A stretch of 64,000 nucleotides of DNA from Cellvibrionales bacterium. GTDB taxonomy: Bacteria; Pseudomonadota; Gammaproteobacteria; Pseudomonadales; JAHEIH01. Below the pieces are notes generated by a model. That model worked only from the letters and a program-made list of their open reading frames with translations, did not search any database and was not told the origin of the DNA. Below, in pieces: positions 1 through 64,000 of this stretch. Position 1 is the first letter of the stretch; every line of letters begins with the position of its first letter. The translations under genes and the position numbers were made by a program. The stretch is from positions 180,987 to 244,986 of the forward strand of contig JAHEIH010000026.1 in NCBI GenBank assembly GCA_024639455.1. The letters run 5' to 3'.

Positions 1-152
1 CGTCGTTCATGGAGTGCCGCTAATACCCGCCATTCAGCGATGTTAATGCCAAATTCTGATTGGTATATACGCGACAACGCGACGCTGATTCGCTCGGCGG
101 CGTTATTCAGTCGGTAGGGTAAAAACTCTTGTAGGCTAAGGTCTTTAGTCAT
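1..152 (-). CDS. MarR-family transcriptional regulator, N-terminal part (cut by window edge)
   Basis: Reading leftward from an ATG at 152, the frame stays open to the window edge and gives about 50 residues beginning MTKDLSLQEFLPYRLNNAAE. The order of helices and the stretch YQSEFGINIAEWRVLAALHE match the dimerisation helix and first part of the winged helix of MarR/SlyA regulators, which bind DNA as dimers and respond to small ligands. It starts only 9 bases after the gpsA stop, so it is probably cotranscribed with gpsA. The target and ligand cannot be told. The rest of the gene lies outside the window. Confidence 0.72.
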   Translation of the reverse strand, partial: MTKDLSLQEFLPYRLNNAAERISVALSRIYQSEFGINIAEWRVLAALHER

Positions 153-161
153 GGTATGAAA

Positions 162-1163
162 TCAACCTGGCTCCCACTCGGCGCCCGCTTCGGTACGAAT
201 GATATTACGGAAGGCCTCTTTCGCCGAACCGCCATCGACCACCACATTGTACACAAACTGGGTGATAGGCATAGCAACATCAACTGCCCGCGCTAACTCT
301 AGCACCGCGCCCACACTCTTGACGCCCTCGGCTACCATCACCATTTCATCAATAATGGTCTGGATATCTTTACCCTGGCCTAGCGCAAAGCCTACGCTAC
401 GATTGCGACTCTTGTTACTGGTACACGTAGCGATCATATCGCCCATCCCCGCCAAGCCCGCAAAGGTTTCTGGACGGCCACCGAGTGCAACGCCAAGGCG
501 GGTGACCTCTGACAAGCCGCGGGTAATCAGCGCCGCCCGAGTGTTGTCGCCAGCACCGAGGCCGTCGCCAATACCTACCGCAATGGCGATAACATTTTTC
601 AGCACACCGCCCAATTCGCAGCCCGCCACGTCGTTGTTACTGTAAACACGGAACACGCCGTTGCTGAACAACGACTGTAATTCGCGAACGATGGTCTCGT
701 CGTCCATCGCCAATACTGTCGCCGCGGCTTGTCCCGCCATAATTTCAGCAGCCAAATTAGGACCCGACAACACACCGAAGGGGTGGCCGGGAAGTTCGTC
801 AGCAATGATTTCTGTCATGCGCTTATTGGTATACTTTTCCAGGCCTTTGGTGAGGCTAATGACTGGCACCCAAGTGCGCAGATAAGGAGCAACTTGTTGT
901 AGAATATCGCGAAAACCGTGCGAGGGCACCGCCACGATCAATACATCTGCCGAAGAGACCGTCGCTTTTAAATCGCTATTAGCAACCAATTTTGGCGATA
1001 GCTTAGCATCGGGAAGATATTTGCTATTGCTGTGCTCGTTGTTAATTTCGTCTACGGTCACTGGACTGCGCGCCCACAGAGTGGTTGGATTGTTTCTCGC
1101 CACTAGCGACGCCACGGTTGTGCCCCATGATCCGCCGCCAAGAAGTGCCACATTTAGTGTCAT
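162..1163 (-). CDS. gpsA: Glycerol-3-phosphate dehydrogenase [NAD(P)+]
   Basis: This 333-residue cytosolic enzyme reduces dihydroxyacetone phosphate to sn-glycerol 3-phosphate, the backbone for phospholipid synthesis. The N-terminus has the dinucleotide-binding loop LLGGGSWGTTVASL (residues 8-21), followed by the family stretches SLTKGLE and LSGPNLAAE and the C-terminal substrate domain with GLAGMGDMIATCTS. Length and start are normal for GpsA. It faces ybaK, from which it is separated by about 100 bases that must hold both promoters, and it is followed closely by the MarR-type gene. Confidence 0.95.
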   Translation of the reverse strand: MTLNVALLGGGSWGTTVASLVARNNPTTLWARSPVTVDEINNEHSNSKYLPDAKLSPKLVANSDLKATVSSADVLIVAVPSHGFRDILQQVAPYLRTWVPVISLTKGLEKYTNKRMTEIIADELPGHPFGVLSGPNLAAEIMAGQAAATVLAMDDETIVRELQSLFSNGVFRVYSNNDVAGCELGGVLKNVIAIAVGIGDGLGAGDNTRAALITRGLSEVTRLGVALGGRPETFAGLAGMGDMIATCTSNKSRNRSVGFALGQGKDIQTIIDEMVMVAEGVKSVGAVLELARAVDVAMPITQFVYNVVVDGGSAKEAFRNIIRTEAGAEWEPG

Positions 1164-1269
1164 ATGTCGTTCCTATTTTTATAGGCGCTATTCTAGCACG
1201 CTCGTGTAAAAACCCTATGCCACAATCCACGTATTCGAGGTATGCTGTGATGCAAAATAAGGAATACCC

Positions 1270-1740
1270 ATGACACCAGCCATCAACGCCTTAAAAAAAG
1301 CCAAGATCGCGCACACTGTACACACCTATAAACACGATAGTAGCGCCACCTCTTATGGCTTGGAAGCGGCAGAAAAAATGCGTTTGGATCCGCAGCGTGT
1401 ATTCAAGACCTTGGTCGCCATGGTGGACAACAACACCATGGTGGTCGGCATCGTGCCCGTATCTCGTTCCCTAGATCTCAAATGCCTCGCCGCTGCCTGC
1501 GGTGGTAAACGAGCAGACATGGCCGACAAACAAAAAGTGCAGCGCGTCACCGGTTACGTGTTAGGTGGGGTAAGCCCCATCGGCCAACGCAAGACGTTAG
1601 CGACGGTAATAGACAGCAGTGCCAATAACTTCGACAGTATCTTTGTGAGCGCCGGTAAACGCGGTTTGGAAGTCGAACTCAATGCCGGCGACCTCGCCAC
1701 TATTACCCGAGCGACATTTGCTGCCATCGCCGCGACATAG
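1270..1740 (+). CDS. ybaK: YbaK/EbsC-type Cys-tRNA(Pro)/Cys-tRNA(Cys) deacylase
   Basis: A 156-residue single-domain protein of the YbaK/ProX editing family, which hydrolyses mischarged Cys-tRNA(Pro) in trans. Family marks visible are VFKTLVAMVD (residues about 45-54), the conserved Lys/Arg-rich ADMADKQKVQRVTGYVLGGV segment and the GGVSPIGQRK loop that lines the active site. The start follows a purine-rich AAGGAA. It is a single-gene unit lying between the gpsA promoter side and the btuB leader. The function is inferred from the family. Confidence 0.88.
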   Translation: MTPAINALKKAKIAHTVHTYKHDSSATSYGLEAAEKMRLDPQRVFKTLVAMVDNNTMVVGIVPVSRSLDLKCLAAACGGKRADMADKQKVQRVTGYVLGGVSPIGQRKTLATVIDSSANNFDSIFVSAGKRGLEVELNAGDLATITRATFAAIAAT

Positions 1741-1764
1741 TTCACAATCTTTACAAGGATTTCA

Positions 1765-1793
1765 TTGACTTGCCGAGCCTTGCTACCTAAAGT
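1765..1793 (+). promoter_or_regulatory. Sigma-70-type promoter for the btuB leader
   Basis: A -35 hexamer TTGACT (1765-1770) and a -10-like TAAAGT (1788-1793) are separated by exactly 17 bases. A start near 1800 would fall directly before the cobalamin riboswitch. The spacing and position make the call reasonable, but the -10 is only 4 of 6. Confidence 0.5.
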
Positions 1794-1799
1794 ACGATT

Positions 1800-1912
1800 C
1801 GCTACAACGGTCTAGCCCATGCTAGTTAAATGGGAAACAGGTGAGAGCCCTGTGCTGCCCCCGCAACGGTATACCTCGTGTTAAGCCCGATACCAGCCTT
1901 GTAGTGTAAAAA
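1800..1912 (+). ncRNA. Cobalamin (B12) riboswitch aptamer
   Basis: The conserved core is readable: a TGGGAAACAGGTGAGAGCC segment near 1831, then GCTGCCCCCGCAACGGT (1854-1870) and the 3' B12-box-like AAGCCCGATACCAGCC (about 1883-1898). These are the signature parts of the AdoCbl riboswitch. It sits upstream of a TonB-dependent receptor of BtuB type, the usual target. Binding of cobalamin normally turns the downstream gene off. The boundaries are approximate. Confidence 0.92.
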
Positions 1913-1921
1913 CGATGAAGC

Positions 1922-1979
1922 GGAGGGCTCCATCGGTGGTTATTACCACTGCTGACATCCCTCCCCATAACAATGGGGA
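1922..1979 (+). promoter_or_regulatory. Riboswitch expression platform with competing hairpins over the btuB ribosome binding site
   Basis: TCCCCAT (1962-1968) and ATGGGGA (1973-1979) form a perfect 7-bp hairpin with an ACAA-type 4-base loop that hides the GGGGA ribosome binding site of the start at 1985. An upstream GGAGGG (1922-1927) can instead pair with CCCTCC (1959-1964), with a nested GTGGT/ACCAC hairpin at 1936-1949. The two pairings share bases 1962-1964 and exclude each other. This looks like a translational on/off switch; the assignment of states is inference. Confidence 0.65.
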
Positions 1980-1984
1980 ACACC

Positions 1985-3919
1985 ATGAAAAAACACTTGC
2001 TCGCCCTCGCTGTCAGTGCAGCAATCACTACCCCTGTCTTGGCTAACGAGATGGAAACCGTCCTGGTCAGCGCCGCGCGCGATGGCATTTTAGAGGCCAG
2101 TAGTGGCAGCAGCGTTACCCTGATCGACGCTGAAACACTCGCACTGCGCCCTAATATCAACGTAGCCGATATTTTACGCAGCGTCCCCGGTATCGCGGTT
2201 AACCGCACCAGCGGCGTTGGCTCGCAGATCCAATTGCGCATGCGCGGTGGCGAAGCCAACCACGTATTGGTCTTCATCGACGGTGTACAAGTCAACGACC
2301 CCGCTCAGGGCGACGATTTCAACTTTGCCCACCTGTTGAACCAAGACATCGCCTCGATCGAAGTGGTTCGAGGTGCTCAATCAGCGCTGTGGGGAAGCGA
2401 CGCTCTATCGGGTATGATCTACATCCGCACCGTTGACGGTTCGCAAGGCAGCCAGGTTTCAGCATTCGCCGAAGGTGGCAGCAACGATTGGCGCCGCGGC
2501 GGTATCAGCGCCAGCACCGGCGATAAAGACGCCAACATTCGCTTTAGCTTCGCCAAAACAGAGACTGACGGTACCAACGTTTCGCTGTTTGGTAACGAAA
2601 AAGATGGCTACAGTAACGATACCGCCAAATTGAAGGGCTTCTATTCATTTAGTGAGCAATTGTCAGTCAATGCTAGCGTGGTTTACGTCGATAGCAGTAC
2701 CGATTTTGACATGCTCGACTACCGCAGTGACTGGGAGACCTGGGCGCCAGTAAACCCTGAAACCTACGGCCTGCCCATCGATGCCGACAACCAATCCAAT
2801 TCCAGCCAGCTTTACAGTACCCTTGGCCTGAACTATCAATCGGCTGATAATACTTGGCACCACTCGTTGCAATATGCCTATAGTCGTGGCAATAACGACA
2901 ACCGTGAAGAGTCTGAATGGTCAATGACCGGTTTTGACGAGACACATTCGACGGCTGAACGCCGCCAATTGACACTGCAGAGTAGCTTCGCGTTTAGTGA
3001 TTACCACGCATTGACCGTTGCTGCTGAACGTGAAGAGCAAGACTTTGAGCTCACTAGCGCTTATCTGAACGGTAACGAGAGCATGGATAGCACCGGTTTC
3101 GCTGTGCAACTTAAGGGTAACTTGGCAGATAACTGGCACTATCTATTAAGTTGTCGCAGTGATCGCAATAGCGATTTTGACGATGCCAATACCTATCGAT
3201 TATCTACCGCGTATCAGCTGAACGACGGCATTCGCCTGCGCGCTGCCATGGGTACTGGTAGCAAGAACCCCACCTTCACCGAGCTATACGGTTACTCAGA
3301 CTCGTTTATCGGCAACCCAGATTTGCAGCCCGAGTCTTCTTCAAGCTGGGAGTTGGGCGTAGACTTTAATATTGCTGACGGCCTGGGCAATGTATCGTTG
3401 ACCTACTTCGACGAAACGCTCGAAAACGAGATTGCTAACGTCTACGACTACGTGACTTGGAGCTCCACTACGGTTAACGAAAGCAGCGAAAGCCAACGTC
3501 ACGGCGTTGAAGTGAGCGTTGATGTTCAAGTGAGTGACAATATTCGCGCCGGCGGGGCCGCCACTAAACTGGTAGCCTACCAAGCTGACGCTTGGACAGG
3601 CGATCGCGTAGCGGAGATACGCCGCCCCGAATTCACCGGTAGCGCCTACCTGCAGTGGACCAGTACGGACGCCAGCCAGTCTGTCGCGGTTAACTTGGAC
3701 TACAACGGCGATATGACCGATACCTTTTACGGCGTGATGAGTGAGACGGCTACCCTGGGCTCCTACACCCTGCTGTCGGTTCAAGCGTCTCAACAACTGA
3801 CCGAGCAATTGAGCGTGTATGGCCGCGTTGAAAACGGTTTGAACAGCGACTATCAAGAGATCTACGGCTTCAATACACCCGGCGCTAACGCCACACTGGG
3901 CCTGCGTATGCAGTTCTAA
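1985..3919 (+). CDS. btuB: TonB-dependent vitamin B12 outer-membrane receptor
   Basis: A 644-residue outer-membrane receptor that imports cobalamin using TonB energy. It has a signal peptide (1-20, ending PVLA), a TonB box METVLVSA (23-30), a plug domain with DILRSVPGIAVNR and QIQLRMRGG, and a C-terminal 22-strand barrel ending in the terminal Phe expected for outer-membrane proteins (LGLRMQF). I chose ATG 1985 because GGGGA lies just ahead of it and the signal peptide starts there; an in-frame ATG at 1973 lies inside the sequestering hairpin. Control by the upstream cobalamin riboswitch supports BtuB over a siderophore receptor. No B12 ABC transporter genes follow. Confidence 0.9.
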   Translation: MKKHLLALAVSAAITTPVLANEMETVLVSAARDGILEASSGSSVTLIDAETLALRPNINVADILRSVPGIAVNRTSGVGSQIQLRMRGGEANHVLVFIDGVQVNDPAQGDDFNFAHLLNQDIASIEVVRGAQSALWGSDALSGMIYIRTVDGSQGSQVSAFAEGGSNDWRRGGISASTGDKDANIRFSFAKTETDGTNVSLFGNEKDGYSNDTAKLKGFYSFSEQLSVNASVVYVDSSTDFDMLDYRSDWETWAPVNPETYGLPIDADNQSNSSQLYSTLGLNYQSADNTWHHSLQYAYSRGNNDNREESEWSMTGFDETHSTAERRQLTLQSSFAFSDYHALTVAAEREEQDFELTSAYLNGNESMDSTGFAVQLKGNLADNWHYLLSCRSDRNSDFDDANTYRLSTAYQLNDGIRLRAAMGTGSKNPTFTELYGYSDSFIGNPDLQPESSSSWELGVDFNIADGLGNVSLTYFDETLENEIANVYDYVTWSSTTVNESSESQRHGVEVSVDVQVSDNIRAGGAATKLVAYQADAWTGDRVAEIRRPEFTGSAYLQWTSTDASQSVAVNLDYNGDMTDTFYGVMSETATLGSYTLLSVQASQQLTEQLSVYGRVENGLNSDYQEIYGFNTPGANATLGLRMQF

Positions 3920-3930
3920 ATTGCCGGCAT

Positions 3931-3968
3931 AAAAAAACCACCGCAGGGCAACCTTCGGTGGTTTTTTG
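3931..3968. terminator. Bidirectional intrinsic terminator between btuB and dsbA
   Basis: AAAAAACCACCG (ending 3943) pairs with CGGTGGTTTTTT around a roughly 12-base loop. The A-run on one side and the U-run on the other let the same stem stop transcripts coming from btuB on the plus strand and dsbA on the minus strand. Confidence 0.9.
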
Positions 3969-3981
3969 TTTATAGCCTTAG

Positions 3982-4617
3982 CTATTTAGCGGCCAATTCC
4001 TTATCTACTAAGTAACGCGCCACTTTCAACATGTTGGCTTGTGAGCCGGTCATGCGTGCACTGATGCGGTATTTACCATTCACCACAATCTCGGGCGTGC
4101 CGGTGATTTTGTAGCTGCGAGCGCGTGCATCTGCGCGACGTACATCGCTGGTGACTTTAAAGGACTTGAAGGTCTTGTCGAAGTCTTCGCGGCTGACACC
4201 AGCATCGGCAAAGTAAGAGAAGATTTCATCGTCTTCCAGCATGCGTTTGCGCTCAACGTGCATGGCGTTAAACAGATTTTGGTGGATCTTATCTAACACA
4301 CCCAACGTCTCGGCGGCGTAGAACATCTGTGCGTGGGTCTTCATTGGCGCGTTCCACATGGCGGGTGATTTCACCAATTCTGCGCCCTCAGGCAAGGATT
4401 TTTTCCATTGGTTAATCAGCGGCTCGAAGGTATAGCAGTGGCCACAGCCGTACCAAAACACTTCGGCGACTTCGACCTTATCCCCCGTTTGGGTGGGGAC
4501 AGCTTGAGGCAGCGTCACGTAGTGCACGCCGTCTTGGTATTCTTCGTTGCCCGCAGCACAGGCGATCAAAGGCATAAATAGTAGGCCAAACAGTAAATGG
4601 CTCAAACGAGATAACAT
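3982..4617 (-). CDS. dsbA: Thiol:disulfide interchange protein DsbA
   Basis: A 211-residue periplasmic oxidase that puts disulfides into exported proteins. The thioredoxin-fold active site is FWYGCGHCYTFEP, with redox cysteines C58 and C61 and dipeptide GH, and the cis-Pro loop is GTPEIVVNG. The N-terminus is hydrophobic and ends MPLIACAAG. LIAC would fit a lipobox (C20), but ordinary cleavage after ACA is equally possible, so the protein may be soluble or lipid-anchored. It lies downstream of the cytochrome c4 gene, a placement also found in Pseudomonas, but a hairpin at 4708-4732 separates them. Confidence 0.93.
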   Translation of the reverse strand: MLSRLSHLLFGLLFMPLIACAAGNEEYQDGVHYVTLPQAVPTQTGDKVEVAEVFWYGCGHCYTFEPLINQWKKSLPEGAELVKSPAMWNAPMKTHAQMFYAAETLGVLDKIHQNLFNAMHVERKRMLEDDEIFSYFADAGVSREDFDKTFKSFKVTSDVRRADARARSYKITGTPEIVVNGKYRISARMTGSQANMLKVARYLVDKELAAK

Positions 4618-4707
4618 CAGCGACTCCTTGTCGTGGTCAACATAACAAGGGCTAATTTAGCAGATTAATGCGCCTATGACACAGGCAATTCGAGAAAATG
4701 AGAGGTC

Positions 4708-4732
4708 GGCCACAGCCAGAAAGGCTGTGGCC
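4708..4732 (-). terminator. Stem-loop after the cytochrome c4 gene
   Basis: GGCCACAGCC (4708-4717) and GGCTGTGGCC (4723-4732) form a perfect 10-bp stem with a 5-base loop, starting a few bases past the c4 stop. There is no strong U-run after it on the minus strand, so it may attenuate or stabilise mRNA rather than fully terminate. Confidence 0.6.
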
Positions 4733-4739
4733 TTAGAGA

Positions 4740-5345
4740 TTAACGTAGACCTGCGATGTAGTTAGCGACCGCTTTGATCTCTTTGTCGCTCAAACGGGCG
4801 GCAACGCCACGCATGATTTTTGAGTCACCGTCGTTCATACGGGTCTCAGTTTGGTAGGCTTTCAGCGTAGACGCCAAGTAGTCAGCGTGCTGACCTGCCA
4901 AACGGGGGAAACCGCCCGGGGCATTGCCCAGACCACGGGGCGAGTGACAGCCAGAACATGCCGCCACACCTGTTTCACTGTTACCTGCGCGGAAGATACG
5001 CTCACCAATATCGAGCAACTCGTCTTGCGCAACACCAGGTGATTGGGTTTGTGACGCGTAGTATGCCGCAATATCCGCCAGATCTTTATCGCTCATGTTA
5101 TCCAGCAAACCCGTCATAGTGACGATTTGGCGAGCACCGCTTTGCACGTCCTTCATTTGCTTAATCAAGTACTTCTCACCTTGACCTGCCAACTTTGGAA
5201 ACGTGCCGACCATGCTATTGCCGTCTGCACCGTGACATGCGCCACATACCATGACTTTATCTTTTCCTGCAGCCGCATCACCAGTTGCGTGAGCTACTGA
5301 CACAGTTGCCAGCAGCACGAACAGAGTTTTAACCAGTATTTTCAT
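4740..5345 (-). CDS. Cytochrome c4 (dihaem)
   Basis: A 201-residue periplasmic dihaem cytochrome that carries electrons toward terminal oxidases. The signal peptide covers residues 1-20 (SVAHA). There are two homologous haem domains, with CGACH at 34-38 and CSGCH at 130-134 and later Met residues (TMTGLL, KIMRG) as likely sixth ligands. The length is normal for c4. It starts 18 bases after the cytochrome c5 gene and is probably cotranscribed with it. A likely electron acceptor, the cox oxidase, is encoded later in the window. Confidence 0.93.
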   Translation of the reverse strand: MKILVKTLFVLLATVSVAHATGDAAAGKDKVMVCGACHGADGNSMVGTFPKLAGQGEKYLIKQMKDVQSGARQIVTMTGLLDNMSDKDLADIAAYYASQTQSPGVAQDELLDIGERIFRAGNSETGVAACSGCHSPRGLGNAPGGFPRLAGQHADYLASTLKAYQTETRMNDGDSKIMRGVAARLSDKEIKAVANYIAGLR

Positions 5346-5363
5346 CGTTGTTCCAAGTATCGC

Positions 5364-5666
5364 TTACTTGCCAGAGATCATGTGTTCGATCATGGCTTTG
5401 TAGTCATCTGCGCTGCAGTCGTAGCACAATCCTTTAGGAGGCATCGCGCCTTTGCCGTTCACTACGCTAGCAACCAAACCGTCGATACCGCCAGCCGCCG
5501 CTTTACGGTCGGCCCACTCAGGTGCTCCAACTTTAGGGGCACCCGCTGCACCAGAGGCGTGGCATGCGATGCATGACTTGTTATACTTAGCCATTGCTGC
5601 GTCGTTAGCAACAGCACCAGTGCTAATCAGGGCAGCCGCTGCTACCAAAACCAATTGCTTAATCAT
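5364..5666 (-). CDS. Cytochrome c5 family protein (monohaem)
   Basis: A 100-residue secreted cytochrome. It has a signal peptide (1-20, TGAVA), a single CIACH haem site (C32, C35, H36), a probable axial Met in GAMPPKG (M75), and the extra cysteine pair CYDC (C81, C84) typical of c5. I chose the ATG at 5666 because CCGGAGG lies at ideal distance and the signal peptide begins there; a longer upstream frame lacks these. It is the first gene of a c5-c4 unit divergent from engB. Confidence 0.9.
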   Translation of the reverse strand: MIKQLVLVAAAALISTGAVANDAAMAKYNKSCIACHASGAAGAPKVGAPEWADRKAAAGGIDGLVASVVNGKGAMPPKGLCYDCSADDYKAMIEHMISGK

Positions 5667-5777
5667 GACAACCTCCGGTCGTTTAATTACATCTCGTGGT
5701 AAGATGCACAATAAATAAGATGCGCATTATATACCCATTTATGCGAATACGAAAATAAACTAATTGACGAACTCAAT

Positions 5778-6407
5778 ATGAATACGACTACCGACGCCGA
5801 AAAGCCTAAAAAAATCCCCTTTCAGGCGGCTAGCTTCATGATTAGCGCCCCAACTCTGGCGCTGTGTCCGCCCGATCACGGCGTGGAAGTCGCTTTCGCG
5901 GGTCGTTCTAACGCCGGCAAATCTTCGGCGATTAACTGCTTGACGCAATCAAAGTTGGCTCGTACCAGTAAAACCCCCGGCCGCACTCAGTTGATTAACT
6001 TTTTCACACTCGGCAACGACCAGCAACGACTGGTCGATCTGCCCGGCTACGGCTTTGCTAAAGTGCCGTTGGAAGTAAAAATGAAGTGGCAGCGCCACCT
6101 CGAGGAATACCTGCAAAAACGCCAATCATTGCGTGGCTTAGTGTTGCTGATGGACTCACGTCACCCGCTGCAGGAATTCGACCGCATGATGCTGGACTGG
6201 TGCAAAAAATCTGAGATGCGCGTCCACATTCTTCTGACCAAGTCCGACAAGCTTAAAAAGGGCCCCGCTAGTGCCAGTTTGTTAAAGGTTAAAAAAGAAG
6301 TGGTCGACGATAGCGGCCTGATTAGCGTGCAGTTATTTTCATCGCTCAAACAGAGCGGCTTGGATCAATTGCGCAGCTTGATGCAGAGCTGGCTGCAGGA
6401 CGTTTAA
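5778..6407 (+). CDS. engB: Ribosome biogenesis GTP-binding protein EngB (YihA/YsxC)
   Basis: A 209-residue essential TrmE-Era-EngA-EngB-Septin GTPase that helps assemble the large ribosomal subunit. Its motifs are G1 GRSNAGKSS (near residue 45), G3 [10 protein letters not shown] and G4 TKSDK. The ATG at 5778 is the first in frame. Its position between cytochrome genes and polA is conserved in pseudomonads. The small RNA candidate lies directly downstream on the same strand. Confidence 0.95.
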
Positions 6408-6435
6408 ATTTTTTCACTTTTTTTCATTTTCTCGG

Positions 6436-6462
6436 GAACTATGCCCAAAACGGTGAGTCCTA
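6436..6462 (+). promoter_or_regulatory. Sigma-E/AlgU-type promoter for the small RNA
   Basis: GAACTA (6436-6441, preceded by GG) and TCCTA (6458-6462) are separated by exactly 16 bases. This closely fits the envelope-stress sigma factor pattern GAACTT-N16-TCTGA. It lies 7 to 10 bases ahead of the expected small RNA start. The match is seen in the sequence; the sigma factor is inferred. Confidence 0.6.
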
Positions 6463-6468
6463 TATACA

Positions 6469-6545
6469 AAGGCAGTGTGTTTTGTCTTGTGTAAATCTCC
6501 TAATAAATCTCCATTCGCGCCCAGACTAGTATCTGGGCTTTTTTT
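6469..6545 (+). ncRNA. Candidate trans-acting small RNA at the Spot 42/ErsA locus (engB-polA)
   Basis: About 77 nucleotides between a sigma-E-like promoter and a strong terminator, with no open frame. The body is unstructured and U/C-rich and contains the octamer AAATCTCC twice (6493-6500 and 6505-6512), complementary to Shine-Dalgarno sequences. The 3' end is a GC-rich stem with seven U, as in Hfq-dependent RNAs. The same gap encodes Spot 42 in enterics and the AlgU-controlled ErsA in Pseudomonas. Sequence identity with those RNAs is not claimed. Confidence 0.65.
6519..6545 (+). terminator. Intrinsic terminator of the small RNA
   Basis: GCCCAGA (6519-6525) pairs with TCTGGGC (6532-6538) around a CTAGTA loop and is followed by seven T (6539-6545). 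It would also end engB read-through. Confidence 0.92.
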
Positions 6546-6613
6546 GTCCATGGATGACCTTATGTCCCGGAGGCTATGGATGGTCGAGAGGGAAGTGGTC
6601 AAACTTCTAAGTA

Positions 6614-6720
6614 GTGAGCATCGGTATATTTCACTCGGAACCGCCGTGAATATGTCCCTATAGGCTACACGGCAGCATCCCTGCTGCCGAGTTTCCTCGT
6701 TGAAATATACCTTTGCTCAC
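6614..6720. repeat. 107-bp imperfect palindrome, structured element of unknown role
   Basis: GTGAGCA + GGTATATTTCA (6614-6620, 6623-6633) are mirrored by TGAAATATACC + TGCTCAC (6701-6711, 6714-6720), with 2-base mismatches at the same place on both arms. Inside, CTCGG/CCGAG (6634-6638/6687-6691) and GCCGTG/CACGGC (6643-6648/6668-6673) continue the stem. An alternative inner hairpin CGGCAGC/GCTGCCG (6670-6676/6683-6689) competes with both. No target-site duplication or open frame is seen. It could be a structured RNA, an overlapping 3' element of polA, or a decayed miniature element. Confidence 0.7.
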
Positions 6721-6727
6721 TGTCATG

Positions 6728-6758
6728 ACCCTGCCACCCTGCTAGACATTGGCAGGGT
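6728..6758. terminator. Stem-loop just past the polA stop
   Basis: ACCCTGCCA (6728-6736) and TGGCAGGGT (6750-6758) form a 9-bp stem 12 bases from the polA stop. Neither side carries a good U-run (GTTT on the plus side), so the terminator strength is uncertain. A 3' end protecting polA mRNA is plausible. Confidence 0.5.
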
Positions 6759-6769
6759 GTTTCAAGCCG

Positions 6770-9511
6770 CTAGTGCGCTTCATCCCAATTGATGCCCACC
6801 CCCGCCTCGACCAACAATGGCACGCGCAGCGTTTCAGCCTCTGACATAAGCTGGATGATTTTCTCGCGCACATCTTCCAATTGATGCTCAGCCACCTCAA
6901 ACACCAATTCATCGTGCACCTGCATAATCATGCGCGCATCGACATCAGCTGACTGCAACCAAGCGTCGACCATCAGCATGGCCAGTTTGATGATATCTGC
7001 AGCTGTGCCTTGCATAGGCGCGTTAATCGCGGTGCGCTCGGCCGCTTGGCGGCGCATGCCGTTAGAGGAATTAATTTCCGGCAGGTTGAGTCGTCTGCCG
7101 CGCAGGGTTTCTACGTAACCTTTTTCCGCCGCTTCGCTGCGGGTGTTATCCATGTAACGCTTCACGCCGGGATAAGTGGCAAAGTAGCGATCGATGAATT
7201 CCTGCGCCTCATTGCGGCCGATGTGCAACTGCTTGGCTAGACCAAACGCTGACATGCCGTAGATCAAACCAAAGTTAACGGCTTTCGCGCTGCGGCGCAT
7301 ATCCGTGGTCACTTCATCTAGCGCCACGCCGTAAACTTCAGCGGCTGCCGCTTTGTGGATGTCCTCGCCGTTGGCGAAAGCACGCAGCAAGCCCTCGTCT
7401 TCAGACAGGTGGGCCATGATTCGCAGTTCGATTTGGGAATAGTCCGCTGCCAGAATTTTATAGCCAGGCGAGGCAACAAACGCCTGGCGAACTTTGCGGC
7501 CCTCTTCGGTGCGAATCGGGATGTTTTGCAAGTTGGGATCCGAACTCGACAAGCGACCAGTGGCGGCCACCGCCTGGTGGTAGGAGGTGTGCACCCGGCC
7601 AGTGTTGGGGTCGATCATCTCGCCTAGTTTGTCGGTATAGGTCGACTTCAACTTACTGAGGCCACGGTACTCCATCAATACTCGCGGCAGTTGGTAGTCT
7701 TCAGCCAACTCCACCAATACTTCTTCTGCTGTCGATGGCGCGCCTTTGGGCGTTTTTTTAATAATCGGGAGTTTTAACTCTTCGAATAGAATTTCGCCCA
7801 GCTGTTTAGTGGAGCCCAGATTGAACTCTCGACCACCGATCTGGTAGGCCTGTTCGGTCAGTTCGGCCATGCGCTCACCTAAGCGATGGCTATGATCAGC
7901 TAACATTTGTCGGTCGATACGGGTGCCGTTGCGCTCGATGCGCTGTAGAACGGGTACCAAGGGTACCTCTATCTCGTGGTAGATGCGTTGTAATCCTTCG
8001 GCACGAGCCAAGCGCGGGGCCATGGCTTGGTGCAGGCGCAGGGTAATGTCGGCATCTTCCGCTGCGTATTGCGACGCTTGGTCGATTTCAATTTGATTGA
8101 AGGTCAATTGCTTGGCGCCTTTGCCGGCGATGTCTTCGTAGTGAACGGTCTGCACGCCGAGCTCGCGCATGGCAAGGCTATCCATGTCGTGGCGCCCCGC
8201 GGTGGAATCCAACACGTAGGACGCCAACATGGTGTCATGGGCGATACCGTTCAGCTCGATACCGTGATTGGCTAGGATGTGCTTGTCGTATTTAAGATTT
8301 TGCCCCACCTTGGCCATCGCGGGGTCTTCAAGCAGAGGCTTGAGTGCTTGCAACACTGCGCCGCGATCCAGTTGCGCGGGAGCGCCCAGATAATCGTGGG
8401 CCAATGGGACATAAGCTGCAGTGCCCGCTTCCACGGCAAACGAGACACCTACAATGCTCGCCTGCATGTAGTCTAAGCCGGTGGTTTCAGTATCGAAGGC
8501 GAACAATTCAGCGTCCTTTAATTTTTCTAACCAGGCATCAAACTCGGCCTGCTCGGTGACGCATTGATAAATTAATGTCTCGGGGGCCGCGGGTGGCGCA
8601 ACGACCTCGTCTTCGCTACCACCAAACATATCGCCCTGGCCAGCTGCCGGTGCTGATCGACTTGCCCCAGAAGCATTGAGTTCAGCTACCCAAGACTTAA
8701 ATTCCATCTCGGCAAACAGCGTTGCCAATTTATCCGCCTCGGGCTCTTCGACCTGGATACTGCTCAAATCACAGGGCAGATCAACATCCGTTTTGATAGT
8801 GGCCAACTCATAGGAAAGCGGTAGTTTTTCCAGCGCCGAGCGCAGGTTTTCACCGATTTTGCCACCGACCTTGTCGGCGTTTTCCATGACTCCTTGAAGG
8901 GAGTCGTATTCCAACAGCCATTTCACAGCGGTTTTAGGGCCACATTTTTCCACCCCAGGTATGTTGTCGACTTTATCCCCCATCAACGCGAGATAATCGA
9001 CGATACGCTCGGGTGGGATGCCAAATTTTTCGACCACCCCTTCCCTGTCCATTGCGGTATTGGTCATGGTATTAATCAACGTCACATGCTCGCTTACCAA
9101 CTGCGCCATATCCTTATCGCCAGTGGAGATCACCGTTTCAATACCTTGCTCGGTGGCCTGCTTGGCGAGCGTGCCGATCACGTCGTCGGCTTCCACCCCT
9201 TCGATCACCAATCGGGGCAAGCCCATAGCATCGACGATGTCGTGAATAGGCTGGATTTGAACCCGCAGATCATCGGGCATAGGCGGTCGGTTGGCCTTGT
9301 ATTCGCTGTACATATCGTTGCGGAAGGTCTTGCCTTTGGCGTCGAACACCACCACGATTTTGCTGTCTGCATAGTTCTTTTGCAGCGAGCGCAGCATGTT
9401 GATTACACCCTTTACCGCGCCAGTAGGCTGGCCCTTCGAGTTGGTCAACGGTGGAAGTGCGTGAAACGCTCGGAACAAATACGACGAACCGTCGACAAGT
9501 ACAACTGCCAT
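6770..9511 (-). CDS. polA: DNA polymerase I
   Basis: A 913-residue family A polymerase for gap repair and Okazaki fragment processing. It has an N-terminal 5'-3' exonuclease (about 1-290, with YLALMGDKVDNIPGV), a 3'-5' exonuclease (about 310-500) whose FDTETTGLD keeps the catalytic Asp and Glu so proofreading should work, and a C-terminal polymerase with motif A DYSQIELRIMAHLSED, motif B RRSAKAVNFGLIYGMSAFG and motif C QVHDELVFEV. It starts 13 bases after the M48 protease gene with a clear AAGGAA site, so it can be read as the last gene of a znuA-protease-polA unit. Confidence 0.97.
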   Translation of the reverse strand: MAVVLVDGSSYLFRAFHALPPLTNSKGQPTGAVKGVINMLRSLQKNYADSKIVVVFDAKGKTFRNDMYSEYKANRPPMPDDLRVQIQPIHDIVDAMGLPRLVIEGVEADDVIGTLAKQATEQGIETVISTGDKDMAQLVSEHVTLINTMTNTAMDREGVVEKFGIPPERIVDYLALMGDKVDNIPGVEKCGPKTAVKWLLEYDSLQGVMENADKVGGKIGENLRSALEKLPLSYELATIKTDVDLPCDLSSIQVEEPEADKLATLFAEMEFKSWVAELNASGASRSAPAAGQGDMFGGSEDEVVAPPAAPETLIYQCVTEQAEFDAWLEKLKDAELFAFDTETTGLDYMQASIVGVSFAVEAGTAAYVPLAHDYLGAPAQLDRGAVLQALKPLLEDPAMAKVGQNLKYDKHILANHGIELNGIAHDTMLASYVLDSTAGRHDMDSLAMRELGVQTVHYEDIAGKGAKQLTFNQIEIDQASQYAAEDADITLRLHQAMAPRLARAEGLQRIYHEIEVPLVPVLQRIERNGTRIDRQMLADHSHRLGERMAELTEQAYQIGGREFNLGSTKQLGEILFEELKLPIIKKTPKGAPSTAEEVLVELAEDYQLPRVLMEYRGLSKLKSTYTDKLGEMIDPNTGRVHTSYHQAVAATGRLSSSDPNLQNIPIRTEEGRKVRQAFVASPGYKILAADYSQIELRIMAHLSEDEGLLRAFANGEDIHKAAAAEVYGVALDEVTTDMRRSAKAVNFGLIYGMSAFGLAKQLHIGRNEAQEFIDRYFATYPGVKRYMDNTRSEAAEKGYVETLRGRRLNLPEINSSNGMRRQAAERTAINAPMQGTAADIIKLAMLMVDAWLQSADVDARMIMQVHDELVFEVAEHQLEDVREKIIQLMSEAETLRVPLLVEAGVGINWDEAH

Positions 9512-9524
9512 GAAAATTCCTTAG

Positions 9525-10787
9525 TTAAAGTTGTTGCAGGCGCTCTTGTGCGCTTTTAGCTAGGTCGCCCTCACCTTGCGCGGCCTCGCTGTAATAAATA
9601 CGCGCCGCGGTTTTATCGCCCTTCGCGCGCGCCAGCTCCCCAAGGTGGTAACTAGCCGTGACCGTACCCAAATACTTGCGGCTATTCAATAGGTCGCTTT
9701 CTGCGCCACGGTTATTACCCCGTTCGGTGCGAACCAAGCCACGGTACAGGTGACCTGAAAACAAACCTGGGCTGTGACTGATGGTTTTGGCGAAAGCGGC
9801 TTCAGCGCCTTTTTTGTCACCTTGCTTTTGCAGCACTTGGCCTTTGGTTTGCCAGAATAAGCCCTCTTTTGATTGCCCGGCGATGGCCTTGTTGGCAAGC
9901 GCTAACGCGCCGCTGAGATCGTCTTTTTGCAAGGCTTGCATAGCATCGGCGTTGGCTTTGTAGGCCTCGCTATCTCGGCGCAACTGCGCCATGGCGCGGT
10001 CAAAGGCCGCCTTGTTACGCGCCCCGCTAGGCAGGCTTTCCGCTTGTGCTCGGTTGGCGTCAACACGTGACTGCGATGGTGGGTGGCTGGCAAAAAACTC
10101 GTCAAACCAACGGCTAGAACGCCCTTCGGAGAGCTTCACAAAGGTCTGCTGTAACTCTACCGCTGCGCGGGGTTCGTACCCAGCGCGCACCATGTACTCA
10201 ATGCCATAGCGGTCGGATTCGGTTTCGTTACTGCGGCTGTAGCGCGCCATCCAAGCTTGTGCACCAACCCCCGCTGCCAACACAGCCGCACCGCCGTATT
10301 TGTTTTGCTTTTGCGCAGCGATAGCGGTGGCCGCGAGGCCAATATTGAGTAAGATGCTCTGTGATTGTTGTTGTGCACCGTGACGCGCGGCAGCGTGGAC
10401 AATCTCGTGGCCGATGACGGCGGCTAACTGCGCTTCATCTTCGAGGTGAACAAGCAAACCGCGGTTCAAGGCAATTTTGCCGCCGGGCATCGCCCAGGCA
10501 TTAGGCACGTCGTTATTAAGTACCACAAATTCATAGGGCAGTTCGGGGCGGTCGCTCACCGCCGCCAGTTTTGCACCCACAGTAGCAACATAACGCGTTA
10601 ATCCCGGGTCAACCGTGTACTGCCCCCCCTGCTGCTGTTGCGCGGGCAGATAATTTTGTTCACCGATGGCGATTTCCTGATCGGTAGATATAAATACCAT
10701 ATCGCGCTTGCCGGTGACTGGATTGCTCGCACAGGCGGTCAAAAATCCCGCTAACACAATGGTAAAAATAAGCTTTTGAAATGACAT
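9525..10787 (-). CDS. M48-family metalloprotease lipoprotein with TPR repeats (BepA-like)
   Basis: A 420-residue periplasmic protein. It has a lipoprotein signal (lipobox LTAC, C19), a zinc protease domain with HEIVH (127-131) and a downstream ESDRYG giving the third ligand, then a C-terminal TPR-like helical region (about 290-420). Relatives such as BepA degrade or chaperone outer-membrane proteins. The ATG at 10787 is preferred to one 10 codons upstream because GGAGGG precedes it and the signal begins there. It sits between znuA and polA with gaps of 23 and 13 bases. The exact substrate is unknown. Confidence 0.88.
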   Translation of the reverse strand: MSFQKLIFTIVLAGFLTACASNPVTGKRDMVFISTDQEIAIGEQNYLPAQQQQGGQYTVDPGLTRYVATVGAKLAAVSDRPELPYEFVVLNNDVPNAWAMPGGKIALNRGLLVHLEDEAQLAAVIGHEIVHAAARHGAQQQSQSILLNIGLAATAIAAQKQNKYGGAAVLAAGVGAQAWMARYSRSNETESDRYGIEYMVRAGYEPRAAVELQQTFVKLSEGRSSRWFDEFFASHPPSQSRVDANRAQAESLPSGARNKAAFDRAMAQLRRDSEAYKANADAMQALQKDDLSGALALANKAIAGQSKEGLFWQTKGQVLQKQGDKKGAEAAFAKTISHSPGLFSGHLYRGLVRTERGNNRGAESDLLNSRKYLGTVTASYHLGELARAKGDKTAARIYYSEAAQGEGDLAKSAQERLQQL

Positions 10788-10810
10788 AAACCCTCCGTGG
10801 ATTGCCCGCT

Positions 10811-11653
10811 TTAACAATCGGCAATAGCCCTAAGCATAGCAGCTAGATAGTCACTGTAGGAGGTGTATTCGCGTTGGTCCGCCAAAACATCGATGTCGGC
10901 GAAATTCACTTTCCCAAGGATTTTTTCACTAACATCACGGGCATTCGATTGAACGAGCACGCAGGCCTTGCTCGCACCTTGAACCGCCTGCTTGATGCGA
11001 TACAAACTACGCATACCTACACGACTTTCGTTGGCGTTAGTTAGCACGCCCTGCAGGGTAATACCAAAGGGATGCAGCAAATAAGTAAACGCGTTGTGGT
11101 AGGCAAAATAGTCTACCCCCGCAGGCAAATTGACCCCATCAGTTAGACGATGCTGCTCAGCCAGCACGGTTTGAAAACGTTTCTCAAATGCCCCTCGTTG
11201 CTCCGGCAGCAAGGAAATTAAGCGCTGGCTAATCGCTTCGGCGAGCATGGCGCTGTTGGTGGGGCTCAGCCAAAGATGTGGATCTATGTGGCCGTCGTGG
11301 TGGTGCTCATCGCCGTCGCCTTCGAGACCGTGGGTTTCCACACCCACCAATAAATCCATGCGCAATAGTTTGTCTTTTCCTATACCGGATAATTTACCCA
11401 TGAAGGGCTCTAGCCCAGCGCCTACCAGCACCACCAAATCCGCGTTGGCCACGGCCACACGATCACTGACACGCATGCTGTAGTGATGTATAGACCCGGC
11501 GTTGGGTACCAACGTGGTGACTGTTACTTGATCGCCGCCAAGATCCGCTAGCAGTAAGGCAAGGGGTTTAATCGATGTCACCACGTTTATCTCGGCGCGG
11601 GCAAAACCAGGCAGCGCTAATATGATGAATAGAACTAGGGTGGCGAGTCGCAT
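10811..11653 (-). CDS. znuA: Zinc ABC transporter, periplasmic zinc-binding protein
   Basis: A 280-residue cluster A-I solute-binding protein that delivers Zn2+ to ZnuBC. It has a signal peptide ending GFARA (about residue 20), the metal ligand stretch GSIHHYSMRVSD, an acidic His-rich loop containing EHHHDGHIDPHLW, and VDYFAYHNAFTYLLHPFG. It is transcribed divergently from znuC-znuB, 92 bases away from the chosen znuC start. Unlike the pseudomonad arrangement I know, no zur gene lies between them. Confidence 0.92.
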   Translation of the reverse strand: MRLATLVLFIILALPGFARAEINVVTSIKPLALLLADLGGDQVTVTTLVPNAGSIHHYSMRVSDRVAVANADLVVLVGAGLEPFMGKLSGIGKDKLLRMDLLVGVETHGLEGDGDEHHHDGHIDPHLWLSPTNSAMLAEAISQRLISLLPEQRGAFEKRFQTVLAEQHRLTDGVNLPAGVDYFAYHNAFTYLLHPFGITLQGVLTNANESRVGMRSLYRIKQAVQGASKACVLVQSNARDVSEKILGKVNFADIDVLADQREYTSYSDYLAAMLRAIADC

Positions 11654-11745
11654 GCGCGGGAAATCCTCTTTTAAGCGGCGGCTAGTTTACCACCGCAGTT
11701 TTAGTGCGCAAAATCGAGTATCATGGCAGCAAACCGCGAGGGCCT

Positions 11746-12501
11746 ATGAGTAACTTACTTTCTTTGCAACATATCCATTTCCAGCACAAGGGGCGCACCA
11801 TCCTGCAGGATGTCTCGCTGACGCTCGATGCCGGGCAAATTGTGACGCTGATCGGGCCCAGCGGCGCGGGCAAAACCACCTTAGTTCGCATCGCACTGGG
11901 GCTGCTTAAACCCAGCAGTGGCAGTTGTTCCCGCAAAGCCAAGTTGCGCATTGGTTACGTGCCGCAAAAAGTCGTCGTTAATCAACTGATGCCCCTCACC
12001 GTAGAGCGCTTCCTCGCCACCTCTAACTGCGAGCGCAAGATGTTACACGACATCTGTGAGCAAGTGTCTATCCAGCACTTGCTCAACCAGCGCATGAACA
12101 ATCTTTCGGGGGGCGAGATGCAGCGTGTATTGTTAGCCAAGGCGCTGCTAGTTAAACCACAGTTATTGGTCCTTGACGAGCCAGTACAAGGTGTTGATGT
12201 CACTGGGCAAGCCGAGTTATACCAGTTGATCCAAGATATCTCTAAACGTTTGCATTGTGCCGTTCTTATGGTGTCACACGACCTGCATTTGGTCATGTCT
12301 GCCACCGATACAGTGGTATGCATGAACAACCATGTCTGTTGCCACGGGCACCCCGAATCGGTAAGTGCGCATCCCGCCTACCTAGAACTATTCGGCAAAA
12401 ACATTGAGCCAAGCTTGGCGCTTTACACCCACCATCATAACCACGTGCACGACGGTTGTAACCACGACGTAGCCAACATAGATGAGGAGAACAAGGCATG
12501 A
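11746..12501 (+). CDS. znuC: Zinc ABC transporter, ATP-binding protein
   Basis: A 251-residue ATPase that powers zinc import. It has Walker A GPSGAGKTT, signature LSGGEMQR, Walker B LLVLDEP and a switch His in MVSHDLH. The C-terminus is rich in His and Cys (YTHHHNHVHDGCNHD), probably a metal-sensing or binding tail. I chose the ATG at 11746 because the ABC fold begins there; 14 extra upstream codons have no family match. Its stop overlaps the znuB start as ATGA. Confidence 0.92.
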   Translation: MSNLLSLQHIHFQHKGRTILQDVSLTLDAGQIVTLIGPSGAGKTTLVRIALGLLKPSSGSCSRKAKLRIGYVPQKVVVNQLMPLTVERFLATSNCERKMLHDICEQVSIQHLLNQRMNNLSGGEMQRVLLAKALLVKPQLLVLDEPVQGVDVTGQAELYQLIQDISKRLHCAVLMVSHDLHLVMSATDTVVCMNNHVCCHGHPESVSAHPAYLELFGKNIEPSLALYTHHHNHVHDGCNHDVANIDEENKA

Positions 12502-13280
12502 GTTTTATCGCCCTTGCCGCGGCAGCAGGTTTAGCCATCGCGCTTGTCGCCGGCCCCGTTGGCTGCTTTGTGGTATGGCGGCGCATGGCCTATTTTGGCG
12601 ACAGTTTGGCGCACGCCGCTCTGCTTGGTGTCGGTGTAGGCCTAATGCTCGATCTCAATTTATCGCTGACGATATTAGCGGTTTGCTTGTTAAGCGTGCC
12701 GCTGATTTTGCTGCTCACCAATAGCCAGCACGTCGCGGATGATACCGCGCTAGGCATTCTATCTCATGCCAGTTTAGCGATTGGCATCACCTCCGTCAGT
12801 TTGGCTGCAGGTGGCACGTTAGACCTGTCTTCTTTCCTGTTTGGCGATATTCTCGCCTTGAGTGAGGCAGACGTCGCCACCGTGATCGCCATGTGTATCA
12901 CGGTCGGTGTCGTGCTGGCTAAATTTTGGCGACAACTGGTCTACGTCACTATTCATTTTGAACTCGCCAGTGTCGAAGGTGTGCCGAGTCGACGCTTGGA
13001 AGTCATGTTGATGTTACTGATAGCGGTACTGGTCGCGGTGGGTATGCAAGTTGTCGGGGCGCTGCTGATTGGCTCTTTGCTTATCGTCCCTGCAGCGGCA
13101 GCGGGTTTACTCGCTGGTAACCCCGAGCGCATGGCCTGGATTTCAGCGATGTTTGCTAGTGCCGCCATAATGGGTGGCTTGGCGATGTCTTGGTTTATCG
13201 ACACCCCTGCTGGTCCCTCAGCAGTGGTGGTAGCGACAGGCATTTTTGCCTTCGCCAAACTGTTAAGTTTGCGCAGTTAG
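12498..13280 (+). CDS. znuB: Zinc ABC transporter, membrane permease
   Basis: A 260-residue inner-membrane protein with about eight hydrophobic helices, including the family stretch AYFGDSLAHAALLGVG near the N-terminus and QVVGALLIGSLLIVPAAAA. It is translationally coupled to znuC by an ATGA overlap. Its stop codon overlaps that of the convergent Sco gene within the 4 bases TTAG (13277-13280). Confidence 0.93.
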   Translation: MSFIALAAAAGLAIALVAGPVGCFVVWRRMAYFGDSLAHAALLGVGVGLMLDLNLSLTILAVCLLSVPLILLLTNSQHVADDTALGILSHASLAIGITSVSLAAGGTLDLSSFLFGDILALSEADVATVIAMCITVGVVLAKFWRQLVYVTIHFELASVEGVPSRRLEVMLMLLIAVLVAVGMQVVGALLIGSLLIVPAAAAGLLAGNPERMAWISAMFASAAIMGGLAMSWFIDTPAGPSAVVVATGIFAFAKLLSLRS

Positions 13281-13945
13281 TGCATATCGTCAAACAGGCG
13301 TCGAACTGAACCAAAATTATTCTTCAGCTTGGCGGCATCAAATGGCGGCTTCATAAAGCCGTGAAAATGCCCATAAGGGTTGATGATCGCCAAGTTTGCG
13401 CCATGGTCAACTTGGTAATTTTCACCACTGCCAGGCACCTTTCTAAACGTTGTGTTTAATTGCGTTGCAAAACGATGCACATCAAAGAAATCACCCGTCA
13501 CGCCAGTAAACGTTGGATTAAAGTAGCGGACGTATTGATTCAGAATTTCAGGGGTATCTCGTGCCGGGTCGGCGCTTACCATAATGATTTGGGTATCCTT
13601 GTCCCACCCTTGGCTTTCCATTTCAGCGTAGAAATTGTTCAAGGTTGCCAAGGTCGTTGGGCAGACATCAGGGCAGTGGGTAAAGCCAAAAAAGATGATA
13701 CTCCATTTACCCTCTAAACGAGAGACATCAAACGCTTGTTGGTTGTCGTCAACCAAGTTAAACGGTTGCATGATCCGGCCTTTATCAAAGATATAAGTCC
13801 CGTGTAGCTTCAGTTCTTCCTTGTCCATAAGCGGGGGATTCAACAGTGTGTACGCTAGGGCAATAATAAACAGGCTCGCCATGATAATAGCGATGGTCAC
13901 GGTTTTACGGATGCCTTTTTGGCGGTCTTGTACAGATGTGTTCAT
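13277..13945 (-). CDS. senC: Sco1/SenC-type copper chaperone for cytochrome c oxidase
   Basis: A 222-residue protein with one N-terminal membrane helix (about 15-33) and a periplasmic thioredoxin-like domain. The copper ligands are visible: CPDVC (C91, C95) and the distal His in YQVDHGANL (H181). Sco proteins load or reduce the CuA site of CoxB. It is the last gene of the assembly block SURF1-membrane protein-ctaB-sco, starting 9 bases after ctaB. Confidence 0.93.
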   Translation of the reverse strand: MNTSVQDRQKGIRKTVTIAIIMASLFIIALAYTLLNPPLMDKEELKLHGTYIFDKGRIMQPFNLVDDNQQAFDVSRLEGKWSIIFFGFTHCPDVCPTTLATLNNFYAEMESQGWDKDTQIIMVSADPARDTPEILNQYVRYFNPTFTGVTGDFFDVHRFATQLNTTFRKVPGSGENYQVDHGANLAIINPYGHFHGFMKPPFDAAKLKNNFGSVRRLFDDMH

Positions 13946-13954
13946 TGATTTCCT

Positions 13955-14848
13955 CTAAAAACCAACCGGTGGATAGACATAATGGTCGATCAACATGATC
14001 GCAAACAACAGCATCAAATAGATAATGGAATACTTAAAGGTCGCCATCGGCACTTTGGGGTCTTTGGCCATCATCAACAGGATGGCGTACCACAAAAAGA
14101 TAAGACCCAGTACCAAAGCGCCAATGGCATAGAGCGGACCACTCATCAATGTGGCATATGGCAGCATCGTGACCACCAAAAGAATGATGGTGTACAGCAA
14201 TACCTGTAGGCGGGTGAACTGGTCGCCGTGGGTGACTGGCAACATCGGAATATCAACTTTGGCGTAGTCTTCACGGCGATGAATTGCCAAGGCCCAGAAA
14301 TGGGGCGGCGTCCAAGCGAAAATAATCAAGACTAACAATAAACCATAGCCGTGGACTTCGTTGGTTACCGCGGTCCAGCCAAGCAGTGGTGGCGCGGCGC
14401 CTGCTAAACCACCGATCACGATGTTTTGTGGCGTCGCACGCTTTAAAAACATTGTGTATATGAAGGCATAGCCGATCAATGAAGCGAGCGTCAGCCATGC
14501 GGTTAATGGATTGATGAATACCATAAGCATCCACATGCCTAATCCACCAATGACAATGGCAAAAATAAGGGCTTTCGTCGGGGTGACGCGGCCTTGAGCC
14601 ACCGGGCGATTCTGTGTGCGAGCCATGTTGATGTCAGTGCGGTAATCGATCATGTGGTTGATAGCTGCAGCAGAGCCCGCCATCAGTGCAATACCGAGGT
14701 TGCCAATGATCAATACATCTAACGGAACCATGCCTGGCACAGCCATGAACATACCAATGGCCGACGTCATGATCATCAAAAAGACCACATTGGGCTTGGT
14801 CATTTCGTAGTAGTCGCGCCAAAGTGGGCGTTGAATATTGTCAGTCAT
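13955..14848 (-). CDS. ctaB: Protohaem IX farnesyltransferase (haem O synthase)
   Basis: A 297-residue UbiA-family membrane enzyme that adds a farnesyl group to haem B. It has eight to nine hydrophobic helices and the allylic-diphosphate motif [19 protein letters not shown], plus a second aspartate loop [13 protein letters not shown]. It lies within the cox assembly block, but the expected next enzyme CtaA (haem A synthase) is not encoded beside it. Confidence 0.95.
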
Positions 14849-14853
14849 ATTTT

Positions 14854-15489
14854 TTACTCGGTTGAAGAGTTCTTCAACAAGAATTTCATATCATCCAGTA
14901 TTTGACGACCACTATGGTTTTCGCCGTACTGCATCATGATCCAACCCTGTGGATCGACCACATAGAAGTTGTCACGTGGCTCCATGTTTAAGGCTGGTTG
15001 GGTATTCTTACTTTGCTGCGGCAACATGCGTAATAAGCTGTCGTCGCCAACGATGCGAATAAATTTCGGGTACTCAAGCGACAGTAACTCGTCGAGTGCA
15101 GCCAAATCCTGAGCACTATTAGCCACCACGTATTTGCGGATACGACGTGCTTCTTTACCCAGTGCTGAGTGGCCCTGTCTTACCACATAAAGGGTTTCTT
15201 GGCAGGTTGCTTCACAAGGTGACGATACGTTGACGACAAACGCCCATTGCGCTAATTCTTCATCGTATTTGTATGGCGAGCCGTCTTCACGAGTGACCTT
15301 GAACGCATTTATTTGAGCAGGTGGATTAATCAAATTGCCGTGGTTACGCGTACCAAGCATACCGACTAAATCGATATCGCCTTTTACGACAAATACCCAC
15401 AGCCAAGTAGAAATAGCCGTCAAAAGTAATGGGATACCGGCGACAAGCATCACCGTTAAACGATTTTTAGTTTTGGTTGAAACGCTCAT
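14854..15489 (-). CDS. Membrane-anchored protein of the cox assembly cluster, function unknown
   Basis: A 211-residue protein with one N-terminal membrane helix (about 12-34) and a periplasmic domain. Its position between SURF1 and ctaB matches an uncharacterised gene of pseudomonad cox clusters. It contains CEATCQE, a CxxxC pair placed like the copper motif of Sco proteins, in a region that also resembles the thioredoxin-like fold (later [14 protein letters not shown]). A Sco-related redox or copper role is therefore possible but not shown. It overlaps the end of SURF1 by 4 bases. Confidence 0.75.
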
Positions 15490-16211
15490 GAATCTCTCTT
15501 TCGTAACAGTGAGCCAAGGTTACTATTGGCAAAAATAAAGACGATCACCGCCAATGCTGCAAACAAAAACCATTGTACCGCATAGCCGATGTGAGTTTCA
15601 GGTTTTACGTTGATTTGTGGCCAGTTGGTGTCAAAACTTTCGCCTTCATTACCACTTAAACGCAGACTGTAGGGATACAGCTCGGTGCTAATGGAAGCAC
15701 TGATTTGTAAAATATCTAAATAGGGTATTCTTGTCGTCTTTTGTTGGCTGTCCAAGATTAATGCCCCTAAGGTGAAGGGATCTTTGGAAGGCTGATAAAT
15801 CGTCGCGCTAATCTGTTGTAAACCCGTCGGTGTGACAAAGCTAGGGTTGCTATCTCGCTGCCGATTTTCCAACCAGCCGCGATTGATCAAAACATGTTGG
15901 CCATCGCTTGTTTCAAACAAGCTCAGTACGTCGACTCCCAATACCTTATTGCGCCATTGATTTTCAAGCAGCCAATGCTGGTCTTTATAGGAGCCTTTTA
16001 TCGTCACGGCAATATTCGTCTTATCTTCCACAGCTTCGACGTCATTAAGCGTTTTCGGCACCTCAGTTGAACGCTGTAAGTACATAGTTGCAATATCTGC
16101 TTTTTCATCTGCACGCTGTAACTGCCATAAGCCTAACGACAGGCAAAGAGGTACCACCACAAGGGTAAGTAAGGTACTCTTCCATCCTATAGAAAACGTT
16201 AATTTACTCAT
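15486..16211 (-). CDS. SURF1 family cytochrome oxidase biogenesis protein
   Basis: A 241-residue inner-membrane protein with one hydrophobic helix at each end (about 10-30 and 213-232) and a periplasmic loop between, containing LLENQWRNKVLGVDVLSLFE and VLINRGWLENRQRD, which are SURF1 hallmarks. SURF1 helps haem A insertion into CoxA. A short AGGAA precedes the start. Only 11 bases separate it from the start of the divergent DUF2909 gene, so its promoter must lie inside that gene. Confidence 0.92.
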   Translation of the reverse strand: MSKLTFSIGWKSTLLTLVVVPLCLSLGLWQLQRADEKADIATMYLQRSTEVPKTLNDVEAVEDKTNIAVTIKGSYKDQHWLLENQWRNKVLGVDVLSLFETSDGQHVLINRGWLENRQRDSNPSFVTPTGLQQISATIYQPSKDPFTLGALILDSQQKTTRIPYLDILQISASISTELYPYSLRLSGNEGESFDTNWPQINVKPETHIGYAVQWFLFAALAVIVFIFANSNLGSLLRKRDS

Positions 16212-16222
16212 TGGATTCCTAC

Positions 16223-16465
16223 ATGGCGCTCAAAATTGCAATCATCATTCTATTTTTACTGCTCGTTGTTAGCCTGTTTACTAGTTTTACTTTCTTAATG
16301 AAAGATAAGGGCGGTACGCGTCGCACATGGTACCACTTATCGTTTCGGTTGGTGGTAGCCACACTACTCATGGCGCTACTCATCTATGGTGTCTATACCG
16401 GACAACTCGGCTCTAACGCCCCTTGGGACCGCCACAATTTCGAGCCCCGCCCTACCCAACAATGA
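16223..16465 (+). CDS. DUF2909-type twin transmembrane protein
   Basis: An 80-residue protein with two membrane helices (about 3-22 and 41-62) separated by FLMKDKGGTRRTWYHLSFR. It ends in a polar, Pro-rich tail. Such small proteins are found inside cox clusters of related bacteria, reading against the cox genes as here. The function is unknown. I prefer the ATG at 16223 over one 4 codons upstream because the family starts directly with the hydrophobic MALKIAIIIL; neither has a strong ribosome site. Confidence 0.8.
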   Translation: MALKIAIIILFLLLVVSLFTSFTFLMKDKGGTRRTWYHLSFRLVVATLLMALLIYGVYTGQLGSNAPWDRHNFEPRPTQQ

Positions 16466-16467
16466 AT

Positions 16468-16502
16468 AAAAAAAAAAGCTGTAACCCGCGAGGGTTACAG
16501 CT
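16468..16502 (-). terminator. Terminator of the coxB-coxA-ctaG-coxC operon
   Basis: A perfect 11-bp stem, AGCTGTAACCC (16477-16487) with GGGTTACAGCT (16492-16502) and a GCGA loop, is followed on the minus strand by about ten U (the plus-strand A-run 16468-16477). It separates the structural cox genes from the assembly genes. Confidence 0.93.
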
Positions 16503-16522
16503 CTGTTCATACAAGCCGTGGC

Positions 16523-17494
16523 TTATAGGATGTAGACGAACAGGAACAAACCTACCCATACCACATCAACAAAGTGCCAGTACCAGCTAGACGCTTCAAA
16601 ACCGAAGTGCTCGTCTTGAGTAAAATGACCACCTTTAACCGAACGCAACCACTGGATCAGCAGCATAAACATACCCATCACAACGTGGAAACCGTGGAAA
16701 CCGGTCAGCATGAAGAAGGTCGTACCGTAAGCGCCGGTTTCAAGTGTGAGACCGTAGTGGGCATACGCTTCGTAGTATTCAAGGATCTGCAAACCAACGA
16801 AGGTAATACCCAAAAATACCGTGATGCCCAACCACAGGTTGAAACCTTTACGGTCGTTGTCCAATTTCAGTTTGTGGTGCGCCACGTGACAAGTGTAGCT
16901 CGAGGTCAACAGAATCACGGTGTTCCATAGTGGCAACCAGTGGAAGATGTTTGACCAGCCGGGGAACGCCATGCTGCGCTCAGGGCCAACAAACACACCA
17001 TTGTTGGCGATGAACTGCTTGGTAGCGCCACCTATGGCCTCTTGTGGTGTTTCCATCATGGGCCAGCTGTAGCTGAAATCGCCCCACAACAGGTAGTTCA
17101 TGTCGTAAACGCCTTCTGAAGCCAACCATGGGCCAGAAAGGTTACGGATGTAGAACAATGCACCGAAAAAGGCGAAAAAGAACATCACTTCCGAGAAGAT
17201 AAACCACTGCATGCCGATCACGTAAGAACGTTTCAACTGCGGGCTGTTCATGCCAGCAATATTTTCACGAATTGCTGTTCTAAACCAAGTGAACAAAACA
17301 CCGGCAAAGAAGGTCAAACCCATCCAAAAGATGAACCAGCTGTTGATACCGCCGCTTTCACCGAAGGTCAGGTCGTTAATGCCCATGGCTGCACCTGAAA
17401 TGGTAGCAACCAAACCGACTGTTGCCAGCACGGCCATCGGGCTAGATTCAGGTACATAGTAGGTCTCGTGACCCTGTGCACTATGATCTGCCAT
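16523..17494 (-). CDS. coxC: Cytochrome c oxidase subunit III
   Basis: A 323-residue membrane protein with seven predicted helices. Typical stretches are HWLPLWNTVILLTSSYTCHVAHH and the C-terminal GFHGFHVVMGMFMLLI and SSWYWHFVDVVWVGLFLFVYIL. It is somewhat longer than the roughly 290-residue norm owing to a loop around residues 115-165 (NLSGPWLASEGVYDMNYLLW). It is the last structural gene before the operon terminator. Confidence 0.96.
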   Translation of the reverse strand: MADHSAQGHETYYVPESSPMAVLATVGLVATISGAAMGINDLTFGESGGINSWFIFWMGLTFFAGVLFTWFRTAIRENIAGMNSPQLKRSYVIGMQWFIFSEVMFFFAFFGALFYIRNLSGPWLASEGVYDMNYLLWGDFSYSWPMMETPQEAIGGATKQFIANNGVFVGPERSMAFPGWSNIFHWLPLWNTVILLTSSYTCHVAHHKLKLDNDRKGFNLWLGITVFLGITFVGLQILEYYEAYAHYGLTLETGAYGTTFFMLTGFHGFHVVMGMFMLLIQWLRSVKGGHFTQDEHFGFEASSWYWHFVDVVWVGLFLFVYIL

Positions 17495-17564
17495 TGTAAT
17501 TCTCCATGTCTCTTTCGAGAATATGCGACACCGCAGCGCGGTGCCATCTTATAAACACACGCAC

Positions 17565-18113
17565 TTATGAATCGGTGCGCTGAACCCTTTCTGTAATATC
17601 GAACAAGGTGTAAGACAGCGTTATTGTTTTGATGTCTTTGGGAAGATCGCGGTCCACAATATATACCAGAGGGAGCTCAGCACTTTCACCCGCCGTTAGA
17701 GGCTGCTCATTGAAACAGAAGCACTCTGTTTTGTGAAAATACTCTGCGGCACGAGCAGGTGAAATGCTAGGGATTGCCTGCGCCACCATGTCTTTAGGCA
17801 TTGGGTTGTGTGCCAAAAAGACCGTCTCGTTACTCGCACCAGGGTTCACTTTCACCATCGTTACCGATGGTTTAAAGCCCCAGGGCATCTCTTCGTTAAA
17901 GTTTGCTACGAATTGAACCTCGACTTGCCGATCGGTATCGATCACGATCTCGGTCGCTTCGTAGCGGTCACCGGTTCTACCGTTGATCCCCAGTACATCG
18001 CACAAAACGTTGTACAAGGGAACCATCACAACAAAGACAAAAGCAAACATTGCAACTGCTACCACAGCCAGCTTGGCCGTGGTAAACAGGATATTTTTCT
18101 CTTGTGTCTTCAT
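17565..18113 (-). CDS. ctaG: Cytochrome c oxidase assembly protein CtaG/Cox11
   Basis: A 182-residue protein anchored by one N-terminal helix (about 13-34). It delivers copper to the CuB site of CoxA. The copper motif CFCF is present (C131, C133) in KTECFCFNEQPL. It starts 18 bases after coxA and lies before coxC, the usual gammaproteobacterial order. Confidence 0.95.
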   Translation of the reverse strand: MKTQEKNILFTTAKLAVVAVAMFAFVFVVMVPLYNVLCDVLGINGRTGDRYEATEIVIDTDRQVEVQFVANFNEEMPWGFKPSVTMVKVNPGASNETVFLAHNPMPKDMVAQAIPSISPARAAEYFHKTECFCFNEQPLTAGESAELPLVYIVDRDLPKDIKTITLSYTLFDITERVQRTDS

Positions 18114-18131
18114 AGCTTTACACCCTGTTAA

Positions 18132-19691
18132 TTACTTAACTTGTGGTGGAACTGAGAACGTGTGGTAAGGCGCGGGTGAAGGCACTTCCCACTCCAGACC
18201 TTCTGCACCATCCCATGTTTTCGCTGTGTCGTCTTTCTTACCTGAACGAATAGTTGCAATCACGTTGTACAAGAACAACAACTGTGACGCACCGTAGATG
18301 AACGCACCAATCGAAGACATCATGTTGAAGTCAGCAAACTGTAATGCGTAGTCAGGAATACGACGTGGCATACCTGCCAGACCCACAAAGTGTTGTGGGA
18401 AGAAGGTCAGGTTAAAGCCCAAGAATGAAATCCAGAAGTGTGCTTTACCCATGGATTCGTTGTAACGACGGCCCGTCCACTTGTGAATCCAGTAGTACAC
18501 CGACGCTGACATCGCGAAGATCGCACCCGCCACCATGGTGTAGTGGAAGTGAGCAACAACGAAGTATGTATCGTGGTATTGGAAGTCAGCCGGTGCGATA
18601 GACAGCATCAAACCCGTGAAACCACCGATGGTGAACAGCACCACGAAACCAATGGCAAACAGCATGGGGGTTTCAAAACTTAACGAACCACGGAACATAG
18701 TCGTGATCCAGTTGAACACCTTAGCCGCTGTTGGTACTGCAATCAGAGTCGTGGCGTACATGAAGAACAACTCACCCGCTACTGGCATACCCACGGTGTA
18801 CATGTGGTGAGCCCACACGATAAACGACAGGAAGGCGATAGACGCGGTCGCGTATACCATTGAGTCGTAACCGAACAGTGGCTTGCGAGAGAACGCAGGG
18901 ATAATGTGCGACACAACACCGAATGCAGGCAGAATGATGATGTAAACTTCGGGGTGACCAAAGAACCAGAAAATGTGCTGGAACAGTACAGGGTCACCGC
19001 CACCCGCGGCTGAGAAGAAACTGGTGCCGAAGTGAATATCCATCAACATCATCGTGACGGCGCCAGCCAGTACAGGCATGACCGCAACAAGCAGGAAGGC
19101 TGTGATCAACCAAGTCCATACGAACAAAGGCATCTTCATGTAGGTCATGCCAGGAGCACGCATGTTGACGATAGTCGCAATGATGTTGATTGCACCCATG
19201 ATTGAAGACAGACCCATGATGTGCACACCAAAGATGAAGAATGTCACACTTGGAGGCGCATAGGTTGTCGACAGTGGCGCGTAAAATGTCCAACCGAAGT
19301 TTGGACCGCCACCTTCCATGAACAGAGTGCCGGCCAAAATGGTAAACGCCGGAGGCAGAATCCAGAAAGACCAGTTGTTCATACGAGGCAACGCCATATC
19401 AGGCGCCCCGATCATCATAGGGATCATGTAGTTCGCCAAACCAACGAAGGCGGGCATGATCGCACCGAATACCATCACCAAGCCGTGCATGGTAGTCATT
19501 TGGTTGAAGAACTCGGGTTCAACTAATTGCAGGCCAGGCTGGAACAACTCGGCGCGAATAATCATCGCGAACGAGCCACCCAACAAGAACATTGCAAAAG
19601 AGAACCATAGGTAGAGCGCTCCAATGTCTTTGTGGTTGGTTGTTAAAAACCAACGAGAAATACCCTTAGCGGGGCCGTGATGTTCACCCAT
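18132..19691 (-). CDS. coxA: Cytochrome c oxidase subunit I
   Basis: A 519-residue haem-copper oxidase core with twelve helices. It has the low-spin haem ligand in TTMHGLVMVF, the CuB His with the cross-linked Tyr in GHPEVYIIILP, the paired His of WAHHMYTVG, and HFHYTM near the high-spin haem. The Glu of GHPEVY marks an A1-type proton path, so this is an aa3-type enzyme. It sits 11 bases after coxB. Confidence 0.97.
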   Translation of the reverse strand: MGEHHGPAKGISRWFLTTNHKDIGALYLWFSFAMFLLGGSFAMIIRAELFQPGLQLVEPEFFNQMTTMHGLVMVFGAIMPAFVGLANYMIPMMIGAPDMALPRMNNWSFWILPPAFTILAGTLFMEGGGPNFGWTFYAPLSTTYAPPSVTFFIFGVHIMGLSSIMGAINIIATIVNMRAPGMTYMKMPLFVWTWLITAFLLVAVMPVLAGAVTMMLMDIHFGTSFFSAAGGGDPVLFQHIFWFFGHPEVYIIILPAFGVVSHIIPAFSRKPLFGYDSMVYATASIAFLSFIVWAHHMYTVGMPVAGELFFMYATTLIAVPTAAKVFNWITTMFRGSLSFETPMLFAIGFVVLFTIGGFTGLMLSIAPADFQYHDTYFVVAHFHYTMVAGAIFAMSASVYYWIHKWTGRRYNESMGKAHFWISFLGFNLTFFPQHFVGLAGMPRRIPDYALQFADFNMMSSIGAFIYGASQLLFLYNVIATIRSGKKDDTAKTWDGAEGLEWEVPSPAPYHTFSVPPQVK

Positions 19692-19702
19692 GAGAGATCC
19701 TC

Positions 19703-20860
19703 CTACTGGCCTTGCTTAAAGTTGTATACATCGATTGGCTGGACGACATCGCCCATGTTGTTACCAAAGCCATTGCGGGCGAAGGTAATAACTGCTGCCA
19801 AATCAACATCGTTGAACTGGTTGCCGAAAGCAGGCATTGCACTGCCTGGCTTGCCGTTAACCAAAATATTGATCAAACCGGTGATCTCGCCAGTCGCAAT
19901 GGGAGAACCCGCGATTGGCTTACCTACACCGCCTTCACCATTTACCCCGTGGCACGCCACACAAGCTGACATGTAGATGGCTTTACCAGCTTCCATTTGC
20001 TCGTCAAGGGTGAAGTTTTTAGACATCAATTCTTTGATCTGAGCGGCTTTGGCTTTGCGCTCGGCCAACCATGCATCGTACTCTTCTTGCTCTACAGCAT
20101 GAACGACGATGGGCATGTAACCGTGGTTGCGACCACACAATTCAGCACACTGACCGCGGTAAATACCGGGCTCTTCAATACGCGTCCAAGACTCGTTGAT
20201 GAAGCCGGGAACAGCGTCGCGCTTAACTGCAATGGCGGGTACCCACCATGAGTGAAGTACGTCGTTAGCCGTTACCAAGAAACGAATTTTCTTGCCAACA
20301 GGAACAACAACGGGCTCGTCAACTTCTAACAAGTAGTGCTGACCTTTGTCTTCAGCGTTGTAGATCTCGCCTTGAGCGGTGCTCAAGTTACTGAAGAAAG
20401 AAACATTTTCGCCATTAGCGTCGAGGTATTCGTACTTCCATTTCCACTGATAACCGGTAACAAGAATGTCTAGGTCAGCGTCATCGGTATCGTAGATTTC
20501 CAACAGAGTTTTTGTTGAAGGTACCGCGATAGCTATCAGGATCAAGAAAGGAATCACAGTCCACAGGATTTCCACGGTAGTGTTTTCGTGAAAGTGGGCT
20601 GATTCAGCGCCCTGTGATTTGCGGAAGGCAACGATTGAGTAAATCAGGTAAGCGAAAACGCCGATACCAGTAATTACACAAATCCAGAAAACCAGCATAT
20701 GCAGGTCAAAAATTTTGTGGCCGATTTCAGTAACGCCAGGCGTCATGTTAACCTGCCAACGTTGAGCTTCTTCAGCCCATGCACTTCCACCGAATATGCT
20801 TAACAGCACGATGGCGGGGTACAGCACGAGTTTGCAAAGCTGTTTCGCTTTAAAACACAT
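19703..20860 (-). CDS. coxB: Cytochrome c oxidase subunit II with C-terminal cytochrome c domain
   Basis: A 385-residue protein with a signal peptide or first helix, two membrane helices (to about residue 120), a periplasmic CuA domain with CAELCGRNHGYMP, and a C-terminal haem c domain with CVACHG. The fused cytochrome makes this a caa3-like oxidase. I chose the ATG at 20860 because the hydrophobic leader MCFKAKQLCKLVLYPAIVLL begins there and GGAGACAC precedes it; a 44-codon upstream extension has no family counterpart. It is the first gene of the coxB-coxA-ctaG-coxC unit. Confidence 0.94.
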   Translation of the reverse strand: MCFKAKQLCKLVLYPAIVLLSIFGGSAWAEEAQRWQVNMTPGVTEIGHKIFDLHMLVFWICVITGIGVFAYLIYSIVAFRKSQGAESAHFHENTTVEILWTVIPFLILIAIAVPSTKTLLEIYDTDDADLDILVTGYQWKWKYEYLDANGENVSFFSNLSTAQGEIYNAEDKGQHYLLEVDEPVVVPVGKKIRFLVTANDVLHSWWVPAIAVKRDAVPGFINESWTRIEEPGIYRGQCAELCGRNHGYMPIVVHAVEQEEYDAWLAERKAKAAQIKELMSKNFTLDEQMEAGKAIYMSACVACHGVNGEGGVGKPIAGSPIATGEITGLINILVNGKPGSAMPAFGNQFNDVDLAAVITFARNGFGNNMGDVVQPIDVYNFKQGQ

Positions 20861-21064
20861 CTCCCGTGTCTCCGTCGTTGTAGTATAAAAATAAGCCGCT
20901 GATTCAATATTTGATATAAACCAAGGACACCTTAAAAAAAGCCGCAGAAGTATACCAAACAAGCATGGCTTTAATCTATCGCATCTAATCAAAAAATATC
21001 GAACAATTCACAACTTAGGCGCCACTAATTACGCTAATATTCTGGTTTTCTCATATATATTGCG

Positions 21065-22387
21065 ATGAACTCTATAACCACAAACAAGATCTGGGCATTG
21101 GCGTGGCCAATGATTCTTTCAAATATCTCGGTGCCGCTGCTAGGACTAGTAGATACGGCGGTACTCGGGCACTTGGATTCTGCCATTTTCCTTGCCGCTG
21201 TAGCGCTAGGCAGTGCCATTATCGCTTTTATTTACTGGGGGTTTGGGTTTTTGCGGATGGGGACCACCGGCGTCACGGCGATGGCACAAGGCGCAGGCGA
21301 CGATGTAAAAACCACGCTAATTTTATTGCGCGGCGTCATGCTAGCGCTAGTCATTGCACTGCTTATAGGCTTGCTACACCCGGTCTTGTTTGCCCTAGGC
21401 CTTTGGGCAATGAACAGCTCAGAAACCTTGACCCCGCTTGCTGACCAATACCTCAGGATTCGCTTGCTTGGCGCCCCGGCCGCCCTTCTCAACTTCGTCT
21501 TTATCGGATGGTTTGTCGGCATACAACGTCCGAAATTTGCACTTTTTGTTGTGGTGCTATGCAATGTCACGAATATTGTTTTAGACCTGCTCTTCGTCGT
21601 TGGATACGGCCTAACCAGCGACGGTGTGGCATGGGCGACCGTCATCGCCGAATACTTGGCCTGTGGCGTAGCCCTTGTCATTGCGCTGAAACGAACAGGT
21701 GTCGGTCTAGATGGCAACATCTGGCGTAATGCACTTCGCGCGTCTGAACTCGTCTCACTTTTACGTGGCAATGGTTATTTGTTTATCCGAACGGTGGCCT
21801 TGCTCGCTACCATGGCCTATTTCACCAAGCGCGGTGCAGAATTTGGTGTCGTTACACTGGCAGCCAATGCGCTGTTAATGCAAATTGCCATGTTAGTGGC
21901 CTATGGGCTGGACGGATTTGCCAATGCCGCTGAAGCCTTGGTAGGCGAAGCTATAGGTCAGAAGCAGCGCTCAGTCTTGCATGAGGTCATGCGCGGTACC
22001 GGTATCGCCTCTTTGGTTGTAGCCATAGTATTTTGCTTTGTACTTTGGCTTGGCGAGTCATGGCTGATTCTATTACTTACCGATCAAACGACCATTATCG
22101 ACCATGCCCGTCGCTTTTACCCCTACGTGGTGCTTTTTCCAGCACTGGCCGTGTGGAGCTTTTGGCTGGATGGGGTTTTTATTGGGGCCAACCGCAACGC
22201 TGAGATGATGTGGAGTATGCTCTTTTCCAGTATCGGTATATTTGCCGGTCTCCTTTTTGCCCTTGAATCTCGAGGGAACGATGGGCTGTGGCTAGCTTAT
22301 TTGGGTTTTATAGCGGCTCGAGGGGTCACCCTGGGGTATATTAGTTATCGTTATACAAAATCTGGTGCTTGGTTCAAAACAAGCTAA
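21065..22387 (+). CDS. MATE family efflux transporter (DinF-like)
   Basis: A 440-residue inner-membrane protein with twelve helices in two similar halves, starting IWALAWPMILSNISVPLLGLVDTAVLGHL as in DinF/NorM proteins. The stretch GFLRMGTTGVTAMAQGAGD is typical of the DinF subgroup. MATE pumps exchange Na+ or H+ for organic cations; the substrate cannot be predicted. It is divergent from coxB across about 200 bases that must contain both promoters. Confidence 0.9.
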   Translation: MNSITTNKIWALAWPMILSNISVPLLGLVDTAVLGHLDSAIFLAAVALGSAIIAFIYWGFGFLRMGTTGVTAMAQGAGDDVKTTLILLRGVMLALVIALLIGLLHPVLFALGLWAMNSSETLTPLADQYLRIRLLGAPAALLNFVFIGWFVGIQRPKFALFVVVLCNVTNIVLDLLFVVGYGLTSDGVAWATVIAEYLACGVALVIALKRTGVGLDGNIWRNALRASELVSLLRGNGYLFIRTVALLATMAYFTKRGAEFGVVTLAANALLMQIAMLVAYGLDGFANAAEALVGEAIGQKQRSVLHEVMRGTGIASLVVAIVFCFVLWLGESWLILLLTDQTTIIDHARRFYPYVVLFPALAVWSFWLDGVFIGANRNAEMMWSMLFSSIGIFAGLLFALESRGNDGLWLAYLGFIAARGVTLGYISYRYTKSGAWFKTS

Positions 22388-22454
22388 AAAAAGGCCATCG
22401 AAGGTGCCATCTATTGACTAGACTAGGGTTATCAGCAATTCATCGCTTATAACT

Positions 22455-23123
22455 ATGAGTAATATATCAGATCAAATACGCCGCAAAATTGCGCTTGCCA
22501 AGCGCCGCGAAGATACCGAGCACGCGTTATTAGCCATGCTCGATTCGCTGCCATTGTCACTGCACAACAGTATCAATTTGCCTAACGAGCAACCAACGTA
22601 TGCGCTGCATAAATTTATCACCGAATACATCGATCTGGTCCCCAATATTATCGATGCCGCGGCACAGTGCGCGCGTGAAACCAGTGTTTTTGAACACGTC
22701 GGCCCGTTTATTCACGTCGCGGAACAGTTCTTTCTCGACCCACTGTCATCGATCTGCCACGACCCTGATAGTTTACTGGGGATGTTGGATGAAGCCTATC
22801 TCGCTCACCGTTTAATTGAGGAAGCCAACGACCGCTTTATCGATCGCGCCGGCTACCCGTTGATACCCGTTGACTTAACTCGCTCTAATATCATTATTCA
22901 CGGCATCATCGGTGAACCCTACGCCAACGAGTTGGATGCCATCGCTGAAGATTTAACCAAACGGATGATCGCGTTGGAGAGCGTCTACCAATCCGAAGCC
23001 TTTGCCCAGCAGGTGCGACGTGAAAAGAACACCGGGCATTGGGACCAAGTATGGTCGCGCTGGCCTTGTATCATGGCCAGTAGCGATATCACGCTGAAGT
23101 TACTCTACAAACGCGTCAATTAA
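22455..23123 (+). CDS. Conserved-looking soluble protein of unknown function
   Basis: I do not recognise this 222-residue protein. It is acidic, rich in helix-forming residues, and has no signal peptide, membrane segment or Cys cluster. Visible landmarks are an N-terminal basic helix (IRRKIALAKRRED), a central FEHVGPFIHVAEQFFLDP, DEAYLAHRLIEEANDRFIDR (about 113-132) and a C-terminal HWDQVWSRWPC. Codon use resembles its neighbours, so it is likely a genuine native gene. Its last 8 bases overlap the end of the convergent YheV-like gene. Confidence 0.75.
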   Translation: MSNISDQIRRKIALAKRREDTEHALLAMLDSLPLSLHNSINLPNEQPTYALHKFITEYIDLVPNIIDAAAQCARETSVFEHVGPFIHVAEQFFLDPLSSICHDPDSLLGMLDEAYLAHRLIEEANDRFIDRAGYPLIPVDLTRSNIIIHGIIGEPYANELDAIAEDLTKRMIALESVYQSEAFAQQVRREKNTGHWDQVWSRWPCIMASSDITLKLLYKRVN

Positions 23124-23352
23124 TCAGCTTAACGACCTGCTCGCCCTCGTCGAAAACTAACTTATCGCTCTGATTGACACGAGTAGGCAATTCGTTGTCT
23201 ACCCCCTGTTGGGCGTCCATCTCATCGCTAAAATCGCACGACACACATTCGCGGTAGAGCTGACCATCAAGCTCAAAGGCACGCACGGTGTCCATCGTTG
23301 AGCACTTAGGGCATACTGCCCCGGCAATGAACCGTTTAACTGGTTGAGTCAT
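23116..23352 (-). CDS. YheV-family small zinc-ribbon protein
   Basis: A 78-residue protein with two CxxC pairs, CPKC (C14, C17) and CVSC (C36, C39), in the pattern MTQPVKRFIAGAVCPKC...ECVSCDF known from YheV-type proteins. It probably binds one zinc or iron. The role is unknown. The start at 23352 has GGAG at good distance; a longer frame upstream would overlap the divergent carbonic anhydrase gene and lacks family match. It overlaps the neighbour's 3' end by 8 bases. Confidence 0.85.
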   Translation of the reverse strand: MTQPVKRFIAGAVCPKCSTMDTVRAFELDGQLYRECVSCDFSDEMDAQQGVDNELPTRVNQSDKLVFDEGEQVVKLIN

Positions 23353-23379
23353 ATTCACTCCAAACGTTGAGAAACCCCC

Positions 23380-23925
23380 ATGAGTATAACACCGAGCGCC
23401 ATCCGTCCCTATCTTCAGCACACGCCGGTTATTGGGGAGCGTGTCATGGTAGATGCTAGCGCAGTAGTGATTGGCCAAGTGACATTACACGACGACTGTT
23501 CAGTCTGGCCGTTATGCGTTTTACGTGGCGACGTCAATCACATCGTAGTCGGTGCGCGCAGCAACGTTCAAGACGGGACAGTCATCCATGTTTCTCGACC
23601 TAAGCCCAATCTGCCCAACGGCTGGCCAACACTGATTGGCGATGATGTCACCATCGCCCACAAAGTTATGCTGCATGGTTGTACGATTGAAGATCGAGTA
23701 TTAGTTGGCATGGGCGCCATTGTGATGGACGGGGTTCACATCGAGTCAGAGGTCATCGTCGCCGCCGGAGCACTGGTTCCACCAGGTAAGCACCTAGTAT
23801 CGGGGTTTGTCTACAGCGGCAGCCCCGCCGTGCAATCTCGCCCACTGCGAGAAGAAGAAAAGCAAATGTTCACTAAACAAGCGGCGAACTATGTGGCGCT
23901 AAAAGAGCAGTATTTAAACAGTTAA
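23380..23925 (+). CDS. Gamma carbonic anhydrase family protein (YrdA-like)
   Basis: A 181-residue left-handed beta-helix protein with hexapeptide repeats. The metal-binding region shows RGDVNHIVVGARSNVQDGTVIHV, with further His in TIAHKVMLHGCTI, matching the three His of gamma-class carbonic anhydrases. Activity is not certain, because many YrdA members are inactive or bind CoA-like ligands. It starts 27 bases from the divergent YheV-like gene, and its stop shares the palindrome TTAA (23922-23925) with the convergent aroE stop. Confidence 0.9.
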   Translation: MSITPSAIRPYLQHTPVIGERVMVDASAVVIGQVTLHDDCSVWPLCVLRGDVNHIVVGARSNVQDGTVIHVSRPKPNLPNGWPTLIGDDVTIAHKVMLHGCTIEDRVLVGMGAIVMDGVHIESEVIVAAGALVPPGKHLVSGFVYSGSPAVQSRPLREEEKQMFTKQAANYVALKEQYLNS

Positions 23926-24743
23926 GTGTCGTTGTGACTTCGCAGGTACTCGATCACCGGCGCAGTTTCTGGCCTTACGCCTCGCCAAAGCTCAAATGCT
24001 TCGGCGGCCTGCTCCACCAACATTCCTAGTCCATCGGCGCTGCGCTGGCAGCCCATCGCCAACACGTGCTTGATAAAGGCAGTTGACTCCCTCAATGAGT
24101 AGATCATGTCATAGCATGCCGTGTGGCTGCCAATACACGTCGAGGGAAGCGCTGGGACGTCACCCCCCAAGCCGGCGCTGGTACCATTGATGATGATATC
24201 GAAGTCGCCACTAATCGTGTCGAAGCCTGAACTGGTGATGTTACCCATACCCCCGAACGCTTGCGCTAATTGATCCGCTTTTTCTGCGGTGCGGTTTGCC
24301 ACGTGTAGCAACTCAGGTTCCTGCGCCAAGATAGGGCAAATCGTTCCTCGTACAGCACCACCCGCTCCCAGCATCAATACGCGTTTACCAGCAATCGCCC
24401 AATGTAGGTTGTGGACTAAATCGTTGACCAAGCCAGCGCCATCGGTATTGTCACCTAGAAGGCCTCCATCGGGTTGGCGAATAATGGTGTTGACGGCGCC
24501 TGCTTGTCGCGCGCGTCGGCTCAGCATATCGACCATTTCAAAGGCGTCTTGCTTAAACGGTGCCGTCACATTTGCTCCGCGTAACCGACGAAGCATGCTC
24601 CCCGCTTGCTTATTAAAACTATCAACATCGATAAGCTCTGCGGTGTAACTTAATTCTTGCTCCGTTTGCAGAGCAAACAGCGAGTGAATCAAGGGAGATT
24701 TACTCTGCGCGATGGGGTTGCCAAATACAGCGTACTTATCCAT
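23922..24743 (-). CDS. aroE: Shikimate dehydrogenase (NADP+)
   Basis: A 273-residue enzyme that reduces 3-dehydroshikimate to shikimate in aromatic amino acid synthesis. It opens with YAVFGNPIAQSKSPLIHSLF (shikimate site), has the catalytic Lys in NVTAPFKQDA, the later NTDGAG, and the NADP loop LMLGAGGAVRGT. It is last in the minus-strand unit tsaC-hemF-aroE, 9 bases after hemF. The same three genes lie together, though with another gene intervening, in Pseudomonas. Confidence 0.96.
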   Translation of the reverse strand: MDKYAVFGNPIAQSKSPLIHSLFALQTEQELSYTAELIDVDSFNKQAGSMLRRLRGANVTAPFKQDAFEMVDMLSRRARQAGAVNTIIRQPDGGLLGDNTDGAGLVNDLVHNLHWAIAGKRVLMLGAGGAVRGTICPILAQEPELLHVANRTAEKADQLAQAFGGMGNITSSGFDTISGDFDIIINGTSAGLGGDVPALPSTCIGSHTACYDMIYSLRESTAFIKHVLAMGCQRSADGLGMLVEQAAEAFELWRGVRPETAPVIEYLRSHNDT

Positions 24744-24752
24744 GGCCGGCTC

Positions 24753-25670
<918 letters not shown>

Positions 25671-25673
25671 TTA

Positions 25674-26225
25674 TCAGCGCAAAATAGCGCCGCTGACTAA
25701 ATCTCTAATTTGACTGGGCTGCGCAGCTCTGCCGACACTCCCTGGGGCGACGTAGTCTAGCCCGTGTGGAAAGTAATTGGCTAGTCGCAAGCGATCGCGG
25801 GCCTCTGTTTTCCCCGCCGGATTTGCCGAGGTTGAAATAATCGGGCCACCAAAGGATTTACTCAACGCCGCCGCCCACGGGTGCCGCGTAATGCGCAGAG
25901 CAAAGCTGCTGTGCTCTCCTTTCACCCAACCGGGCACTCGTCCAACATCGGGCACCAACCAAGTCGTTGGGCGTTCATACTGGTGACTTATCTTGGCACG
26001 CTGTGCCTCGGTTAGATGACTGAGCAAATCGTGGCACATGGCGATATCGGCCGCGATGAGGATCAGCCCTTTTTCAACTGGGCGTTGCTTTAGGTCGAGA
26101 ATTTTCTTCACAGCCGAGGCATCAAAGGGATCACATCCCAATCCCCATACAGCTTCTGTGGGGTACGCGACAACACCGCCAATATGCATAATGTCTGCCG
26201 CTTGTTGTAACTTGAAATGATTCAT
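25674..26225 (-). CDS. tsaC: Threonylcarbamoyl-AMP synthase (t6A tRNA modification)
   Basis: A 183-residue YrdC-fold enzyme that makes threonylcarbamoyl-AMP for the universal t6A37 modification of ANN-decoding tRNAs. It shows GGVVAYPTEAVWGLGCDPFD, the KQRP loop, RPTTWLVPD and ISTSANPAGK. I chose the ATG at 26225; the frame can be opened 3 codons earlier by a TTG, but neither start has a strong ribosome site. It heads the tsaC-hemF-aroE unit. Confidence 0.93.
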   Translation of the reverse strand: MNHFKLQQAADIMHIGGVVAYPTEAVWGLGCDPFDASAVKKILDLKQRPVEKGLILIAADIAMCHDLLSHLTEAQRAKISHQYERPTTWLVPDVGRVPGWVKGEHSSFALRITRHPWAAALSKSFGGPIISTSANPAGKTEARDRLRLANYFPHGLDYVAPGSVGRAAQPSQIRDLVSGAILR

Positions 26226-26286
26226 GATGATCAATGCTGGTTATGAGACGCTGGGTTAAAACCCATCGATTCAGATACAAAAGGGA

Positions 26287-26310
26287 CCGGCCTCTGTTAA
26301 ACGAGGCCGG
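26287..26310 (-). terminator. Stem-loop after the amidohydrolase pair
   Basis: CCGGCCTC (26287-26294) and GAGGCCGG (26303-26310) form a perfect 8-bp GC-rich stem with an 8-base loop, 8 bases beyond the stop at 26319. On the minus strand it is followed by a short mixed pyrimidine run (TCCCTTTT), so it is a moderate terminator. Confidence 0.6.
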
Positions 26311-26318
26311 ATTATACC

Positions 26319-27566
26319 TTATTTGTCGTGATTTGCGCGGATAGCTTGGTAGTAGCGCTCAGCCAGACGACTGGCACGGTGCTGTAAAGAAAATTCGGTT
26401 CCTGCCACGAACACGCGTTCGGGTAGACTCATTGCCTCTAGCGGATGGCCATCCCACAACACCAAATCCACCGGTTGACCCACGCTAAGGCCCGCATTTA
26501 ATCCAAACACATTGGCAGGCGTTGTGGTCAGTGCGGCAATGGCTCCGCGCTCAGTTAGACCGTGGGCTATGGCGTTTGCGGCCGATTGTTTGACCATCGC
26601 AGCATTGTGTGGAGCCGCGCCGAAACCCATACCGAAAAACATCATCTGAACGCCGGCACTTTCCAATAAGGCTGCCGCATCGAGACGTGCGCCCAACGAG
26701 TCGTAACCCATAGGAAGGTTGTTGATCGGATCAAAAATTACCGGTACCTGCATGGCGGCTAAGCGATCGGCAACGCGCCATGCCTCCTGAGCTCCAAGGA
26801 GAATGGCGCGAAGTTTGTACTTACCAACCAAATCTAGCACGCGTTCGATATCCGACCCGCGATCCACCGAGATGATGACCTGCTGACGACCACTAAGCAC
26901 AGGTCGCAAAGCTTCCAAGTCATCCAGCGAGAAATGCAAATCGCGGTATTCGCCACGTCTAATGGCGGCGTGATTGGTTTCGTAGTCGGCGGTTTCACGC
27001 AGCGCGAGTTCAAACATTTGCAGCGCATTGCCCCTCGATCCACCGGCGATCTTCTTGCCGTGCTGCCCCAAATGAACCACTTGGGCTACTGCTTCCGCCA
27101 GTACCACTTTATCAGCGCGCATCTGCACCACAGCCGCTTGGCCGGCAAAGATCGATTTTTCATTCACCGGTAATACCAAGGCACGGCTTAATCCCAGTGC
27201 TCGGTTGTAAGGAATGGCAACAGAATCAGGATTAATGGCATCGACGGCGCGGTGTGAGGCAGTAAACAACTCGCTTTCGCTGCTGTAGTCTCGGGTACCT
27301 TCAATGGCTGAGACCTCCACCAGACCCATATAGGTGTAGCCATTGAAAAAACCAGCACTCACCGATTTTCCTCGTCCATCGATAACTTCTGCACCCGAGA
27401 CAGTGAAATCTCCGCCCAACGCGATTAACTCACCGTCACGTAAATGGACATCACCGACGTATGGGTCTCGCTGTCCGTCGTAGATGGTGACATTGTCGAT
27501 CAATATTTCGGCCGTCCAAGCGGCACTGCTCGCCAGCAGTGCCGCCACAATGACTAAACGTTTCAT
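26319..27566 (-). CDS. Secreted amidohydrolase-fold protein lacking metal ligands (probable pseudoenzyme)
   Basis: A 415-residue protein with a signal peptide (1-19, SAAWTA) and an amidohydrolase/imidazolonepropionase-like fold. Where active relatives have DVHSHMG it has NGYTYMG (residues 75-81), so both first metal His are Tyr. Further along, VIISVDRGSDI lacks the usual His and FGMGFGAAPHN lacks the usual Asp. The frame is intact, so it is not a pseudogene. It is coupled to the upstream active paralogue by an ATGA overlap, suggesting a paired complex. A 31-codon upstream extension is rejected because it lies inside the neighbour. Confidence 0.8.
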   Translation of the reverse strand: MKRLVIVAALLASSAAWTAEILIDNVTIYDGQRDPYVGDVHLRDGELIALGGDFTVSGAEVIDGRGKSVSAGFFNGYTYMGLVEVSAIEGTRDYSSESELFTASHRAVDAINPDSVAIPYNRALGLSRALVLPVNEKSIFAGQAAVVQMRADKVVLAEAVAQVVHLGQHGKKIAGGSRGNALQMFELALRETADYETNHAAIRRGEYRDLHFSLDDLEALRPVLSGRQQVIISVDRGSDIERVLDLVGKYKLRAILLGAQEAWRVADRLAAMQVPVIFDPINNLPMGYDSLGARLDAAALLESAGVQMMFFGMGFGAAPHNAAMVKQSAANAIAHGLTERGAIAALTTTPANVFGLNAGLSVGQPVDLVLWDGHPLEAMSLPERVFVAGTEFSLQHRASRLAERYYQAIRANHDK

Positions 27567-28963
27567 GGGCGGTTCTCCTCGGGCTTGATAATGCCAATAT
27601 TGAAGTCTGCGGTGATATTGTCGGCGCCTTTTTGGTAGACCGCTGCGCCGTCTATCCAAACTTCCTCCGGACTAGCAAAACTACTAAATGGATCGCGATC
27701 CCACAGCACTAAATCGGCATTTTTACCCGCTTCAACGGAGCCAATCTTGTCATCTAATCCAATCGCTTTGGCGGCGTTAAGTGTCAGCCAGCGAATGGCA
27801 TCCGCCTTGTCGAGGTCAATACCCATCGCTTGACCAGCGGCCAACGCTTTCGCAATCTCTTGGTTGAGGCGTTGGATTTGAATAGGATCATCTGAGTGAA
27901 TCACAGCGCAACCTTTGGCGTATTCGACCAGAGCAATGTTCTCGCGCACCATGTCAAAAGCCTCTTGTTTAAAGCCCCACCAGTCAGCCCACATCACCGC
28001 ACAAACCCCTTCTTGGGCTAACAATGGTGCCACCTTGTATGCTTCTACTGCATGGTGGAAGGCTTGGATTTTGTAGCCAAACTCTTTGCCGATATCGATC
28101 ATTTGCGCCATTTCATCGGCGCGGTAGCAATGGTTTTGGATGAGAATATCGCCCTCGAGCACACCCACCAATGTCTCGAGTTTCAAGTCGCGCTTCGGTG
28201 CTTTAGCCTCTTTCCCAGCCTCACTATTGGACTCATACTCGCGCCATTTATCTCGGTACTCTTGCGCATCAATCCACGCCTTGCGGAAACCGGCCACGTT
28301 TCCCATACGGGTTGAGGGTGCCTGACCCTTGCTACCATAAACGCGTTTGGGGTTTTCACCACACGCCATTTTTAAACCGTAGGGTGCGTCGGGAAATTTC
28401 ATACCCTGGACAGTAACTGAATGAATGTTCTTTAACGTGACGCTGCGACCGCCAAACAAGTTCGCCGAGCCCGGCAAAATTTGCACAGTAGTCACTCCGC
28501 CAGCACGGGCTTTTTCAAAGGCCGGATCCTGCGGCCACACCGAATGTTCAGCCCACACTTCAGCGGTTACCGGGCTCGTCATCTCGTTGCCGTCAGCGTG
28601 GTTGCGCGTTTCAGGTTGTGGATAAACGCCCATGTGTGAGTGAACATCGATCAGGCCGGGGGTCATCCATTTGCCGCTGCCATCGATACTTTGTCCTGGC
28701 GCATTGAGGTTTTCCCCCACCGCTGTGATGACACCATTGCTCACCGCGACATCGACTTGCATCATTTGTTGGCCATTACCCACTAGCAAGTTGACGTTGC
28801 GAATCACAAACGGGGGGTGCCGTGGGGCCTGATAGGTCGACGCAAATGCCACTGGTGAAAGGGCTTCTGCTGTCGGCGTCTCAGGCTTTGTAGTGGCGTT
28901 ATTGCAGGCCGCTAGGCCTAGCAAAGCAGCGCCCAACAATGAGCGTGCAAAGACTTTATTCAT
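27563..28963 (-). CDS. Amidohydrolase family lipoprotein
   Basis: A 466-residue exported metal-dependent hydrolase. It has a lipoprotein signal with lipobox LAAC (C20), a beta-sandwich start, then the TIM barrel with metal His in PGLIDVHSHMG (H108, H110), later His in IQNHCYR and AFHHAVEAYK, and the catalytic Asp in VIHSDDP. The substrate is unknown; exported relatives include peptidases and cyclic amide hydrolases. It is followed by an overlapping gene for a ligand-less relative. Confidence 0.85.
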   Translation of the reverse strand: MNKVFARSLLGAALLGLAACNNATTKPETPTAEALSPVAFASTYQAPRHPPFVIRNVNLLVGNGQQMMQVDVAVSNGVITAVGENLNAPGQSIDGSGKWMTPGLIDVHSHMGVYPQPETRNHADGNEMTSPVTAEVWAEHSVWPQDPAFEKARAGGVTTVQILPGSANLFGGRSVTLKNIHSVTVQGMKFPDAPYGLKMACGENPKRVYGSKGQAPSTRMGNVAGFRKAWIDAQEYRDKWREYESNSEAGKEAKAPKRDLKLETLVGVLEGDILIQNHCYRADEMAQMIDIGKEFGYKIQAFHHAVEAYKVAPLLAQEGVCAVMWADWWGFKQEAFDMVRENIALVEYAKGCAVIHSDDPIQIQRLNQEIAKALAAGQAMGIDLDKADAIRWLTLNAAKAIGLDDKIGSVEAGKNADLVLWDRDPFSSFASPEEVWIDGAAVYQKGADNITADFNIGIIKPEENRP

Positions 28964-29054
28964 GGCGGATCTCCCAACTAAAAATGTACTGTAGTCCGCC
29001 TAATCAAAGGGATCTATGTACAAAATCGCCAAACCTCAGCAAAACACAAATTTG

Positions 29055-30158
29055 TCATCGTCTGATATAGCGATTAGCCACCATTTGCGCACTACCTGCG
29101 ACCTCACACTCCGCCAAGCATGCCATCACTCTCGCCACTGGCCACTTTGTTTGCTGCACGATGCTATCAACCCCCACAGGGTCACTGCCTAGCAATGCCA
29201 ACACCGCTTTAGCCTGGCTTGATAACAGCGGCGTAGGCTCACTTTGCTCAAACCATTCGAATTGCACACCCGCCACGACATCGCTAGGCGCTGTCGCCAG
29301 CATGGCTCCCTGTTTCAATAAATCGAGGCATCCCTCACTCTGCGGCGAATAGATACTTCCGGGCACAGCAAATACATCGACACCCTGCTCTACCGCCCAC
29401 TTAGCACTGACCACCGATCCACTGTGGCGCGCCGCCTCGACCACAAGTAGCGCTTGAGAAAGACCGGTAATCAAACGATTGCGAATGGGAAATTGGTGTG
29501 GCAATGCAGGAATGCCCAGTGGATACTCCGACAATATGACACCGCCACTGTCGAGTAATTCTTTCGCCAATCCTCGATGGCGCTTGGGATATACATCGTC
29601 CAGACCACAAGCAAGCACGGCGATGGTTTTACCGCCGCCATCCATACAGCCACGGTGGGCGGCGGCATCGATACCGCGTGCTAAGCCGCTGGTCACGACA
29701 AAACCTCCACGCGCAAATTGGTAGGCAAACTCACGACTAGCGCGCTGCCCAGGCAAACTAGCTTGGCGACTTCCCACCATCGCAATTTGCGGCAAACATA
29801 ATTGAGTGGCGTCACCCTTATAAAACAACAGGCTTGGAATATTACGTAAACGTCGCAAGCTCTCCGGGTAAGCTTCATCGCTAGGGCATAACAAGCCCAC
29901 CTCGCAGTCATGTAATTGGTCGAGGTGCTGTTGCAAATAAGGGTAAACCGCTAAAAGTTCGGCGGCATCATCAACCAACAAGGGCTGTAACAAGCGTATT
30001 TTTTCACGATTAATACGTCGACAAGAGGTCAGCTGATTATCCCAGCGCATTGGGTCCGTACCCATAACTTGGACAAAATAGTCGATATCGCGCCGATTAA
30101 AGGCCGGGTGGGTATGCAGCACCAGCAACAACTGGGCAGCGGAACTTGGTGTTTTCAC
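29055..30158 (-). CDS. dprA: DNA-processing protein DprA (Smf)
   Basis: A 367-residue protein that loads RecA on incoming single-stranded DNA during natural transformation. It has an N-terminal SAM-like helical region, a Rossmann core with MVGSRQAS, FVVTSGLARGIDAAAHRG and FPIRNRLITGLSQALLVVEA, and a C-terminal winged-helix (about 310-367). The length is normal. It lies after the LysM protein gene in the conserved pseudomonad order. Presence alone does not prove competence. Confidence 0.94.
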   Translation of the reverse strand: MKTPSSAAQLLLVLHTHPAFNRRDIDYFVQVMGTDPMRWDNQLTSCRRINREKIRLLQPLLVDDAAELLAVYPYLQQHLDQLHDCEVGLLCPSDEAYPESLRRLRNIPSLLFYKGDATQLCLPQIAMVGSRQASLPGQRASREFAYQFARGGFVVTSGLARGIDAAAHRGCMDGGGKTIAVLACGLDDVYPKRHRGLAKELLDSGGVILSEYPLGIPALPHQFPIRNRLITGLSQALLVVEAARHSGSVVSAKWAVEQGVDVFAVPGSIYSPQSEGCLDLLKQGAMLATAPSDVVAGVQFEWFEQSEPTPLLSSQAKAVLALLGSDPVGVDSIVQQTKWPVARVMACLAECEVAGSAQMVANRYIRR

Positions 30159-30170
30159 AGCGCCTCCTTG

Positions 30171-30206
30171 CGCTGTGTCGCGCCGGCATCCTTGCCGGCT
30201 ACAGCG
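30171..30206. repeat. Hairpin between the LysM-protein gene and dprA
   Basis: CGCTGT/ACAGCG (30171-30176/30201-30206) encloses GCCGGC/GCCGGC (30182-30187/30194-30199) with an ATCCTT loop. It resembles a REP-like unit or a processing hairpin. I saw no second copy in this window. Confidence 0.5.
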
Positions 30207-30209
30207 TCG

Positions 30210-31223
30210 TTAGGGGTTAGTTACCGCATCACCCACTTCAAGGGGGCGGTTGGATTCCATGATCAATCCGAAACTAAGTTTAGAGAAGACTTTAACAATC
30301 ATCATCAGGCCCCCTCGTACAGCTGGCAATTGGACCGGCTTATCTGTATAGGGATCTTTAACGATGTCGCCTTGGCGTTCAACCGCCAATACATTGCCTA
30401 ACTCAAGTCCTTCACGAGCGCCAGCATTAACAATTACTATGCTGAGTTGGCCAATTTGGGTCACGCCGCCCTCAACTGAGAGTATGGTGCGGTTGATCTC
30501 ATCGCCGGGCGAACTGGGGAAATAATGGGCCACAATAGTTTCTTCAGGCGTCGGCAAAACGTGGTCGCCGATGCGTACCTCTTCGACACTGCGGTTAAGA
30601 GTAATGGTGGCAATATCGCCACTTTGCGATACTTTTTTGCCGCTGCCGATAAAGCGCATTTGGTAACCGAGAACTTCACCGCTATTGGGGTCAACATAGG
30701 TATCGCCTTTGCGATATACACTAAAGCGCTTGTAACCACCAAAATCACCTCGGGCAAAAATCTGATCACCCACGCCTGAAATGATGCGGCTCTCGTCACC
30801 CGAGACCACGTAAGGCGCACTCATTACATCATGCTCGGTATCAAGAACGATGTTCTCGCTGAGGAAGGGGCGGATACTATCCAGCGGTACAGAGGGAATA
30901 GCGTCGTCCAATTGGCCATCGCGCATATTGGGGCTCAATTTCACCACCTCATTACGCTGCAATACTAAACGGGGTTTGCCCTCAACATAGACCAGTGTCA
31001 GGATGTCACCGGGGTAGATTAAGTGGGGGTTTTCGATGTAATCGTTGGCTACCCAGATTTCGGGCCACAGCCACGGGTCACGAAGAAATTTAGCGGAAAT
31101 ATCCCACAACGTATCGCCTTTCACGACCACGTAACGACTCGGATAGTCGTCGCGTAATACCAGTTCATCGGCGAATACCTGCAAGCTCATAACGGCAAGG
31201 CAGGCGAGCAAGAATTTTTTCAT
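30210..31223 (-). CDS. LysM-domain secreted protein
   Basis: A 337-residue protein with a signal peptide (1-18, SLQVFA) and one N-terminal LysM domain, VVVKGDTLWDISAKFLRDPWLWPEIW...IENPHLIYPGDIL (about 30-78), that should bind peptidoglycan. The rest is beta-rich without catalytic motifs. The same uncharacterised gene sits between def and dprA in Pseudomonas. I chose the ATG at 31223 for its AGGGA site and signal peptide. It is divergent from def and upstream of dprA. Confidence 0.88.
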   Translation of the reverse strand: MKKFLLACLAVMSLQVFADELVLRDDYPSRYVVVKGDTLWDISAKFLRDPWLWPEIWVANDYIENPHLIYPGDILTLVYVEGKPRLVLQRNEVVKLSPNMRDGQLDDAIPSVPLDSIRPFLSENIVLDTEHDVMSAPYVVSGDESRIISGVGDQIFARGDFGGYKRFSVYRKGDTYVDPNSGEVLGYQMRFIGSGKKVSQSGDIATITLNRSVEEVRIGDHVLPTPEETIVAHYFPSSPGDEINRTILSVEGGVTQIGQLSIVIVNAGAREGLELGNVLAVERQGDIVKDPYTDKPVQLPAVRGGLMMIVKVFSKLSFGLIMESNRPLEVGDAVTNP

Positions 31224-31418
31224 GTGACGTCCCTTTAACATATACCCGATCTAGGCGGGGAAGCCCACGAAAAGGGGCTTCATAAAGCTATGCTTGTATA
31301 ATAGGACATTAATTGATGTCTCGCCCAACAAAGGTTGCGCTAAATAGGTGTCACGCTTTAAAAATCAGCCTGATACCCCCATAATATAGATCAGTTGAAC
31401 AATGACGATAGAGGCAGC

Positions 31419-31928
31419 ATGGCTATTCACGAAATTCTTGAGTTTCCCGACCCCCGTTTGCGCACCATTGCCAAATCGGTCGACGAGGTCAATGACGAGG
31501 TGCGAAGCCTACTCGACGACATGCTTGAAACCATGTACGACGCCGGCGGTATCGGCCTAGCCGCCACCCAAATCAATGTCCACCAACGCATCGTGGTGAT
31601 GGATTTATCGGAGGAGCGTAACGAACCGCGCGTATTCATCAACCCTGAGGTCACGCCTTTGACCGAAGAGGGCCACACCTATCAAGAAGGTTGTTTGTCG
31701 GTCCCCGGTTTCTACGAAGATGTCATCCGACCCGAGCGCTGCCTGATCAAGGCCACCGATCGCGATGGCAAGCCCTTTGAAGAGCAGGCCACAGGCCTTC
31801 TTGCGGTATGTATTCAGCACGAACTCGATCACCTCAATGGCAAATTGTTTGTCGATTACCTGTCCAACATGAAGCGCGATCGCATTCGCAAAAAGTTGGA
31901 AAAAGAACACAAACGCCGTGCCGGCTAA
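31419..31928 (+). CDS. def: Peptide deformylase
   Basis: A 169-residue metalloenzyme that removes the formyl group from new proteins. All three boxes are present: [17 protein letters not shown] (Cys ligand) and [12 protein letters not shown] (two His and catalytic Glu). The ATG at 31419, preceded by AGAGG, fits the family N-terminus [11 protein letters not shown]; 8 upstream codons opened by TTG are not expected. It is the first gene of def-fmt-rsmB-trkA-trkH. Confidence 0.96.
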
Positions 31929-31943
31929 TTTCGAGGAATAACC

Positions 31944-32897
31944 TTGCGCATTATTTTTGCCGGTACGCCGGATTTTTCTGCCGCCGTACTCGACGCGTTG
32001 ATCGCTAGCGAACACGACGTCGTTGCTGTTTATACCCAACCCGACCGACGTGCGGGGCGCGGCAAAAAAATGCTGCCCCCCCCCGTCAAAGTGGTGGCCG
32101 AACAAGCGGGCATCCCTGTTCATCAGCCACTTAGCCTGCGCGAAGAAAACGAGCAAAACACCCTGCGTGAGTATGCCGCCGACGCCATGATCGTCGTTGC
32201 TTACGGCCTGTTGCTACCGCAAGCGGTGTTGGACATTCCTCCCCACGGCTGCCTAAATATTCACGCGTCATTACTGCCCCGCTGGCGCGGTGCCGCCCCC
32301 ATTGAGCGCGCCATCGAAGCGGGTGATACCGAAACCGGTATCACCATGATGCGCATGGACGCCGGGCTCGATACCGGCGATATGATGTGGGTTGAGCGCT
32401 GTCACATCGACGCTAATACCACGGGAGATAGCCTCCGCGAAGAGCTGCTAGAGGTCGCCATTCGCGGCACATTCAACACATTAAGTGAAATAGCGGCCGG
32501 TTCTGCTAGTTACACCCCACAAAGCGAAGAAGGTGCCAACTACGCGAGCAAGTTGAGCAAGGCCGAAGCCGCCATCGATTGGTCGGCCAGTAACTCCGTC
32601 ATCGATCTCAAAGTGCGAGCGTTCAATAGCAGCAATGTCTGCTATAGCTTGCACGATAATGGCGAGCGTATAAAAATTTGGCGCGGCCGACCCGTTTCGC
32701 AGTCCCATCATCTATCACCGGGTAGTATCCTTGCTGCCGACGACAATGGCATTGTGGTGGCTTGTGGTGAAGGCGCCTACGCCATCGAGCAGTTACAAGT
32801 CCCTGGCGGTAAAGCCCTGTCCTGCAGAGACATACTCAATGCGCGCCGCGATTGGTTTAGCAGCGACCGCCACTTCACCATGGAAACGTCGGCGTGA
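31944..32897 (+). CDS. fmt: Methionyl-tRNA formyltransferase
   Basis: A 317-residue enzyme that formylates initiator Met-tRNA, acting with def upstream. It shows MRIIFAGTPDFSA, QPDRRAGRGKK, and the catalytic region NIHASLLPRWRGAAPIERAIEAGD, followed by the C-terminal OB-like domain (about 205-310). It uses a TTG start at 31944 with GAGGAATAACC ahead, since no ATG is placed to give the family N-terminus. Its stop overlaps the rsmB GTG start. Confidence 0.95.
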   Translation: MRIIFAGTPDFSAAVLDALIASEHDVVAVYTQPDRRAGRGKKMLPPPVKVVAEQAGIPVHQPLSLREENEQNTLREYAADAMIVVAYGLLLPQAVLDIPPHGCLNIHASLLPRWRGAAPIERAIEAGDTETGITMMRMDAGLDTGDMMWVERCHIDANTTGDSLREELLEVAIRGTFNTLSEIAAGSASYTPQSEEGANYASKLSKAEAAIDWSASNSVIDLKVRAFNSSNVCYSLHDNGERIKIWRGRPVSQSHHLSPGSILAADDNGIVVACGEGAYAIEQLQVPGGKALSCRDILNARRDWFSSDRHFTMETSA

Positions 32898-34189
32898 ACC
32901 TGCGCGCTACTGCCGCCAGCCTGATCACTGGTGTTATGCAACGCGGTGAATCGTTAGCGTTTACCCTTCCAGTAGCCGCGGAATCTCTGCCACCACGCGA
33001 CCGCGCCTTACTACAAGAAATTTGCTACGGCACCATGCGCTGGTACGACTTTTTAGGGGGTCTAGTCGACCAATTGATACGCCGCCCATTAAAACCTCGC
33101 GACTGGGATATCTATGCTCTGTGTATGGTGGGCGCTTACCAGTTGCACTTTACTCGGGTCCCAGATCACGCCGCCATTAAAGAGACGGTCGATGCCTGCC
33201 GCACCTTAAAAAAACATTGGGCAACGAAATTTGTTAACGGGGTACTTCGCCAATACCAGCGGCTCAACAAAGACCTTGTTGCCAACTTGAGTCCCGCGCA
33301 ACAAGCCGCCCACCCCGATTGGTTGTTTGAACGCATCCTTCAGGATTGGCCCGCTGCCGCGGCGGATATTTTTGCCGCTAACAACGATAAACCGCCCATG
33401 GTGCTGCGCATCAACCTAAGGCACCACACGCGCGACGAGTATCTCAGATTGTTACAAGAGGCTGGCATTGAGGGTCTTGCCTGCCAGTTCGCCGCCGATG
33501 GTATTCGTCTTGTCAGCCCATGTGATGTTCAACTCCTTCCCGGTTTTGAAGCGGGCTGGGTTAGTGTGCAAGATGAAGCGCCTCAGCTGGCCGCTGGTCT
33601 GCTTGATGCACAGCCTGGCGAGCGCATTCTCGATGCCTGTGCCGCCCCGGGCGGCAAGACATGCCACATAATAGAACGCTGCCCAGCGCTATCTGAGATA
33701 GTGGCATTAGACCTCGATGCTAGCCGCAGTGAAAAAGTCCGTGACAACCTCGCGCGCCTGCAATTAGAGGCCCACATTGTGGTCGGTGACGCCTGCCAAC
33801 CCGAGCAATGGTGGGACCAGCAGTTTTTTGATCGCATCTTGATCGACGCGCCCTGCACCGCCAGTGGCGTTATTCGCCGCCACCCCGAGAGTAAGCAAAA
33901 ACGTCAGCCAGAGGACATCGAATCGATTGCCACTACCCAGCTAAGGATGTTGTCAGCTCTATGGCCGTGTTTAGCCCCAGGCGGCACGTTGATTTATGCG
34001 ACCTGTTCGATTTTCCCGCGTGAAAACGAGCAAGTGATCGACGCTTTTTTGGCCGACCACACCGATGCTACCCACCACCCGATTGCATTGGACTGTGGTG
34101 ATAGTCGTCCCTTCGGTGTACAGTTATTGCCAATAAAAAATGGTCACGATGGCTTTTACTATGCCAAACTGACGAAAAACGCTAACTAA
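32894..34189 (+). CDS. rsmB: 16S rRNA (cytosine-967-C5)-methyltransferase
   Basis: A 431-residue enzyme with an N-terminal NusB-like RNA-binding domain (about 1-140) and a C-terminal SAM methyltransferase with DACAAPGGKTCHI, the catalytic DAPCTASGVIRRHPESK and ATCSIFPRENEQV. It starts at GTG 32894, overlapping the fmt stop (GTGA), so translation is coupled. Confidence 0.95.
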   Translation: MNLRATAASLITGVMQRGESLAFTLPVAAESLPPRDRALLQEICYGTMRWYDFLGGLVDQLIRRPLKPRDWDIYALCMVGAYQLHFTRVPDHAAIKETVDACRTLKKHWATKFVNGVLRQYQRLNKDLVANLSPAQQAAHPDWLFERILQDWPAAAADIFAANNDKPPMVLRINLRHHTRDEYLRLLQEAGIEGLACQFAADGIRLVSPCDVQLLPGFEAGWVSVQDEAPQLAAGLLDAQPGERILDACAAPGGKTCHIIERCPALSEIVALDLDASRSEKVRDNLARLQLEAHIVVGDACQPEQWWDQQFFDRILIDAPCTASGVIRRHPESKQKRQPEDIESIATTQLRMLSALWPCLAPGGTLIYATCSIFPRENEQVIDAFLADHTDATHHPIALDCGDSRPFGVQLLPIKNGHDGFYYAKLTKNAN

Positions 34190-34207
34190 ACACAGTCAGC
34201 CAACACT

Positions 34208-35581
34208 ATGAAAATTCTCATTCTCGGTGCAGGACAAGTCGGCGGTACGCTGGCGGAACACCTCTCTAACGAGCAAAACGACATCACCTTGATCGACGCC
34301 AACGCCGATCGATTGCGAGAATTACAGGACAAGCTCGACATAGGAACGGTGGCGGGTCAAGCCAGCTACCCCGAGATATTGCGCAAAGCAGGCGCGGAAG
34401 ATACCGATCTGCTTATTGCCGTTACCAATAGCGATGAAATCAACATGGTGGCCTGCCAAGTGGCCCACACCCTGTTTAACATTCCCAAGATCATTTCTCG
34501 CATACGTTCGCAGTCCTATATCCAACGCCCGGAATTGTTTAGTAACGATGTCATTCCGATTCAGGTATTGATTTCACCCGAGCAATTGGTAACAAGCTAT
34601 ATCAAAAGCCTGTTGCAGCACCCTGGCACACTGCAGGTACTTGACTTCGCCGAAGGCAAAATACGCCTCGTGGCCGTAAAAGCGGTTTTTGGTGGCCCCT
34701 TGGTCGGCCACGAATTGCAGCAATTGCGTCAACACATGCCCAACGTTGACACCCGTGTAGCAGCAATTTTCCGCCGAGATCACTCCATTCAACCCACCGG
34801 CGAAACCGTCATCGAAGCGGGCGACGAAGTGTTTTTTATTGCCGCTCACAACCATATTGTGCCGGTCATGAGCGAACTGCGCCGGCTCGACAATCCCTAC
34901 AAACGCATCATGATCGCCGGCGGCGGTAATATTGGTCTGCGTTTAGCGTCGGCCATTGAAAATGACTACCACGTCAAGCTGATTGAATATAACTACGATC
35001 GCTGTAAGCAGTTATCAGAGCTGTTGAGCCATACCATCGTGCTCCATGGTAGCGCCTCAGATAGCGAGTTGTTAAATGCCGAAAGCATTGAAGATGTCGA
35101 TGTATTCTGTGCGCTGACCAACGATGACGAAGCCAACATCATGGCCTCCTTATTGGCCAAACGCTTGGGCGCACGCAAAGTTATCACGCTGATTACAAAC
35201 CCCGCTTACGTGGACCTTGTGCAAGGCGGCGAGATCGATATCGCCCTATCACCCCAACAAATTACTATTGGCAGCCTGTTGACCCACGTCCGCAAGGGCG
35301 ACGTCAGCAACGTCCACTCACTGCGCCGCGGTGCGGCAGAGGCCTTGGAACTGGTGGCACGCGGCGATTCGCGTTCATCCAAAGTCGTCGGCAAACGCAT
35401 CGATCGCATCGATCTTCCACAGGGTGTGACTATCGGCGCCATCATGCGTGGCGACAAAGTCGTCATTGCCCACAGCGATGTGGTGATTGAATCCGACGAT
35501 CATGTGATCTTGTTCGTCACCGATAAACGCTTCGTCAAAGACGTCGAGAAACTTTTCTCGGTGGGCTTTGGTTTTTTCTAG
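34208..35581 (+). CDS. trkA: Trk potassium transporter, NAD-binding subunit TrkA
   Basis: A 457-residue peripheral protein with two RCK halves, each having a dinucleotide loop: [13 protein letters not shown] at the N-terminus and [13 protein letters not shown] near residue 238, and each followed by an RCK-C ligand domain. It gates TrkH in response to nucleotides. It starts 18 bases after rsmB and is followed by trkH, its membrane partner. Confidence 0.96.
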
Positions 35582-35590
35582 GGCGCCGGC

Positions 35591-37039
35591 GTGAACATTG
35601 CCATTATTTGTAGAGTATTGGGCATCTTTCTAATGCTGTTTAGCATTTCGATGGCGCTCCCTTTTTTAGTCTCTCTTTATTACCAAGACGGCTCCCATAT
35701 TGGTTTTGCACGTGCGTTTTTTATTACACTCGTTAGTGGCGCCATGCTGTGGTTACCGGTGTATAAATCCAAGGGTGATCTACGCGTTCGCGACGGTTTC
35801 ATCGTCACCTCTCTATTTTGGATTGTTCTGGGCAGCTACGGCAGTATTCCACTGCTGCTGGAGGATGACCTTAATCTCAGCGTTGCCGACGCCTTGTTTG
35901 AATCGGTATCGGGCCTAACGACGACCGGAGCTACAATCATTACCGGATTGGATACCCTGCCGCCGTCAATTTTGTTCTACCGTCAATTACTGCAGTGGCT
36001 GGGAGGCATCGGTATCATCGTGATCGCCTTGGCGGTATTGCCGATGCTTGGCGTTGGCGGCATGCAGCTTTATCGCGCCGAAACACCCGGCCCGATGAAA
36101 GACTCCAAACTCACTCCGCGCATCACAGGCACAGCTAAGGCATTGTTTTTCATATATTTCAGTATGACTGCCGCCTGTGCACTGGGTTACTGGTGGGCGG
36201 GTATGACGCTCTTCGATGCCATTTGCCACAGTTTTTCCACCGTCGCTATTGGTGGGTTTTCGACCCACGACGCCAGTATTGGCTACTACGACAATCCAAC
36301 CATCATGATCATTTCGGTGGTGTTTATGGTATTGGCGGGGATTAACTTCGCGTTGCACTTTTTCGCTTTCCGCGAGCGCAACCTAAACCACTACCGCTAC
36401 GACGCCGAATTTCGCTTTTACATCGGAATGTTGGTGGTGGGCGCGATTGTGGTTATTTCTCAGCTCTACAATTCACAGACCCTAAGCCTATCTGATGCCA
36501 CCCTACATGGCATTTTTCAGGTGGTCTCGATCGCCACTACGACAGGATTTGCCTCGCAGGACTTCTCTGTCTGGCCGACCTTTATTCCATTGTTTTTGCT
36601 GATTTTGGCGTTGATTGGTGGATGCGCTGGATCAACCGCCGGTGGCGTGAAGTCGATCCGCGCGCTGTTAATTATTCGCCAAGGCTACCGAGAATTGCAG
36701 CAATTGGCACACCCCAACGCGGTAATTCCACTGAAAATCGGCAACCGTATCGTGCCCGGCCGAGTGATTAGTGCCGTGTGGAGTTTCTTTGCGGTGTACC
36801 TGTTTTCCTTCACCGTGTTGCTGCTATTAGTACTCGGTACTGGCCTAGATTTCATCACCGCATTTTCATCGGTAGCGGCCACCATGAGTAACCTAGGTCC
36901 TGGCCTGGGTGAGGTGGCAGCCAATTACAGCAGCATTCCCAATAGCAGCAAATATCTACTGTGTTTCTCCATGCTACTCGGCCGCTTGGAAGTGTTTACG
37001 CTACTGGTGATCGCCACGCCTAGCTTCTGGCGCCGCTAG
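35591..37039 (+). CDS. trkH: Trk potassium transporter, membrane subunit TrkH
   Basis: A 482-residue K+ channel-like transporter with four pore repeats, seen as filter loops SVSGLTTTGATII, SFSTVAIGGFSTHDAS, SIATTTGFASQDFS and SSVAATMSNLGPGLGEV. It uses a GTG start at 35591, nine bases after trkA. Its TAG stop overlaps the stop of the convergent acyltransferase within CTAG (37036-37039). Confidence 0.96.
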   Translation: MNIAIICRVLGIFLMLFSISMALPFLVSLYYQDGSHIGFARAFFITLVSGAMLWLPVYKSKGDLRVRDGFIVTSLFWIVLGSYGSIPLLLEDDLNLSVADALFESVSGLTTTGATIITGLDTLPPSILFYRQLLQWLGGIGIIVIALAVLPMLGVGGMQLYRAETPGPMKDSKLTPRITGTAKALFFIYFSMTAACALGYWWAGMTLFDAICHSFSTVAIGGFSTHDASIGYYDNPTIMIISVVFMVLAGINFALHFFAFRERNLNHYRYDAEFRFYIGMLVVGAIVVISQLYNSQTLSLSDATLHGIFQVVSIATTTGFASQDFSVWPTFIPLFLLILALIGGCAGSTAGGVKSIRALLIIRQGYRELQQLAHPNAVIPLKIGNRIVPGRVISAVWSFFAVYLFSFTVLLLLVLGTGLDFITAFSSVAATMSNLGPGLGEVAANYSSIPNSSKYLLCFSMLLGRLEVFTLLVIATPSFWRR

Positions 37040-37923
37040 GCGTAGGGGTCACCGCCGTGTCCACCGCCGCCCTTAAAACGTTTGTATTCCCACTGGTACT
37101 GAGCGGGATCGATTGCTACGCAGTCTTCCACCGCGGCATTCATAGCCCTAGTTGCCAGCGCCATATCATCGCTGTAGATGTCGTCTGATACGGGCAAAAA
37201 ATGGATCGCAAAATTGCCATCGCCTAAGCGCTGGGCAGCGCCAATAATCACCACTGCGCCAGACTTATTCGCTAGGCTTGGCAACAGCCGCATGCTCTGC
37301 GCCGGCACCCCAAAAAAGGGGGCTAACTGCGCGCCGTCCGAGGCAGGTACCTGGTCGGGCAAAATGCCAGTCATCCCGCCAGCCTTTAGCGCCTTGCGAA
37401 CGATGGCCACCCCGCGGTGATTGGCGGGTGCGGTGACGGATCCAACGCGCTCGCGCGATTGTCGAATCAAGCTATCCAATTGAGGATAGGGATGGGGCTT
37501 ATACATGGCGTGCAAGGTGTGGTGTTGGCTTATGAAGATGTTGAGCATCTCCCAGTTGCCAAAATGAGGCGCCAAAATAATTACCCCACGCCCCGAAGCG
37601 ATCGCTTCATCAAACAGCTGGCGACCCTCGATCCTTGTGATATGTTGCATCAACTTAACCGGTGGCCATAACCACAGTGGACCCATCTCGACAGCGACGC
37701 AGGCTGTTGCACGCAAGCTATCTTGCACTAGTCGGCGCTGTTCAGCGTTGCTCAGCTGGGGGTAGCACAGCCTAATATTGATCTCGGTAACCCGCTTAGC
37801 GCTGTTAGGAATGATCATCAGACAACGGCTGATCCATCCCGCAACGCGGTACAAACCGGGCAGACTAAATATGGCGCAAAAGCGCAACATGGCACAGGCC
37901 AAAAAATCCTTCACTTTAAGCAT
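37036..37923 (-). CDS. LpxL/HtrB-type lipid A acyltransferase
   Basis: A 295-residue inner-membrane-associated enzyme that adds a secondary acyl chain to lipid A. It has an N-terminal hydrophobic region, the HX4E catalytic motif in APHFGNWEMLN (about 119-124), and GILPDQVPASDGAQLAPFFG. Which acyl position or chain it uses cannot be told, so LpxL versus LpxM is left open. The C-terminus is Gly-rich (FKGGGGHGGDPYA). It lies alone between trkH and glyQ. Confidence 0.9.
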   Translation of the reverse strand: MLKVKDFLACAMLRFCAIFSLPGLYRVAGWISRCLMIIPNSAKRVTEINIRLCYPQLSNAEQRRLVQDSLRATACVAVEMGPLWLWPPVKLMQHITRIEGRQLFDEAIASGRGVIILAPHFGNWEMLNIFISQHHTLHAMYKPHPYPQLDSLIRQSRERVGSVTAPANHRGVAIVRKALKAGGMTGILPDQVPASDGAQLAPFFGVPAQSMRLLPSLANKSGAVVIIGAAQRLGDGNFAIHFLPVSDDIYSDDMALATRAMNAAVEDCVAIDPAQYQWEYKRFKGGGGHGGDPYA

Positions 37924-38002
37924 GGCTACTCCCTAATTGCCGGCAAGTGTAGCGCAAAGCCCTTGTTTAGCCTATCCACTTCGCGTGCAGGCATTATGTC
38001 TG

Positions 38003-38041
38003 TATAATCACGGCTTTTGCATATCTTGCCGCTAAGCGGCA
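38003..38041 (+). promoter_or_regulatory. -10 element and leader hairpin of glyQS
   Basis: A perfect TATAAT lies at 38003-38008; the -35 at 17 bases (TTCGCG) is poor. The leader then contains TGCCGC (38027-38032) and GCGGCA (38036-38041), followed by GTTTT, a small terminator-like hairpin 18 bases ahead of the GTG start. The promoter is plausible; attenuation is only a guess. Confidence 0.4.
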
Positions 38042-38059
38042 GTTTTAACGAGGCATCAC

Positions 38060-39010
38060 GTGACCAAACAGACGGCTGTACACGACATCAATACCTTTCA
38101 AGGCTTGATCCTTGCCCTACAATCTTTCTGGGCAGAAAAAGGCTGCGTTGTTATGCAGCCACTGGACATGGAAGTGGGCGCAGGCACCTTCCACCCCGCC
38201 ACCTTTTTGAAAGCGGTAGGCCCAGAATCTTGGAATGCTGCTTACGTACAGCCAAGCCGCCGTCCTACCGACGGTCGCTACGGTGAAAACCCCAACCGCC
38301 TTCAGCACTACTACCAGTTCCAAGTCGTGATGAAACCCTCGCCACCAAACTTTCAAGAATTGTTTTTGGAGTCTCTGAAGATGTTGGGCATCGACCCCGC
38401 TGTACACGACATCCGTTTCGTAGAAGACAACTGGGAATCACCCACACTTGGCGCGTGGGGCCTCGGCTGGGAAGTATGGCTGAACGGTATGGAAGTCACT
38501 CAGTTCACCTATTTCCAGCAAGCTGGCGGCATCGAGTGCTACCCCGTAATGGGCGAAATCACCATGGGTCTAGAGCGTATTGCTATGTATCTTCAAGGTG
38601 TCGATTCCATTTACGACCTGGTCTGGGCACACGGCCCTAATGGTGACGTAACCTACGGCGATGTTTACTTGCAGAACGAACGCGAACAGTCGCAGTATAA
38701 CTTCGAAGAGGCCGACGTCGACCAACTACTGTTGAACTTCGACAACTATGAACAGCAAGTCCACAAGCTGGTGGAAAAAGGCCTGTCACTGCCCGCCTAC
38801 GAGCAAGTGATGAAAGCGTCGCACACCTTTAACTTGTTGGATGCTCGCCACGCCATTTCTGTGACCGAACGCCAGCGTTATATTTTGCGGGTACGCACCC
38901 TCGCTCGTGCGGCGGCAGAGGCTTATTTCAATTCTCGTAAAGAACTTGGTTTCCCCATGGCCGAAGAGAGCCTGCGCCAAGAAGTACTCGCTCAACTGGA
39001 GGCCAAATAA
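38060..39010 (+). CDS. glyQ: Glycyl-tRNA synthetase, alpha subunit
   Basis: A 316-residue class II subunit that activates glycine in the tetrameric (alpha2beta2) bacterial enzyme. It shows [43 protein letters not shown] and [18 protein letters not shown]. It starts at GTG 38060 after AACGAGG, matching the family N-terminus. The last base of its TAA is the first base of the glyS ATG. Confidence 0.97.
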
Positions 39011-41091
39011 TGTCAGCGGTAGATTTCCTCGTCGAATTAGGTACTGAAGAGCTGCCGCCCAAATCGTTGTTGGTGTTAAGCGAAGCGTTCAAAGATGGCA
39101 TCGTAGCGGGTCTGCACGACGCGCAATTGCCTTTTGCAGATGTCACTGTATACGCGGCACCACGTCGATTAGCTGTGTTGGTTAATGGCCTGGCGACGCA
39201 ACAACCCGATCGCGTAGAAGAGAAGCTAGGCCCTAATGTAGCAGCAGCCTATGACAAAGAAGGCAACCCAAGCAAAGCCGCCGAAGGTTTTGCGCGCAGT
39301 TGCGGTGTAAGCTTTGACCAACTGAGCCGTGTTGATACCGACAAGGGCGAACGTCTCGCTTACAGCCTGCATATAGCTGGCAAGCAAAGTGCTGAATTGC
39401 TACCCGCGATCGTTAGCAAATCACTGTCTGACCTTCCCATCGCCAAACGTATGCGCTGGGGTGCCAAACGCACAGAATTCGTTCGTCCTGTTAAATGGCT
39501 GGTGATGCTGCTAGATAACGACGTTGTCGACTGCGAAATTCTCGACTTGACTGCCGGCCGCACTACCCGTGGTCACCGTGTACACTGCGACCAAAATCTA
39601 GTACTGAATAATGCAGCGGATTACTACGCCACGCTATTACAAGCCGGTAAAGTGGAAGCGGATTTTGCCAAGCGTCGCGGCATCATCAAACAACAAACTA
39701 TCGCCATGGCAGACACCGTTAATGGGGTAGCTGTCATTGGAGATGACCTGTTAAACGAAGTCACGGCATTGGTTGAATGGCCTGTTGCCTTGATTGGTGG
39801 ATTCGAAGAACGTTTCTTGGAGGTTCCCCAGGAAGCATTGATCGCCTCTATGAGCGAACACCAAAAATACTTCCATGTGGTGGATTCCGCCGGCGCACTG
39901 CTGCCATACTTCATCACCATCGCCAACATTGAAAGCACCGATCCTGTGCAGATCGTTGAAGGTAACGAGCGCGTTATCCGCCCCCGCTTAGCCGACGCCG
40001 CCTTCTTCTTTGAGACAGACAAGAAGTTTACCCTGGCACAACGCCGCGAATCACTTAAGAAGGTGACCTTCCAGCAACAATTGGGCTCCGTTTGGGACAA
40101 GACCGAACGTGTTGCTCGACTTGCTTGCTATCTAGCACCCATTGTTGGCGCCGAGTTAGACGATGCCAAGCGCGCAGGTGAACTATGCAAAAGCGACCTG
40201 GTCAGCGAAATGGTGTTGGAGTTCGACAACATGCAAGGTATCGCTGGTCGCTACTATGCTGAAAATGATGGCGAGTCTCAAGGCGTAGCTGCTGCAATGC
40301 AGGAACAATACCTGCCAAAATTTGCCGGCGACGTGTTGCCAGTGCACCCCACAGGTATGGCGGTTGCCCTAGCTGATCGTATCGACACAATGGTGGGTAT
40401 TTTCGGTATAGGCCAGCAGCCTACCGGTGCTAAAGATCCATTCGCGCTGCGTCGTGCTGCACTAGGCGTATTGCGTATCATCATCGAATCTAAACTCGAT
40501 ATTGATCTCCGAAACGTACTGACCTATGCCGCCACAGGCTTTGCTGATCTACCCAAGGCAGATAGCGTTGTCGAAACAGTACTGGATTACACCTTGGAAC
40601 GTTTGCGCTCTCGCTACCAAGACATGCAAATCAGCACTGAAGTCTTTATGTCGGTACAAGCTAAGCAACTGTCACGCCCCTTGGATATCGAGAATCGAGT
40701 GCTTGCCGTTCACGAATTTAGTAAGCTCACGGCGGCACAAAGCCTTGCCACGGCAAATAAACGGGTGTCGAACATACTCGCCAAATTAGAAGAAAGTATT
40801 GATGCTGACGTAGCATTGGATACTTCGCTGCTTCAAGATGACGCTGAAAAAGCGCTTGCCGATGTGTTGACTAGTAAAGCTAACGATACCGCGCCACTGC
40901 TTCAAGAGGCGCGCTATGGTGAGGTTCTTAATGCACTGGCAGAGCTTCAAGGTCCTGTTGATAACTTTTTCGACAACGTCATGGTTATGACAGACGATGC
41001 AGCTGTTCGCGCCAATCGCTGCTTGTTACTCGCTAAATTGCGCGCCGTATTCCTTGGTATCGCAGACATCTCTCACTTGGTCACTAAGTAA
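39010..41091 (+). CDS. glyS: Glycyl-tRNA synthetase, beta subunit
   Basis: A 693-residue subunit with the typical N-terminus FLVELGTEELPPKSL, an HD-like region, and a C-terminal DALR-type anticodon-binding domain (about 580-690). It is required with GlyQ for tRNA recognition. Translation is coupled to glyQ by a 1-base overlap. In Pseudomonas a gmhB gene usually follows; here plsC follows after 2 bases. Confidence 0.97.
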   Translation: MSAVDFLVELGTEELPPKSLLVLSEAFKDGIVAGLHDAQLPFADVTVYAAPRRLAVLVNGLATQQPDRVEEKLGPNVAAAYDKEGNPSKAAEGFARSCGVSFDQLSRVDTDKGERLAYSLHIAGKQSAELLPAIVSKSLSDLPIAKRMRWGAKRTEFVRPVKWLVMLLDNDVVDCEILDLTAGRTTRGHRVHCDQNLVLNNAADYYATLLQAGKVEADFAKRRGIIKQQTIAMADTVNGVAVIGDDLLNEVTALVEWPVALIGGFEERFLEVPQEALIASMSEHQKYFHVVDSAGALLPYFITIANIESTDPVQIVEGNERVIRPRLADAAFFFETDKKFTLAQRRESLKKVTFQQQLGSVWDKTERVARLACYLAPIVGAELDDAKRAGELCKSDLVSEMVLEFDNMQGIAGRYYAENDGESQGVAAAMQEQYLPKFAGDVLPVHPTGMAVALADRIDTMVGIFGIGQQPTGAKDPFALRRAALGVLRIIIESKLDIDLRNVLTYAATGFADLPKADSVVETVLDYTLERLRSRYQDMQISTEVFMSVQAKQLSRPLDIENRVLAVHEFSKLTAAQSLATANKRVSNILAKLEESIDADVALDTSLLQDDAEKALADVLTSKANDTAPLLQEARYGEVLNALAELQGPVDNFFDNVMVMTDDAAVRANRCLLLAKLRAVFLGIADISHLVTK

Positions 41092-41093
41092 GT

Positions 41094-41849
41094 ATGGCAA
41101 GCGCTAGAAGCGAAGTAATTACCTACACTGCTGCTATCCGCAGTAGTGTTTTCTATTTCTTTTATGTCGTTTTTACCATTGTATTCTGCACCTTTGCGCC
41201 GATCGTTTTTGGCTTGTTACCCTTCGCCTTACGTCAGCGCGGGTTAACCATTTGGAACCACACCACCATTTTTCTTTTAAAATGGATTTGTGGTGTTAAG
41301 TACCGCGTAATTGGTGCTGAAAACATTCCATCTGACGCTTGCGTGATCGCGGCAAAACACCAAAGTGCCTGGGAAACTTATTTTTTCCAGATACTTTTTA
41401 AGCGCCCGCTATCAACCATTTTGAAACGCGAATTATTGCGTGTTCCTTTTTTTGGCTGGTCGCTGGCCTTAATGAAGCCTATCGCCATTGATCGCAGCTC
41501 ACCTCGCGAAGCATTAAAACAAGTATTTGAAAAAGGTAAGCATCGTATTGCTTCGGGTATCAGCGTACTGATATTCCCTGAGGGTACCCGCCATGAACCC
41601 GGTAAGTCTGGCAAATATGCGCGCAGTGCCGCGGGAATTGCCGAAGCTACAGGGGTACCTTTACTACCTATCGCCCACAACGCCGGCGAATGTTGGTCGT
41701 CAAAATCGTGGATCATTAAACCTGGATGCATCAGTGTTGTCATTGAGCCCGCCATCTCTTCAGAGGGTAAGACCACGAAACAATTAACCGACGAGTTACA
41801 GTGTGCCATTGAAGAGCAAATGGCACGTATTAACGGTAGTGCCAATTAA
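41094..41849 (+). CDS. plsC: 1-acyl-sn-glycerol-3-phosphate acyltransferase
   Basis: A 251-residue membrane enzyme that makes phosphatidic acid. It has hydrophobic helices near the N-terminus (about 13-60), the HX4E motif in AAKHQSAWETYF, the substrate loop FPEGTRHEPG and PLLPIAHNAGECW. It begins 2 bases after glyS, so it is in the glyQ-glyS-plsC unit. Confidence 0.92.
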   Translation: MASARSEVITYTAAIRSSVFYFFYVVFTIVFCTFAPIVFGLLPFALRQRGLTIWNHTTIFLLKWICGVKYRVIGAENIPSDACVIAAKHQSAWETYFFQILFKRPLSTILKRELLRVPFFGWSLALMKPIAIDRSSPREALKQVFEKGKHRIASGISVLIFPEGTRHEPGKSGKYARSAAGIAEATGVPLLPIAHNAGECWSSKSWIIKPGCISVVIEPAISSEGKTTKQLTDELQCAIEEQMARINGSAN

Positions 41850-41891
41850 ATCCGATAAAAAATCGCCCTTAAGCAACTGATTTATAAAGAC

Positions 41892-43046
41892 TTAAGCCTT
41901 TAGTCGACCATCTAGTGCTGCGGCTACGGTCTCTTGAGCGAACTGGATGGTGTTTTCGCATCGGCCAATAATAAAGCGATCGTTAGCGCCACTTTTCAGA
42001 CTCTTTTGAATGGTTGCACCAATGGTGAAATCTTCATCGAAGACTACGCGAAGTACGTCATAGTTGGCTTTCCAATACTTCTCAGCCTTTTCAGTAGCGG
42101 GTGCCTCTGGTATCAGCATCATGCATTGAAATACCGAGTCTTCAATTCCATTAGGAAGGACGGTATGGATGTAAACATGGTCTGTCATTACCTGCATAAA
42201 GTTACAGGGGAAGACATAATTTTGGTCCATGAAATTTTCTCGGTAATCCCAATCTTCAACCGGCATTTCGCGCAGTTCCACAATACGTGCTAAGGGTACC
42301 GAGTGGCGTACATGAGGATATTTGTTCTGATATATTCCCTGGGTATCTAAATAGGTAGAACACGCTGTATGCTTGTGTGCATGGCAAAAGTGGTACTGTT
42401 CTTGGAAACCTTCGATCAAAACATGCCAGTTCGCATCAACATCTACCGTCCACGCTTGATACACAACATGGCTGTCTAAGTTCAACGATGCCAACTGCTC
42501 CGCCATTGGCGCCAACCATGCATCGATATCGATAGGCTCTTTGCTGGCAGACGGACATAACCAAATAAGACCAAAACGTTCAAACACCTGTAGTGGGACG
42601 AGACCGTGGCTAGCCTTGTCTAAGGCGCCAAACTTATCACCTTGAGGCATACCCCGCAGGTTTCCGTTAAAATCATAGGTCCAGCCGTGGTAGGGGCATG
42701 AGAATGTGCCTGCTTTACCGCAGGGACGACCTTCTACTTTTGCCCCACGGTGACGGCATACGTTTAAGAAGGCTTGCAGTACACCTTCTCGATTACGCGT
42801 AATCAAGATAGGGACACCCGTGGCATCGTGGGTAATAAAATCACCGACTTCTGGCACCTGAGAAATATGCCCCACGATAATGGGAAATTCTTTAAATAAG
42901 ATATCGTTTTCTTGTTGGAATCGATCCTTATCTAGGTATTTGCTGATCGACATTTCTGCCATATCTTCAAGCAAATCTCCGGTACCTGCCTCATTGTGTG
43001 CTAGTACCTGCTCGATGATCCATATTTCTTCTGTACTAATTTTCAC
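41892..43046 (-). CDS. Rieske non-haem iron oxygenase, alpha subunit type
   Basis: A 384-residue oxygenase. The Rieske 2Fe-2S ligands are CRH (C97, H99) and CPYH (C117, H120). The mononuclear iron region is NWHVLIEGFQEQYHFCHAH, with probable His ligands H219 and H224 and E216 in the bridging position. The best-known relatives hydroxylate aromatic rings or demethylate choline- or carnitine-like compounds. No reductase or ferredoxin gene is adjacent, so its redox partner and substrate are unknown. It begins 16 bases after gyrB and is probably cotranscribed with it, an unusual neighbour. Confidence 0.88.
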   Translation of the reverse strand: MKISTEEIWIIEQVLAHNEAGTGDLLEDMAEMSISKYLDKDRFQQENDILFKEFPIIVGHISQVPEVGDFITHDATGVPILITRNREGVLQAFLNVCRHRGAKVEGRPCGKAGTFSCPYHGWTYDFNGNLRGMPQGDKFGALDKASHGLVPLQVFERFGLIWLCPSASKEPIDIDAWLAPMAEQLASLNLDSHVVYQAWTVDVDANWHVLIEGFQEQYHFCHAHKHTACSTYLDTQGIYQNKYPHVRHSVPLARIVELREMPVEDWDYRENFMDQNYVFPCNFMQVMTDHVYIHTVLPNGIEDSVFQCMMLIPEAPATEKAEKYWKANYDVLRVVFDEDFTIGATIQKSLKSGANDRFIIGRCENTIQFAQETVAAALDGRLKA

Positions 43047-43062
43047 TACGTTTTCTCTACGC

Positions 43063-45501
<2,439 letters not shown>

Positions 45502-45529
45502 TTAATTTAATCATTTTATTTTACCTTTT

Positions 45530-45547
45530 ATCGCCTTTGTAGGCGAT
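45530..45547. other. Small hairpin in the recF-gyrB gap
   Basis: ATCGCC (45530-45535) and GGCGAT (45542-45547) form a 6-bp stem with a 6-base loop. On the plus strand it is followed by TCTTTTT, but on the minus strand, the direction of recF-gyrB, no U-run follows, so it should not stop that operon. Confidence 0.4.
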
Positions 45548-45558
45548 TCTTTTTACCA

Positions 45559-46653
45559 CTACGCTGACTTAATTACGCCATGTTCCACGTGGAACATGGC
45601 GATATCTATTGGGTTACACGTATCCAAGCTTGGTATATCGCTTTCATTGATAGCAGTTAAAAAGACTTGTTTGGTGCCATTCCCTGACAAAATTAAATGT
45701 AATAATTTACCCGCATTATTAGCATCTAATTCAGCTGCAAGGTCATCAATAAGATATGAAGATTTTTTTCCCATTGCTTCAAGCACTCGCTGCTGTGCAA
45801 CCTTCATAGCTGCTACAACAAGTTTTTGCTGGCCACGTGACAAGACTTCCTCTGCAGGTCGACCATCATGTTTAACTTTTATATCTGCTCTTTGTGGACC
45901 ATAATGTGTAAAACCACGCTGCAAATCAGTTTCACTGCCCTCTTCCAAGCAAACCTTCAATCCACGTTTCTTATCCCATCCACAGTAGTAGGTAAATGTA
46001 ATTAGTGTAGATAAGTTCGGCAGCAAGGAATTTAATATTGGTTCAACCTGCAAAATAAATTGTTCAAACCAATTCTCCCGCATGGCATCAAGCGCTAGTG
46101 AAGACTCACACAATGCATCTGTCCATATTTTTAACAGCGGCCGAGGGGTTGTTAAACGATATTGACGCAACAGAGCATTACGCTGTTTTAGATTTTTTTG
46201 ACAGTGTGTCCAGACCTTAAAAAACTGTTGTTCCACGTGGAACACTCCCCAATCCATCAATTGGCGTCGAAGCTGAGGACCCGCTGTTAACAACTGAAAA
46301 CTTTCATCATTAATAAGTTGTAAAGGTAGGATATCGGCTAACTGAGATGCCATTCTTACGGTATCTCCGCAAAACCTAATATGAGAACTACCGTCAAGCG
46401 ATTTCTCTAGCCCTAACACCTCATTATCAAGTCCTTTGGCAACTATCAGACATTGATCTTTATGGTACTGAATAACATGCTGAATACGCTGACTACGAAA
46501 GGATTTACCAGCAGAGAGAAAATAAATAGCCTCTAGTAAAGATGTTTTACCACTACCATTTTGACCAATAAAAATATTGAGATCAGCAAGCCCGCTAAGA
46601 CTTGCCTGCTGAATATTACGAAAATTAGAAATAGAAAAGTCGCGAATGCGCAC
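45559..46653 (-). CDS. recF: DNA replication and repair protein RecF
   Basis: A 364-residue SMC-like ATPase that helps load RecA at gaps. It shows Walker A IGQNGSGKTSLLEAIYFLSAG, the signature VLSRGQQKLVVAAMK and Walker B-like LIDDLAAELDANN. The coding sequence contains two perfect parS palindromes, each read as FHVE in the protein (GVFHVEQ near residue 140 and MFHVEHG near the C-terminus). It lies between dnaN and gyrB. Confidence 0.96.
   Translation of the reverse strand: MRIRDFSISNFRNIQQASLSGLADLNIFIGQNGSGKTSLLEAIYFLSAGKSFRSQRIQHVIQYHKDQCLIVAKGLDNEVLGLEKSLDGSSHIRFCGDTVRMASQLADILPLQLINDESFQLLTAGPQLRRQLMDWGVFHVEQQFFKVWTHCQKNLKQRNALLRQYRLTTPRPLLKIWTDALCESSLALDAMRENWFEQFILQVEPILNSLLPNLSTLITFTYYCGWDKKRGLKVCLEEGSETDLQRGFTHYGPQRADIKVKHDGRPAEEVLSRGQQKLVVAAMKVAQQRVLEAMGKKSSYLIDDLAAELDANNAGKLLHLILSGNGTKQVFLTAINESDIPSLDTCNPIDIAMFHVEHGVIKSA
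45581..45596. promoter_or_regulatory. parS centromere site 1 (inside recF 3' end)
   Basis: TGTTCCACGTGGAACA is a perfect 16-bp palindrome equal to the bacterial ParB-binding parS consensus. It lies about 12 kb from parA-parB in the same window. Confidence 0.93.
46229..46244. promoter_or_regulatory. parS centromere site 2 (inside recF)
   Basis: A second perfect copy of TGTTCCACGTGGAACA, 648 bases from the first and in the same reading frame of recF. Clustered origin-proximal parS sites are the normal loading platform for ParB. Confidence 0.93.
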
Positions 46654-46667
46654 AAGCGCAACTCACA

Positions 46668-47774
46668 TTACAAACGCATCGGCATTACAACATAAAGTGC
46701 TTTGTCGGATTCTGAAGAATCCTCAATGGTGGCACTACTGTTGCTATCAGACATTGAGAAGCGAATGGTATCACCAGGAATAACAGCCAACACATCGAGC
46801 AAATAGGAAACATTAAATCCAATTTCCAGATTATTGCCTTGATACTCAACCGATACGACTTCTTCTGCTTCTTCGTGATCTGGATTGTTAGCGTAAATCT
46901 TCAACTCACCCATTTCTAACATCAAGCGAACGCCACGATACTTTTCATTCGAAAGAATAGCGGCACGAACAAAAGCCTCACGAAGATCCTTACGATTAGC
47001 GTTAACCACTTTATCAGACACACGCGGCAAGACGCGTTCATAATCAGGGAATTTACCATCGATAAGTTTAGAGGTGAAAGTAAAGGCCTGGGTGACCGCA
47101 CGAATATGGTTGTTACCCAAGGTCAATTCAATCTGCGCATCACCACCATCCAATAAACGGCCTAACTCGATAACACCCTTACGAGGTAAAATGACTTGAT
47201 GAGTACCGCTAACATCGGCTTCGATGTCTTCGTTACACATGGCTAGACGGTGACCATCAGTAGCCACAAGGCGTAAGTTGTTTTGCTTAACTTCCCATAA
47301 CATGCCATTCAAGTAGTAGCGAACATCTTGCTGAGCCATCGCAAACGCTGTGCTATCGATCAGTGTTTTTAATTGATATTGACCCATGGCAAACTTGTAT
47401 GAGGCAGGGCTATCCTCCACATTAGGAAAATCATTTGCAGACAAGGTAGACAGCGTAAAGCGGCTTCGGCCACTACGTACTACAACTTTGTCACCGTCAA
47501 CATCAAACGTCACCGTAGAACCGTCCGGCAAAGATTTACAAATATCGTTCAATTTTCGTGCCGGAACGGTAATTTCACCCTCAACAAAATCACCACTTAA
47601 GTCGACACGGGCTACCAATTCAACTTCGAGATCTGTACCAGTAAGTGACATTTGTCCGTCGCGTACAACAATAAGTACATTAGCCAAGATGGGCAGAGTC
47701 TGTCGGCGTTCAACAACACCAGCCACCAAAGTGAGTGGTTTAATCAGATCTTCTCGGAGAATGGAAAATTTCAT
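46668..47774 (-). CDS. dnaN: DNA polymerase III beta subunit (sliding clamp)
   Basis: A 368-residue ring protein that tethers polymerases to DNA. It has three clamp folds, begins MKFSILREDLIKPLTLVAGVVERRQTLPILANVL and ends ALYVVMPMRL, both diagnostic. It sits 14 bases before recF and 33 bases after dnaA. Confidence 0.98.
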   Translation of the reverse strand: MKFSILREDLIKPLTLVAGVVERRQTLPILANVLIVVRDGQMSLTGTDLEVELVARVDLSGDFVEGEITVPARKLNDICKSLPDGSTVTFDVDGDKVVVRSGRSRFTLSTLSANDFPNVEDSPASYKFAMGQYQLKTLIDSTAFAMAQQDVRYYLNGMLWEVKQNNLRLVATDGHRLAMCNEDIEADVSGTHQVILPRKGVIELGRLLDGGDAQIELTLGNNHIRAVTQAFTFTSKLIDGKFPDYERVLPRVSDKVVNANRKDLREAFVRAAILSNEKYRGVRLMLEMGELKIYANNPDHEEAEEVVSVEYQGNNLEIGFNVSYLLDVLAVIPGDTIRFSMSDSNSSATIEDSSESDKALYVVMPMRL

Positions 47775-47807
47775 AATGGGGTCCTATTGAGTAGTTCTTC
47801 CATATTA

Positions 47808-49223
47808 TTACGACGTCAAAGTGCGTAACAGGTTTTTATAGTCTTCTCTGATATCAGAGCTCGATTCTTGTAATTCGCTAATTTTACGACAAGCATGCAA
47901 GACAGTGGTATGGTCTCTGCCGCCAAAGCGATCACCAATTTCTGGCAAGCTATGATTAGTCAATTCCTTTGATAAAGCCATGGCTAATTGACGAGGTCTA
48001 GCCACTGATCGTGAGCGACGCTTAGACTTGAGATCAGCCACCTTGATTTTATAATACTCAGCGACAACGCTTTGAATATTATCAAGACTCACCTGCTTTT
48101 CCTGCAGCGCTAATAAATCTTTCAAAGCTTCGCGTATAAGGTCAATATCTATAGCGCGTTTAGTAAAGTGGGCGCTTGCAACAACACGTTTCAATGCACC
48201 TTCTAGTTCACGTACATTTCCACGGATACGTTGGGCAATAAAGAAGGCGCCATCATAGGGAAGTTCTACGTTTACTTGCACAGCCTTACGCTTAAGGATA
48301 GCAACACGCGTCTCAAGATCGGGTGGCTCAACGGCAACGGTTAACCCCCATCCAAAACGAGATTTGAGTCGCTCCTCAAGGCCATTCAACTCTTTCGGGA
48401 AACGATCACACGTCAAAATCATTTGCTGTCCACCTTCTAACAGTACATTAAAGGTGTGAAAGAACTCTTCCTGTGAGTGGTCCTTATTAGCGAAAAATTG
48501 AATATCGTCGATCAAAAGTGCATCAACAGAACGGTAATAACGCTTAAACTCATTGATAGCATTTAATTGTAGCGCCTTCACCATATCGGCAACGAAACGC
48601 TCAGAGTGGACATAGACAATCTTGGCATCGGGATTATTTGCCAACAAGGCATTACCCACAGCGTGCATCAAGTGCGTTTTACCCAAACCAACCCCGCCAT
48701 AAAGAAACAAGGGGTTATAACTTTCACCTGGGTTTTCAGCGACCTGTTGTGAGGCCGCGCGAGCCAATTGGTTTGATTTGCCTTCTACAAAATTTTCAAA
48801 GGTATAATCTTCGTTCAAACTAGAACGATGTTTAATTGCACCACCTACATCAGGATTGCGGGAAAACGTCGGCACATTGGATTTTGGTGTAGGTGGCGGT
48901 TTTACATTAGTAGCAACAGCGCTGGTTTGTTCTGGCAACATGGTAGGAGCGTTGTTTACATGGGTCGTCTGAGCCTCAGCTTTTTTACGTGTCCCAACGT
49001 CTAAAAAAACAGTGATATGCCGCGAATCTAATTCACCCACTAACTCTTTAATACGACGAAAAAAACGATCGTTCACCCAATCACGTATGAAGCGGTTGGG
49101 CGCGAAGAGGGTAAGGGTCTCACCAGACTCCTCCGCAAAAAGCGGACGAATCCAGGTATTGTATTGCTGCGGCGCTACCTCTTCTTCGAGTAGCTCAGCG
49201 CAACGCTGCCAAATAGTCGACAC
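47808..49223 (-). CDS. dnaA: Chromosomal replication initiator protein DnaA
   Basis: A 471-residue initiator. Domain I starts [20 protein letters not shown], followed by a linker, an AAA+ domain with Walker [18 protein letters not shown] and Walker [11 protein letters not shown], and a C-terminal DNA-binding domain with the signature [16 protein letters not shown] place the start at GTG 49223 because it gives the N-terminus common in relatives (GTG, then S..WQ.C) and has an AGAGA site at good distance. An ATG 4 codons upstream has its AGAG too close, and longer frames run into the DnaA-box region. Confidence 0.95.
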
Positions 49224-49296
49224 AGTCGGAATCATCTCTTTTGTAATAGTAATTAGTGCAGGTTTAAGGGATTGAGTATACCCCCCCAAAAAAAAC

Positions 49297-49305
49297 TTAT
49301 CCACA
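49297..49305 (+). promoter_or_regulatory. DnaA box TTATCCACA (dnaA side)
   Basis: A perfect 9-mer about 75 bases ahead of the dnaA start. It can serve the origin and also repress dnaA. Confidence 0.85.
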
Positions 49306-49310
49306 AAACC

Positions 49311-49380
49311 AATAGATTTTTTGTATAATTTTTTTATTCAATTAAATCAATGAATTACAAATTTATAAAAAAGACAAAAA
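49311..49380. other. AT-rich block, candidate DNA unwinding element
   Basis: About 70 bases of almost pure A/T with repeated TTTTTT and AATTA-like runs, directly beside a perfect DnaA box. This is the usual layout of a DUE, but no clear 13-mer repeats are seen. Confidence 0.5.
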
Positions 49381-49408
49381 CCGCAAAATTTTCGCATAGT
49401 TCAAATTT

Positions 49409-49437
49409 TTATCAACATGTTATTAAGATGTGCATAA
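49409..49437. promoter_or_regulatory. Two DnaA-box-like 9-mers
   Basis: TTATCAACA (49409-49417, one mismatch) and, on the minus strand, TTATGCACA (49429-49437), which fits the relaxed consensus TTATNCACA. Confidence 0.55.
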
Positions 49438-49593
49438 GTTTTTAAAGTATCATCAAACAACGACCTATAAATACATCTTTAATCACACTTTTTCCAACAC
49501 CACGACACGTGTAACCTATCGATTGCAAAGCTTATTTTTTATTAATACTCAATGTCCACTAAGCGACATAATCACAACGGCGATTCTTAGTGG

Positions 49594-49616
49594 TTATCCA
49601 CAATAAGATATCCACA
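49594..49616 (+). promoter_or_regulatory. DnaA box pair (rpmH side)
   Basis: A perfect TTATCCACA (49594-49602) is followed 14 bases later in the same direction by ATATCCACA (49608-49616, one mismatch). Closely spaced direct boxes favour DnaA oligomers. Confidence 0.75.
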
Positions 49617-49671
49617 CTGTCAAAAATAACGTTAAAAGCCTGTTTTTTTAACATTTTGTCATGGCAAAGCA

Positions 49672-49700
49672 TTGCATAGAAAATTTATCGTCTGTACAAT
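49672..49700 (+). promoter_or_regulatory. Promoter of rpmH-rnpA-yidD-yidC
   Basis: TTGCAT (49672-49677) and TACAAT (49695-49700) are 17 bases apart, 36 bases before the rpmH ATG. The -35 is only 3 of 6. Confidence 0.45.
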
Positions 49701-49736
49701 TCGCGTCCGTTTTTCTTATCAAACAGAGATATCACG

Positions 49737-49871
49737 ATGAAAAGAACCTTTCAACCTAGCGTATTGAAGCGCAAAAGAACCCATGGCTTCCGCGCTCGTA
49801 TGGCGACAAAGAACGGAAGAAAAGTCTTGAATGCTCGTCGTGCAAAAGGTCGCGCTAAACTGGCTGTATAA
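49737..49871 (+). CDS. rpmH: 50S ribosomal protein L34
   Basis: A 44-residue, very basic protein ([20 protein letters not shown], ending AKGRAKLAV) of the large ribosomal subunit. It matches L34 along its whole length. It starts at the ATG at 49737 and is the first gene rightward from the candidate origin, followed by rnpA as in most bacteria. Confidence 0.98.
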
Positions 49872-49898
49872 GCTAATTAGTGCTCCCTCCACTATTCA

Positions 49899-50258
49899 GT
49901 GAGCAATTTCAGTTTCCCTAAAACACTGCGCCTGCTGAATAGTCACGATTTCAAGCAAGTATTCGATAATGCCAAGATCAAGGTCTCCAATGCGGAGATG
50001 TTGATCTTGGCTTGTCGTTCACAGCATGCCAGTCCCCGCCTCGGTCTCATTATTGCCAAGAAGAATGTGCGTCTCGCCGTGCATCGAAATCGAATAAAGC
50101 GTATTATTCGCGAAAGTTTTCGCAGGCAACAACACAACCTCACCAACGTCGACATTATTGTTCTCGCCAAGCGTGGGATTGATCGCCTTGAAAACCAGGA
50201 AGTGCACGAGCGCATAGATAAACTTTGGCGCAAGGTGGCGCAAAAGGCACAGCGATGA
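49899..50258 (+). CDS. rnpA: Ribonuclease P protein component
   Basis: A 119-residue basic protein that assists the RNase P RNA in tRNA 5' maturation. It carries the RNR signature region [16 protein letters not shown] (about 64-79) and [12 protein letters not shown]. It starts at GTG 49899, 27 bases after rpmH, and its stop overlaps the yidD start (ATGA). Confidence 0.95.
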
Positions 50259-50494
50259 AATGGCTTATCGTAGGGCTGATTAACGTTTATCGAGTCGTGC
50301 TAAGTCCTATGCTAGGACCTAAGTGTCGCTATACTCCTTCTTGTTCTGCCTACGCTATCGAAGCGCTAGAACAACACGGTACTTGGCATGGCGGTATTTT
50401 AGCTGTAAAACGTATCCTTCGCTGTCACCCCTGGGGTGGTAGTGGTTACGATCCGGTACCCCACAAAGAAACTAAGACAAAAGATTCGGCTTAA
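50255..50494 (+). CDS. yidD: Membrane protein insertion efficiency factor YidD
   Basis: A 79-residue protein with an N-terminal amphipathic helix and the family core [19 protein letters not shown] and [14 protein letters not shown]. It aids YidC-dependent insertion. I chose the ATG at 50255, which overlaps the rnpA stop, over a 10-codon extension inside rnpA. Confidence 0.95.
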
Positions 50495-50498
50495 CATT

Positions 50499-52172
50499 AT
50501 GGATTTTCAAAAGATAATACTTTGGATTGCTATCGCCGCAGTATCAGTAATGCTCATCAATGAATGGCAAGCATTTAAAGAAGAGCGAACCGGCGGTGTC
50601 CAAGTGGCGGCAGTACAATCTGCATCCAGCGCAGCACCTACTATTAGTAATAACGGTGATGACTTGCCGCAAATGGTGCAACCCAACAGCGGCGAGATCG
50701 ATGTCAATGCTATCGCCAACAATGTTGAGTTGATTACCGTAACCACCGACCTGATGATTGTAAAAATTGATACTAACGGTGGTGATATCGTTGAAGTCGA
50801 TTTGTTAAAGCATAAAGATAACGTACAAGACCCCAACTCAGTGTTACGCCTACTACAGAATGACAACATCCGCACGTATGTAGCACAGAGTGGATTGATC
50901 GGCCCGAATGGTACCGATACAGCTGAAGGTCGCCCTACGTTCTTGGTAGACCAAGCCAGTTTCGAGCTAGGCGACAACCGTGAACTTAATGTCGACATGA
51001 GCTACCGAGCAGATAATGGCGTACTCATTACTAAGCGCTACAACTTCAACCGCGATAGCTACGTCATAAACCAAACCTACTTGGTCAACAACTTAAGCGA
51101 TACACCATGGCAGGCGGCCATGTTTGGTCAGATTAAGCGCGATTCGAGCAAAGACCCCAGTGCCAGTGATTCAGGCATGGGTATGCAATCTTTCTTGGGC
51201 ATAGCCGCAACGACTAACGAAGAGCGCTACATGAAGTTACCCTTTGGCGACATCGCCGAAGAGCCATTTAAAGCCATGGTTCAAGGTGGCTGGATCGCTA
51301 TGTCGCAACACTACTTCCTAAGTGCCTGGGTACCCAACCCTAACACCAACAATAACTTTGGCGCACTGGTGAGCAAAAGCGGTATGAATATCGCACGCTT
51401 CACCATGCCGATGTTAGAAGTCGCACCAGGACAACAGGGTGAGACCAGCGCCAAGCTTTATGTAGGCCCTAAAGATCAATACCGTTTAGAAGAAATCGCT
51501 GAAAACCTTGAACTGACCGTGGATTACGGTTGGTTGTGGTGGATCGCCCAACCCCTCTTCTGGATCATGATTATGATTCACAAGTTCGTTCCCAACTGGG
51601 GTTTGACGATTATCTTATTAACGGTATTTGTTAAAGCCTTGTTCTTTAAGCTGTCGGCGTCGAGCTACGAGTCTATGGCCAATATGCGCCGCGTTACGCC
51701 GAAACTTAACGACATTAAAGAGCGCTACGCTGACGACCGCCAAAAGCAGTCGCAGATGATGATGGAGCTATACAAGAAAGAGAAGATCAACCCTATGGGT
51801 GGCTGTCTTCCCATCGTTATTCAAATGCCTGTGTTCATTTCGCTCTACTGGGTATTGATGGAGTCGGTAGAAATTCGCCACGCTCCTTTCTTTGCTTGGA
51901 TTCAAGACCTTTCGGCCATGGATCCTTATTACATCCTGCCCTTGATCATGGGCGTCAGTATGTTTGTGCAACAAAAGCTATCCCCTATGGCGTTCACTGA
52001 CCCCATGCAGCAAAAGATTATGCAGTACATGCCCGTCATGTTTACCTTTTTCTTCCTGTGGTTCCCGTCCGGTCTAGTATTGTATTGGGTAGTAAACAAC
52101 GTACTATCAATTACCCAACAATACGTGATTACTAAACGCATTGAAGCGAAATTTGCCGCTCAAACCAAGTAG
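50499..52172 (+). CDS. yidC: Membrane protein insertase YidC
   Basis: A 557-residue inner-membrane insertase. It has an N-terminal helix (5-22), a large periplasmic beta domain (about 60-330), and the five-helix insertase core with [51 protein letters not shown] and [16 protein letters not shown]. The ATG at 50499 fits the signal-anchor start; an earlier frame overlaps yidD. It ends 2 bases before mnmE. Confidence 0.97.
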
Positions 52173-52174
52173 TC

Positions 52175-53542
52175 ATGAAACTCTACGATAACGACACCAT
52201 TGTTGCCCTCGCCACGGCGACTGGCCGCGGTGGTGTCGCTATCATTCGTCTCAGCGGGGATGATGCTACAAGTATTGCGCAAACCCTGACGCAACGCACA
52301 CTAACCCCTCGCTATGCGCACTACTGCGATTTTCAATTAAACGACGACATCCTTGATAGTGGCGTCGCTATCTATTTCCAAGGTCCCCATTCATTCACCG
52401 GTGAAGACATCGTAGAATTGCAGTGCCACGGCGGCCCCGTGGTGGTAGATCGCTTAATTCGCGCCTGCAATAGCCTAGGAGCACGTAACGCTCGCCCAGG
52501 TGAGTTTTCTGAGCGCGCCTTCCTGAATGACAAGATTGATTTAACACAAGCTGAAGCCATTGCCGATTTGATAGATAGTGCCACCGAAGCCGCAGCTCGA
52601 AATGCTGTGCGCTCACTGCAAGGCGTGTTTTCCAGTAAAGTCCAAGCGCTGGTAGAGTCGCTGATCCACCTTCGTATCTATGTCGAAGCTGCGATTGATT
52701 TTCCCGAAGAAGAAATCGATTTTCTAAGTGATGGCAAGGTGGCTACTGATCTCGCAGACATTCAACACGATGTTAATGATCTTTTGCGCCAAGCCACCCA
52801 AGGGCAGATTATGCGCGATGGTATGACTGTCGTGATTGCGGGTCGTCCCAACGCCGGCAAATCTAGTCTACTTAATGCATTGTCAGGACGCGAAAGCGCC
52901 ATTGTCACCGATATTGCTGGTACTACCCGCGACGTCTTGAAAGAGCACGTACAAATAGATGGTATGCCGCTGCATATGATCGATACAGCTGGCCTAAGAG
53001 ATACCAACGACGTGGTCGAAAAAGAAGGTATCAAGCGAGCACTGCAGGAAATTCAAGAGGCTGATTTATTGATTTTACTGGTCGATAGCAGCACTGATAT
53101 GGATGAAGATCCGGTAGCTATGCTACGTGATCTCGCCCCCGAAATGGTATTGGAGAAACCGCGTTTATTGGTGTACAACAAAAGTGATAAGTCAGGCTTA
53201 ACCGCGGGACACGTGCAAACAGAAAATGGCGAAAGTACTATCGCGGTATCCGCCAAGCGCGGTGACGGTATGGATATTTTCTGCCAAGCGTTGAAAGATA
53301 AGATGGGCTATAACCCTGAAATAGGTGGCAGTTTTACCGCCCGCAGACGACACCTTGAGGCCTTGCAAGAGGCACAACACTTTATCGATACAGGCGCAGA
53401 ACAACTGCACAGCGCCGCAGCAGGAGAGCTATTGGCAGAAGATTTACGCCAAGCGCAAGAAGCACTGTCGTCCATCACCGGTGAATTCACCAGCGACGAT
53501 TTACTCGGCCGCATCTTCTCTTCTTTTTGCATAGGCAAATAA
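52175..53542 (+). CDS. mnmE: tRNA modification GTPase MnmE (TrmE)
   Basis: A 455-residue K+-dependent GTPase that with MnmG makes the (carboxymethyl)aminomethyl group at tRNA U34. It has an N-terminal folate-binding domain (about 1-120), a G domain with [24 protein letters not shown] and NKSD, and the catalytic C-terminal FCIGK. It is separated from mnmG by about 395 bases of AT-rich, origin-like DNA. Confidence 0.97.
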
Positions 53543-53548
53543 TCATTC

Positions 53549-53564
53549 TGTGAGTCATATCACA
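53549..53564. promoter_or_regulatory. CRP/Vfr-type binding site
   Basis: TGTGAGTCATATCACA has both perfect half-sites TGTGA-N6-TCACA. It lies 6 bases past the mnmE stop and about 375 bases before mnmG. Confidence 0.6.
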
Positions 53565-53579
53565 GTGTCACATTCCTAT

Positions 53580-53588
53580 TGTGTATAA
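53580..53588 (-). promoter_or_regulatory. DnaA box TTATACACA (minus strand)
   Basis: TGTGTATAA on the plus strand is the complement of TTATACACA, matching TTATNCACA. It lies 15 bases from the CRP-type site. Confidence 0.55.
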
Positions 53589-53937
53589 GGTGGGGAAAGT
53601 ATGAAGAAAGCCTCGGTATAAATAGTCTAGTTATCCCCGCTAATCGACGATGAACGTGGAAGGCCTTTTTTTATTCAATGTGTGAACACAACAATTGCAC
53701 GGCTTTTACATCCTTTATAAGTGGATTATTCGCCACTTACTATTGATCTAAATTTCTGAAAAATAAGAATTAAACCTTGTTATCCCCAGAAATCAAGGAC
53801 GTTATAGTTATCATTAACATAGTTCTTCTTTCTTTTTCTCAAAGAGATATACATATATATATTTTTCTAAAAACTATTTTGATCAATAGTTAGCCAATCT
53901 TTATAATTGCTTCCCTTTTACTTTCTGGGTGTAACTC

Positions 53938-55830
53938 GTGGATTATCCAAAACGTTATGGTGTCATTGTTATAGGTGGTGGACACGCTGGTACCGAAGCC
54001 GCACTTGCGTCTGCACGAATGGGTGTTGAAACCCTTCTGTTGACACACAATATTGAGACGCTAGGTCAAATGTCCTGTAACCCGGCCATCGGTGGTATCG
54101 GTAAAAGCCACCTTGTGAAAGAGATCGATGCCATGGGTGGTGCGATGGCACTAGCCACCGACCGTGGTGGTATTCAATTTAGGGTACTAAACGCACGCAA
54201 AGGCCCAGCTGTCCGCGCTACCCGTGCCCAAGCAGACCGTATCCTCTACAAAGCAGCAATCCGAGCCATGTTGGAAAACCAACCACAGTTGGATATTTTC
54301 CAACAAGCGGCGGACGATTTGATCGTGCAAGGAGACACAGTGCAAGGTGTTGTGACGAGTATGGGGGTAAAGTTTTATGCGCCTACTGTCATTCTCACTG
54401 CAGGTACGTTCCTAGGCGGAAAAATCCACATTGGTTTAGAAAATCACCCCGGTGGTCGCGCGGGTGATCCGCCATCGATTGCGCTAGCGAATCGTCTGCG
54501 TGAACTTCCTTTGCGTGTCGATCGACTGAAAACTGGTACGCCAGCGCGCATTGATGCTCGCAGTGTTGATTTTAGTGGTCTAGAAGAACAATGGGGTGAC
54601 ACACCAACGCCGGTGTTATCTGCGCGTGGCACTGCGGCTGATCATCCTCAACAAACCTGCTGCTGGATAACCCATACCAATCAACGCACCCACGACATTA
54701 TTCGCACCGGTTTTGAACGCTCACCAATGTTTACCGGTGTCATCGAGGGGGTTGGTCCACGTTACTGCCCATCGATCGAAGACAAGATTAATCGTTTTGC
54801 CGACAAAGATTCTCACCAAGTCTTCATCGAGCCAGAGGGGCTTACCACCCACGAACTGTATCCTAATGGTATTTCCACCAGCTTACCGTTCGATATTCAA
54901 TTGGCGTTTATTCAATCGATAAAAGGCTTTGAAAAAGCCCACATTACTCGACCCGGTTACGCCATCGAGTACGATTTCTTTGATCCTCGTGATTTGAAGT
55001 ACTCTTTGGAAAATAAATATATCAATGGCTTGTACTTTGCCGGCCAAATTAATGGCACCACGGGCTATGAAGAGGCCGGTGCGCAAGGCATGCTAGCGGG
55101 CATCAACGCGGCACTGCGCGTACAGGAAAAAGAGGCTTGGTGCCCTCGCCGCGACGAAGCCTATCTCGGTGTGATGGTAGATGATTTAATTACCCTAGGT
55201 ACCAAAGAACCCTACCGAATGTTTACTAGTCGCGCTGAATACCGCCTTATGCTGCGTGAGGACAATGCCGATGTTCGATTGACCAAAAAAGCTCGTGAGA
55301 TGGGCTTAGTGGGTGATGAGCAGTGGCGTGTGTTCTGTGAAAAACAGGAAATGACAGCACGTGAAATCGAGCGCATGCGGACCACCTTCATCCATCCTAA
55401 GACTGAAGCGGGTGATAAAGCTGCTCAAATTTTAGGATCGCCGCTAGCACGCGAATACAATTTGTTGGATTTATTGAAGCGCCCACAAATGACTATGCCG
55501 CAAATACTCGAGGTATCGGCACCTGAGCAAGACCTACCTGAAACCGTGCTAGAACAGGTAGAGGTCACGGTGAAGTACGAGGGATATATCAGCCGCCAGC
55601 AGAAAGAAATCGACAAGATGATTCGGCATGAAAATACTCCCTTGCCGCGCGACTTGGATTACAGCGTCATCGGAGGTTTGTCGAACGAAGTGAAACAGAA
55701 ACTGCAGCAAAGCCAGCCAGAGACATTGGCGCAAGCGTCTCGTATCCCCGGTGTAACGCCGGCGGCTGTATCCATTTTGCTGATTCACATGAAAAAACAT
55801 TCAGCGGTGAAGGGAAAATCACTGTCATGA
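53938..55830 (+). CDS. mnmG: tRNA uridine-5-carboxymethylaminomethyl modification enzyme MnmG (GidA)
   Basis: A 630-residue FAD-dependent partner of MnmE. It has an FAD loop [21 protein letters not shown], the family segments [21 protein letters not shown] and [19 protein letters not shown], and a C-terminal helical domain that binds MnmE. It starts at GTG 53938 with no strong ribosome site. Its stop overlaps the rsmG start (ATGA). Confidence 0.97.
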
Positions 55831-56480
55831 TAGCGTTGGACGAAGCAAACAAAGAGCTGCTCAACACACAGCTTAAAAGCGCCGCCAGTGAGATGAAAAT
55901 CGCGTTAAGCAATGACCGCGCGCAACGGCTCATTGGTTACCTCGCCATGCTCTACAAGTGGAATAAGGCCTATAATTTGACGGCGATCCGCGAGCCCGAT
56001 GAGATGCTGCGCAAACACATCGTCGATAGTTTGAGTGTTCTGCCACATATCTGTGGTGAGAATTTCATCGATGTCGGTACTGGCGGCGGTTTACCTGGCA
56101 TCGTTTTGGCTATTATGAAACCCGATTGTCGTTTCACCTTGCTAGATAGCAACGGTAAGAAAACGCGTTTTCTGTTTCAGGTTAAGGCAGAATTAGGTTT
56201 GACCAACGTCAACGTAGTGAATACCCGTGTTGAACAATACCGCCCAGCCGACGGTTTTGATGGTATCATTTCTCGGGCATTTTCATCGCTGGGACAAATG
56301 CACCATTGGACACAACATCTTTTGGCACCCAACGGGCGTTTTTTTGCCATGAAAGGCGTGTACAATCAGGATGAAATTAACGAGCTTCCCGCCGGTACTG
56401 CGGTGACCTGCCACGATTTGTGTGTACCAGGTGAGGAAGGTGAGCGACATTTGGTTTTGATCGAGCCCCAACAACAATAA
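55827..56480 (+). CDS. rsmG: 16S rRNA (guanine-527-N7)-methyltransferase
   Basis: A 217-residue SAM methyltransferase (GidB). It has [19 protein letters not shown], then the SAM motif [17 protein letters not shown] and [10 protein letters not shown]. It is coupled to mnmG by overlap and lies before parA, the standard gidA-gidB-parA-parB order. Confidence 0.96.
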
Positions 56481-56498
56481 CGTCTGTCCGAGGACACT

Positions 56499-57266
56499 GT
56501 GGCGCAAATTCTTGCAATTACGAATCAAAAAGGTGGTGTGGGTAAAACCACCACAACCGTTAATCTTGCTGCATCGCTAGCCGCGATGAAGCGCAAGGTG
56601 TTGATGATCGACTTGGATCCCCAAGGTAATGCCACCATGGGTGGTGGCGTGGATAAGCACGCCGTTGAATTGAGTATTTACGATGTTCTGGTAGGCAGCG
56701 CCTCAGTAGGTGAAGCCACTCTGCATAGCGATACCGGCGGCTTTGATCTACTGCCTTCCAATAGCGATCTGACAGCTGCAGAAGTCGAGTTATTGAATAT
56801 TTCTGGCCGCGAATATCGTCTTCGCACAGCTTTGAAATTGGTATCTGAAGACTACGATTTTGTGTTGATCGACTGTCCACCATCGCTCAACATGTTGACT
56901 GTTAATGCACTGTCGGCGGCCGATGGTGTCATTATTCCAATGCAGTGTGAGTACTATGCATTGGAAGGGCTCAGCGCATTAATGGCTACGGTGAATCGCG
57001 TGGCGGAAGTGCTCAACGAAAAAATTGAAATCGTCGGCCTGCTGCGCACCATGTACGATGGACGCAACAGTCTGAGTGTTGATGTATCTCGGCAACTGGC
57101 CGATCACTTTGGCAAAAAACTCTACAACACGGTGATTCCGCGTAACGTACGATTGGCGGAGGCGCCCAGTTATGGCATGCCCGCCCTGCTCTATGATAAG
57201 GGTTCTAAGGGTGCGGTGGCCTACTTGGCATTGGCAGGTGAGATCCTGCGCAAACACAAAAAATAA
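56499..57266 (+). CDS. parA: Chromosome partitioning ATPase ParA (Soj)
   Basis: A 255-residue deviant Walker ATPase that moves ParB-bound origins apart. It has KGGVGKTTTTVNLAASLA with the signature Lys, DLDPQGNATMG, and VLIDCPPSLNMLTVNAL. It starts at GTG 56499 with AGGA at good distance, 18 bases after rsmG. Confidence 0.97.
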   Translation: MAQILAITNQKGGVGKTTTTVNLAASLAAMKRKVLMIDLDPQGNATMGGGVDKHAVELSIYDVLVGSASVGEATLHSDTGGFDLLPSNSDLTAAEVELLNISGREYRLRTALKLVSEDYDFVLIDCPPSLNMLTVNALSAADGVIIPMQCEYYALEGLSALMATVNRVAEVLNEKIEIVGLLRTMYDGRNSLSVDVSRQLADHFGKKLYNTVIPRNVRLAEAPSYGMPALLYDKGSKGAVAYLALAGEILRKHKK

Positions 57267-57281
57267 ACGAGGACGTTTGGC

Positions 57282-58169
57282 ATGGTCAGAAAGAAAGGCT
57301 TAGGCAAAGGCTTGGACGCACTGTTGAGTTCGCAACGCGAGCATACAGCGCCCCGCGAAGCGAGCATTGAGCCAAGTTTTGACGCCAAAGACGGCTCGCT
57401 GCGCTACCTGCCTGTCGAGATGATTCAGCGAGGTAAATACCAACCGCGTCGCGACATGCAGCCCGAAGCACTTGAGGAACTGGCTGACTCCATTAAATCA
57501 CAGGGGGTCATGCAGCCCATTGTGGTTCGCGCCATCAGTGCCGACCGCTACGAAATCATTGCCGGCGAGCGCCGCTGGCGAGCCACGCAATTAGCCGGCT
57601 TGGATACAATCCCCGCTGTTATCCGCGAAGTGCCCGACGAAGCGGCGATTGCCATGGCCCTTATTGAAAACATTCAACGCGAAAACCTCAACCCTATCGA
57701 AGAGGCGATGGCCTTGCAGCGCTTGAAAGATGAATTCGAGCTCACCCAGCAAGATGTCGCCAATGCGGTTGGCAAATCGCGCACGACAGTCACTAACTTG
57801 CTGCGTCTGATGAGCCTCAATGAGGATGTTCGTTTGATGCTAGAACACGGTGATCTGGAAATGGGTCATGCACGCGCGTTGCTGGGGCTTGAGGGTGTTG
57901 ATCAATCCAAAGCCGCTGAAGAGGTTGTCGCTGGTGGTTTATCGGTGCGACAAACCGAGGCATTGGTGCGGGATTGGCACCAACAGCCTGTCGCCAAGCC
58001 CAAGCAAGGCAAAAGCGTTGATCCTAATATTTCACGCCTGCAAGAAGATTTGTCGGAAAAGCTCGGGGTGCCAGTGACGGTCAAGCACGGTAACCATGGC
58101 AAAGGTAGCTTGGTACTGAAGTACAATTCGCTCGATGAATTGGACGGCATATTGTCCCATATTGTTTAA
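57282..58169 (+). CDS. parB: Chromosome partitioning protein ParB (Spo0J)
   Basis: A 295-residue CTPase clamp that binds parS. It has an N-terminal KGLGKGLDALL, the CTP-binding/arginine patch AGERRWRATQLAG and ENIQRENLNPIEEA, a helix-turn-helix LTQQDVANAVGKSRTTVTNLLRL, and a C-terminal dimerisation domain. Two parS sites for it are inside recF. It lies 15 bases after parA. Confidence 0.97.
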   Translation: MVRKKGLGKGLDALLSSQREHTAPREASIEPSFDAKDGSLRYLPVEMIQRGKYQPRRDMQPEALEELADSIKSQGVMQPIVVRAISADRYEIIAGERRWRATQLAGLDTIPAVIREVPDEAAIAMALIENIQRENLNPIEEAMALQRLKDEFELTQQDVANAVGKSRTTVTNLLRLMSLNEDVRLMLEHGDLEMGHARALLGLEGVDQSKAAEEVVAGGLSVRQTEALVRDWHQQPVAKPKQGKSVDPNISRLQEDLSEKLGVPVTVKHGNHGKGSLVLKYNSLDELDGILSHIV

Positions 58170-58238
58170 AGCACAGTCACATTTCAAAAAATTCATACGT
58201 CATTGGGGAAAATGCGATCAATTTTTCACCACTTTTGA

Positions 58239-58267
58239 TTGATGCTTGCATGTAAAATCTCTATAAT
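58239..58267 (+). promoter_or_regulatory. Promoter of the ATP synthase operon
   Basis: TTGATG (58239-58244) and a perfect TATAAT (58262-58267) are separated by 17 bases, about 65 bases before atpI. Confidence 0.65.
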
Positions 58268-58332
58268 TCGCCGCCTATTAAAGTGAGGTGGCGAACGATC
58301 ATTGTGTAACTGATCGTGAGAGGATCGAAGAA

Positions 58333-58716
58333 ATGGCTTCAGCCAACACATCCATCCCTGCCCCATCTCTTGGTAAGTTATTATTTTTACCAAGTATTTT
58401 CGGACTCACATTAGCAGCTTTTTCACTCGCTTGGAGTGTGGATGCAGCCATATCGGCTGCCATAGGAGCAACAACCGCTCTCCTGCCAACGATGTACTTT
58501 GCTATCAAGTTGTTTCGCTACCGCGGTGCGAGCAAGGCAAATTTGATAGTGCACGAATTCTATCGCGCTGAATCGGGCAAATTTGTCCTTACGGCGGTGT
58601 TGTTTGCGGTAACCTTTGCCAGCTATAAAGCAGTGGTCACGGTTGCTCTTTTTGGTGGCTTTGTTATTACCACCGTGGCGATCTGGTTTACAGCACATCG
58701 CAGCTTGGCGCGATAA
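58333..58716 (+). CDS. atpI: ATP synthase subunit I
   Basis: A 127-residue inner-membrane protein with four hydrophobic helices that helps assemble the c-ring. It matches AtpI by placement and pattern (FLPSIFGLTLAAFSLAW...AAIGATTALLPTMYFAIKLF). The ATG at 58333 was chosen because an earlier in-frame ATG adds 15 polar residues. It is the first gene of atpIBEFHAGD. Confidence 0.85.
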   Translation: MASANTSIPAPSLGKLLFLPSIFGLTLAAFSLAWSVDAAISAAIGATTALLPTMYFAIKLFRYRGASKANLIVHEFYRAESGKFVLTAVLFAVTFASYKAVVTVALFGGFVITTVAIWFTAHRSLAR

Positions 58717-58751
58717 CACAATTTTTTAATTTTGACTGAGAGAGCAATTGA

Positions 58752-59681
<930 letters not shown>

Positions 59682-59723
59682 TTTTTTTTGTAACTTAAAC
59701 TTTAAATCGTTTTTTAACGTTAA

Positions 59724-59972
<249 letters not shown>

Positions 59973-60035
59973 GTTTAATTTGAATCGAGCCCCAGTCTGC
60001 TGGGATTAATTAAATAAACAAACAGAGGTGTCGTC

Positions 60036-60506
60036 GTGAACATTAATCTGACGATTATTGGTCAGTCACTGTCTTTCTTGTTCTTCGTGTGGTTCTGCAT
60101 GAAGTTCGTATGGCCCTTTATCATCAGCGCCATGCAAGAACGTGAGCAAAAAATTGCTGACGGTCTGGCAGCCGCTGATCGTGCTAGCCACGATTTGGAA
60201 TTGGCCCAAGAAAAAGCAGTGCAACGTTTGGCAGAAGCCAAAACAGAAGCAGCATCTATCGTAGACGCCGCCAACAAGCGCGCTAACCAGATTATCGAGG
60301 AAGCGAAAAACGCTGCTCGTGAAGAAGGTGACCGTTTGAAAGCTGCCGCTCAAGCTGAGATTGAGCAAGAAGTTAACCGTGCGAAGGAAGCGCTGCGCGC
60401 TCAAATCGCTACGTTGGCTATCGATGGTGCTGAGAAAGTATTGCAAGGTACTGTGGACAAGAAAGCTCACACTGCCATGTTGGATCAACTGGCAGAGAGC
60501 CTATAA
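60036..60506 (+). CDS. atpF: ATP synthase Fo subunit b
   Basis: A 156-residue stator with one N-terminal helix ([20 protein letters not shown]) and a long charged coiled coil. It starts at GTG 60036 after AGAGGTG. It links Fo to the delta subunit encoded next. Confidence 0.96.
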
Positions 60507-60517
60507 GCGAGGGTCAC

Positions 60518-61054
60518 ATGGCTGAATTAAGCACATTGGCACGACCCTACGCTAAGGCAGCGTTTGAATTCGCTGTTGACGCGGGTGCTCTTGATCAGTG
60601 GTCGTCGCAACTCAACCTATTAGCTGCTATCGTAGCTGATAGCAAGGTTGCTGCGTTGTTGGCTTCACCAGCACAAACCACTGAGTACCAAGCGGGACAA
60701 CTGATTGCCGTTTGTGGTGATGAGTTGGGCGCCGGAGTACAAAATTTTGTACGCGTGTTAGCTGAAAACAAGCGCTTGAGCTTGTTGCCTAACGTCGCAG
60801 TTTTGTTCGCTGAGTTCAAAGCCAATCGCGAGCGCAGCATCGATGTCAACATCGATACCGCTTTCGCTTTGACCGCCACTGTCGAGAAAAAACTCGCAGC
60901 AGCACTCAGCAAAAAACTGGAAAGAGACGTTGTTGTGTCTTCACAGGTGGACGAATCACTCATTGGTGGTGTGGTTATCCGCGCCGCCGACGTGGTCATC
61001 GATGCATCTATTCGTGGACGCTTAGACAAACTCACCAAGGCAATGAATTCGTAA
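60518..61054 (+). CDS. atpH: ATP synthase F1 subunit delta
   Basis: A 178-residue peripheral stalk protein starting LSTLARPYAKAAFEFAVDAG and ending with the delta signature DESLIGGVVIRAADVVIDASIRGRLDKL. It lies 11 bases after atpF. Confidence 0.96.
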   Translation: MAELSTLARPYAKAAFEFAVDAGALDQWSSQLNLLAAIVADSKVAALLASPAQTTEYQAGQLIAVCGDELGAGVQNFVRVLAENKRLSLLPNVAVLFAEFKANRERSIDVNIDTAFALTATVEKKLAAALSKKLERDVVVSSQVDESLIGGVVIRAADVVIDASIRGRLDKLTKAMNS

Positions 61055-61093
61055 AGTGAACAACCTTGTTGTTCACCGATAGAGGAAATAGCA

Positions 61094-62638
61094 ATGCAGC
61101 AGCTGAATCCATCCGAGATTAGCGAAATTATTAAAGGACGCATCGAGCAGCTCGATGTAACCAGTCAGGCACAAAACGAAGGTACTGTCGTTTCTGTGAC
61201 TGATGGTATTATCCGCGTTCACGGTCTGACCGACGTAATGTACGGTGAAATGATCGAATTTGAAGGCGGTGTTTACGGTATGGCACTGAACCTGGAGCGT
61301 GATTCAGTTGGTGCCGTAGTACTGGGTGATTACAAGTCAATCGCCGAAGGTCAAACCTGTAAGTGTACCGGCCGTGTATTGGAAGTGCCTGTTGGTCCTG
61401 AATTGCAAGGTCGCGTGGTAGATGCACTGGGTAACCCCATCGACGGCAAAGGCCCTATCAATGCCAAGCAAACTGACCTGTTGGAAAAAGTTGCACCTGG
61501 CGTTATTGACCGTCAATCAGTTGATCAGCCCGTACAAATCGGTCTGAAAGCTGTTGATGCGATGGTACCCATTGGTCGCGGTCAGCGTGAGTTGATCATT
61601 GGTGACCGTCAGATCGGTAAATCAGCGATTGCTGTTGACGCCATCATCAACCAAAAAGGTACCGGTATTAAGTGTATCTATGTAGCGGTTGGCCAGAAGG
61701 CTTCTTCGATCGCTGCAGTAGTGCGTAAACTGGAAGAGCACGGTGCAATGGATCACACCATTGTCGTTGCAGCGACAGCTTCTGATCCTGCAGCAATGCA
61801 GTTCTTAGCACCTTTCGCTGGCTGTTCAATGGGTGAATACTACCGCGATCGCGGTGAAGACGCGCTGATCATTTACGATGACTTGACCAAGCAAGCTTGG
61901 GCATATCGCCAGATCTCATTGTTGCTGCGCCGTCCACCAGGTCGTGAAGCATATCCCGGTGACGTATTCTACCTCCACTCACGTCTCTTGGAGCGCGCTG
62001 CGCGCGTTAACGCTGACTACGTTGAGCGTTTCACCAACGGTGAAGTGAAAGGTAAAACCGGTTCATTGACAGCTCTGCCTGTGATTGAAACTCAAGCGGG
62101 TGACGTATCAGCTTTCGTACCGACCAACGTAATTTCTATTACTGACGGTCAGATCTTCTTGGAAGCCAGCATGTTCAACGCCGGTATTCGTCCTGCGATG
62201 AACGCGGGTATCTCGGTTTCACGTGTAGGTGGTTCTGCACAAACCAAGATCATGAAGAAATTGTCTGGTGGTATTCGTACCGCACTGGCTCAGTACCGTG
62301 AATTGGCAGCGTTCTCTCAGTTCGCTTCTGATTTGGACGAAGCCACTAAGGCACAGCTTAACCACGGTGAGCGTGTAACCGAGTTGATGAAACAAACTCA
62401 GTATGCGCCACAAAACGTGGCACAAATGGGCTTGATGGTATTCTGCGCAAACGAAGGTCACTTGAACGATGTTGAAGTGAACAAGATCCAAGCGTTTGAA
62501 TCTGCCCTGTTGGCTTTTGCTAAAGCTGAGTACAGCGACGTGATGGACGCCATCGCTCAAAGCGGTGACTGGAACGACGAGTACCAGGCTAAATTCAAAG
62601 AAATGGTTGAGAAGTTTAAGGCAACTCAAACTTACTAA
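61094..62638 (+). CDS. atpA: ATP synthase F1 subunit alpha
   Basis: A 514-residue non-catalytic nucleotide-binding subunit. It has the Walker [19 protein letters not shown], the catalytic-interface Arg in the [10 protein letters not shown] segment and the C-terminal domain ending [10 protein letters not shown]. The start follows an AGAGGAAATAGC site. Confidence 0.98.
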
Positions 62639-62646
62639 ACCCGGGT

Positions 62647-62664
62647 GTGGGGCTTTGGCCCCAC
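62647..62664 (+). other. Hairpin in the atpA-atpG gap
   Basis: GTGGGGC (62647-62653) and GCCCCAC (62658-62664) form a perfect 7-bp stem with a TTTG loop and no U-run. It may limit or protect part of the mRNA so that subunits are made in unequal amounts. Confidence 0.55.
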
Positions 62665-62693
62665 TCATTGAACCAAGAATTTAGGTAAAGAGC

Positions 62694-63560
62694 ATGGCAA
62701 GCGGAAAAGAAATTCGTTCACAAATCTCCAGTATTCAAAGTACTCAGAAAATTACGAGTGCGATGGAGATGGTGGCTGCCAGTAAAATGCGTAAAGCTCA
62801 GGACCGTATGCAATTGGGTAAACCTTACTCAAAAAGCATTCGTGCCGTTGTTGCCCACTTAGCGGGCGCAAACTCTGAGTACAAGCACGTTTACATGCAA
62901 GAACGCAGTGAAGTGAAGCGCGTTGGCTTTATCGTGGTATCAACCGACCGTGGTTTGTGTGGCGGTTTGAACATTAACGTGTTCAAAGCGGCATTACGCG
63001 CCATGGCGGCCGAGAAAGAACTCGGCCACGAGATTGATATCTGCACCGTCGGTGCTAAAGCTGTCAGCTTCTTCAACAGCGTGGGTGGCAACGTTGTCGC
63101 TTCAGTTCGTGACCTGGGTGAAGCACCCGAGTTAGAGCAGCTGATCGGTAGTGTTAAAACCATGTTGGATGCGTTTGAAGACGGCACCATCGACAAGCTG
63201 TACTTGATGAGCAATGAGTTCATCAACACCATGACGCAAAAACCTGAGCAGTTGCAATTGTTGCCACTGTCGACGGGTGAAGATGAAGAGCAACACCACT
63301 TGTGGGACTTCATCTACGAGCCAAGTGCAGAAGAACTGCTAGATGGCCTTTTGCAGCGCTACATTGAGTCGCAAGTCTACCAAGCAGTGGTAGAAAACAT
63401 CGCCTGTGAGCAAGCCTCACGTATGTTGGCAATGAAGAATGCGACCGATAACGCGGGTGAGTTAATTGGCGAACTGCAGTTGATATACAACAAAGCGCGT
63501 CAAGCAGCTATTACTCAGGAATTGTCAGAGATTGTGGGTGGTGCGGCAGCGGTTTCATAA
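62694..63560 (+). CDS. atpG: ATP synthase F1 subunit gamma
   Basis: A 288-residue rotor shaft. It has the N-terminal helix [30 protein letters not shown] in the middle and the C-terminal helix [21 protein letters not shown]. It begins 55 bases after atpA, across a hairpin. Confidence 0.97.
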
Positions 63561-63620
63561 TCGCCCGATACCCACATTCTGAGAGAAGTTTGAAACTTAA
63601 AATTGAAGAGGACCCGCAAG

Positions 63621-64000
63621 ATGAGTAGCGGAAAAATCGTTCAGATCATTGGTGCAGTAATCGACGTGGAATTCCCACGTGAAGCAGTACCTTCAGTGTA
63701 TGATGCGCTGGTTGTGGCCGACAAAGGCCTGACCCTTGAAGTTCAACAGCAGTTGGGTGACGGTGTAGTACGCGCCATTGCCATGGGTTCTTCAGAAGGT
63801 TTGAGCCGCGGTCTGTCTGTTGACAACACGAAAGCCCCCATCCAAGTACCCGTAGGTCTTGAGACTCTCGGCCGTATTATGGACGTATTGGGTAACCCCA
63901 TCGATGAGTGTGGCCCTATCGGCGAACAAGAGCGCGCCTCTATTCACCGTAAAGCGCCTGCTTACGATGAATTGGCGGCTTCAGCAGAACTGCTGGAAAC
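63621..64000 (+). CDS. atpD: ATP synthase F1 subunit beta, N-terminal part (cut by window edge)
   Basis: The frame opens at ATG 63621 after GAGGACCC and reads [20 protein letters not shown], then [22 protein letters not shown] and [19 protein letters not shown], which are the N-terminal barrel and hinge of the catalytic beta subunit. About 126 residues are visible; the Walker A motif lies beyond the edge. Confidence 0.97.

Follow-up and report, generated by a model that had tools for sequence, protein, structure and literature searches.

A predicted sigma-E-type small RNA on the engB strand of the engB-polA gap in a Cellvibrionales bacterium

The gap between polA and engB houses small RNAs across the gammaproteobacteria, Spot 42 and ErsA among them, which raises the question of whether the same gap in this Cellvibrionales bacterium also encodes a small RNA, of what kind it would be, and in which direction it would be read. 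In the 64,000-nt stretch of DNA analysed here (the window), the engB (ysxC/yihA) GTPase gene (5778..6407, + strand, ORF of 209 aa) and polA (6770..9511, - strand, ORF of 913 aa) are convergent and separated by 362 nt. Judged from its sequence, we consider it likely that 6468-6545 on the + strand specifies a short trans-acting regulatory RNA, which would be transcribed by sigma-E (RpoE/AlgU) from 6436-6462 and ended at 6519-6545.

The -35 box GAACTA (6436..6441, + strand) begins 28 nt past the engB stop codon and is followed, after a 16-nt spacer, by the -10 box TCCTA (6458..6462, + strand), together a promoter of the sigma-E/AlgU type. An A/T-rich tract lies immediately 5' of the -35 box (6408..6435, + strand) and may act as an UP-like element; a comparable tract precedes the -35 box (GAACTT) of the congener (G001, locus L037, JALRIU010000203.1; EngB 80% identical). 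With a start placed about 6 nt past the -10 box (A6468), the interval to the terminator gives a predicted RNA of ~78 nt (6468..6545, + strand). The first-pass annotation had reported GAACTA-N16-TCCTA, a non-coding stretch of about 77 bases and a strong terminator ending in a run of seven U, and had both letters and coordinates right. The predicted RNA folds with a z-score of -2.5 against shuffles into two stem-loops, consisting of a 5' hairpin (AAGGCAG-UGUGUU-UUGUCUU, 6469..6488, + strand), about 30 unpaired bases and the terminator. The tract at 6493..6512 (+ strand), unpaired in both the MFE and the centroid structure, contains two copies of the anti-Shine-Dalgarno-like AAAUCUCC and is the proposed pairing region. 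The intrinsic terminator (6519..6545, + strand), identified by folding and by a terminator scan, has a G+C-rich 7-bp stem (GCCCAGA-CTAGTA-TCTGGGC, 6519-6538) followed by TTTTTTT (6539-6545), folds by itself at z -3.9, is the sole + strand terminator-like site in 5700-6900, and probably also ends engB transcripts. Between the -10 box and the terminator there is no plausible reading frame, and a small protein was rejected as the product, with no start codon accompanied by a ribosome site within the RNA. A sigma-70-like promoter was not found in the gap. A sigma-E-type promoter, a short non-coding RNA, a Rho-independent terminator and a U-tail are the sequence features of the sigma-E-dependent Hfq-type class, and in kind the predicted regulator resembles the short, sigma-E-driven, Hfq-type RybB, MicA and MicL of enterics, although loci and sequences differ and no homology is claimed.

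The promoter motif alone proves nothing: the engB-polA gap has the sole GAACT-N17-TCNNA of the 64-kb window, and 1.3 are expected in the window by chance, so that the bare motif is worthless as evidence and it is the place after engB that carries the weight. This bears on a plainer reading, in which the site belongs only to the engB mRNA, as its 3' untranslated region with the terminator, the promoter match is accidental, and any short RNA is a product of engB mRNA processing or decay. Such a reading accommodates the chance frequency of the motif and the position of the terminator, which is the first past engB on the engB strand, as well as the lack of conservation of the RNA body, since the bodies of the two congeners align no better than shuffles. 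Against it stands the layout in the congener, where GAACTT-N16-TCTAT lies 18 nt past the engB stop codon, in the same place and on the same strand, and is followed by a 5' hairpin (AAGUCU-GCG-AGACUU, in the equivalent position), a UCUCCC tract and a terminator with eight T. In dinucleotide shuffles of each gap, a + strand GAACT-N16..18-TC within the first 140 nt past engB arises with a probability of 0.016 for the window and 0.024 for the congener, and the joint probability of the two promoters is ~4e-4; they lie at nearly equal distances from the engB stop, and each is followed by a terminator. The promoter format is also that of the genome's own rpoE gene (309 bits to TIGR02939), which is directly preceded by GAACTT-N16-TCTGA and GAACTT-N16-TCATA with the same spacing as at the window promoter, so that the genome has sigma-E as well as promoters of the matching format. 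These two tandem sigma-E promoters (at 1368 and 1416 of L187, reverse strand) fit the expected autoregulation of rpoE. With a 5' hairpin and UCUCC downstream of the promoter as well, we regard the 3' untranslated region reading as improbable. The hfq gene is present in both genus genomes (two in our sample, one of them a 75% complete draft). The proposal that a sigma-E-type promoter drives a short terminated RNA in this gap thus appears sound, with its promoter and terminator layout kept in one close relative and the genes for sigma-E and Hfq at hand.

As to the identity of the predicted RNA, covariance-model searches for Spot 42 and ErsA, which the first-pass annotation had suggested, matched neither model: in Rfam, neither ErsA (RF01719) nor Spot 42 reached gathering level in the whole window or gave a hit up to E 10 in 6300-6900. 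This agrees with the earlier description of an RNA shorter than ErsA and with a sequence of its own. The top Rfam match of the stretch was RF02278, the Betaproteobacteria toxic small RNA, at 23.3 bits, but this is far under the gathering threshold of 50, the first hairpin has several broken pairs, and the score comes mainly from the terminator and a CUCC; that the window RNA is a diverged member of this family is hardly credible, and it was rejected as an identity. With ErsA (Pseudomon-1 RNA of Pseudomonas) the window RNA shares the polA-engB gap, an AlgU/sigma-22 (sigma-E) type of promoter, by sequence only in the case of the window RNA, and the general plan of a 5' stem-loop, an unstructured pairing region and a Rho-independent terminator, with hfq in the genome. 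ErsA acts by Hfq-dependent pairing with the algC, amrZ, oprD and anr mRNAs. In P. aeruginosa it is described as 132 nt long (PMC5819304), with stem-loops SL1-SL3 and, between SL1 and SL2, a U-rich unstructured domain for which target pairing is predicted (PMC8575079), and as strictly sigma-22-dependent (PMC7565897), whereas the window RNA has ~78 nt and two stem-loops, lacks the middle CCCC stem-loop, and lies on the opposite strand, ErsA being on the polA strand. Spot 42 (spf; enterics and vibrios) has the intergenic gap in common with the window RNA but is also on the polA strand, as is evident from the gene order of E. coli K-12, polA(+), spf(+), yihA(-). Spot 42 is transcribed from a sigma-70 promoter and is known to be repressed by cAMP-CRP, whereas the scan of this gap found no sigma-70-like promoter.

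The strand was compared in engB 3' flanks extracted from more than 100 genomes of the order; EngB homologues were found in 115 of 116 order relatives. A convergent polA lies next to engB in 55 genomes, of which 30 carry a GAACT-N16..18-TC promoter solely on the polA strand, three solely on the engB strand, three on both strands and 19 on neither. For gaps of 60-600 nt, a polA-strand promoter is present in 30/45 vs 1.4 in shuffles, and an engB-strand promoter in 4/45 vs 1.5 in shuffles; by eye, the engB-strand cases beyond this genus look accidental, one being a palindromic site (G050) and another a site in a long gap (G076). The polA-strand RNA of one genome (G094) is ErsA according to Rfam (RF01719, 134 bits). 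Together with the promoter survey this makes the polA strand the rule and this genus the exception: the window RNA is on the engB strand, running from engB to polA, and the same survey finds no polA-strand promoter left in its gap. The earlier placement at the Spot 42/ErsA locus therefore holds for the gap and fails for the strand, as Spot 42, ErsA and the approximately 30 polA-strand RNAs all run from polA to engB. The other RNAs of this gap in Pseudomonadales resemble the window RNA in having a GAACT-N16..18-TC promoter, a terminator and often UCUCC, but are mostly 90-140 nt long and polA-stranded. UCUCC is present in 13/38 polA-strand RNAs (4.7 in shuffles, three on the antisense strand) and CCCC in 36/38 (26.9 in shuffles); the window RNA contains UCUCC but not CCCC. 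From its sequence and setting, the engB-strand RNA is probably a new addition to a known kind, the sigma-E-type small RNAs, and faces the opposite way to its counterparts. The survey points to a polA-strand sigma-E-driven RNA as the common condition in Pseudomonadales, also far from Pseudomonas itself and for the most part not covered by current Rfam, with one lineage in which it is reversed. Out of 14 polA-engB loci scanned, one matched the Rfam ErsA model, and the Rfam family seems too narrow for the polA-strand sigma-E-type RNAs of many families. Elsewhere, an ErsA-like RNA with CCCC loops lies on the engB strand 39 nt past engB (L153, from G051) with no polA within ~2 kb, possibly an independent rearrangement.

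How the reversed RNA originated is a separate matter, and the two origins considered here are both compatible with the regulatory RNA reading. In the first, the RNA is a true descendant of an ErsA-type gene that was inverted within the gap as one unit, promoter and terminator included, with later shortening of the RNA. On this view the gap and the class of promoter would have been retained, along with the 5' hairpin, the unpaired UCUCC tract and the terminator, and a covariance model built from seven polA-strand RNAs (R1) matches the full length of 6436-6545 with 31.5 bits (E 1.4e-5 in 153 kb), the top match outside its training set. We do not count this match as homology, because the score is carried by promoter, terminator and spacing: a profile of the body alone, from the same alignment, detects nothing, but as it also misses genuine polA-strand RNAs it is uninformative rather than negative. 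Pairwise alignment and single-sequence and two-sequence profiles of the window RNA against ErsA-type RNAs gave nothing significant. The congener RNA does align in sense, along its length, with the polA-strand RNA of G010 (score 36, reached by 0 and 1 of 1000 shuffles), although this is marginal after correction, being the best of ~80 pairwise comparisons, and TCTCCTAAT is common to the window RNA and the polA-adjacent RNA of G030, whose family is near by EngB identity. With the CCCC of most polA-strand RNAs missing and RF01719 not matched, we treat block inversion as a possible but tentative origin. RNA bodies at the polA-engB locus diverge too fast for an inverted ErsA relative to be separated from an independent gain.

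The second origin involves another site in the genus. In each of the two genus members, the R1 search also found a sigma-E-type RNA between folD and a gene that we take to be dusA, reading its 341-aa ORF as a tRNA-dihydrouridine synthase. Neither gene shares its strand with this RNA (G000 C9:255504-255641, corresponding to L231 1501-1638, - strand; G001 C209:10942-11072, corresponding to L230 1501-1631, - strand). With GAACTA and TCTGA as its promoter boxes, it combines a 5' hairpin, a hairpin with a CCCC loop, a UCUCCC tract and a terminator; it folds at z -5.7 (L231) and -5.2 (L230), and a 25-nt block ending in UCUCCCUAAUU is identical between the two species. The folD-dusA RNA is much better conserved than the engB-strand RNA and closer to the ErsA architecture, and the UCUCC tract is common to it, the window RNA and the congener RNA. 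Rfam does not match it, and a model built from it (R3) detected it, with strict filters, at folD-dusA in no other of 116 relatives. The best match of R3 beyond the genus is the polA-engB-gap RNA of G010 (28.8 bits), and R3 also scores weakly against the two engB-strand RNAs, at 22.0 bits (E 0.008) and 20.3 bits (E 0.02). These results would fit relocation of an ErsA-type gene to folD-dusA, with the engB-strand RNA either arising on its own or derived from the folD copy by duplication and degeneration, but promoter and terminator account for part of these weak matches, and the pairwise similarities of the bodies have p values of 0.02-0.08, so this origin too we hold as conceivable rather than probable. 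The folD-dusA RNA is a better candidate than the engB-strand RNA for the ErsA counterpart of the genus, and may carry the ancestral role. A combined scenario strikes us as rather unlikely, namely that the RNA gene was inverted in place and cut down to a 5' hairpin plus two copies of an anti-Shine-Dalgarno seed, with the complete architecture surviving in an ErsA-type copy at folD-dusA; if it were true, the two would be sibling envelope-stress RNAs, products of inversion and relocation, with a common seed and separate targets.

For the engB-strand RNA itself, the predicted transcription, sigma-E dependence, Hfq binding and mode of action would combine as follows. Envelope stress would free sigma-E, and sigma-E RNA polymerase would make the ~78-nt RNA from the promoter at 6436-6462; Hfq would hold this RNA through its U-tail, and the exposed AAAUCUCC copies would base-pair with selected mRNAs at ribosome-binding sites of the GGAGAU type and lower their translation. 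The RNA would in this way replace, on the opposite strand, the ErsA-type polA-strand sigma-E RNA kept by most relatives with the gap. Pattern searches with the AAAUCUCC seed gave as candidate targets a TonB-dependent receptor (L201), a tannase/feruloyl esterase (L207, -36 kcal/mol) and rpsR, with 13 seed matches vs 9 for a reversed-pattern control, hardly an excess. The L201 and L207 candidates were rejected, as the congener encodes no clear orthologue of either (27-36% identity to the best homologues), and rpsR, present in both species-specific lists, is only a weak lead because GGAGAU is an ordinary ribosome-binding site; in these searches no predicted target was conserved between the two species of the genus. 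The locus offers a testable case of a regulatory RNA gene that can change strand and RNA sequence yet stay in place under the same class of promoter, and the parts worth following are the strand reversal and the folD sibling.

Several repeats were noted around these genes. A dispersed low-copy repeat with the core TTATGTCCCGGAGG..GAGAGGGA occupies 6539-6597 of the window and is also found at other sites (L002-L006, L238-L241), one of which consists of tandem copies. At the window site and at four others examined, it starts exactly at the T-tract of an intrinsic terminator, as if it targeted terminators. Further towards polA, an imperfect long inverted repeat (6613-6721) has 21-nt arms 67 nt apart, and its inner part, GCCGTGAATA..CCCTATAGGCT..CGGCAGCATCC..GCTGCCG, is similar to a repeat that a member of another family (G090, L019) has between polA and engB. 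The congener gap (L037, ~2830-3069) contains a duplicated element, AAAGCGTTATGA[AG]AGCAGGTTGGCG...CGCCAACC/TAATCGCAAT, between the RNA and polA. Elsewhere in the window, a cobalamin riboswitch (RF00174, 68 bits) at 1790-1915 lies 5' of a gene for a seemingly BtuB-like outer-membrane receptor (1973-3919).
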